Of a stretch of 41,531 nucleotides of DNA, positions 1 through 41,531 are shown piece after piece (within the stretch, counting starts at the first letter, position 1; each line of letters opens with the position of its first letter). The stretch spans positions 1 through 41,531 of the forward strand of contig DYMH01000004.1 of assembly GCA_020721645.1 (NCBI GenBank), given 5' to 3'. This stretch comes from Draconibacterium orientale. Lineage in GTDB: Bacteria > Bacteroidota > Bacteroidia > Bacteroidales > JAADGE01. The position numbers and the translations under genes were made by a program. The notes under the pieces are model-generated. The model saw only the letters and a program-made list of their open reading frames with translations, was not told the DNA's origin and made no database searches.

Positions 1-51
1 TATCAATTATCAATTATCAATTATCAATTATCAATTATCAATTATCAATTA
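1..51. repeat. Heptamer tandem array (ATCAATT)n abutting the adaptor gene stop codon
   Basis: Directly visible: tatcaattatcaattatcaatt..., 7-bp period, about 7 copies, running into the TAA (tta at 49-51) of the minus-strand CDS. Confidence 0.95.
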
Positions 52-1155
52 TATTTTAACAGTTGTTCCGTCTTCTATATCGGAAATTCCGGTGGTAATT
101 ACTTTTTCGCCTATTTTAATCCCTTCAAGTATTTCAACAGTTCCGTTGTATTCGATTCCGGTTTTAATTTGTCTTTTTTTCGCAATATAATTTCCGTTTT
201 CATTTTCGGCGATAAAGACAAATTTTTGGTCCTTGTCGTTTTGTATATAATTGATTGGTAATACGATAGTGTTTTCTTTGTGATAATCGTTAATTTTCAG
301 AACTGTAATCATATTTGCACGATATTCAATATCATTAGGAATAAATTTCACGATCACCTGAAAAGTTCTGTTTACAGGATTAATAAATTTACTCGAAAAA
401 TCGACTTTGGCTTTAATTTCTCGGTTTAAATCCGGGAAGGCAATGATGGCGTTATCGCCTTTTTTGATATTCGGAGAATAGCTTTCCGAAACATCGGCAA
501 CGATTTTGGCAGCAGAAAAATTGATAATTTTAAACAAAGGCAATCCGGGCGAAACACCTTGTCCTACTTTTATTGATATTTCTTCAATTGTTCCGTTAAT
601 AGGCGATTTTACGCGTGCCATATCTATTTGTTCTCGCATGGTTTTTATTTGAGATTCGAGAGCTTCTTTGTTGTTTTTTGCCGAAAGATATTGAACTTCC
701 GAACCAATTTTTTGTTCCCACAATGCTTTTTGTCGATTGTATAAATCGGTAACAAATTCGAGTTGTGTTTGCAATTGTTTCAAAGTTTGTTGCATCACAT
801 CATCGTTAAGTACGGCAAGTGTTTGGTCTTTTTTTACGTAATCGCCTTCCGAAACCGAGATAGATTCTACAACGCCCATAGACATTGCTGTTGCACTTAC
901 ATTTTCTTCTCCGTCGAGTTTGCCTTGAACTTCGATAAAATGGTCGAATGTGAGCGGTGTAATTTCGAGTGCAGCTACCTCAACATATTTTCCGATTTTT
1001 ACGGTGTCTGTTTTGGCAATTTCGGTTTGAAGCGTTTCAATTTGAAGATTCAGAGCATCGCGTTGTTTAATAAGTTTTTGCAATTCTGCTTGTTTGTCGT
1101 TACTGCAACCGAAAATAAAAATTGCCGACAGAAGGAAGATTGATAATTTTTTCAT
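49..1155 (-). CDS. Efflux RND transporter periplasmic adaptor subunit (HlyD/AcrA-like lipoprotein)
   Basis: Lipobox MKKLSIFLLSAIFIFGCS; coiled-coil and biotinyl-lipoyl-like hairpin (VSEGDYVKKDQTLAVL ... SPINGTIEEISIKVGQGVSPG); followed upstream by TolC and TetR genes. Confidence 0.9.
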   Translation of the reverse strand: MKKLSIFLLSAIFIFGCSNDKQAELQKLIKQRDALNLQIETLQTEIAKTDTVKIGKYVEVAALEITPLTFDHFIEVQGKLDGEENVSATAMSMGVVESISVSEGDYVKKDQTLAVLNDDVMQQTLKQLQTQLEFVTDLYNRQKALWEQKIGSEVQYLSAKNNKEALESQIKTMREQIDMARVKSPINGTIEEISIKVGQGVSPGLPLFKIINFSAAKIVADVSESYSPNIKKGDNAIIAFPDLNREIKAKVDFSSKFINPVNRTFQVIVKFIPNDIEYRANMITVLKINDYHKENTIVLPINYIQNDKDQKFVFIAENENGNYIAKKRQIKTGIEYNGTVEILEGIKIGEKVITTGISDIEDGTTVKI

Positions 1156-1199
1156 GTGTTTATTATTAATTTTGATTATGTACTAAGGATTGATATAAG

Positions 1200-1292
1200 T
1201 AATTATTAATTATTAATTATTAATTATTAATTATTAATTATTAATTATTAATTATTAATTGTTAATTGTTAATTGTTAATTGTTAATTGTTA
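1200..1292. repeat. Heptamer tandem array (AATTATT)n then (AATTGTT)n
   Basis: About 13 consecutive 7-bp units with a clean switch of consensus near 1260. Confidence 0.95.
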
Positions 1293-1438
1293 GTGAGGTA
1301 ATAATTTGATTTTGAAAAGAATACGGACATTTTAAAATTAAAATAAATCTGTCAGATTACATATCAAACTGTTGAAAGGCTACTTTTTAGCAAAAGCCAT
1401 CGCACGATGAATATGCGTTATTTTTATTTTTTATCGAA

Positions 1439-1537
1439 GCCCTGCAAGGGCGACAGCATCAGCACAGGGCAACGCCCTGTGAAAACAAGGCAACGCCCTG
1501 TGAAAATCAGACAGAGTTTCGAAAGCCCTGAAAGGGC
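1439..1537 (+). repeat. REP-like palindrome cassette, left flank of RAYT
   Basis: GCCCTGCAAGGGC (1439-1451), CACAGGGCAACGCCCTGTG (1463-1481), a partial copy aaggcaacgccctgtg (about 1487-1502), GCCCTGAAAGGGC (1525-1537). Confidence 0.9.
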
Positions 1538-1548
1538 GACAGCCAATT

Positions 1549-2001
1549 TTAATCCCAAACAAATTTTTCATCGTATTCAACTTTATATTTTTTTAGAAAT
1601 GCCCTAAATTCGTCTTGAAATGCTACTTTTTTATGATGTTCTTCTTGGTTATTTATATATTTAACAACTAAATCAATTTCTGTTGGATTAACAGAAAATA
1701 TACCATAACCGTTTTGCCAATAAAAATCGGAATATTCTTTGCCTTTTGTTTTAACCCATTTTGAAGATTTCTTTTTTAGTTCTTCCAACAATTTCATCTG
1801 TGGAATTTTTCTTGATAAAAGACAAAGTATATGAACATGATCTCGGTGTCCGCCTATTTTTATGGGATTACATTCTATTCCTTTACAAATTCCGCCTAAA
1901 TATTCAAAAAGCGATGTTTTGATGTTTGAATCTATCAAAGCAACTCTGTTTTTTGTACTGAACGTTATGTGAACATATACTTTAGAAAGAGATTGAGACA
2001 T
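1549..2001 (-). CDS. REP-associated tyrosine transposase (IS200-like Y1 / RAYT family)
   Basis: MSQSLSKVYVHITFSTKNR start, HUH motif in GGHRDHVHILCLLSRK, FYWQNGYGIFSV, and candidate catalytic Tyr in VVKYINNQEEHH. Start trimmed to MSQSL (cat at 1999-2001). Confidence 0.92.
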   Translation of the reverse strand: MSQSLSKVYVHITFSTKNRVALIDSNIKTSLFEYLGGICKGIECNPIKIGGHRDHVHILCLLSRKIPQMKLLEELKKKSSKWVKTKGKEYSDFYWQNGYGIFSVNPTEIDLVVKYINNQEEHHKKVAFQDEFRAFLKKYKVEYDEKFVWD

Positions 2002-2015
2002 TTTTTTTGGCTTAC

Positions 2016-2083
2016 GCCCTTTCAGGGCTATTGATTTTTTCATAGGGCGTTGCCCTATGCTGTTGCTTTTGCCCTTTCAGGGC
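2016..2083 (-). repeat. REP-like palindrome cassette, right flank of RAYT (inverted relative to the left)
   Basis: GCCCTTTCAGGGC (2016-2028), CATAGGGCGTTGCCCTATG (2041-2059), GCCCTTTCAGGGC (2071-2083). Confidence 0.9.
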
Positions 2084-2102
2084 GAATAATGTGTTTTTTT
2101 AA

Positions 2103-3473
2103 TTATTGATTTAAAATTTTTTCCAATGCCGCTTTGGCATTCAATAATTCCACCAATGCCTGAAAATAGGCTGATTGTGCCTGAAAATATTGATTTTGAA
2201 CTTGTGTTAAATCCAAACCCGACGAAACGCCTTCTTTGTATTTAATCACCGTTTTATCGTAAATCGATTTTGAAAGCGTGTACGATTCTTTCAAATTCGT
2301 GTATTTGTCTTGTGCTGCAAGAAAATCGTTTTTCGCTTTCTCGAACGAAGTGTTCAGTGCCGTTGTAACTTGTTGTTTTGTGTTACGGACTTTTTCCAAC
2401 TCCAATTTTGCTTGGCTGAGTTGCGATTTTCGTTGCCCGCTGCTGAAAAGTGGTACCGAAAGCGACACGCCGATAACATCCGGCGGTTGAAAATTGAAAT
2501 CCGGTGCGTTCAATTGTTCTTGATGGCGATAAAAAGCGGCAAGCGTTGGCAGAAATTTCGACATGCTGCGTTTGTAATTCAAAGTCATCAAATTTTCTTG
2601 AACTTCAATCATTTGATAATCAATATTATTGTTGATTTCAAATTCCTGAATCACCAAACTGTTCATATCAGCCTGACTAAGAATCTCTTCCAAATTATCG
2701 CTCAACGCGATTTTTGCAGTAAAATCCAAGCCCAATTGCAGTTTCATCAAGTTGTAAGCCACTTCTGTTTGTCGATTTACCGAAATCATGGCATTTTTCA
2801 CATTCAAAACCGTAAGCGAAATCTGACTGTAATCCGTTTCTTCGATAAAACCTTGTTTGAACATCGCTTCCATGTCTTTTTGAATTTTGAGCATGTTCGT
2901 GTAACTCGAATCCAAAATCGTTTTGTTTTGTTCCAAAACCAGAACCAAATAATAGGTTTGTGCCACCGATTCTTTAATGTTTGATACCGATTTGTCGTAC
3001 GATTTTTCCGACAGCGATTTATAAACGCGCGAAGCCTGTAAACCAACCAAATATTCGCCGCTGAAAATCAATTGCGAAACCGTAAAATCGAACGTAGTAT
3101 TTGATTTAGTACCCAGTTCTATGCTGTTATATTGCAATTCGTGATAATGATCATACGGGTCCGGAGTTCCGTCTATGGAAACGGGAACCAATGTTGCCAT
3201 TTCTAATTTCGGAACCGAAAATTGATATTGAAACGTACCTTTCAAATCAACTTGCGGCAGACCGATTGATGTGGTTTCCCACACTTTCTTTTTGGCAATT
3301 TCGATGTCGATGGTGGTGTTTTTTGTTGTTGCGTTGTTTTCTAACGCATAAGTCTGAGCCTCGGCAAGTGTAAATTGTTGTGCCGAAATTGTATCATTTT
3401 GCGACTTTAAACTGCTTGCGGAAGCGAAAATAATGAGTGTAAGAGTGAATTTTAATTTTCTGAGGTGAATCAT
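2103..3473 (-). CDS. TolC family outer membrane efflux protein
   Basis: OEP-type repeats (LTLAEAQTYALENN-like start, FSSGQRKSQLSQAKLELEKVRNTKQQV, SGLDLTQVQNQYFQAQSAYFQALVELLNAKAALEKIL). Confidence 0.92.
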   Translation of the reverse strand: MIHLRKLKFTLTLIIFASASSLKSQNDTISAQQFTLAEAQTYALENNATTKNTTIDIEIAKKKVWETTSIGLPQVDLKGTFQYQFSVPKLEMATLVPVSIDGTPDPYDHYHELQYNSIELGTKSNTTFDFTVSQLIFSGEYLVGLQASRVYKSLSEKSYDKSVSNIKESVAQTYYLVLVLEQNKTILDSSYTNMLKIQKDMEAMFKQGFIEETDYSQISLTVLNVKNAMISVNRQTEVAYNLMKLQLGLDFTAKIALSDNLEEILSQADMNSLVIQEFEINNNIDYQMIEVQENLMTLNYKRSMSKFLPTLAAFYRHQEQLNAPDFNFQPPDVIGVSLSVPLFSSGQRKSQLSQAKLELEKVRNTKQQVTTALNTSFEKAKNDFLAAQDKYTNLKESYTLSKSIYDKTVIKYKEGVSSGLDLTQVQNQYFQAQSAYFQALVELLNAKAALEKILNQ

Positions 3474-3477
3474 TTTT

Positions 3478-4086
3478 TCAGTGTTTATGAGTTAAATTTT
3501 TTAATATTTCCAAACCATTTTCGTTGCATATTGCATGTAAATGATAGAAAATCCGTTCGCGAATGGCATCGGCACAATCGAAATCTTTAAATAAGTTGCT
3601 TGTTTTCTCGAAATTTCCGGTAAGCGACAAAGCGTGTTGCTTTGCAATAGTTTCTGCATCAATATCTTTACGGTAAATTCCTTCGGATATGCCGCGTTCC
3701 AGATTCCGTTTTGTTACCGTGAATGTATGTTCCAAGCGGTGATTGATAAATTTTTCGGATATCGGGCGATAATATTTTTTCAGGTCATGCTCCAAATTCG
3801 GATTGAAATTTTTTGTCATGTTCACAATCATTTCAAAAATCATGAGCACTTCTTCTATTGCATTGGCACTTTTTTCCGCCATTGCTACAATTTCCTGTTT
3901 TTTGTTTTCAAATTTGTAGTAGAAAGTTTTTTGTACTAAGTCGGTTTTATCGGAAACATATTTGTACAAAGTTTTTTTTGAAATAGATAATTCGGCAGCG
4001 ATATCGTCCATCGAAACGCTTTTTATACCGAGTGTTATAAACATTTCGGCTGTTTTTTCGAGTATTGTTTTTAATTTTTCATCCAT
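3478..4086 (-). CDS. TetR/AcrR family transcriptional regulator
   Basis: N-terminal HTH: ILEKTAEMFITLGIKSVSMDDIAAELSISKKTLYKYVSDKTDLV. Confidence 0.92.
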   Translation of the reverse strand: MDEKLKTILEKTAEMFITLGIKSVSMDDIAAELSISKKTLYKYVSDKTDLVQKTFYYKFENKKQEIVAMAEKSANAIEEVLMIFEMIVNMTKNFNPNLEHDLKKYYRPISEKFINHRLEHTFTVTKRNLERGISEGIYRKDIDAETIAKQHALSLTGNFEKTSNLFKDFDCADAIRERIFYHLHAICNENGLEILKNLTHKH

Positions 4087-4117
4087 GACACAAAAATACG
4101 GAAACTTTTTAAATATG

Positions 4118-4145
4118 GAAACGTTTTACGTGAAAAATGTTTCCT
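4118..4145. promoter_or_regulatory. Candidate TetR operator (imperfect palindrome)
   Basis: GGAAACGTTTTACGTGAAAAATGTTTCC, about 30 nt upstream of the tetR start; outer arms GGAAACnTTTT / AAAAnGTTTCC. Confidence 0.55.
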
Positions 4146-4162
4146 TTTTGTCAAAAAAATAG

Positions 4163-4181
4163 ATTATCAAATTGATAATCA
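4163..4181 (-). terminator. AT-rich hairpin, candidate terminator of aroK transcript
   Basis: GATTATCAA-A-TTGATAATC perfect 9-bp stem; on the minus strand it is followed by a T-run (revcomp of caaaaaaata). Confidence 0.45.
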
Positions 4182-4202
4182 AAAAAATAAAATTTGAACT
4201 TT

Positions 4203-4715
4203 TTATTCTTTCTTTTGATTGATGATATTTTGAATCAACAGAACTGTATTTTCGGTATTCGGTTCAATTGTGTGATGTGCTTTTTGATAATATTTTATGC
4301 GTTCGGAGTATGTTTTTTCGAGCAGAATATAGAGTTCTTCGGCATCTTTATTTACAATTAACGGGCGTTTCTTTTTTGCTGCCAACAAGCGATATACCAA
4401 CATTTTGAGCGGAATTTGAATGTAAAACGAGAGTGCTGTTTGGTTAATTATATCGATATTTCCGTGAAAACATGGCAGTCCGCCGCCTGTTGCCAGTACA
4501 TAATTATCGAGCAGAAGTATTTCTAACAAAGTTTCGTGTTCCAATTTCCGGAATGCAGGTTCTCCGTATTTAGCAAAAAGTGTTGAAATATCGGTGTGAT
4601 ATTTGTTTTCGATTAAGTCATCGGTATCAAAAAATTGCACTCCCAAAGTATGGGCAAGTCGTTTACCTATTGTTGTTTTTCCCGAGCCGGGCATACCGAT
4701 AAGTACTATCTTCAT
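4203..4715 (-). CDS. aroK: Shikimate kinase
   Basis: P-loop IGMPGSGKTTIGKRLA, FFDTDDLIE, GEPAFRKLEHETL, ATGGGLP. Confidence 0.93.
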   Translation of the reverse strand: MKIVLIGMPGSGKTTIGKRLAHTLGVQFFDTDDLIENKYHTDISTLFAKYGEPAFRKLEHETLLEILLLDNYVLATGGGLPCFHGNIDIINQTALSFYIQIPLKMLVYRLLAAKKKRPLIVNKDAEELYILLEKTYSERIKYYQKAHHTIEPNTENTVLLIQNIINQKKE

Positions 4716-4734
4716 TTCAGTTAATTAATAAAAA

Positions 4735-4759
4735 AAAGCATCCGGCTAAGAGATGCTTT
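4735..4759 (-). terminator. Rho-independent terminator
   Basis: AAAGCATC-loop-GATGCTTT hairpin, with an A-run on plus (T-run on minus) just beyond, directly after the T9SS gene. Confidence 0.75.
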
Positions 4760-4780
4760 GTTTAAGCTTTTTGGCATATC

Positions 4781-6634
4781 TTAATTTCCGATATATATTT
4801 TCTGTGTGTATGTTGCTCCGTTTTCATCAATTACTTTGGCTATGTAATATCCGGCGGCAGTATTTACGGGTATTACACTGTATGGACCCGAAATATTTTT
4901 AACGCATACAATTTCGCCCAAAATATTGAAAATTTCAACTTTCCCGTCAATTATTTTTGAGGAATTGATATTAATAACAACATTTTTTTGAAACGAATAA
5001 ATTTCAATAGAATAGGCATCAGTAGAAGGAATTTCGGTTCCGGAATTTGGACCGATGAATAAATAAAAACGTTCTCTGTTTTCGCCTCCGTCGAAATTAA
5101 AACCGTAGGAGTTCTGCATACGCAAATCGATTTTTGTATTTGTGTATGTATCAATTAAATAAACTTCGGTTTCGGGTGCAAAATTCATTTCGGTTGCTTC
5201 GATATTAAAATATCCTGCGGCTGCGGTTTTAAAACCTAAGGGAATGCTTTGTCCTTCTGCCGAGAGTGGTAAGGTGTTTATTGCCAAAGGAAATTCCGGA
5301 GCATTGGTTATAGAGAAAATCATGGGTATTGCTGTGTTCCAAGCAAACATTTTGTAGGCATCGAAATCGGGGTCGAAATTGGGCTGTGAAATATCGTAAA
5401 ACCGAACTACGGTTTCATCGCTCAATTCGCCTGATACTGCCTTTAATTTGATGAAATCGGCGGTCGATTCCGAATTTTTAAACATCGGTACTGTGCTGTG
5501 TGTGCGGGCAGTATTTGCTAATGTAAAAGTTGATGCACCAACCGTTGTTCTGTGTACAAAAAATGTTTGCATGGCATTGATATAGCGTGCATTTGCCGAA
5601 TTAAGCTGTGTTTGCCCGGTACCGGCTATCGGTGTTCCGTTATAATAAACGTAATTGCCGACGTCGCCGTCCCACATGTAAACAGTGGCATCAATGTTGG
5701 TTTTGGTAATTCCGTCCCAATCAATTGCCGAAGGAAACGGATTGCCGACAATGTTCCAACCATCGTAATAATTGCCATAAGTTGGACCATCGTTTGAAGT
5801 GCGGGTTACATTTTTTATTAAATCGCCGGTGTGAACATTGCTCGGAGTATTGGTTGTGAAGGTTTTGGTTAAATTGGCATCGTTGTACCAAATATAGCCT
5901 GTTCCTTCGGTAAGTGCTGCCGGTGAACCGAAAACGGTTTGCACCGATGTCCACGACGGACCAAATGTACTCCAATTGCTGTAATTAGAATTCTCAGGGT
6001 CGGTGGGGTTGTTCCAAGCTTCGTTATACGTATAAAAGTTAGGATTCAAGTATGACCCGTTATTTTGAGTAAAAAAGTCGCTGGTTGTGCCGTCCATCGG
6101 AACGCTCACATATTGCCAACGGTTGGCAACTTTAAAAAATCGTTGAATATTAACAGTTCCTGAGCCGCCGATGTTTGCATTGGTAATGAGCGAAGCACTT
6201 GGGTTTTCATCTGCCGGTGTCAATAAATTAAAAGTGCCGATTACAGTCAAATTGCCGTTTACCGTGGCAGCTTTGCCGGCAGGTATTTGTGTTGTTCCGG
6301 AAGCTATGGTAATTTTTTCAAATTTGACGAACGGACCGTTTCCTGTGATGTTTTGCGTTCCCAAACCCGCAAATATTACTTCGCCGTCGGTATCAACATT
6401 GATAAAAACATTGCCTGCTGTGGCATTGTTTGTAAAATCGCCGGTCAGTTTTATGATTCCGTCTAAATCAATAGAACCGTCGCTGCCATTGGTTTGGTTG
6501 AGATAACCGCCGCTTGTGATATTAACGGTCGTTCCGCCCGAAACAACAATGCTTGCGCCGTTGTTGATAATGCCTTGACTGAACAGGCTTGCGGATATAA
6601 AAAACGAAATTGAAAAGAGTATAAATTTTCTCAT
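4781..6634 (-). CDS. Secreted T9SS type A sorting domain protein
   Basis: Signal peptide MRKFILFSISFFISASLFSQ and C-terminal sorting-like domain (VEIFNILGEIVCVKNISG...VNTAAGYYIAKVIDENGATYTQKIYIGN). Confidence 0.85.
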   Translation of the reverse strand: MRKFILFSISFFISASLFSQGIINNGASIVVSGGTTVNITSGGYLNQTNGSDGSIDLDGIIKLTGDFTNNATAGNVFINVDTDGEVIFAGLGTQNITGNGPFVKFEKITIASGTTQIPAGKAATVNGNLTVIGTFNLLTPADENPSASLITNANIGGSGTVNIQRFFKVANRWQYVSVPMDGTTSDFFTQNNGSYLNPNFYTYNEAWNNPTDPENSNYSNWSTFGPSWTSVQTVFGSPAALTEGTGYIWYNDANLTKTFTTNTPSNVHTGDLIKNVTRTSNDGPTYGNYYDGWNIVGNPFPSAIDWDGITKTNIDATVYMWDGDVGNYVYYNGTPIAGTGQTQLNSANARYINAMQTFFVHRTTVGASTFTLANTARTHSTVPMFKNSESTADFIKLKAVSGELSDETVVRFYDISQPNFDPDFDAYKMFAWNTAIPMIFSITNAPEFPLAINTLPLSAEGQSIPLGFKTAAAGYFNIEATEMNFAPETEVYLIDTYTNTKIDLRMQNSYGFNFDGGENRERFYLFIGPNSGTEIPSTDAYSIEIYSFQKNVVININSSKIIDGKVEIFNILGEIVCVKNISGPYSVIPVNTAAGYYIAKVIDENGATYTQKIYIGN

Positions 6635-6717
6635 GGCTATCGGATTAGGTTTTCATGCTAAATTACATCAAATATTATTGAGTTCAAATGATTATTTGAT
6701 ATAATGGTGGTTTTTGA
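6532..6717. repeat. Direct repeat DR1 (promoter plus signal-peptide region)
   Basis: Near-identical to 7623-7810. Confidence 0.9.
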
Positions 6718-6929
6718 GTGTAAATTTTTTTTGAATATTTAATTATTAATGCGAATCAAGAAACAAAATATTACAATTATAATACGTAAATGTTGATTTT
6801 TAATTACCACGACATTTATGTCAATATCATTTTTTTTTTGAATTTAAACATCGAAATGGTTTCCAGACTCTGTCAGGGTCAAAGTTCGCCCCGAAAGATG
6901 CTGTTTTTAACCGGAATTTATTTTTCGTC

Positions 6930-7328
6930 TTATCTGTTTATCCAATTTTCAATTTGTATATTAGAGATTCTTTCAAATTCGCTGATATTTTCGGTAACCA
7001 TAACTAAATTTTTTTCAATAGCTGTACATCCAATTAAAAGATCAAAATCGCTTATCATAATTCCTTTTTTCCTCAAACGTGCTTTTTCTTTTCCGTATAG
7101 CAAAATTGAATCAAAAATTGGTAAAATGCTTATTTGTTTTGACAGTTTTTCTATTAATTCATGATTTATTTGAGGGAAGTTACTGTTTTCTGCCCCAAAA
7201 ACAAGCTCTGCCAATGTTATCTCTGATATAGCACAATTATTTAAACCAACTTTTTCAATTTTTTCAAGCAAGTTATATTTGCCTCTGAAAAAATGAATAC
7301 AAATATTGGTATCAAGTAAATAGTTCAT
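6930..7328 (-). CDS. PIN domain toxin (VapC family)
   Basis: MNYLLDTNICIHFFRGK, ISEITLAELVFGAENS, SDFDLLIGCTAIEKNLVMVTENISEFERI. Confidence 0.92.
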   Translation of the reverse strand: MNYLLDTNICIHFFRGKYNLLEKIEKVGLNNCAISEITLAELVFGAENSNFPQINHELIEKLSKQISILPIFDSILLYGKEKARLRKKGIMISDFDLLIGCTAIEKNLVMVTENISEFERISNIQIENWINR

Positions 7329-7567
7329 TAGAAATCAATTGTATTTTGATTTTCGACCCTGGAATTTCTAATATCTTTTATAATTTCGTCAGATTCTCGT
7401 GTATCTTTCCATGCACCAAACATTTCATTTAAAGCAAATTTTGTTTCATCTGTTAATTCAATTGATTCTGTCAGCTTTATAATCATTTTCTTTTTTGAAG
7501 CATTGTCAATCTGACTTAAAAATCCAAAATATTTATCTATTGTATTATTTGTCAATGTTAAACTCAT
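7328..7567 (-). CDS. Type II antitoxin (VapB-like), overlapping the toxin start
   Basis: 79-aa ORF; ...FGAWKDTRESDEIIKDIRNSR...; its TAA at 7328-7330 overlaps the toxin ATG at 7326-7328. Confidence 0.8.
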   Translation of the reverse strand: MSLTLTNNTIDKYFGFLSQIDNASKKKMIIKLTESIELTDETKFALNEMFGAWKDTRESDEIIKDIRNSRVENQNTIDF

Positions 7568-7605
7568 ATCTTTATTTTTTGGATTTGTAAATTCGATATC
7601 TTATA

Positions 7606-7725
7606 CTAATTTTTTTGAGGTTTTCCGCCGACAACAACAATATTTGCTCCATTGTTGATAATGCCTTGACTGAACAGGCTTGCGGATATAAAAAACGAAA
7701 TTGAAAAGAGTATAAGTTTTCTCAA
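7606..7725 (-). pseudogene. Truncated copy of the 5' end of the T9SS gene at 4781-6634
   Basis: Reads (L)RKLILFSISFFISASLFSQGIINNGANIVVVGGKPQKN*, versus MRKFILFSISFFISASLFSQGIINNGASIVVSGG in the intact gene. The start ATG has become TTG and the frame stops after 39 codons. Confidence 0.85.
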
Positions 7726-7810
7726 GACAGTCGAAATTTAGGTTTTCATGCTAATTTACATCAAATATTATTGAGTTCAAACGATTATTTGATATAATGG
7801 TGGTTTTTGA
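7623..7810. repeat. Direct repeat DR2
   Basis: Near-identical to 6532-6717 (ttgttgataatgccttgactgaacaggcttgcggatataaaaaacgaaattgaaaagagtataa ... catcaaatattattgagttcaaa[t/c]gattatttgatataatggtggtttttga). Confidence 0.9.
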
Positions 7811-7830
7811 TGATAAAAATCTGTAAACGA

Positions 7831-9456
7831 TTACTTCGATTTAATCATCGTCTGTTTATTTTCATTTGCTGCTTGTTTGAATGTATCTGTAAAAATCAAT
7901 TTTGTACCATCCCAATGTGCTGTTGTTTCAGTGTGATCAACTTCTCGGTCATTATTTTCCATTACTTTCGACATATTTTTATCGAAGTCGGAAGAAATAA
8001 TTTCATCGGGATTTTCATTTTTTTCATAACCTTTTCGTGTAGCAACAGCTATCCACGAAAAACTGACTGTCGAATTTCCTTTGCCGTTTTCTCGAATTGA
8101 AAATCCTGTCGATTTATTTGTTTCAATATAAACTCCTGCAGTTTCTCCGTTCGGAGTTATTGTAATTATTATCGGTTCTTTATCTGAAATCAGAGGTAAA
8201 TATTTGTCCTCAAATTTAATTTCGGCTTTCCCGTTTATTAATTGACCTGAGCCTTTTATAAAAATATCAACAGTTGCCGAAGTAGGTACATAAGTTGCCG
8301 TGCGTTCTTTTGTTCCGTTATCCGACAATTGAGTGATGATGTTGTTTGTAAATTGCTTTCCGTCCACATACATTGCGTATCTATTTCCCTTTACATTCAT
8401 TCCGTAAACTTCACCATGAGTCCACGAACCTAACAAGGAGCCATTACTCCCGATTCCAATTCCGGAGGCTGAGTAATTATCTTTGCCGTAATTGGAGTCG
8501 TCTCCGCGACAGTATGCACCGTAAGCTGCTTTAGTCGTTGTTGTATTTGTACCATATCCATACACTCCAATAGCTACTTGGTTGTTGCCTTTTGCATAAA
8601 AATTACCTCCAATAGTAAAGCCCGAAGTGCTTGATGAATTTGTTTGCTCAGCCCAACCTGCAATAGCATTCTGGTTAGTGGCTTTATCAACACTGACCTT
8701 ATTTACACCATATAATCCGGAAGGGGTGTTTAAACTACTTGGGTCGGCATCGTCAATATAATAGTAACCTGCCATCCAAGTGTTTGAGTACCCAACAACT
8801 GCTGCAACATTCGCACTTCCGGTAGTTCTGCCGTAAACACCAATGCTGTTAGGGTCTTCTGTCCACCCATAAACAGAAGCTCCGTTAACGGTAGAAACTC
8901 CAACAGTAATAGAACCGTTATATCCTAAATAGCCATATGTTTGTTGCCCGGAAACATCTGAAAAACCTGCTACCGCAACTGTTGTTGTAGAGGAAGAAGA
9001 TGTTTTTGAAAAAATTCCGTATTGATTTGTAGCCCCATCGTAATAAAGACCATAAATTTGTCCGGAATCATAAACTTTAATATTGACATTTCCTTCGGGG
9101 TAGATATACGTGGGGGTTGCTGTCGGTCGCAACCAATATTCTGTTTCGCCCGAAACAGAGGGAACACTTCCTCCGTAGAGGTTTTGCCAAGCTGTTCCGT
9201 TATAATAATAAAACCCCGGAACTGCACCGTTGGTTTGGTATATCAACAAACCTGTTGATACCGACAAGGAGCCGCGCTGTAGTTCTGTCATTCTGGGAAT
9301 CAGCAATCCCGAAGTTGTGGATTTAATATCGAGCATCGCTCCGGCTGTGGGTGCCGAACCGTCGGAGTTAATTGCCACTTGGGCAAAGATGTTTGAGGAA
9401 AACAGGATTCCGAAAAGTAGGAGCGAGGCGATTTTTAGTTTGAATTTGGTGTCCAT
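7831..9456 (-). CDS. Secreted hypothetical protein, tail-fibre-like N-terminal region
   Basis: Signal peptide MDTKFKLKIASLLLFGILFSSNIFAQ, then QVAINSDGSAPTAGAMLDIKSTTSGLLIPRMTELQRGSL, common in Bacteroidetes secreted proteins; Gly/Asn/Thr-rich middle. Confidence 0.75.
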   Translation of the reverse strand: MDTKFKLKIASLLLFGILFSSNIFAQVAINSDGSAPTAGAMLDIKSTTSGLLIPRMTELQRGSLSVSTGLLIYQTNGAVPGFYYYNGTAWQNLYGGSVPSVSGETEYWLRPTATPTYIYPEGNVNIKVYDSGQIYGLYYDGATNQYGIFSKTSSSSTTTVAVAGFSDVSGQQTYGYLGYNGSITVGVSTVNGASVYGWTEDPNSIGVYGRTTGSANVAAVVGYSNTWMAGYYYIDDADPSSLNTPSGLYGVNKVSVDKATNQNAIAGWAEQTNSSSTSGFTIGGNFYAKGNNQVAIGVYGYGTNTTTTKAAYGAYCRGDDSNYGKDNYSASGIGIGSNGSLLGSWTHGEVYGMNVKGNRYAMYVDGKQFTNNIITQLSDNGTKERTATYVPTSATVDIFIKGSGQLINGKAEIKFEDKYLPLISDKEPIIITITPNGETAGVYIETNKSTGFSIRENGKGNSTVSFSWIAVATRKGYEKNENPDEIISSDFDKNMSKVMENNDREVDHTETTAHWDGTKLIFTDTFKQAANENKQTMIKSK

Positions 9457-9610
9457 AATGAAGATTTTTTTAAAGTTTCTGTTTCAAATATAATATACGT
9501 AATAAAGTTTCAAAATGTTTTCATTTTTAATAAAAAAATAGTATGCAAATAAAGTAAAAATTTTTATGAAACCTATAATAAATAATTGTTAATTATTAAT
9601 TGTTAATTAT

Positions 9611-9658
9611 TAATGAAGTAATGATTTGATTTTGATAAGAATACGGACATTATAAAAT
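9611..9658 (+). repeat. Dispersed intergenic repeat (copy B; copy A at 1291-1338)
   Basis: taatgaagtaatgatttgattttgataagaatacggacattataaaat vs tagtgaggtaataatttgattttgaaaagaatacggacattttaaaat (about 43/48 identical by eye). Confidence 0.85.
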
Positions 9659-9760
9659 ACAAATAAGTAATGGTTAATTATTAATTGTTAATTGTTAATG
9701 AAGTAACTGAAGTTTAGCAGTTTGTATATATTATTTGTTATCAATGAAATATAAAGAAAA

Positions 9761-9842
9761 TGTATCACAAAGTTGCACAAAGTTAAGGCACAAAGTTGAA
9801 AACTTTTCTTTGCGAAACTTTGTGCTAAAACTTTGTGATACA
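9761..9842. repeat. Structured hairpin repeat built from CACAAAGTT motifs
   Basis: TGTATCACAAAGTTGCACAAAGTT ... AACTTTGTGCTAAAACTTTGTGATACA, near-perfect inverted repeat of about 24 bp. Confidence 0.85.
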
Positions 9843-9877
9843 AAAAAATGATAAATATAATTTCATTATTACTTATT

Positions 9878-9924
9878 AAAAGCAATCAGCATATCAGTAC
9901 ATCAAAAAATTAACCAATCAAAAT
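9878..9924 (-). repeat. Dispersed intergenic repeat, inverted copy of 30054-30098
   Basis: Revcomp ttgattggttaattttttgatgtactgatatgctgattgctttt vs 30054 ttgattggttgattttttgatgtgctgatatgctgattgctttt (2 differences by eye). Confidence 0.85.
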
Positions 9925-9965
9925 ATAAATCTGTCCGATTACTTAACGTATTTTTATGCAAAAAA

Positions 9966-9989
9966 AAACTGAAATTTTACTTTCAGTTT
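9966..9989 (-). terminator. Rho-independent terminator of parC
   Basis: AAACTGAAA-ttttac-TTTCAGTTT hairpin with flanking A-run on plus (T-run on minus). Confidence 0.75.
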
Positions 9990-9999
9990 GTTTGTGATT

Positions 10000-12633
10000 T
10001 TACAATTTCAGCACTTTTTGTTCGCCTTCATCGCCGGGTCGAATTATTTCAAACTCCGGCTCGTTTGTTTCTACAGCATTTTCAATGTCGGAGTCTTCAT
10101 CGAAATCGTTGTCGATGTCGTCGTCGCCTTCCACTGTTTTCGGTTCAATTTCAACAACTGTTCCTATTTCGTATAGGCTTAATCGTTTCCCACGTGCTTT
10201 GTAACTTTTTGCGGCAATAAATTCTTCGCCGTCCACAATTTCCTTGGGTCGTTTGGCATGAGCTCCTCCGAAAATCAGTTCAAACATCGGGTGTTTGTGC
10301 TCGCTGAGCAGCAATAATTTAGAGTCTGCATGGTCGCCGATAAATGAAGCCGGTCGTTCGGAATTTTCCAAATCGAAACGTTTCAGGTAGATAAATCCTT
10401 GTTCGGCATCGAAAAGTACAGCGGAAAATATTTTTCCCTGACGAAATTTTTCGAGTATCAACAAATCGTCTTCAAAGTGATTTGATAAATCGAAATTTGT
10501 GGTACGGAAATTTCCGGATTTTGTAACTATCAACAGTTTATCATCGCCTTTAAATTCTCCGAGAAATTCGCCTTTCCCGTCGGCATTGATGCGTAATACG
10601 TCGCGGTCGAACCAAATTTTTCGCCCGCCGAGTGTCGAAACGCCTTCTTCTTTGAGGTTGATTTTATGAACGGGATTTTTGCTCAAAATATTTCCCATCG
10701 AATCGCGTCCTTTTATTGTGAGTGCACTGAAATCTTCGTCCCAAACGCGTTTTTTTAATCGCGGTCGCGGTTTTAGTGTGATACGCACGGTTTCTGCTTC
10801 TCCGTTGGGGTTTGCCGAAAAATACATGACTTCCGAACGCGGAGTGTCTTGTGTGAGATTGTATTCTTTGTCGCGCGTTACGCCGCTCACGAAGAATCGT
10901 TTCATGTAGGCAAAACCTGTTTTTCCGTCGCGATAAACGGCGTTGTAAATTGTCCGCTTGTCGTTTTTCTTGAAAACGGCGATATGAATTACGTTTTGCC
11001 CCACAAATGTTTTTTGCGTAACTTTTGAAACAATATACGTTCCGTCGCGGCGGAAGACAATGATTTCGTCCATATCCGAGCAATCGGAAACATACGTGTC
11101 TTTTTTCAGCGACATTCCCGCAAAACCTTCTTCGTAATTGATATACAGTTTTTCGTTGGCTATTACGACTTTTGTAGCTTCGATATTTTCAAAATTTCGT
11201 ATTTCGGTTTTTCGCTCTTTGCCGGTCGAAAATTTTTCTTTGATATTCAGATAATAATCAATCGTATATTGAACCAAATGAGCCAAATAAAAATCAATTT
11301 GAATCATTTCTTCTTCTACCGATTTTATGTATTCGTCCGATTTGAAAGCATCGTATTTCGAGATACGTTTAATCTTTATTTCCGTTAATTTGATAATATC
11401 ATCGGTTGTTACGGCTCGACGCAATTTCTTTTTAAACGGCTCTAAACCTTTGTCGATAGTTTCGAGAACCGATTCCCAGGTTTCGCAGTTTTCGATGCTG
11501 TTGTAAATACGGTTTTCGATGAATATTTTTTCCAACGACGACATGTGCCACGCTTCTTCCAATTCGTTTTTTCGAATTTCGAGTTCCATTCGCAGCAGTT
11601 CCATGGTGTTTTGAACCGATATTCGGAGCATTTCGCTCACAGTCGGAAACAACGGTTTATCGTCGAAAATTACGGTTGAGTTGGGAGAAATGGAGACTTC
11701 GCAATCCGTAACGGCATAAAGAGCATCAATCGTAGTATCGGGCGAAATTCCGGGTTGAAGATGAACGAGAATCTCGACAAATTCGGCGGTATTGTCTTCT
11801 ATTTTCCGAATTTTGATTTTATTCTTTTCGTTTGCCGTAAGGATAGATTCAATCAATGTTCCGGTAGTTTTTCCGAAGGGCAGGTCTTTGATAACCAAAG
11901 TTTTTTTATCGAGTTTTTCGATTTTTGCACGAACACGTATTTTCCCGCCGCGTGCTCCGTCTTGGTAGCGCGATACATCGACCATGCCGCCAGTCGGGAA
12001 ATCGGGGAACAGCTCAAAAGGTTCATTTTTCAAATGAGCAATTGATGCGTCAATCAATTCGATAAAATTGTGGGGCAGAATTTTAGAAGCCAAACCAACG
12101 GCAATTCCTTCAACGCCTTGTGCTAAGAGCAATGGAAATTTGACAGGCAGATTGATTGGTTCTTTGTTTCGTCCATCGTAAGATAGTTTCCAATTTGTAG
12201 TTTTCGGATTGAAAATTACTTCGTTGGCAAATTTCGACAAACGGGCTTCGATGTATCGCGGTGCTGCTGCATTGTCGCCTGTGTAGATATTTCCCCAGTT
12301 TCCCTGCATGTCTATCAACAAATCTTTTTGCCCGAGTTGAACCAAGGCATCGCCGATAGAAGCATCGCCGTGAGGGTGATATTGCATTGTGTAGCCGATG
12401 ATGTTGGCTACTTTGTTGTATCGTCCGTCGTCCAAGCGTTTCATGGAATGCAGTATCCGTCGTTGAACGGGTTTCAATCCGTCAATTACGTGTGGTACGG
12501 CACGTTCGAGAATTACATAAGAAGCATAATCTAAGAACCAATTTTTATACATTCCCGAAATATACTTTACATGATGTTCGCCTGTTGAGCTTTCATCGTG
12601 TGTTTGTGTGGTGTGTATGTTAAAATCTTCCAT
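10000..12633 (-). CDS. parC: DNA topoisomerase IV subunit A
   Basis: Type IIA topoisomerase A motifs: YVILERAVPHVIDGLKPVQRRILHSM, VANIIGYTMQYHPHGDASIGDALVQ, GNWGNIYTGDNAAAPRYIEARLS; paired with parE. Confidence 0.93.
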   Translation of the reverse strand: MEDFNIHTTQTHDESSTGEHHVKYISGMYKNWFLDYASYVILERAVPHVIDGLKPVQRRILHSMKRLDDGRYNKVANIIGYTMQYHPHGDASIGDALVQLGQKDLLIDMQGNWGNIYTGDNAAAPRYIEARLSKFANEVIFNPKTTNWKLSYDGRNKEPINLPVKFPLLLAQGVEGIAVGLASKILPHNFIELIDASIAHLKNEPFELFPDFPTGGMVDVSRYQDGARGGKIRVRAKIEKLDKKTLVIKDLPFGKTTGTLIESILTANEKNKIKIRKIEDNTAEFVEILVHLQPGISPDTTIDALYAVTDCEVSISPNSTVIFDDKPLFPTVSEMLRISVQNTMELLRMELEIRKNELEEAWHMSSLEKIFIENRIYNSIENCETWESVLETIDKGLEPFKKKLRRAVTTDDIIKLTEIKIKRISKYDAFKSDEYIKSVEEEMIQIDFYLAHLVQYTIDYYLNIKEKFSTGKERKTEIRNFENIEATKVVIANEKLYINYEEGFAGMSLKKDTYVSDCSDMDEIIVFRRDGTYIVSKVTQKTFVGQNVIHIAVFKKNDKRTIYNAVYRDGKTGFAYMKRFFVSGVTRDKEYNLTQDTPRSEVMYFSANPNGEAETVRITLKPRPRLKKRVWDEDFSALTIKGRDSMGNILSKNPVHKINLKEEGVSTLGGRKIWFDRDVLRINADGKGEFLGEFKGDDKLLIVTKSGNFRTTNFDLSNHFEDDLLILEKFRQGKIFSAVLFDAEQGFIYLKRFDLENSERPASFIGDHADSKLLLLSEHKHPMFELIFGGAHAKRPKEIVDGEEFIAAKSYKARGKRLSLYEIGTVVEIEPKTVEGDDDIDNDFDEDSDIENAVETNEPEFEIIRPGDEGEQKVLKL

Positions 12634-12635
12634 GA

Positions 12636-12911
12636 AATTAATTAGGAATTAGGAATTAGGAATTAGGAATTAGGAATTAGGAATTAGGAATTAGGAATTT
12701 AAGAATTAAGAATTAAGAATTAGGAATTAGGAATTAGGAAATGTGGAAATTTGAAAATGTGGAAATTATTTTTTTTAATTATCAATTGTCCATTGTCAAT
12801 TATCCATTGTCAATTATCCATTGTCAATTATCCATTGTCAATTATCCATTGTCAATTATCCATTGTCCATTGTCCATTGTCAATTATCCATTGTCCATTG
12901 TCCATTATCAA
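12636..12911. repeat. Two heptamer tandem arrays filling the parE-parC spacer
   Basis: (AATTAGG)n at about 12640-12747, then (CAATTATCCATTGT)n / (CCATTGT)n at about 12780-12911, ending at the parE stop (tta 12912-12914). Confidence 0.95.
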
Positions 12912-14759
12912 TTATTCAACAACATCTTGTTCTACTCTGAGGTTTTCGATAATAAAATCCTGTCGTTCGGGCGTATTTTTTCCCATAAAAAAGTCGAGCA
13001 TTTGTGCGATGGATTCGTTGGTGTTGATAATAACGGGTTCCAAGCGAATATCTTTACCGATAAAATGTTTAAATTCGTCGGGCGAAATTTCGCCGAGACC
13101 TTTAAAACGAGTGATTTCTGCATTTTTGCCGAGTTCTTCGAGAGCTGCCAGTTTTTCTTCTTCCGAATAGCAATAATTTGTTTTCTTTTTATTCCGAATG
13201 CGGAAGAGCGGTGTTTGCAAAATATAGAGATGATGACTTTTAATAACTTCGGGGAAAAATTTAAGGAAGAACGTAATTAACAGAAGGCGAATGTGCATTC
13301 CGTCCACGTCGGCATCTGTCGAAATTACGATTTGGTTGTAACGCAATTCATCGATTCCTTCTTCGATATTGAGTGCGGCTTGCAAGAGATTAAATTCTTC
13401 GTTTTCGTAAACTATTTTCTTTGTCAATCCGTAGGTGTTCAGCGGTTTCCCTTTCAGACTGAAAACTGCCTGTGTATTCACATCTCGCGATTTGGTGATG
13501 GAACCGCTTGCCGAATCGCCTTCGGTGATGAATATTGTTGATAATTCTGATTTTTCGTTGTTCGTGTCGTTGAAATGAACACGACAGTCGCGTAATTTTT
13601 TATTGTGCAGGCTGACTTTTTTGGCTCGTTCTTTTGCCAATTTTTGGATTCCCGAAATTGCTTTGCGTTCTTTTTCGGAATCTTGAATTTTTCGTAAAAT
13701 TGCATCGGCTGTTTCGGGGTGTTTGTGCAGATAATTATCAAGATTTTGCGACACAAAATCCATGATAAATTGCCGCACCGACGGACCTTCGGGACCAATA
13801 TCTTTTGAGCCGAGTTTGGTTTTTGTCTGCGATTCGAAAACCGGTTCCTGCACTTTTATGGCGATAGCTGCAACCACCGAAGTGCGAATATCCGAGAAAT
13901 CGAAATCTTTCTTGTAAAAATCGCGCATTGTTTTTACAATTGCTTCGCGGAATGCGAGTAAATGCGTTCCGCCTTGCGAGGTGTGTTGTCCGTTTACGAA
14001 ACTGTAATATTCTTCGCCGTAAGCATCGCCGTGTGTCATGGCAATTTCGATGTCGGTGCCGAGCATGTGGATAATCGGATAGCGGCGATTGTCTTCCGTG
14101 ATATTTTCGCTCAGTAAATCGAGTAAGCCGTTTTTCGAGAAATATTTTTCGCCGTTGAACGTCAATGTCAATCCGGAATTGAGATAGACGTAGTTTTTCA
14201 ACATCTGCGAAACAAATTCGGTGATGTAGTGATAATTGCCAAAAAGACTTCGGTCGGGCAAAAACGAAATTTCTGTTCCGTTTTTTTCTTCGGTTTTTGT
14301 AACCGGGCGGTCGGTAACCAGATTTCCTTCCGAAAATTCTATTTCTTTGCATTCGCCTTCGCGAAAGGCTTTGATAACAAATTTTGTCGAAAGTGCGTTC
14401 ACTGCTTTAATCCCGACACCGTTCAGTCCGACAGATTTTTTGAAGACTTCGGAATCGTATTTTGCCCCGGTATTCATTTTCGAGGCAACATCAAGTACTT
14501 TTCCGAGCGGAATTCCGCGTCCGAAATCGCGAATCGTGATTTCTTTTTCGTTGAGGATAATGTCGATTTTTTTACCGAATCCCATCATGTATTCATCGAT
14601 GGAGTTGTCGAGAACTTCTTTGAGCAAGATGTAAATTCCGTCGTCTTGTGAGGCTCCGTCGCCCAATTTTCCGATGTACATTCCCGGACGTTTGCGAATG
14701 TGTTCTTTCCAATCGAGTGTCCTGATGGTTTCTTCCGAATAATTTGCAACTACTGACAT
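12912..14759 (-). CDS. parE: DNA topoisomerase IV subunit B
   Basis: GHKL ATPase ([32 protein letters not shown]) and TOPRIM ([31 protein letters not shown]). Confidence 0.94.
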
Positions 14760-15089
14760 AGGTTTGTTTCCGAAATTTCGGATTTTTTATTAAAAAAACG
14801 GTTGATTTTTGAGTTTATTTTAATGATACATTTACATAATGTAAAAATGTCATTACTCACTCAATTTGCAAATTTATCCTATTAATTAGGAATTATGCAA
14901 ATTAAGATTTCAACAATTAACGTGTCAGAGCGTTTTTTTTATTGATTAAAAATCTTAGAATGAAGAAAAAATAAATGCAAATATCAGAATATCAATATTA
15001 TTGACTAATACTCGGATGTTTTTAAAGCAAGATATTCTTGTGCATAAGATTTTAATGCAGTTCAGGAGAATTGAAAATGGATTACTTTG

Positions 15090-15440
15090 TCAATTTTGTT
15101 TATATAATGTGAGTTTTTCATTATTATCGAGGTTTTCAACGATAATATAATCGGTGTATCGAAAATAGTCGATGTAAAATAGATTTGATTTGCCGTCGGA
15201 AACGGTGTATCGTTTTGAATTTGGTTCAGGTTTTTCAACGTCTTTTTCCGAAATTCGATATTTGATCCATTTGGCTTTGTCGTTATCGGTCAGTGAAATT
15301 TCAATGACCTGTGAGCCGTCTTCACTTATTTTGAGTAATACATTGATTGTTTTTGACTCGTAAACGCAATATTTTTGTGCGAAACTGTTTTGAAACAATC
15401 CCGAAACAAAGAAAATAACAATGATTAATGTTAACTTCAT
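15090..15440 (-). CDS. Small secreted hypothetical protein (tandem paralogue 1)
   Basis: Signal peptide MKLTLIIVIFFVSGLFQNSFAQ; KYCVYESKTINVLLKISEDGSQV...FYIDYFRYTDYIIVENLDNNEKLTLY. Confidence 0.75.
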   Translation of the reverse strand: MKLTLIIVIFFVSGLFQNSFAQKYCVYESKTINVLLKISEDGSQVIEISLTDNDKAKWIKYRISEKDVEKPEPNSKRYTVSDGKSNLFYIDYFRYTDYIIVENLDNNEKLTLYKQN

Positions 15441-15506
15441 TAAAAAAAGTTTAAAAAATAGATTAAAAGAAAGGTTCATAGAGTGTGAACCTTCCTTCGT
15501 AAATTG

Positions 15507-15872
15507 TTATTCGGCTCTTCTGTAAAGAGTCCAAGCGGTTGAATAATCTTCGGGCGAAACAATAATGTAATCATCGGCACGGAAATAATCAATCCAATAA
15601 ATATCTCCTTTTCCGTCTTTTGCTTTGTAACGGAAGCCGCCTGTTTCAGTTGTTTCAGAATCGCCGTAATCAAGTAAATCAAATTCAATCCAAGCAGTTT
15701 TATCTTCGTTTGAAAAAGATACTCCTAATACTTTGCTGTTGTCGGAACTGCAAGTGAGCATCACATTAAAAGCATCGCCGTCGTAAACAAAATATTTTTG
15801 TGCATCGGCGGTTGATACAAATAAAGAAGCGAAGAAAATCGCAAACAAAGTTAATATTTTCATAGTTATCAA
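15507..15872 (-). CDS. Small secreted hypothetical protein (tandem paralogue 2)
   Basis: Signal peptide; KYFVYDGDAFNVMLTCSSDNSKV...YWIDYFRADDYIIVSPEDYSTAWTLYRR aligns with the neighbouring ORF. Confidence 0.75.
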   Translation of the reverse strand: MITMKILTLFAIFFASLFVSTADAQKYFVYDGDAFNVMLTCSSDNSKVLGVSFSNEDKTAWIEFDLLDYGDSETTETGGFRYKAKDGKGDIYWIDYFRADDYIIVSPEDYSTAWTLYRRAE

Positions 15873-16118
15873 TTTTTTAGTTTAACATACTTTGAATAAC
15901 GCATTTTTTTTCAATATACACAATTAATTTTTATCGGAATTATTAATTTTTTTGTAAACATATTACAAATTGTGGTGAAGATGTTAAAAAAAGTGATGAA
16001 AATTGAAAAATTTAGACGGAAGCGGTTTCATGTTTTTATTAACTCTGTTATTTAACATGTTTTTTGTGAAAATAATTTTTCTTTTATTTGCGTGTCCAAA
16101 AATTAAATATTAAAACTT

Positions 16119-16271
16119 ATGAATGAAAAAATTGAAGAGTTAAAAAAGGAACTTGAATTCTTAGAGTTAGAAGACAGACTTGAAATGGTCGTTGCTGCAG
16201 GCGATTGTTGTTGCGTGAATGGTTCGTGCGGTGGTGGTGGTGGTGGAGAAACTCCTGCCCAGCCACGGTAA
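16119..16271 (+). CDS. Putative RiPP precursor peptide (Cys/Gly-rich core), 50 aa, absent from the supplied ORF track
   Basis: Own translation: MNEKIEELKKELEFLELEDRLEMVVAAGDCCCVNGSCGGGGGGETPAQPR*. Charged leader, then CCC...C/G6 core; first ORF of a co-directional operon encoding a radical SAM/SPASM maturase. Confidence 0.85.
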   Translation: MNEKIEELKKELEFLELEDRLEMVVAAGDCCCVNGSCGGGGGGETPAQPR

Positions 16272-16297
16272 GTGTTTATTTATTGCTTTACGAAAAT

Positions 16298-16330
16298 AAA
16301 GTACCTCTATTGCATTTTAGAGGTATCTTT
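16298..16330 (+). terminator. Hairpin / attenuator between precursor and downstream biosynthetic genes
   Basis: aaagTACCTCTA-ttgcattt-TAGAGGTAtcttt: perfect 8-bp core stem followed by a U-rich tail. Confidence 0.65.
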
Positions 16331-16375
16331 ATTTAAAAGCCTACGTTCTAAAATGAGGTATTTATAAAGGTTGAT

Positions 16376-17521
16376 ATGGACAAACTTCTTCTTAAAAGGG
16401 AGTACAAATTAGAAAAAAGGAATGATGATAATTTCCTAATTATTGACGATGAGAGAATCTTGCTCATTAATAAATTTTTCGATTTTATTCTTAGTAGGGT
16501 TACAAAAGATACAGAAGAATCTGAATTATTAAAAGAACTTACTGAAAAATTTAATTTAGAAATGTATGATTCTAAATACGTTTTAGATGAGTATAAAATA
16601 TTTATTGAAAAATGCAACAAAGAGAGTAAAAGCAAAAAATCTTATATTAAATTTCAAATTCAGCTATTAAACAAGAATAAAGTTAAAAAAATATCAAAAC
16701 CTTTCCTGTTTTTATTTAAAGAAAATGTAATATTCCCTATTCTGCTTATAACAATTATTACACATGTTATTTTTATTACAGTAACTGAAATAAATTATAG
16801 CTTTCAAACCTTTAACACGTTTGAAATATTTTTTATTTACATATTGTTTTTTATCTTACTTTTTTTTCATGAGATAGGGCATTCAACTGCAACATTTTTC
16901 TATAAAACAGAACCAAAGGAAATTGGTTTTGGATTTTATTTCATTTTCCCTGTATTTTATACTGATGTTACTAAAATTTGGATGTTAGAAAAAAAACAGA
17001 GACTTATTGTAAATATAGGAGGTGTCTATTTTCAGTTAATTATCAATAGTTTTCTAATGCTTTTGTATATATATACAAAAAATCTCTTTATAATTAACTC
17101 TCTGTCTTTTATAATATTAACTAATATTTATATAATAATTTATTCACTTTTCCCTTTTTTTAGAAATGATGGTTATTGGATTTATTCAGATTTATTCGAT
17201 ATTAAAAATTTATTATATAAGTCTAATTATTTGATTCTTGACATAATAAAAGAAAGAAAAAAAGTTAGGAAAATTGATGATTTTGTAACAATTCTTATTT
17301 TTAGTGTAGCAAATTGGATATTCCGATTTTATGTAATATTTATTCTAATCAAAGGAATTATTAATAGTTTTTTAAGTTTTCATGGAATAATGAATAATAG
17401 TTTAACGGATATTTTAGGGTTATTATTTAAAATAATTCTTATGATAATAGGACTGTATCTGATGTTACATTTTATTTTTTCATTGTTTATAAAAAAATCA
17501 ACTTCTTCTGATGAGTACTAA
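16376..17521 (+). CDS. PqqD-like / M50 membrane metalloprotease fusion (RiPP-associated)
   Basis: N-terminal about 85 aa resembles PqqD-type RRE (ERILLINKFFDFILSRVTKDTEESELLKELTEKF...YVLDEYKIFIEKC); multi-TM with HExxH (FFHEIGHSTATFF) and FRNDGYWIYSDLFDI, as in M50 peptide-zinc-metalloprotease proteins. Confidence 0.78.
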   Translation: MDKLLLKREYKLEKRNDDNFLIIDDERILLINKFFDFILSRVTKDTEESELLKELTEKFNLEMYDSKYVLDEYKIFIEKCNKESKSKKSYIKFQIQLLNKNKVKKISKPFLFLFKENVIFPILLITIITHVIFITVTEINYSFQTFNTFEIFFIYILFFILLFFHEIGHSTATFFYKTEPKEIGFGFYFIFPVFYTDVTKIWMLEKKQRLIVNIGGVYFQLIINSFLMLLYIYTKNLFIINSLSFIILTNIYIIIYSLFPFFRNDGYWIYSDLFDIKNLLYKSNYLILDIIKERKKVRKIDDFVTILIFSVANWIFRFYVIFILIKGIINSFLSFHGIMNNSLTDILGLLFKIILMIIGLYLMLHFIFSLFIKKSTSSDEY

Positions 17522-18611
17522 TAAATACGACAAGATTATAGAAACAATAAGAAATGATGTTAATACTAAAACAAATGGCATCATAAATAATTATAATCAT
17601 CAATACAGAGAGTTTTTTTTGATGGTACAGTCAAACATTATTAGAAATAAGATAGATACACTCGCTGAATTTTTTTTTAGTAATTATTTGTTTTATAATC
17701 ATTTATCTGAATTTTACCAGAATAATTTTTCGATTGAAAATGTTGAAATTGAAGGAAATGTATTTGACTTACCTTGTATTTATGTTACATTTCATCTTGG
17801 ATCATATAAACTTATAAATTTTATCTTGGGATTTAATCAAAAAAAAGTGTGCTTAGTGATTGCCCAAAATACCTTGAAAAGAGAAAGAGAAAAATATCAA
17901 AATCTATATGATGTATATAATTTCAAATTTGATTTTGAAATAGTGGATGCCGAAGCGGTAGGTGCAATTTTTAGAATGAAACGATTGATTGAAAAGGGGT
18001 ATTCTCTTGTATTATATTTGGACGGGAAAACAGAAAAATCTGTTGAAAGCAATTCAGATAAAAGTATTACTTTAATAAAAGTTTTAGAGGATACTATATA
18101 TGCGAAAAAAGGAGCCGGAATTTTGTCGTATTTATTAAAAATACCGATTATACCTGTTATTTCATATTTCGACTCGTCTTATAAGGCAATTATAAAAATT
18201 AACAATCCAATATATCCTGATTTTAACCTTGGGATTAGCGATTATGCCGAAAAACAGACAGTTTGTTTGTGGAGTATGTTTTCTGACTATTTAAAAATAT
18301 ATCCCGAACAATGGGAAGCATGGTCGTATTTTCATGTGTTTCTTAAAAATGAGATTAAAAAAAATGAAATAAAATACGAATTTGCGGATGTAATGAATTT
18401 CAATGAAAAAAGATACACGTTTATTATTGATGAAGAAGAAAATGTTTTTTTATTTGATAAAACTCTCGTTAGTAAATCAAAGATCAGTGTACATCTATTC
18501 AAAATATTAGACTTTGTTAAAATGAATTCTATTACAAGAAATGACATTGGCGAAGTGATAAAAAATACAAAATTGTTAAACAACCTCATTGAACAAGAAA
18601 TATTAATTTGA
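17511..18611 (+). CDS. LpxL/HtrB-like (LABLAT) acyltransferase-family protein with a PqqD-like C-terminus
   Basis: IYVTFHLGSYKLINFIL, YSLVLYLDGKT, AKKGAGILSYLLKIPIIPVISY layout as in lipid A acyltransferases; C-terminal 70 aa (YTFIIDEEENVFLFDKTLVSKSKISVHLFKILDFVKMNSITRNDIGEVIK) looks like a small recognition-type domain. Confidence 0.6.
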   Translation: MSTNKYDKIIETIRNDVNTKTNGIINNYNHQYREFFLMVQSNIIRNKIDTLAEFFFSNYLFYNHLSEFYQNNFSIENVEIEGNVFDLPCIYVTFHLGSYKLINFILGFNQKKVCLVIAQNTLKREREKYQNLYDVYNFKFDFEIVDAEAVGAIFRMKRLIEKGYSLVLYLDGKTEKSVESNSDKSITLIKVLEDTIYAKKGAGILSYLLKIPIIPVISYFDSSYKAIIKINNPIYPDFNLGISDYAEKQTVCLWSMFSDYLKIYPEQWEAWSYFHVFLKNEIKKNEIKYEFADVMNFNEKRYTFIIDEEENVFLFDKTLVSKSKISVHLFKILDFVKMNSITRNDIGEVIKNTKLLNNLIEQEILI

Positions 18612-18616
18612 TTAAA

Positions 18617-21007
18617 ATGAAAAAACTGATTCTATTATTGAACATCGTACTCATATTCAATCCGATGATTTATTCTCAAACTTATGATATAAAATTCAAA
18701 GTTGAAACTGAAACAGGCGAAAGTTTTGAACAAATAAATGTGCTTGTTTTAAAGACCGATTCGTCTTTGATAAAGGGAGATGCTTTTCAAACAAAGGAAA
18801 TAACTATAAAAGGAATAAATAATGATTCTGTAATATTATATATAAACACATTATCATTTTCTGAAAAATATTTAAACATTATAAATTCAAAACACGATAA
18901 AATAATTGATTTAGGAATTATCCATTTAACAGACAACAAATTAAATGAAATTGTAATAAAAGGCAATACTCCGTTAATTAGTTTCGACGGGGATAAAACA
19001 ATACTTAATGTCGAAAATACTTCATTCAGTAATTCCGGCAGTGCCGAAGATATTTTAAAGAAAAGTGCGAAAGTATCTATCGACCAAAATAATACGATAA
19101 GTGTTTTTGGAAAAGGAGAAGCCAAAGTTTACATAAATGATAAACAAATTGTTGATTATGAGGAATTAAGAAATTTAAACTCAAACGATATATTACGGAT
19201 TGAAGTGATAACAAACCCTTCGGCAAAATATGACGCTGATGCAAAAGCTGTTATTAATATCGTTACAAAATCGAACTACAAAAAAGGATTCTATGGATAT
19301 ACGAACAGTTATTTTACGGTAGCTGAGTATTTTAGATATTACGGAAACATTTATTTGTCATATAGAAACAAAAATTTGTTCGTATCCGGATATTATTCCG
19401 TAAACCCTTATAAACAATATTACAAAGATCAATATTCCCGATATTTTGATTATGACACGACTTATATTAAAATGGAAAATACTCTTGAAAAAGTACGACA
19501 CTATTATTCACCGCATACGTATTCTGCCGATATTGGCTACGAACTTGGTAAATTAGGAAAACTTGGATTACGATACAGCGGATACACATACAAAGGGGAT
19601 GAAGAAACTTTGAATATAAACGATGTAGATAAAGAAAATAACAGTTATAAGATAAATACAAGTACGAATTCGGATTTGCGAACACAAAGAAATATTATCA
19701 CTGTCGAATATTTATTAAAAACCGATACATTGGGATCTAACTTAAAGTTAAGTTATGATTTCAGTAATTTTTCCCATTATAAAAATGATAAAATATATGA
19801 AACTATTTCAGGTAATTTATTAGGATACATGGCAGACAAAATAAATACAAACAAAACCGATTTATTTTTTAATTCCGGGTGTATTGATTACTTGCAAGAG
19901 ATTCCCAAAATAAAAAGTTCTGTCAGTTTAGGCGGTAAATATGTTAATATTACAAGCAAAAGCCAAAATGAATTTTTAAAATATATTGATAATGTTTGGG
20001 TTATAAATACGCTGTATTCTCAACTTTTTGATTATGAGGAAAATTTAATTGCAGGTTATGTTATCTTAAACAATAAATTCGGTAAATTTGATATTAAAAC
20101 AGGAATAAGATATGAATCAAACAATTTAATCGGAAAAATTGAATCCCTTCAGAAAAAATACGAAAAGCAATTCCCGGGCTTTTTCCCGAGTTTTGTTTTA
20201 AATTATCAGTGGACAAAAAACTTGGCAACAAGTTTTTCATATTCCAAAAAAGTACGCAGACCGAACTATCAAAGTTTACAACCATTTACGATATATATTG
20301 ATTCTTTATCGTACTACGTCGGAAATCCTGAATTAGAGTCGGAATATCCTAACTCATTCGACTTTACCTTATCTTACAGAAATATGGCATCGGTAAACTT
20401 ATCGTATATCCGCACAAGCAACCCTATTTATATGTTCATATATCCCGATGAAAATAATGACGGAGTAACATATGTAACTCAAAAAAATCTTGATTTATCA
20501 GAAAAAATTGCATTGACTTTGACGATTCCTTATGAAACCAAATTTTGGACAATATACAATTCCGTAGGTTATTCAATTTCAAAAGTTGATTATGTGAGTA
20601 AAAATAATGATATAATTATCAAAAATAATAAACCTTTATTTTATGTTTATACATACAATAAATTTAGTATATTTAAAGATATAAATCTGTATTTTACATA
20701 TCAATATAATTCGTCGGGCATCGATGGGATTTTTGAATTTGAAAGCAAGCATATCGTATCCGCCGGAATTTACAGATCATTTTTCAATAAAAAGCTAAAA
20801 ATACAATTTATTTACAACGATATATTCAAAACAGATGTTTTACATTCAAACACGACATTAAATAATTTATACCTTACGTACGATTCTTATTATGATGCCT
20901 CGTATTTCAGGTTTGTTTTAACTTATAATTTCGGAAAAGAATTTAAGGAAAAAAAAGCCCAAACAGGAATAGGGGATGAACTAAACAGGATAAAGAATGA
21001 ATTTTAA
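18617..21007 (+). CDS. Outer membrane beta-barrel / TonB-dependent-receptor-like protein
   Basis: Signal peptide; plug-like segment SAEDILKKSAKVSIDQNNTISVFGKGEAKVYINDKQIVDYEELRNLNSNDILRIEVITNPSAKYDADAKAVINIVTK, then a long barrel (NPELESEYPNSFDFTLSYR). ORF track extends to TTG at 18608; ATG at 18617 preferred. Confidence 0.85.
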   Translation: MKKLILLLNIVLIFNPMIYSQTYDIKFKVETETGESFEQINVLVLKTDSSLIKGDAFQTKEITIKGINNDSVILYINTLSFSEKYLNIINSKHDKIIDLGIIHLTDNKLNEIVIKGNTPLISFDGDKTILNVENTSFSNSGSAEDILKKSAKVSIDQNNTISVFGKGEAKVYINDKQIVDYEELRNLNSNDILRIEVITNPSAKYDADAKAVINIVTKSNYKKGFYGYTNSYFTVAEYFRYYGNIYLSYRNKNLFVSGYYSVNPYKQYYKDQYSRYFDYDTTYIKMENTLEKVRHYYSPHTYSADIGYELGKLGKLGLRYSGYTYKGDEETLNINDVDKENNSYKINTSTNSDLRTQRNIITVEYLLKTDTLGSNLKLSYDFSNFSHYKNDKIYETISGNLLGYMADKINTNKTDLFFNSGCIDYLQEIPKIKSSVSLGGKYVNITSKSQNEFLKYIDNVWVINTLYSQLFDYEENLIAGYVILNNKFGKFDIKTGIRYESNNLIGKIESLQKKYEKQFPGFFPSFVLNYQWTKNLATSFSYSKKVRRPNYQSLQPFTIYIDSLSYYVGNPELESEYPNSFDFTLSYRNMASVNLSYIRTSNPIYMFIYPDENNDGVTYVTQKNLDLSEKIALTLTIPYETKFWTIYNSVGYSISKVDYVSKNNDIIIKNNKPLFYVYTYNKFSIFKDINLYFTYQYNSSGIDGIFEFESKHIVSAGIYRSFFNKKLKIQFIYNDIFKTDVLHSNTTLNNLYLTYDSYYDASYFRFVLTYNFGKEFKEKKAQTGIGDELNRIKNEF

Positions 21008-22337
21008 TCTCTCGAAATACGTAGAAATCAGCGAGTCTATAACAAAAAACGGAAGTTGTGTCGTGTTTTCTTTAATAACAGGCTTAATTATTTTAATTTC
21101 GGAAAAAGAATTATCTTATATTAACCAAAAGAAATTTGAATTATTAAACAGCGAACTTTTTAAAAAACTGAAAGAATTTAGAATTATTATTCCGGAAGGA
21201 GATGATGAGATTTCACAAGTTATATTCAAACTTAATCATGATTGTAATTCCAACAATGAATTACATATCGTAATTCACCCGACCGCCGAATGTCAGCTTA
21301 GGTGTTCGTACTGTGGACAATCTCATTTAAAGCAAAAATTATCAGAACAGGATATATACAGAATAGTTGAGTATATTGAAAGTAAACTTAAAGAAAAAAA
21401 ATATACAAAATTATATATTGTATGGTTTGGCGGAGAACCAATATTGGCAATAGAAAAAATTAAAAAAATTTCCATAATTTTAATTGAATTATCCGAAAGG
21501 TATAATTGTAAATATGAATCAAAAATAGTATCTAACGGATTTTCTTTAACTTTAAATAAATATATCCGGCTTTCATCTTTAAATGTAAAACAAATCGAAA
21601 TAACATTAGACGGAGATGAAAAAAATCACGATAGCAGAAGAAAAACAAAAAAAACATCCGGTTCTTTTCAAACCATCATAAAAAATCTTATCTCAATACG
21701 GAATTATTCAGAGAATAATGAAAATAATATTAAAATTATTCTTCGAATAAATGTTGACAAAGAAAATTTTAAATCAGTAGAAAGTTTGATAGACACCGTA
21801 ATCGAAAACAAATTAGAACAAATAATAGAATCAATTTACTTGGCACCTATTCATTCTTGGGGTAATAATGCTCACTTAAATTCCTTATCAAAAGAAAAGT
21901 TTGCAGAAATTGAAATTAATTTTCTTATAAAACAAATAAAAAACGGTCTAAAACCGACATTTATCCCGAAAATAAACAATATTTGGGATTGTATTACGTT
22001 AAAAGCCGATTCACTTGTTTTTGATGCAAACGGTGATTTTTCTTATTGCACCGAGGTGCCATATACTCCTGTATATCAGAATACTGATTGGTTTTTAAAA
22101 TCAATAAATAATAATATTAACATAGAAAAGCGAAATAAATCCAAGTTTATTTCGACGGTATTAAATGCAGAATCAAAATGCCGATCGTGTAAATATCTGC
22201 CGATTTGCGGAGGTGGTTGCCCCAAATTATTTTTAGAAGGACATGATACTTGTACGATAAATAAATTCAATTTAAAAGAAAAACTTTTATTATACGCATA
22301 TACTTCGTTGAAAAATTTGTCGTTTGCAAAAGACTAA
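20997..22337 (+). CDS. Radical SAM/SPASM peptide maturase
   Basis: CxxxCxxC in TAECQLRCSYCGQ, WFGGEPIL, and SPASM-type Cys cluster CITLKADSLVFDANGDFSYC...CRSCKYLPICGGGCPKLFLEGHDTC; N-terminal about 85 aa typical of maturase leader-binding domains. Confidence 0.92.
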   Translation: MNFNLSKYVEISESITKNGSCVVFSLITGLIILISEKELSYINQKKFELLNSELFKKLKEFRIIIPEGDDEISQVIFKLNHDCNSNNELHIVIHPTAECQLRCSYCGQSHLKQKLSEQDIYRIVEYIESKLKEKKYTKLYIVWFGGEPILAIEKIKKISIILIELSERYNCKYESKIVSNGFSLTLNKYIRLSSLNVKQIEITLDGDEKNHDSRRKTKKTSGSFQTIIKNLISIRNYSENNENNIKIILRINVDKENFKSVESLIDTVIENKLEQIIESIYLAPIHSWGNNAHLNSLSKEKFAEIEINFLIKQIKNGLKPTFIPKINNIWDCITLKADSLVFDANGDFSYCTEVPYTPVYQNTDWFLKSINNNINIEKRNKSKFISTVLNAESKCRSCKYLPICGGGCPKLFLEGHDTCTINKFNLKEKLLLYAYTSLKNLSFAKD

Positions 22338-22380
22338 ATAATAGAATCGTGCTTTCAAATTTACATTTTTTTAAATGGAA

Positions 22381-22406
22381 AAAAATCGCTCCTAAAAGCG
22401 ATTTTT
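22381..22406. terminator. Bidirectional terminator between RiPP operon and TA module
   Basis: AAAAATCGCT-CCTAAA-AGCGATTTTT hairpin with A/T tails, between convergent genes. Confidence 0.8.
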
Positions 22407-22436
22407 ATCAAACAATTTTTTAAGATTAATCTCTTT

Positions 22437-22751
22437 TTATTCATTATCAGCCCGTTCTATCCAAATTTCAGGATTTCGACTTGTATGAAAAATTGCAATT
22501 ATTTTTACAACTTTTTCTTTAATTTTGTAATAAATAACGAAAGGAAAATTTTTTAAAACTACTTTTCTAATATCTTTGTAAACAGCAGGATAGACCTCCG
22601 GATTTTTACTAATTTGTATGAAAGTGCTGTCTGCTTTTTTTATAAAATTTGTTGCAACTTTTTGGCTTTCTTTGGCATGGTAATAATAAGATTTGTCAAA
22701 ATCATCTTCGGCTTCATCTGATAATTCTACATTATACTTTTGTGGTTTCAT
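22437..22751 (-). CDS. RelE/ParE family toxin
   Basis: YNVELSDEAEDDFDKSYYYHAKES...FPFVIYYKIKEKVVKIIAIFHTSRNPEIW. Confidence 0.92.
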   Translation of the reverse strand: MKPQKYNVELSDEAEDDFDKSYYYHAKESQKVATNFIKKADSTFIQISKNPEVYPAVYKDIRKVVLKNFPFVIYYKIKEKVVKIIAIFHTSRNPEIWIERADNE

Positions 22752-22974
22752 ATTTTTTCTTTATCAAATCCCAACTGTTAAAAGTTGTTTCACCTCTCTC
22801 AATTCGTTGCAAACGTTTTTCTAATAATACTTTATGCTCATTAGGAAGCGATGTTTCTTCTTTGATATCAATAATTTCAACGTAGTCGAATTCTTGCAAA
22901 AGTTTAATAAAGAAAGCGAGTTTTGTTTGTTCCTTTATACAAATTGTCAGTTCCATAACTAATTTTTTTAACAA
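22732..22974 (-). CDS. Cognate antitoxin-like protein (addiction module component)
   Basis: Small ORF directly upstream of and overlapping the toxin; LPNEHKVLLEKRLQRIERGETTFNSWDLIKKKYE is typical of this class. Actual start is probably an internal Met (MELTICI...). Confidence 0.75.
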   Translation of the reverse strand: MLKKLVMELTICIKEQTKLAFFIKLLQEFDYVEIIDIKEETSLPNEHKVLLEKRLQRIERGETTFNSWDLIKKKYETTKV

Positions 22975-23064
22975 AATTACTCAATTTTACTGTGAATTTC
23001 AATTTATTTTAGTCAATAAATAAGGTAGCACAATCAGAGGATTGTTGCAGAAAAACACTGAATA

Positions 23065-24867
23065 CTAAAACACTCCGTCATTTTGATATATTGCCATTTG
23101 AACTTCCGAAAATTTTTCGCCTACGGTCGTTTTTCCGTTTTTCAGATTTATGATTTCGCCGGTTTCAAAATTCACACGAATGGTGTCTCCGTCTGTTAAA
23201 TCAATGGTTTCGAGAGTTTTATAAGTAACAATAGGAAACGAAGCATTAATTGCGTTTCGTTCGTAAATTGCACCGTACGATTCTGCCAAAATTGCCTGTA
23301 TTCCAAGCGGTTTGAAACAATCTACGGCTTGTTGCCGCGAACTTCCGGCTCCAAAATTTTTGTTAACTACAACAATATCTCCTGGTTTTGCTTTTTTTGC
23401 GAAATCTTCATAACCTGCCAAGTTATCGAAGGTGTACTGTCCCATTTCGTTGAGATTTGTTATTGCCAAATAGCGATTATGGAAAATCATGTCGGTATCA
23501 ATATCGTCTTTGGGAATGTACCATATGCGACCTTCGATAATAGTAGGTTTTTTTGTGTTTGCTTGTTCTTTTTTGGCGTGTTCTTTTTGAACGGCTCGTT
23601 CTTTGTATTCAAAAACAGTCGGTTTTTCAGGGATACGGTCCAAAGTTGTGATATATCCTGCCAAAGCCGAAGCTGCTACCGTTGCCGGCGATGCAAGATA
23701 AACGCTGCCTTTTCCTTGTTTGCCCGGAAAATTACGGTTTCCGGTGCTCACTGTTATTTCGCCGGGACCGTTTTGTCCAACCTGTCCGGCTGCACACCCC
23801 GCACAACCTGCATTGGAAACCAAAGCACCGCAATCTTTAAATATCTTGATTAATCCTTCTTCGAGGCATTGTTGCCATATTTGGTCTGTTGTGGGAACAA
23901 TTTTGAGAACCACACCCGGAGCTACTTTTTTGCCTTTTAGGATTTTTGCCGCCGTTCGTAAATCTTCCATGCGTCCGTTGGTGCAACTCCCGATAAATGC
24001 CGAATCGATTTTTATTTTGTGTGCCTGCAATATATTCACGGCATCGTGCGGTTTGCCGGGAAGCGAAATCATGGGAACAAATTCTTCCATGTTGAGGTTG
24101 TGAATTTGTTCGTATTTTGCATCAGCATCGGCAAAAATCGGGTCGATTTTCTTTCCGCTTCGGGTTTCGCAGTAGTCGATAATTTCTTTTGTGGTGGGAA
24201 AAAAGATGATGATTGCACCCATTTCGGTACCCATGGAAGCAATGGTGATGCGTTCGTCGAGGGTGAGTTTTTCGATTTCTTTGCCGTACAATTCGACCGA
24301 ATATCCGAGCAAACTGTTTGCACCGAAACGATTCAAAAGATTGAGGACAATATCTTTGGCGAACACGTTTTCAGGTCGTTTTCCGTTGATATTGATTTTT
24401 ACCGATTGCGGAACTTTAAACCAAACTTTTCCTTTATTAAAAGCCACAGCAATGTCTTGGTCGCCCATTCCTTGTCCGAATGCACCGATTGCACCGAGAA
24501 TGTTGGCGTGCGAATCGGTTGTAACAGATGTTGAACCCGGAATTGCGATACCTTCTTCAATCAAAGTGTGCGTGCCAATTCCGTTGTCGATGTCGAAAAC
24601 TCGGATTCCTCGTTCGCGTGCAAATACACGGCAAACGTGCTGATTTACGGCGTATTTTTGGTCGGAACCTGTTGGGTTGGTATCAAAAGTGAAAAAAGTT
24701 TTTTTTGGGTCGGCAATTTCCAGATTATTTTCTTTGAGATGTTGAACCACGTTCGGACCGCCGAAATCGCGTGCTGCACGAACATCTATTTCAATATCAA
24801 TGATATCGTTCGGTTTAACTACTGAAAATTTGGAATGACTGGCAAGTATTTTTTCTATTATTGTCAT
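23065..24867 (-). CDS. Fused large+small subunit 3-isopropylmalate dehydratase/aconitase-family protein
   Basis: Aconitase domain (TDSHANILGAIGAFGQGMGDQD, SAFIGSCTNGRMEDLRTAAKIL, SNAGCAGCAAGQVG) followed by LeuD-like swivel (IDTDMIFHNRYLAI, NFGAGSSRQQAVDCFKPLGIQAILAESYG). Confidence 0.88.
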   Translation of the reverse strand: MTIIEKILASHSKFSVVKPNDIIDIEIDVRAARDFGGPNVVQHLKENNLEIADPKKTFFTFDTNPTGSDQKYAVNQHVCRVFARERGIRVFDIDNGIGTHTLIEEGIAIPGSTSVTTDSHANILGAIGAFGQGMGDQDIAVAFNKGKVWFKVPQSVKININGKRPENVFAKDIVLNLLNRFGANSLLGYSVELYGKEIEKLTLDERITIASMGTEMGAIIIFFPTTKEIIDYCETRSGKKIDPIFADADAKYEQIHNLNMEEFVPMISLPGKPHDAVNILQAHKIKIDSAFIGSCTNGRMEDLRTAAKILKGKKVAPGVVLKIVPTTDQIWQQCLEEGLIKIFKDCGALVSNAGCAGCAAGQVGQNGPGEITVSTGNRNFPGKQGKGSVYLASPATVAASALAGYITTLDRIPEKPTVFEYKERAVQKEHAKKEQANTKKPTIIEGRIWYIPKDDIDTDMIFHNRYLAITNLNEMGQYTFDNLAGYEDFAKKAKPGDIVVVNKNFGAGSSRQQAVDCFKPLGIQAILAESYGAIYERNAINASFPIVTYKTLETIDLTDGDTIRVNFETGEIINLKNGKTTVGEKFSEVQMAIYQNDGVF

Positions 24868-25001
24868 GGTTGATAATGTTTTGTGTGTGAATTGTTGTGT
24901 TAAAATTTGAAGTGTAAAATTATGTATTTTCCTGATAATAATTTGGAAAATTAATTTTTGGAATGGGAAAAATGAAAATTTGTTTCAAATATTAAAAAAA
25001 A

Positions 25002-25025
25002 ACGAAGTATTTAATAATACTTCGT
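25002..25025 (-). terminator. Rho-independent terminator
   Basis: ACGAAGTATT-taat-AATACTTCGT with A9 on plus (T-run on minus), downstream of the lipoprotein gene. Confidence 0.85.
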
Positions 25026-25051
25026 AGTTGTATGGTTTCGACTAAAAAGCC

Positions 25052-26116
25052 TTAATCTCCATAAGAATAATCTTTAAATGCAAAAACCTTAATTCCTTCG
25101 GGATATTTTATGAAATATAAATTGACTTGATCGCCGTCGGAGTAAGAATATTCGTAGATTTTCAAATCATCGGGAACTTGAACAATTTCGTTCGAAAAAT
25201 CATTATTATTTGCGAGATTCAGGTCTTTTTCCAAAAGAGAAAAATCTTGGATATAAAAAAACGTACTGAACAAATATTTTTCAAATTCTTCTCGATCAGC
25301 TTCATAAACTCCCGAACCGACATTTCCCAGATTGGCGTGGGTGAAGGGAAAATGTGTCAATGAAAGAATATGTGCTTTGTCCTTTGCTTTCAAAGCGGTT
25401 TTAAATTCGGTCCAAAATGCGTTCATTTCGGATTCTGTAACATCTAAAATCGGGAAAACGGAATCGGTTTCAACCGGATTTTTATAAATTTTGGGGATTT
25501 CAGAACCGAAATATTTTGGAATGGAATCTACAACAATAAATTGGTTGTTTTGCAAAGAGCAGCGAACCGATAAATTATTAGCGAAATCTTTGAGAATAAT
25601 CTCGTTGTTGAGGATTTCCAATCCCACGGAATTTGATTTGTTGTCGATTTGGCGTATTTCGGCAGGAAAATAGGAGTCAGAAATATTTGTCCATTGGTTG
25701 TTTTCTTTTTTCAAAACCCGAATTTTGTACGAATATGAAATAATTGAAGAATCGGACGCGGTATTTGAATTATAATTTTCGTTTGATGATAGTAAAATAA
25801 TAGAAATTTCATTTTTGGAAGGTAATAATTTGATAATTTCAGTTGTAATTTTACTGAAATGAAGGTCTGAGTTTTTTAAATCGACATCATATTGTAAAAG
25901 GCTGTCGTTTGATGAGCATGTTTTAACAATTGATAATTCGGTTACATTATCTTTTTTTTTGATATTCGCTTCCTCCGAAATTGTCGGATATTCCTTCAAT
26001 GTCGAAGGTTTTAAGTCAGGAGGAATATCCGAGATGAGCTTTTCCAATTTTCCTGTTTTTGAACAAGATGTTACAATAAAAAACAATGATATAAGGACTC
26101 GGATATATTTTTTCAT
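25052..26116 (-). CDS. Hypothetical lipoprotein
   Basis: Lipobox: MKKYIRVLISLFFIVTSCSK; no recognised domain. Confidence 0.7.
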   Translation of the reverse strand: MKKYIRVLISLFFIVTSCSKTGKLEKLISDIPPDLKPSTLKEYPTISEEANIKKKDNVTELSIVKTCSSNDSLLQYDVDLKNSDLHFSKITTEIIKLLPSKNEISIILLSSNENYNSNTASDSSIISYSYKIRVLKKENNQWTNISDSYFPAEIRQIDNKSNSVGLEILNNEIILKDFANNLSVRCSLQNNQFIVVDSIPKYFGSEIPKIYKNPVETDSVFPILDVTESEMNAFWTEFKTALKAKDKAHILSLTHFPFTHANLGNVGSGVYEADREEFEKYLFSTFFYIQDFSLLEKDLNLANNNDFSNEIVQVPDDLKIYEYSYSDGDQVNLYFIKYPEGIKVFAFKDYSYGD

Positions 26117-26150
26117 AATCGATAATATTTCGTTTATAAAATAGTCTATT

Positions 26151-27371
26151 TTAGATTTTAACTATTTTTTGAGTGATTTTTAGACCCAATTCTGTTGTTA
26201 TTGTAACAATGTATATTCCTGCTGAAAAATCTTCAATATTTACCGAATTTCGGAGTGAGGTTCGTAAGATTTTTCCGGAATAATCTTTTATTTCAATGAA
26301 TTGAATATCTCCCGAAATTGTAAAAATATCTCTCACCGGGTTGTTGATTTTAAAATCATTCGCCGGTGTGTTTATAATATCATCAAGACATAATGAAAAT
26401 GAAGTTGTTGCATCAACAAGCCAATTTTCTGTACTGAATGCAATATCATCGACACAAATTTCAGCCAAATCCGGATTGCTTGTTGCATCAACATCTGTTA
26501 AAATAAGGTTATTTCCGCTTTTTAAATTCAAATATGAGAGGTTGTTATTTGAACACCAAAAACTTTCGAGTTGCGTATTATAATGTAAATCTAAACTCGA
26601 AATTTGATTGTAATCGCACCATAAATACGATAAATTCGTATTGTTGATTAAATTCAATTCCGTCAGCTCGTTTTCGAGGCAGTAAAGTAGTGTCAAATTC
26701 GTATTATTGCTCAAATCGAGCTGTGCAATTGTATTTGTATAGCAACTTAATTCCGATAAATTCAGATTGTTTGAAACATCTATAACCGAAAATTGGTTCT
26801 CATCAATTCTTAAAATTTCGAGCCGGGTATTGTTACTTACATCGATTGTTGATAACAGATTTTTTCCGCAATCGAGCGTCTGCAAAACAGTATATGAATC
26901 TACATTCAAATTTGTTAATAGATTATTATAACACGTTATTTCGAAAATCGATGATGAAACAGTAAGTTGGGCTATTGAATTATTCATACAATTAAGTATT
27001 TCCAATTCTTGATTTGCTGTTAAATCGAGATTTGTTATTTCGTTATTTCTACACTTTAACTGTTTTAAATGCAAGTTTAGACTTAAATCAATGTTTGTCA
27101 GTGAGTTGTATCGGCAATCTAAAATTTCTAAATTTACGAATGCTTCAATTCCGGTTAAATCCGAAATATTCGGAGTAATATCCATGAGCGAAATATCCAT
27201 ACTTATAATTCCCTGTGCATCTGAATTTAATATATCGCCTGTTTCGCCATTCGAATCAATTCCTAAGGCGATTAATTTGGCTTCGAAAACTGCATCGGGG
27301 ATTGGTGTCGTTTGTGCGAATATCGAACTTGAAAATGCAATAAAACATAGAAAAATGGAAAGTTTTTTCAT
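26151..27371 (-). CDS. Secreted leucine-rich repeat protein with T9SS-type C-terminal domain
   Basis: Repeats such as LEILDCRYNSLTNIDLSLNLHLKQLKCRNNEITNLDL; C-terminus FSAGIYIVTITTELGLKITQKIVKI. Confidence 0.88.
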   Translation of the reverse strand: MKKLSIFLCFIAFSSSIFAQTTPIPDAVFEAKLIALGIDSNGETGDILNSDAQGIISMDISLMDITPNISDLTGIEAFVNLEILDCRYNSLTNIDLSLNLHLKQLKCRNNEITNLDLTANQELEILNCMNNSIAQLTVSSSIFEITCYNNLLTNLNVDSYTVLQTLDCGKNLLSTIDVSNNTRLEILRIDENQFSVIDVSNNLNLSELSCYTNTIAQLDLSNNTNLTLLYCLENELTELNLINNTNLSYLWCDYNQISSLDLHYNTQLESFWCSNNNLSYLNLKSGNNLILTDVDATSNPDLAEICVDDIAFSTENWLVDATTSFSLCLDDIINTPANDFKINNPVRDIFTISGDIQFIEIKDYSGKILRTSLRNSVNIEDFSAGIYIVTITTELGLKITQKIVKI

Positions 27372-27477
27372 AATATGAGGTATTAATTTTTATACAAAAA
27401 TATTAAAAGATTACGGTATAAAAAAACTCAGCGAATTGTATTTGAATTAATGGTTTGAAAAAGTTTTTTGTAAAAAA

Positions 27478-27838
27478 GCAGTCGGTCTGTAAGCCGGATT
27501 CTGTATTCGGAACGGGTCCGAATTTCTGTCATTTATCTGCGTTTCCGTTCGCACGGACACTTTAGCTTCCTACCCTCCGACATCGAACGAGCCGCTCTCA
27601 AACGTCGGTTTACATGGAATTGCAACGCACGGGACAAACGGCTGCCGAAGTTGCCTCCGACACCGGTGAGCTCTTACCTCACCTTCTCACCCTTACCGCA
27701 GGCGAACCCGAGGCGGTTATTTTCTTCTTTGTTTCCATATCCTTGCGGACATCTTCGCGTTAAGAAGCGTGTGCTCTGTGTTGTCCGGACTTTCCTCAAT
27801 CGTATGGTTTCAACGACTGCGACAGAACGACCGACTGC
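27478..27838 (-). ncRNA. rnpB: RNase P RNA (bacterial type A)
   Basis: Minus strand 5' gcagtcggtcg...gattgaggaaagtccggacaacacagagca... and 3' ...acagaatccggcttacagaccgactgc, with 5'/3' ends pairing; hallmark GAGGAAAGUCCGGAC. Confidence 0.93.
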
Positions 27839-27933
27839 TGTGGCAAAGGTACTGCGAATATTTGGAAAGTTTTCATCAATATCGCATATTTGTAAAAATT
27901 TTAAACACATATCCGAATTTTCACATTTTCAAA

Positions 27934-28674
27934 ATGGATATAAAACATCAAATAATCAGATTAACGGCAGTAGATTCAACCAACGATTATGCAAAAAATC
28001 TTGTTCTGCCAAAATCCGATACCTTTATTAATGTCATTGTTGCCGATGAACAAAGTGAAGGTCGCGGACAACGCGGCAATTCGTGGCACAGCGAAAAAGG
28101 GAAAAACTTGCTGATGAGTTTTTGTTTCGTACCTTCGTTTTTAAGTATCGACAACCGATTTTATTTATCCAAAATTATGAGCGTGTCTGTTTTGGAGGTT
28201 CTGAAAACCTACAATTTGGAATTTAAAATAAAATGGCCCAACGATTTAGTGTTTGGTCGGCAAAAAATTGGCGGCATATTAATCGAAAATACAATATCCG
28301 GTGCAGCAATCGGGCAATCTGTTATCGGTTTGGGTTTAAATATCAATCAATCCGTATTCCCGAAATACCTACACGATGCTGTTTCATTAATAAATAGTAT
28401 CGGGAGGGAATCGAATTTAGATGAAATTATCGAACAAATTGTCGAAAGTTTTAAAAAATACTACGAGCTTCTAAAAACCAATCATTTACTCGAAATCGAC
28501 CGAATGTATTTTTCAAATTTGTATCGTTTAAATGTCTGGGCAAATTACAGCGATTATCAGGGTGATTTTCGAGGAAAAATACGCGGTTTAAATCCCGATG
28601 GGCAGCTGCTTGTACTACTCGAATCGGGTGAAATAAAAAAATACGACCTCAAAGAAATCGTATTTTTAGAGTGA
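27934..28674 (+). CDS. birA: Biotin--[acetyl-CoA-carboxylase] ligase
   Basis: DSTNDYAK, EGRGQRGNSWHSEKGKNLLMS, KIKWPNDLVFGRQKIGGILIE, GLGLNIN. Start moved from the track (27769, inside rnpB) to ATG 27934. Confidence 0.9.
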   Translation: MDIKHQIIRLTAVDSTNDYAKNLVLPKSDTFINVIVADEQSEGRGQRGNSWHSEKGKNLLMSFCFVPSFLSIDNRFYLSKIMSVSVLEVLKTYNLEFKIKWPNDLVFGRQKIGGILIENTISGAAIGQSVIGLGLNINQSVFPKYLHDAVSLINSIGRESNLDEIIEQIVESFKKYYELLKTNHLLEIDRMYFSNLYRLNVWANYSDYQGDFRGKIRGLNPDGQLLVLLESGEIKKYDLKEIVFLE

Positions 28675-28689
28675 AAAAATTACAGATAT

Positions 28690-29037
28690 TTATTTTTTTT
28701 CTTCTTCTTCTTCTTCAATAACAAATATCTCTTCATTGGCTTTTTTCATGAAATATTGTTCGCGGGCAAATTTTTCAAGATTTTCGTTATTGGTTTTCAA
28801 TTCATGATAGCGTTTTGTATCGGTCTCGATTTTCTGTTTATAATACTCTTTTTGAGCTTCCATTTTTTCTAATTCGCGATACGGACCGATACGTGCCAAC
28901 CAACTTCGAGAATCAACAATTGTGATAATCAAAACAAACAATATCGTAACGGCTATGTATTTGAAATACTTTATCTTGGCGACTTTCTCGACAAGAATTT
29001 TAGTTTTCGGAACAATTTCTTCAAAAGCTCTTAACAT
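28690..29037 (-). CDS. Septum formation initiator family protein (DivIC/FtsB-like)
   Basis: One TM plus coiled coil, ELEKMEAQKEYYKQKIETDTKRYHELKTNNENLEKFAREQYFMKKANEEIFVI. Confidence 0.85.
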   Translation of the reverse strand: MLRAFEEIVPKTKILVEKVAKIKYFKYIAVTILFVLIITIVDSRSWLARIGPYRELEKMEAQKEYYKQKIETDTKRYHELKTNNENLEKFAREQYFMKKANEEIFVIEEEEEEKK

Positions 29038-29165
29038 TGTATCGTATTTTTTACAAAAATAAATGTTTTTTCTGATAATGAAATTATTTGGAAAAAAAAC
29101 AAGACACAAAATACATGACTTTTTTGATGTAAAAATCTCAAATCGTGTGTCTATATTTGACCAAA

Positions 29166-29984
29166 TTAATTATTCCCCAAAATGAGTGGCATTCCGTCTT
29201 TTCCGCCTACCACAACAACTTTTGTATTCGGCGATTTTGAAAGTTCCAAAGTGGCTTCTATTCCTCTCATTTTCAATAATTCAGGCGTAAGCGAGCTGTT
29301 AATAATTTTGTTTGCGGTGGCTTCTCCTTCTGCGGCAATTTTCTTTCGCATGGCTTCACTTTTTTCTTTGTCTAAGCGATATTGATATGCCAATGCTTCT
29401 TGTTGTTGTTGCAATTTGTCTTCAATCGCTTGTTTTATTTGAGGCGGCAAAACAATGGAACGAATAAGCAAAGCTGTCATGTGGATATTGTTTTGCGGAA
29501 GTTTCAAGATAGCTTCCGTTTCGTCGATAATCGCTTGTTCTACTTCCTTGCGCTTGGTCGAATAAATTTCTTCGGCGGTGAAGCGTCCCATTACTTGTCG
29601 AACACTCGAACGCACTTCGGGTACAACCAATTTTTCGATGTATTGAGGACCGAATTTTTCGTGCAATTCGCCGATTTTATCATAAACAGGATAAAAACGA
29701 ACCGAAATATCGACATGAATCGAAAGCCCTTCTTTGTCCAAAACGTCCATGGTTTCATCGGCTTTTTGTTCTTTTACATCGTAAATATACATCACATTCC
29801 AAGGCGCAACAACCTGAAAACCTGCGTTGTAAATGTTTTCTTTATCCAGCCCCGATGAGAATCGACGAAAAATGATTCCGCGTTCGCCCGGTTGTATCGT
29901 TTCAAAACTTAATCCGCTGATAATGAGTATGCCAAGTAGTACTGAGGCTATAATTACAACGGTCTTTTTTAAATTAGGATTCAT
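29166..29984 (-). CDS. SPFH/prohibitin family protein
   Basis: FETIQPGERGIIFRRFSSGLDKENIYNAGFQVVAPWNVMYIYDVKEQK... SPFH domain, then AEGEATANKIINSSLTPELLKMRGIEATLELSKSPNTKVVVVG. Confidence 0.92.
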   Translation of the reverse strand: MNPNLKKTVVIIASVLLGILIISGLSFETIQPGERGIIFRRFSSGLDKENIYNAGFQVVAPWNVMYIYDVKEQKADETMDVLDKEGLSIHVDISVRFYPVYDKIGELHEKFGPQYIEKLVVPEVRSSVRQVMGRFTAEEIYSTKRKEVEQAIIDETEAILKLPQNNIHMTALLIRSIVLPPQIKQAIEDKLQQQQEALAYQYRLDKEKSEAMRKKIAAEGEATANKIINSSLTPELLKMRGIEATLELSKSPNTKVVVVGGKDGMPLILGNN

Positions 29985-30053
29985 AATGTTAAATTTTATT
30001 TTTATAATTTTTTCAAAATTACAACTTTTTTCGGAATTTGTTACACATATACT

Positions 30054-30098
30054 TTGATTGGTTGATTTTTTGATGTGCTGATATGCTGATTGCTTTTA
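30054..30098 (+). repeat. Dispersed intergenic repeat (copy of 9878-9924, inverted)
   Basis: ttgattggttgattttttgatgtgctgatatgctgattgctttt. Confidence 0.85.
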
Positions 30099-30428
30099 AT
30101 ATCAAATAGATAAACAATTTGTAAAACGCAATTTATGACCGTGCTTAGTATAATTAGATTTTTGAAAATATATCGGTTCTATATGAAACAGACATATCGA
30201 GTTCCAATCTATTTATTTATTTATTTCTTGTCCGTACAGTCCCCTAAAAAATTTATATTGATAAGATAATGTTTTTGGATGAAGCTAATATGTTAATTCA
30301 ATGTATGTTACAAACTCCCCCATAAAAAAAAGAGGAATTGCCTCCAAGCATTCAAAAACATATATTTTTTCGGAGGTATTTACGGATATGCATTATTTAT
30401 TTAAAATCTGATTGCAAAAATATATATA

Positions 30429-31379
30429 TTATTGATAAATAATTAGATACCCCATGTATGTAATGTAAATAAAAATAAAAATAATACCATATGTTCTCGT
30501 AATTTTTCTTTTAGAAAATAAAGTCGTGCTTAAAAACAACAGTAAACTTGCTAATAAAGCAACCGAGATGTCGATATTTGCAGTCAAATTGAGGGGCAAT
30601 GGTCTTATTGTTGCAGTAATTCCTAAAATTAGAAAAACATTCAGTATATTGGAGCCAATAACATTTCCAATAGCAATATCAGAGTTCTTTTTGTATGCTG
30701 CAACTACAGACGTTGCTAATTCAGGTAACGAAGTGCCGATAGCAACAATTGTTAAACCAATTATTGCATCGCTCAAACCAAAAATATGTGCAATTTTTAC
30801 AGCTCCTTCTACAAAATAATTGCCTCCAAAATACAATCCTGCGATTCCTAATAAAATAAAAAGTATCGATTTCCATAAAGATTGTTTTTCAATGTGCTCT
30901 TTCGGAATATCTTCATTTGTAACAATTTGGAATGTGTAATACATAAATATCAGAAAGAAGCATAAAAATACAATTCCATCGATTCGTGAAAGAACGTTGA
31001 GTGTACTTTTATCCAAAAAAATGTCGTTTCCGGATATTCCAATCAGTGCAATTGCTAAAATACCGAGGGGAATTTCGATATATTGTGTGTTTTTTTTAAC
31101 AACAATCGGATATACTATTGCCGACACTCCAAGTATCAGTAAAATATTTGCAATGTTACTTCCCAATACATTTCCAACGGCAATATCCGTATTTCCTTTG
31201 AGTGCCGAAATAATGCTTATGGATAATTCCGGCGTTGATGTCCCGATTGAAACAATTGTTAATCCGATAACCAAATCCGGAATATGAAAGCGTTTTGCAA
31301 TGGATGATGCTCCATCGACAAGGGCTGTTGCACCTAATAATATAACGATTAATCCACCGATTAAAAATACGACACTCAT
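30429..31379 (-). CDS. Calcium/sodium antiporter (YrbG family)
   Basis: Two alpha-repeats: GLTIVSIGTSTPELSISIISALKGNTDIAVGNVLGSNIANILLI and GLTIVAIGTSLPELATSVVAAYKKNSDIAIGNVIGSNILNVFLI. Confidence 0.95.
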   Translation of the reverse strand: MSVVFLIGGLIVILLGATALVDGASSIAKRFHIPDLVIGLTIVSIGTSTPELSISIISALKGNTDIAVGNVLGSNIANILLILGVSAIVYPIVVKKNTQYIEIPLGILAIALIGISGNDIFLDKSTLNVLSRIDGIVFLCFFLIFMYYTFQIVTNEDIPKEHIEKQSLWKSILFILLGIAGLYFGGNYFVEGAVKIAHIFGLSDAIIGLTIVAIGTSLPELATSVVAAYKKNSDIAIGNVIGSNILNVFLILGITATIRPLPLNLTANIDISVALLASLLLFLSTTLFSKRKITRTYGIIFIFIYITYMGYLIIYQ

Positions 31380-31660
31380 TGTTTAAAATTTGTTACAACC
31401 TAAAATTCATTGATCTTCATAAGCACTTCGTTTATAAAATTTTATATGATATTTTGCCAAAAAACGAACGAACAAAACCGCTTTGAAAAGAAGGTATATG
31501 AACTCTTAGAAATTGATATTAAAATAATAAATAGATTATATTTTTGTGCGATTTCCCATTTACCAACGATGCACTTTATAAAATGTTTATTAATGGATAT
31601 TTGACCAAATATTCAAATCAACAAACATTGCACAATCAACACAACAACACCTTAAAATTT

Positions 31661-32371
31661 CTACAAAATATTGTCATAAACAGCTTGAACATCGTCGTCT
31701 TCCTCTAATTTATCAATTAATTTTTCGATGTCAATCATTTGTTCTTCGGTAAATTCTATCGGATTGGTCGGTATTCGTTGCAAATTAGCCTTTTTAACCG
31801 ATATTTTCATGTCTTCCAAAGCCTTCGCCATATTCCCGAAATTTGTATAATCGGCATAAACAAATACGCTGTCTTCAAATACTTCCAATTCGTCCAGTCC
31901 CGCATCAATCAATTCCAATTCCAAATCTTCGGGATTTATGGCATCGGTTTTCTCGAATTGGAATACAGCCTTTCGTTTAAACATAAATTCCAATGAACCG
32001 GAAGGTGAGACCGAGCCGCCGTTTTTATTGAAAATAACTTTGATATTCGCAACCGTTCGCGTGTTGTTATCTGTCGCGCATTCAACATAAATCAACGAAC
32101 CATGAGGCCCTTTTCCTTCGTAATTGATTTCCGAATAGGCGTCGGCATCTTTGCCCAAAGCACGTTTAATTGCTGCATCGATATTGTCTTTTGGCATATT
32201 CTGTGCTTTTGCATTTTGTATCGCCGTTCGCAATTTCGGGTTCATTTCGGGGTCAGGTCCGCCTTCTTTGGCGGCTATTGTAATGTTTTTCCCGAGTTTT
32301 GGAAATATTTTCGACATCTTATCCCAGCGGGCTTCTTTCGATGCTTTCCTGTATTCGTATGCACGTCCCAT
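31661..32371 (-). CDS. YebC/PmpR family DNA-binding regulatory protein
   Basis: [71 protein letters not shown]. Confidence 0.95.
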
Positions 32372-32426
32372 AATTTTATTTTTTTGATTTTATGTGCAAA
32401 ATTATATTTTTTTTCGTAAAGATATT

Positions 32427-33773
32427 TTAGTTTTGATTTTTATTATTTTCGATTGGGGATATTTTCAAAATTAGCTTGGTTTCCGGTGTTATTTTAAATC
32501 GATTATCTATTCGCCTGTTTGTTACCCAAATAATATCCATTTCGGTTGAGACGATAAGAATTTCTTCTTTTTCAAAAAGATTCATTTTTAAATCGATAAA
32601 AAAATCGCTCAACAGCTTTTTCCTGTTCATTCCCAAGGGATAAAAATAATCGCCTTCTTCGTAATTTCTGATAACAATTGGAAATCGAATTTTATCGGCA
32701 TCTAACAAAGCGATTTCTGTATCCGGGCTTATTTGGAAATTCATCGGTTTGTCGAAAATTTCAAAATGTAAATTGCAAGAAGTATCAACTTTATTATCAA
32801 TAGATTGAATCAGTAATTTTGTAATCTGTTTCGGAACTGTTTTTCTGACAATGATTTCCGTTCTGTCCTTAATAGCTTCGTGTGTTGATGATGTAAAAAG
32901 TTTGCCCGAATTTGTTTCCAAATTATCAAAAATATCATCGCAAATACTTGAATTAAAGTTAAACGTGCGTAAAAATTCAAACAAATAGGAGTGAGGTGCC
33001 TGTGTTTTTTTGAGTTCGTTGATATTGATTTTTGTAAACAATTTGTCATGTGAAACGCATTTTTTTTCGGCTATTGCAACAGCTTCAAAATATATTTTTT
33101 CCAATTCCGAAAACCGCAGCAAATTTGCTCTCATTGTTTGTTTGAAATTCGGATTTATTTCCTCGAAAAGAGGAACAATTTTATGACGAATTTTATTGCG
33201 AACGTATTTTGTTTCAAAATTGGTTTTATCGGTTCGATAGTGTAAATTGTTTTGTGAGCAATAATTTTCAATATCATCGCGATGTGCAAATAACAATGGG
33301 CGAACAATTTTGTTATTTACATTCTTAATACCCGAAATCCCTCTGATACCGGTTCCTTTAATGAGATTTATCAAAAACGTTTCGGCATTGTCATCGGCAT
33401 GATGAGCTGTGGCAATGAAATGATAGCGATTTTCGTTTCTGATTTTTTCAAACCACTCATAACGCAATATTCTTGCGGCTTCTTCTATCGAATACTTTCC
33501 CGAACGTGCAAATTCTGCCGTGTCGAAACTTGTTCCCCAAAATTTAATATTGTATTTCGCAGCAGTTTCCATCACAAATATTTCATCGGCATCAGATTCT
33601 TCTCCGCGTAAATTGAAATTACAATGTGCAATTGAACATCGAAAATTTCCCCGAATCAATAAATCCAGCAAAGCAATTGAATCGGCTCCGCCGCTGACGG
33701 CTGTTAAAATTTCCGTTTCTTGTGAAAATAATCGATTGTCTTCAATATATTTAATGAATTTGTCGAACAGCAT
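32427..33773 (-). CDS. tilS: tRNA(Ile)-lysidine synthetase
   Basis: PP-loop AVSGGADSIALLDLL, HCNFNLRGEESDADE, TAHHADDNAETFLINLIKGTGIRGISGI. Start trimmed to MLFDKFIKYIE. Confidence 0.92.
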   Translation of the reverse strand: MLFDKFIKYIEDNRLFSQETEILTAVSGGADSIALLDLLIRGNFRCSIAHCNFNLRGEESDADEIFVMETAAKYNIKFWGTSFDTAEFARSGKYSIEEAARILRYEWFEKIRNENRYHFIATAHHADDNAETFLINLIKGTGIRGISGIKNVNNKIVRPLLFAHRDDIENYCSQNNLHYRTDKTNFETKYVRNKIRHKIVPLFEEINPNFKQTMRANLLRFSELEKIYFEAVAIAEKKCVSHDKLFTKININELKKTQAPHSYLFEFLRTFNFNSSICDDIFDNLETNSGKLFTSSTHEAIKDRTEIIVRKTVPKQITKLLIQSIDNKVDTSCNLHFEIFDKPMNFQISPDTEIALLDADKIRFPIVIRNYEEGDYFYPLGMNRKKLLSDFFIDLKMNLFEKEEILIVSTEMDIIWVTNRRIDNRFKITPETKLILKISPIENNKNQN

Positions 33774-33774
33774 A

Positions 33775-36700
33775 TCATTTATTAGAATTAGTTTTAAGTG
33801 TATCTTTTTTATGTTCTGATTTTTGAAATTTAAAAATTCGGTCAAATTCAGTTCTGAAAAAGAATCCAAATCCTTGTGTATATGGACCTGTTTCGTAAGA
33901 CAGATACCGATTTGAAACATTAAACGCTTTAATTTTCAGCCGCCCGTTTTTTGAAAGTTTTACTTCGGCATTAAAATCTCCGACAATATTTCCGGTCGAA
34001 TTTTGAAATTCTCCGGTTGCAATATTCCCGTTTATTTCAACTCGATTGTTAAAAAATCCGGTTGTGAAATCGAGCTCAATTTCTTCACCTTTTTGCAATG
34101 GATTTTGCCGATAATTGATACCTACATCTAAATCATGTTCTAACACCGAAAGTTCTGAGCCGATTCTCCCCGATAAAATATCACTTGCCGTGAATGTTTT
34201 ATCTTGTCCCTGTTGAGTTGATTTCACAATTCCGGGCAAAGGACGAAAACGATTTAAAAGTATCAAAGATAAAAATTGTTTATTTATTTCGTCTTCTTCC
34301 AAATTTTGAAGCATGGTTTCAATATTTTTATCATTATCCGGTGTTTCAACACCAAACTCAATGTTCGGATTCGACATATTTTCTGTTAAATAAATATAAC
34401 AGTTTACCGGAATTTGCAGTTGTCTTTGAGTTTCATCGAGAGTTAAATCATACAAATTCACCTTCCGAAGTTTATAAAATGTTGTAATATCTAAACTCGG
34501 ATTCAGCGTTGCACCTGTCCACGAAAGTTTACTGCCGCTTTGTATGTCAAATTTCTTCCCGTAGAGACCTTCAATTGTAAAATCGAATTTTCCTTTTAAT
34601 ATTTCGTAATCACCGTAAATGTTCAAATTCCCGTAATTATCGCTGTTAAAATGTAAATTTCCAATGCCTTGTGTATAGATTTGGTCGTTTGTTGCGGGAT
34701 TGGTAATAAAGTGAAATTTAGACTCCGGAGAGATGTTTAATATCATATCTAATTGTAAATTAGATAGTTGTGTTTGTTTTTTGATATTCTTTTTTTCAAT
34801 GACGTTTGTAAATTCAATAAAATCGGCATTTTCAGCAACAGAGTTCGATTGGTTCTTGATAAAGAGTTCCGATTCCGGTAAACTTGTAAATTCCGCCTTG
34901 ACGGTTGTCCGGGTCATATCTCCCGATAAATCAGCAAAACCCGAAGCGTACAAGATTCCGTAAAAATCAGACGTATCGGAATTTCCGGTGTTCAACACAG
35001 AAAATTTTTCTGTATCGAAATGTAAATTGTATTTCAAATTTTTGAAATTTTCGTGCATCGCATTTGCCGTAAAATGTGCGATATTATTTTGTTTATCAAA
35101 TACTTCTGTTTCGGAAATAAGAATTTGATTGTTGTCCAACCCAATGAGTGTTGAAAATTTAAAATCCGTGCCTAAATATTTATCGTGGACAGCGGCATTT
35201 TGAACCGACAAGGTGCCCGACCACTGCAAACTGTCCGGTTTCCCAAAAAATTCAATATTCCCTGATGCTTCACCATTTTCGATTTCAATTTCCTTATCGA
35301 ATACCGAGCGAATTACAGTTAAATCAATTTGTTTTAAAACCGCATTCAATCTTATTTCTTGATTATCAAAATAATAACCTTCTAATGTGATTTTGTTCTT
35401 ATCTTTTGTTGAATTTATAAAAACATTAAGTCTTTGATGTAATGTGTCTTGTTCCGTAACAATTGAAATGCTCCCGAAATCAGAATTGTTGATTGTACAA
35501 TTCTCAATGGACCCAACAAAAGTATAATTAGGATTTTTCAAAATACTGTTTACATTCAATTCACCATTGACATTTCCTTCAATCTGAAAATATTGCGATT
35601 TGATACTGTTAGAAATTTGACCGACTTGAAGGTTTACAAAATGCAATTGCAATTCATCATTTTTTTTATTTCCAACAATTCCTTGGAGTTCGATAGATTG
35701 TTTGTTATTTGCAAACCGCAGTTTATTTACAGAAATTTTTTCGCCATCGAAAAATATTGTAGTGCCTCCGATGTTCCAAACCGAATCGGCTATATTTATC
35801 TGTGTTGGCAAAACATCGGTAATTGAAACAATCGAGCTGTCGGAATTTTTTTTGAAATGTGTTAATGCCGAAAAATCGCCGCCCAGAGAAAGTGAATCGT
35901 TATTGTGCCAACTCAGTACCGACAAAATACTGTCGTTGTGTACAATTCCGGAATAAAACAGATTATTAATTTTAGACTTTCGGGCTGTATCATAAAATTG
36001 ACACTCTGCATTTGCAAAAAGTTTTTTATTTTCAGTGTATGATTTAACAGTTAAATTTTTTATGTTTAAAACATCAGATTTAAGCAAAGGAACATGTAAA
36101 AAGAAGTCTAATTTGGCGTCATTTGTTCTAATAAATGCTTCGAGATGCGTTTTATCACTCAACGCAAAATCTTTAAAAAACAGTGCATTGAGTTTTTCCG
36201 GATTTTTTAAATCTGCAGTTATATTTAAAATTCGCAATTTGTATTCTTTTTGGCTAAAAGTATCTTCTTTTGCAATTTTAAAAGTCGGCAAATAATCGGA
36301 AATAAAAAGATGCAAAACATGCAATATGTCTTTGAATTGAAAATTTCCGCGAATATCAACATCTGCGAAATCCGATTCGATATTCAAAATCCGCTCGTGT
36401 CCTGAATTTTCGCTTGTGAAAATCAAACTTTTTAATAAGACAGAGTCTTTATTTTTTCTGAGAACACAATCCGAAATTCCCAAATTTCCGACAAAATCAT
36501 CTATCGTATTTCCTTCAAAATATCCCTCTAAAAATCCTTTTAATTCCGGCATCGAATCGCTCCGAATTTTTTCGGAAATAAAACGAAGTTTGTCAAAATT
36601 TGCCGAAAATGAAATGCTCGGTTTTTTTTTCGACAAATCAATTTCCGCATCACCCACAAAACTGATGCTACTGTCTGTCGATTTGGTTTGAACATGCCAA

Positions 36701-38172
36701 ATCCGATTTCGCATTTTAAGATTAACTTGAAAATTTGATAGTCCGAAATTTGAGAAACCAATTTTTTTATAGTTCGACCGACTGTCTAATTTCCATACTT
36801 GTCCATGATGAAGTGAAAATTCGGATTTAGAATTTATGTCGAAGCAGAAAACAGGAAAATCATTTTTGTAATATTTGAGATTTACAAATTTACTGTTTAA
36901 TAATAATATAACAGATGTGTTATTGTATAATGAATCCGAAACAGCAGATACCGTGAATTTGAAACTTTGATTTTTGGTGTAAATATTTCCATCAATTTTT
37001 TGTTTAAGTATTGAAGCTGTAACTTTTCCTTTGAACACAATTTCATCGAGCATTGTCAAATTTGTAATTGTATCCAAGTGCAAATCTGCAATTTTTTTGT
37101 AAGCAATTTGCGAAATTCCTTTTGCCGAAGTATTTAGTTCCGATATATTCGATTCAAACGTAATTGAATCTGTATTTTGGTAGTTGCAAATTGTCAAATC
37201 GCCTTTTAAATCTATTGATTTTGAACTATATAATGAAAGATTCCGAATGTCAATTTTATCATTATTCCATTTTATATCTGAGTACAAATGGATTTTTTCT
37301 TTACGTTCAAGGATTTCTGACGAGAAATATGTCAAGTCCTTAGTACTCAGAGCTGCTTTTAAACCTAAAATCTTGTTTAATTCATTATTTGTTGTTTTGT
37401 TAGAATAATAAAACGACAAAGTGTCGATTGTAATATTACTATTTTTTGTCGTATAATTAATTGCGAATATGTTTACTAAATATTTTGATATATTTACTTC
37501 GCATGAAAAATTATCCTGTACGAAACCACATCTTTCAGTAAATGATAATTTACATATTTTAAAGTTTAGAATATTATTTTCGTATCTGAAATTTTCGATA
37601 AAATTATCGCTTTTTAATAAGATAATCTCGTTGGGATTGAATTTATTTTTGTATTCAAGAGAATCGTATTTTTTCGTTTTATTCAAAAATTCAAAGGACA
37701 AATCATTCCAATATATGTTTTTACACACAATGAGTTTAGTTGATTTTTTTATTGTGTGATTTTCGTTTTTTGTAGAAAAAAAACGTTGTATTAAAAAATT
37801 ATAATTAGGAATGTTAGTGCTGTCGATACATGTTTTAATAATAGCATGCTCTATTGAGATTTTGGATAAAAAATACCGATTTTCGGATAAAATAAGAGAA
37901 TCTATGTCGATTTCTATCTTGTGAATATATGCAAGTGTGTCATTATTAGTATCATAGATAATAAAATCGATTATTTCAAAAGTTTTGAAGAAATTAACAT
38001 TCACCGATTTTACAGAACACACAAACCCGTTTTCTTTTGAAATTTGATACAAAAACTGTTTGAGTACAAATGTTTGGAAATACGACGACTTAAAAAAAAC
38101 AAAAATTATCGCAACAATAGCCAGAGTTGTGGAAAATATAAAACTATAAAGTATTTTTTTAAATTTTCTCAA
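33775..38172 (-). CDS. TamB / translocation-assembly-module inner membrane protein (AsmA-like, DUF490)
   Basis: 1465 aa, N-terminal TM, long repetitive beta-rich body, C-terminal TamB signature (LSPGLDITTFYKL-like NPSLDITTFYKLRKVN..., GIVKSTQQGQDKTFTASDILSGRIGSELSVLEHDLDVGINY). Confidence 0.85.
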   Translation of the reverse strand: MRKFKKILYSFIFSTTLAIVAIIFVFFKSSYFQTFVLKQFLYQISKENGFVCSVKSVNVNFFKTFEIIDFIIYDTNNDTLAYIHKIEIDIDSLILSENRYFLSKISIEHAIIKTCIDSTNIPNYNFLIQRFFSTKNENHTIKKSTKLIVCKNIYWNDLSFEFLNKTKKYDSLEYKNKFNPNEIILLKSDNFIENFRYENNILNFKICKLSFTERCGFVQDNFSCEVNISKYLVNIFAINYTTKNSNITIDTLSFYYSNKTTNNELNKILGLKAALSTKDLTYFSSEILERKEKIHLYSDIKWNNDKIDIRNLSLYSSKSIDLKGDLTICNYQNTDSITFESNISELNTSAKGISQIAYKKIADLHLDTITNLTMLDEIVFKGKVTASILKQKIDGNIYTKNQSFKFTVSAVSDSLYNNTSVILLLNSKFVNLKYYKNDFPVFCFDINSKSEFSLHHGQVWKLDSRSNYKKIGFSNFGLSNFQVNLKMRNRIWHVQTKSTDSSISFVGDAEIDLSKKKPSISFSANFDKLRFISEKIRSDSMPELKGFLEGYFEGNTIDDFVGNLGISDCVLRKNKDSVLLKSLIFTSENSGHERILNIESDFADVDIRGNFQFKDILHVLHLFISDYLPTFKIAKEDTFSQKEYKLRILNITADLKNPEKLNALFFKDFALSDKTHLEAFIRTNDAKLDFFLHVPLLKSDVLNIKNLTVKSYTENKKLFANAECQFYDTARKSKINNLFYSGIVHNDSILSVLSWHNNDSLSLGGDFSALTHFKKNSDSSIVSITDVLPTQINIADSVWNIGGTTIFFDGEKISVNKLRFANNKQSIELQGIVGNKKNDELQLHFVNLQVGQISNSIKSQYFQIEGNVNGELNVNSILKNPNYTFVGSIENCTINNSDFGSISIVTEQDTLHQRLNVFINSTKDKNKITLEGYYFDNQEIRLNAVLKQIDLTVIRSVFDKEIEIENGEASGNIEFFGKPDSLQWSGTLSVQNAAVHDKYLGTDFKFSTLIGLDNNQILISETEVFDKQNNIAHFTANAMHENFKNLKYNLHFDTEKFSVLNTGNSDTSDFYGILYASGFADLSGDMTRTTVKAEFTSLPESELFIKNQSNSVAENADFIEFTNVIEKKNIKKQTQLSNLQLDMILNISPESKFHFITNPATNDQIYTQGIGNLHFNSDNYGNLNIYGDYEILKGKFDFTIEGLYGKKFDIQSGSKLSWTGATLNPSLDITTFYKLRKVNLYDLTLDETQRQLQIPVNCYIYLTENMSNPNIEFGVETPDNDKNIETMLQNLEEDEINKQFLSLILLNRFRPLPGIVKSTQQGQDKTFTASDILSGRIGSELSVLEHDLDVGINYRQNPLQKGEEIELDFTTGFFNNRVEINGNIATGEFQNSTGNIVGDFNAEVKLSKNGRLKIKAFNVSNRYLSYETGPYTQGFGFFFRTEFDRIFKFQKSEHKKDTLKTNSNK

Positions 38173-38287
38173 TGCAGAGTTTTCGTGGTTTTTTTGTTCA
38201 ATAATTTGTATAAGATAAGAAAAATAAATTAAAATCTAAAACTCAGCAAAAAAATAATTTGAGGTGTAATTCTTTTAAATCTTTCAA

Positions 38288-39328
38288 CTATTTATTTTCA
38301 GAAATTTTTTGATTAATTTTTTGGATTAATTCCGGACCTTCGTAAATAAAACCGGTGTAAAGTTGTATCAACCAAGCACCTGCCTGAATTTTTTCCATGG
38401 CATCTTCCGGCGTCATAATTCCTCCGGCACCAATGATTGGTAAACGATGTTTGGTTTTTTCGGCTATGTATCGAATAATTTCAGTCGCTTTATTTTTTAA
38501 TGGTTTGCCGCTCAAACCACCATTCCCGATTTTTTCGATTTCCGATTTTTCGGAGATTATCCCTTCGCGTGAAATCGTAGTGTTTGTTGCAACAATACCA
38601 TCGATTTTAGTTTCGGCGATAACTTCGAGTATGTCGTCAATTTGCTCGAATGTTAAGTCGGGAGATATTTTCAGCAATATCGGTTTCCGAACCGGTTTTT
38701 GTGAATTTAACTTTTGTAATTCGGATAATAGATTTTTTAAAGGCTCTTTTTCTTGTAAATCCCTGAGATTTGGTGTGTTAGGAGAGCTGATATTTACCGT
38801 AAAATAATCAACAAACGCAAAAAGTTTTTCAAATCCAATTATATAATCTTCAAACGCCGATTCGTTTGGAGTAATTTTGTTTTTGCCGATATTTCCGCCA
38901 ATGATAATGTTCGATTTTTTTTTTGATAATTTTTTACAAGTGTAATCAAGTCCTTTGTTGTTAAATCCCATTCGATTTATCAAAGCCGAATCCTGAATCA
39001 GTCGAAACAGGCGAGGAGTAGGGTTTCCGGCTTGCGGCTTCGGGGTTACGGTACCAATTTCCACGAAACCAAAACCTAAATATCCGAGCATATCAAAAAT
39101 TTCGGAATCCTTATCCAAGCCGGCAGCAAGTCCTACCGGATTGGGAAATTGTATTCCGAAAACTGTGGTTAATGTTTTATCGGTTGAACTTGTAAATTGT
39201 TTTTCTAACAGAACTCTTGCGAAAGGCAAATAGTTTAAAGATTTTAAAGCTGCAAAAGTTATTTTGTGTGCAATTTCAGGTTGAAAGTGAAATAGAAATT
39301 TTCGGGTAAAATTTTTGTAAAGATTCAT
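38288..39328 (-). CDS. pyrD: Quinone-dependent dihydroorotate dehydrogenase
   Basis: NPVGLAAGLDKDSEIFDMLGYLGFGFVEIGTVTPKPQAGNPTPRLFR, NRMGFNNKG, VNISSPNTPNLRDLQ, GAGGIMTPEDAMEKIQAGAWLIQLYTGFIYEGP. Confidence 0.95.
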   Translation of the reverse strand: MNLYKNFTRKFLFHFQPEIAHKITFAALKSLNYLPFARVLLEKQFTSSTDKTLTTVFGIQFPNPVGLAAGLDKDSEIFDMLGYLGFGFVEIGTVTPKPQAGNPTPRLFRLIQDSALINRMGFNNKGLDYTCKKLSKKKSNIIIGGNIGKNKITPNESAFEDYIIGFEKLFAFVDYFTVNISSPNTPNLRDLQEKEPLKNLLSELQKLNSQKPVRKPILLKISPDLTFEQIDDILEVIAETKIDGIVATNTTISREGIISEKSEIEKIGNGGLSGKPLKNKATEIIRYIAEKTKHRLPIIGAGGIMTPEDAMEKIQAGAWLIQLYTGFIYEGPELIQKINQKISENK

Positions 39329-39347
39329 AAACAGGAGTTTTGTGTAT

Positions 39348-39791
39348 TTAGTCAGGTATTGAAATATTTAAAGAATTGATAATATTGTAAATTTGTGCTT
39401 TTTTGTAAATGATTCCAAATTTTAGTTCAATCAGCACAGCAACAGCTTCACCTTTCCATTTGGATTGATTAATACCAAAATCGATAGGAAGTTGATTTTC
39501 AATAATTTGTTTAAGTTCTAATTTTTGTTCTTCGTCAATTTTAGAATTTCTTCCGGGCTTTGGTTTTTCTTTCAGACCTATTTCGCCAAATTCGTCAAAT
39601 TCGTGCAACCAAATTGTGATTTGTTTAAAGCTAATGTCAAACAAACCTTCCATTTTTCTGGCACTCCAGCCTTTGGAAGCAAGATATGCTGCAAAAAGTT
39701 TCATCCCTTCTTTGTAAGAGTTGTTTGAATTAAGTAATTCTTTGATAGATTCCGAAGTCCAATTATTAATTAAGTTTGTGTTACGTGTCAT
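39348..39791 (-). CDS. Stand-alone winged-HTH domain resembling IS630-type transposase N-terminus
   Basis: LFAAYLASKGWSARKMEGLFDISFKQITIWLHEFDEFGEIGLKEKPKPGRNSKIDEEQKLELKQIIENQ; no DDE domain follows. Confidence 0.65.
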   Translation of the reverse strand: MTRNTNLINNWTSESIKELLNSNNSYKEGMKLFAAYLASKGWSARKMEGLFDISFKQITIWLHEFDEFGEIGLKEKPKPGRNSKIDEEQKLELKQIIENQLPIDFGINQSKWKGEAVAVLIELKFGIIYKKAQIYNIINSLNISIPD

Positions 39792-40121
39792 AAGATAATG
39801 GGTTGTAAAGTATGATGTACTTTGTGTTATTAATAATTAGACAAATATGCAAAATATTGTGTTTTTTGCCAAAAAAAGTAATATAATTTGTGGATATTGC
39901 TTAACTCAACGAGAATATTGTATTCTGCCCTTTCCTTAGTGTCGTTATTATTTATATGAATCTCGATGCGATAAAATAGAAGCTGTATTGAAATAAATGC
40001 TAAAATTGAACAAAGAAACAAAAAGTTATAAAAAATAAAAAAAATACAATCATAAGTGACTGTATTAAAGGTATTTACGAAATTCAAGTATAGTTTACTG
40101 TACAATATGTATATTAAAATA

Positions 40122-40625
40122 TTAACTTGGGAAATATTCAGTAAAAGTTCTGTCGGAATTAAAAATTATTATTTTTTCGGTTTTGCTTTCCGTAGTTTTT
40201 ATTGGTTTGGAAAATGATGAATCATTTGAATTATTTTCATTTGTATTTTCCGAAATTATTTCTTTTGGTATTTTTTTGTCAACTGAATTTGTGGGTGAAT
40301 CTTCAATTTTTTGTTGGAGAAAAGTACTTGGTTGGATTTCAACTTTTTGAAATATTTCAGGTTCTATTACAGGTGTAATTTCTTGTTCAAAAAGTTTTCG
40401 ATCGTGTTGATTTTTATACATTTGACCACGCCCAAAGAGGAGCCATTCTGAGTTCAGAGTTCCAAATGTTGTCAAAATTTTTTGTATAATTTCCAAACTC
40501 GGGTTGTTTCTTCCCGACAAAATGTGCGAAATACTTGACCTTTGTATACCCACAACATCTGCAAATTTGGAAGATGTTAACTGTTCGGCTTCGATGATGA
40601 GTATTATTCTATCTTTGATTTCCAT
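40122..40625 (-). CDS. XRE family helix-turn-helix regulator
   Basis: SKFADVVGIQRSSISHILSGRNNPSLEIIQKILTTFGTLNSEWLLFGRG. Confidence 0.93.
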   Translation of the reverse strand: MEIKDRIILIIEAEQLTSSKFADVVGIQRSSISHILSGRNNPSLEIIQKILTTFGTLNSEWLLFGRGQMYKNQHDRKLFEQEITPVIEPEIFQKVEIQPSTFLQQKIEDSPTNSVDKKIPKEIISENTNENNSNDSSFSKPIKTTESKTEKIIIFNSDRTFTEYFPS

Positions 40626-40641
40626 AATTAAGAGTTAATGG

Positions 40642-40653
40642 TTACAATTGTAA
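40642..40653. promoter_or_regulatory. Perfect palindrome TTACAATTGTAA, candidate XRE operator (proximal)
   Basis: 12-bp palindrome 17 nt upstream of the XRE start codon; repeated at 40951-40962. Confidence 0.55.
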
Positions 40654-40950
40654 ACTACAAAAATTACAATCAAATCTATTAAAATTTATGAAATATTTGA
40701 AGTGGTAAATGTTATTTGTATTATAAATTCAAATTTACAAATATATATTGGTATTTAATTAATTTTTATTGAGTATGTTACGAACAATGGGTAAAAACTT
40801 ATCAACAATTGACCGGCTAATTATTGAAATTGAATTATTTTTGATGTTCTCAAAATACAATGTTATATTTTCATATTTCTAATATGTGTGAGTGCAGATT
40901 TGAAAGATGTAAATAGGAGTAGAGTAAAATATTCGTGTATTAATTTGTAT

Positions 40951-40962
40951 TTACAATTGTAA
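40951..40962. promoter_or_regulatory. Perfect palindrome TTACAATTGTAA, candidate XRE operator (distal)
   Basis: Second identical copy in the same noncoding region; related GTTTACataaGTAAAC at 40993-41008. Confidence 0.5.
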
Positions 40963-41531
40963 TGTCGTGAAATTTAACTGAAATCAATAAGTGTTTACAT
41001 AAGTAAACTGAAAAAAATTCGTAGATTAATGGTGTTTACTTTTTGTGAAATTATTTACGAAATAGTTTATTAATAGTTCGGTAAATATTTTTATTGATTT
41101 AATAAACAGTAAATGATAAAAGTCTTACATTGAAACACACTACATTGATATACTATGATTGTTTGATTATTTGATGTGGTAATGTGTTTAATATTCTGTA
41201 TAACAATTACTTACAAACATCCAAAAGTAAACAAATAAACCGTTTTTAGTATAATTGAGGTATGGCGTTTAATAATATTAAATTTTGTACTCTTTTACGA
41301 ACCATCGTTTATATAAGTACCAATAAATTAAAACTATAAAATCGTCCGGTTATGAGACCTCCTGCTTTTAAATAAAAAACATTTCTTATTGCCTTTATCA
41401 GTTCATTAAAAGGTTTGTATTTGTAATCAATATTTAATTTGTAGTTCTAATATTACCTTTGTTTGAGTGATGCAAAATGAGTGAGTACATAAGGGCTGAC
41501 GAAATTCTATAATTTTTTGCAGTACGTATTG

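Follow-up and report, generated by a model that had tools for sequence, protein, structure and literature searches.

Five co-directional genes of Draconibacterium orientale (assembly GCA_020721645.1), lying within the 41,531-nucleotide stretch of contig DYMH01000004.1 that is referred to here as the window, form an operon for which a RiPP reading is nearly certain, and which constitutes a new subtype of RiPP, not a system of a new kind. We favor, at slightly better than even odds (roughly 0.55), the fuller reading that the operon specifies a Cys-crosslinked and possibly acylated peptide, that an M50 protease releases this peptide, and that the genes arrived as a horizontally acquired cassette.

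The operon and its precursor peptide

The five open reading frames of the initial annotation were recovered where it had placed them, overlapping or closely spaced across 16119-22337 (Table 1), and the overlaps it described at 17511/17521 and 20997/21007 are real. The barrel reading frame has a mechanical start at a TTG codon (18608), and starting instead at the ATG at 18617 yields a signal peptide, MKKLILLLNIVLIFNPMIYSQ. The GC content of the operon is 22-28%, compared to 29-42% in the surrounding DNA, and the radical SAM gene was absent from 20 other searched genomes in the same family, suggesting that the operon is probably a horizontally acquired cassette. The LpxL-like protein had no match in plasmid searches.

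Table 1. Features of the operon, with positions in the window.
Feature	Position	Strand	Basis
RiPP precursor gene, 50 aa	16119..16271	+	profile match, Edaphocola homologues
Hairpin with T-rich tail, precursor-protease gap	16301..16326	+	9 pairs
PqqD-like/M50 metalloprotease gene, 381 aa	16376..17521	+	NCBIfam models, metal-site residues
LpxL/PatA-fold protein gene, 366 aa	17511..18611	+	predicted structure, homologue motif
Outer-membrane beta-barrel gene, TonB-dependent-receptor-like	18617..21007	+	PF14905, Plug
Radical SAM/SPASM maturase gene, 446 aa	20997..22337	+	PF04055, cysteines, tree
Terminator-like hairpin at operon end	22381..22406		11 pairs and T tail, scored on minus strand

The hairpin that had been proposed as the terminator of the operon was found, with its paired stem and T tail, but it scored on the minus strand, and it is plausible that it is used in both directions. 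Convergent toxin-antitoxin genes lie beyond it. The hairpin between the precursor and protease genes is a possible attenuator that would favor expression of the precursor. No Bacteroidota-type promoter was found 5' of 16119, matches in the window being at or below chance level.

The first gene encodes a peptide of 50 amino acids, MNEKIEELKKELEFLELEDRLEMVVAAGDCCCVNGSCGGGGGGETPAQPR, with the leader motif ELEDRLEM and a core that holds four Cys. A profile built from the precursors of six relatives, with the window precursor left out of the build, ranked this peptide above all others among 502 small window ORFs (E 5.4e-9). The peptide had no match to any family in NCBIfam, Pfam or PHROGs. In Edaphocola, three tandem homologues of the precursor stand beside the same four genes as in the window operon. 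Of about 20 distinct loci, 14 have the leader motif, in the form LExRLE, beside an M50 protease gene, where about 0.1 would be expected. A short precursor gene with a conserved leader lies beside modifying enzymes, as in RiPP operons generally. The initial annotation had set its own test beforehand, asking whether the radical SAM gene co-occurs with a short Cys-containing ORF in relatives and whether the precursor is conserved there, and both proved to be the case; every precursor found in loci with radical SAM and M50 genes has at least one Cys. The Cys content of the peptide is weak evidence alone, since among the 172 window ORFs of 40-120 aa, 6 carry at least four Cys within the last 25 residues, and this would be the argument for regarding the 50-aa ORF as spurious and its neighbors as ordinary unrelated genes. 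The precursor homology, the tandem copies and the syntenic relatives contradict that explanation and make it extremely improbable, and by these comparisons of sequence the ORF is a real precursor.

Predicted functions of the processing proteins

The radical SAM/SPASM assignment was borne out by PF04055 (E 1e-13), by a CX3CX2C motif at 99-106, and by a complete set of SPASM cysteines, features of radical SAM/SPASM peptide maturases in the broad sense; these cysteines are invariant in the alignment. The enzyme scored below the cut-off of every named maturase, its best match being TIGR04463 at 197 bits, for which membership requires more than 525. In a phylogenetic tree it fell within a clade of its own (100/99 support), in which the window and Edaphocola enzymes had no supported grouping. 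A scan of genome contigs with the single protein sequence gave no match; an alignment-based scan succeeded. The best matches of the enzyme were the TIGR04463, CefB, Clo7bot and PapB maturases, which act on Cys-containing substrates but differ in precursor and in partner proteins. PapB makes the thioethers of ranthipeptides. Given the Cys-rich core and the type of maturase, a Cys thioether crosslink is the most likely modification.

That the second gene encodes an M50 protease, of the intramembrane type, was confirmed by the daptide model NF041824 (E 5e-25) and the epipeptide model NF058609 (E 8e-16). The motifs HEIGH (165-169) and NDGYW are present, and the metal-site residues are invariant in eight aligned proteins. 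The scores, 88 bits against a cut-off of 300 for NF041824 and 58 bits against 225 for NF058609, fall short of those of the RRE-fused M50 peptidases of daptides and of the YydH/LiaK-type proteases that accompany YydF-like precursors. The PqqD half of the original PqqD-M50 label is less secure: a domain spanning residues ~1-80 had PqqD as its best PDB match, but at an E of 0.25 the assignment is not significant by sequence. The protein is a predicted leader peptidase and possibly an exporter too, a dual role that has been proposed for the epipeptide protease EpeP, which is thought to both cleave and export (PMC10885120).

The label "LpxL-like" was not supported by sequence (Pfam Acyltransferase, E 0.11) but was supported by fold. 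A structure model computed from 14 sequences (pLDDT 84) matched PatA and LpxM with E values of ~1e-8, placing the protein in the LpxL/PatA acyltransferase fold. Against the curated families of Pfam and NCBIfam, and in PHROGs, the protein showed weak similarity at most, and PDB sequence searches with the protein and with its C-terminal domain returned nothing meaningful. The protein keeps the catalytic His of LpxL, LpxM and PatA (His95), but its HX4D/E motif reads FHLGSYK, with Lys100 in place of the catalytic acid. This position is Arg in 13 relatives, with Leu or Tyr also found among the clade, and is Glu only in the flexirubin-type relatives L096 and L097. The C-terminal domain (residues ~290-366), which like the peptide context is an addition relative to LpxL, LpxM and PatA, resembles the RRE protein TbiB1 in its leader complex, in a weak match (probability 0.92, E 0.39, 85 columns); its sequence profile found no RRE match. 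The RRE-like domain suggests that the protein probably binds the peptide, and we predict from the model that it is either a peptide acyltransferase or a peptide-binding partner. Loss of the acid argues against standard LpxL chemistry and makes acylation less certain than the fold suggests, and we consider the chances of peptide acylation about even.

An outer-membrane receptor had been claimed for the fourth gene, and the barrel at least is well supported by PF14905 (OMP_b-brl_3, E 2e-71), a Plug domain (E 0.002) and a signal peptide. Among 16 related radical SAM loci, the window included, ten carry a homologous barrel and six show none.

Relationship to known systems and to sister loci

The likeness to epipeptides (yydFGHIJ / epeXEPAB) noted in the initial annotation holds, in that both combine a precursor, a radical SAM enzyme and a possibly exporting M50 protease, but the window precursor differs, the ABC pair is absent, and a barrel and an LpxL-like protein are added. 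Daptides (MpaA/MpaB/MpaC/MpaD/MpaM/MpaP) can be added as a further close relative of the protease. They share the NF041824 similarity, and their M50 intramembrane peptidase is RRE-dependent, with a leader motif of the same acidic/hydrophobic make-up located just before the core (PMC10036551). The window operon differs from them in having radical SAM, LpxL-like and barrel genes and in lacking the decarboxylase, aminotransferase and methyltransferase (MpaB/C/D/M) genes, and its precursor ends in Arg rather than the invariant C-terminal Thr of daptides. DAG-RiPPs and other lipidated RiPPs of Bacteroidota also join peptide modification to lipid, via the lipoprotein pathway (PMC12636315), whereas the window operon has a dedicated LpxL-fold protein. 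Literature searches on LtpM1, FlmE/OhkG and the daptide M50 found nothing pertinent.

The combination of genes, originally described as new, fits no catalogued family, but it has counterparts. It is one member of a set of Bacteroidota loci that share a single leader motif and a single type of M50 protease and differ in their tailoring enzymes, which are terpene-cyclase-like fusions, P450, LpxL-like proteins and radical SAM enzymes. In sister loci the place of the LpxL-like protein is occupied by polyprenyl-synthase/squalene-cyclase-like fusions; these 660-aa proteins were considered as carriers of an LpxL-like domain and rejected (profile comparison probability 0.2%), being polyprenyl-synthase-like and squalene-hopene-cyclase-like. 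A Chitinophagaceae locus (L095) encodes LEERLE peptides, an M50 protease and an LpxL-like homologue together with ketosynthases, an aromatic lyase and an AMP ligase, the last three suggesting a possible source of acyl chains.

Proposed mechanism, alternatives and significance

In the pathway we propose, the protease and the LpxL-like protein would each read the leader motif through a peptide-binding domain of PqqD/RRE-like type, and the radical SAM/SPASM enzyme would modify the Cys-rich core, CCCVNGSCGGGGGGETPAQPR. The RRE-tethered LpxL-fold protein may then transfer an acyl group by an altered mechanism, with the His kept and the acid replaced by Lys, or it may present the peptide at the membrane. 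The M50 protease would cut shortly past the leader motif and release the product across the inner membrane, which would make an ABC exporter unnecessary, and the barrel may serve in passage or recognition of the product at the outer membrane.

It is possible, but doubtful, that the LpxL-like protein is instead a catalytically dead, RRE-bearing scaffold and the peptide non-acylated. The acid of the HX4D/E motif has been lost throughout the peptide-linked clade, as this would predict, but across 14 diverse homologues the His and the Gly after it never vary and an Asp-Gly motif hardly does, a pattern unusual for a mere scaffold, and the Arg/Lys that stands in for the acid is conserved too. A metallophore, in which the Cys-modified peptide binds a metal such as copper and is re-imported by the TonB-dependent-like barrel, is improbable. 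The Cys-rich core and the recurrence of the barrel, with and without ABC exporters, are consistent with it; against it, several precursors contain no more than one or two Cys, the surroundings held no recognizable gene for a metal regulator, and the barrel is absent from six of the related loci.

A signalling peptide, or pheromone, matured by the LpxL-like protein and sensed by a two-component system is a tentative alternative, with the window cassette being a derivative whose kinase and regulator are elsewhere or lost. Outside the radical SAM type there are 13 homologous loci, and in 12 of them genes for a LytS-like histidine kinase and a LytTR regulator come directly after the gene for the LpxL-like homologue; in several genera short peptides of the type SCC[FI]DTQPPxPPG, or close variants, are encoded 5' of these loci; kinase genes also occur near the sister loci L038 and L039. 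The layout of short peptide, membrane/lipid processing protein, kinase and regulator looks to work like ComQXPA or agr, although no sequence relation is shown. However, neither the window nor the Edaphocola operon has an adjoining kinase/regulator pair, and the radical SAM enzyme and barrel are not part of the signalling-like loci. The open-access papers we searched described no LytTR peptide signalling system in Bacteroidota. More speculative than the crosslinked, protease-released RiPP that we favor, and in our view unlikely as a whole, is an undescribed Bacteroidota RiPP class in which an RRE-tethered LpxL-fold enzyme, its acid replaced by Arg or Lys, acylates peptide by a new mechanism, and enzymes of this type also mature lipopeptide pheromones that LytS/LytTR pairs detect, which would be the Gram-negative equivalent of ComQXPA/agr.

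No curated Pfam or NCBIfam family covers these precursors, and the unusual lipid-transferase-like protein encoded with the small Cys-rich peptide, which in other bacteria is found next to signal-like peptides and a sensor-regulator pair, hints at an unexplored family of modified bacterial peptides that may carry lipid. If the favored reading is right, the leader motif, the M50 protease and the FHxGSYR/K motif would be handles for genome mining, and a single leader/protease pair would be a platform joined with radical SAM enzymes, P450s, terpene-cyclase-like proteins and LpxL-fold proteins. The association with LytS/LytTR makes peptide signalling in Bacteroidota directly testable.

Precursor and setting of the operon

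The five ORFs of the operon, their overlaps and the closing hairpin all match the initial annotation, and we regard its identity as a RiPP operon, with 16119-16271 as the precursor, as very probable (about 0.95). A profile built from the precursors of six relatives, with the window sequence left out, ranked that ORF top of 502 small ORFs in the window (E 5.4e-9; runner-up E 1.6). The closest full relative was found in Edaphocola flava/aurantiacus (L030, the same as L043, and L042), where the locus encodes a radical SAM enzyme, three tandem precursors, an LpxL-like protein, an M50 protease, a small secreted protein and an outer-membrane barrel. The Edaphocola precursors read MNxFEQLKKKLEVVKLEERLEMV...GCCSFTDSSCNPKE and the window precursor MNEKIEELKKELEFLELEDRLEMV...DCCCVNGSC; the leaders are plainly homologous.

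Among the loci fetched, 21 of 31 entries had a short same-strand ORF carrying the strict motif [LIM]Ex[RH][LF]E no more than 3.5 kb from the M50 gene. Many entries repeat one locus, and by our own count the figure is 14 of about 20 distinct loci, against a chance expectation of 0.1 from Markov-shuffled flanks. Where related radical SAM loci instead carry an ABC transporter of the C39-peptidase type, no motif-bearing ORF was found. Because the motif is present in most M50 loci and missing from the C39 type, we conclude that it accompanies the M50 protease.

The cassette looks horizontally acquired, since the block at 16.5-22.5 kb has a GC content of 22-28%, versus 29-42% in the rest of the window, and a search of the 20 other genomes from the same family did not detect the radical SAM gene. 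The second hairpin may attenuate transcription. The two neighboring small secreted proteins, which have related sequences (YFVYDGDAFNVMLTCSSDNSKV / YCVYESKTINVLLKISEDGSQV) and belong to no family, are probably a tandem duplication.

Features of the window and of homologous loci (L-numbers) in other genomes
Feature	Position	Strand	Context
Second hairpin	16301-16326		gap between precursor and protease genes
ParE/RelE-type toxin and Unstab_antitox antitoxin	22437-22974	minus	immediately downstream, convergent to operon
Two small secreted proteins	15090-15872	minus	
Polyprenyl-synthase-like/squalene-hopene-cyclase-like fusion	L029:9932-11932; also L023, L031, L037, L038, L039, L041, L045		adjoins M50 and LExRLE peptides
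LpxL-like locus with ketosynthases	L095:344-11794		LEERLE peptides and M50
Radical SAM gene with in-frame TGA	L022:6561-7979		beside LEELEKRLE precursor and M50

Protease and LpxL-like protein

The protease fell below the cut-offs of both the daptide M50 model (88 bits) and the epipeptide model (58 bits), and its HExxH and NDGYW region was invariant in eight proteins. Its N-terminal 80 residues look PqqD-like, PqqD being the top, weak PDB profile match (E 0.25). Ranked second was LtpM1 residues 345-420 (PDB 8xgq_B, E 0.56), possibly another peptide-binding domain, on which we found no paper. The daptide peptidase is RRE-dependent, and a further RRE protein in the daptide pathway requires leader residues L-7 and M-4 (PMC10036551); judged from the residues quoted there, the daptide leader motif has the same acidic and hydrophobic make-up as ELEDRLE. 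For EpeP, a single M50 protein has been proposed to both cleave and export (PMC10885120), an arrangement that would account for an operon without an ABC exporter.

Sequence libraries barely detected the LpxL-like protein, and a 14-sequence AlphaFold2 model (pLDDT 84) matched PatA and LpxM with E about 1e-8. Lower in the fold list stood TbiB1, a lasso-peptide RRE protein, in its leader complex (probability 0.92, E 0.39 over 85 columns); the list gives no aligned residues, and the matching part would be the C-terminal domain (residues about 290-366). This domain is missing from the flexirubin-type relatives L096 and L097, which keep HX4E. In the peptide-linked clade, 13 loci have Arg at the acid position, in HxGSYR or a closely similar motif, and other variants there are HLGSYK in the window, HFGPFL in Edaphocola and HYGPYY in L095. 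PDB entry 5knk, LpxM E127A, is a variant of the HX4D/E acid, which the entry calls a catalytic residue. The protein thus has the LpxL/PatA fold and lacks the catalytic motif. Circumstantially, acyl transfer is best supported by L095, where LEERLE peptides, the M50 protease and the LpxL-like protein are joined to ketosynthases, an aromatic lyase and an AMP ligase; we put acylation of the peptide at slightly under even odds. The ketosynthase, lyase and ligase set is aryl-polyene-like, and L095, which also encodes an ATP-grasp-like protein, is a possible peptide-polyketide hybrid cluster.

LpxL-like proteins were present in 17 of 299 Chitinophagaceae genomes, the weakest (e.g., L096 and L097) being flexirubin-type enzymes. 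Outside the radical SAM type, the genes directly after the LpxL-like gene encode a LytS-like kinase and LytTR regulator in 12 of 13 loci; these loci have a short ORF upstream, with a core SCC[FI]DTQPPxPPG in several genera, and two (L089, L092) also carry an M50 gene and LExRLE peptides. The conserved layout of short peptide (with the same core in many), LpxL-like/RRE-like protein, kinase and regulator in L084-L094 and L107 (Chitinophagaceae and one other family) is a candidate peptide-signaling system in Bacteroidota.

Radical SAM enzyme, tailoring and class

The radical SAM enzyme carries CX3CX2C and SPASM cysteines that are invariant in three relatives, and its top named match was TIGR04463 (197 bits versus a cut-off of 525). 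It fell within a clade of 17 (support 100/99), separate from a TIGR04463 protein, and its own row is long and unplaced. Maturase type and core together tip the balance modestly toward Cys thioethers made by this enzyme. The clade intermixes loci whose partners are ABC, terpene-cyclase-like or LpxL-like, which makes exchange of tailoring genes probable. The single in-frame TGA in the L022 gene, outside the cluster-binding region, marks a pseudogene or a sequencing error. At sister radical SAM loci the fusion protein replaces the LpxL-like protein, sometimes with a P450, and these loci possibly make terpenoid-modified RiPPs; Hymenobacter plasmids (L033, L034) encode shorter, N-terminal-only versions.

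The operon resembles a daptide- or epipeptide-type M50 system in its working, but its tailoring differs, and it lies outside every named RiPP class tested. The product may serve as signal, antagonist or metallophore, and there is a real chance that the operon represents a new RiPP class.
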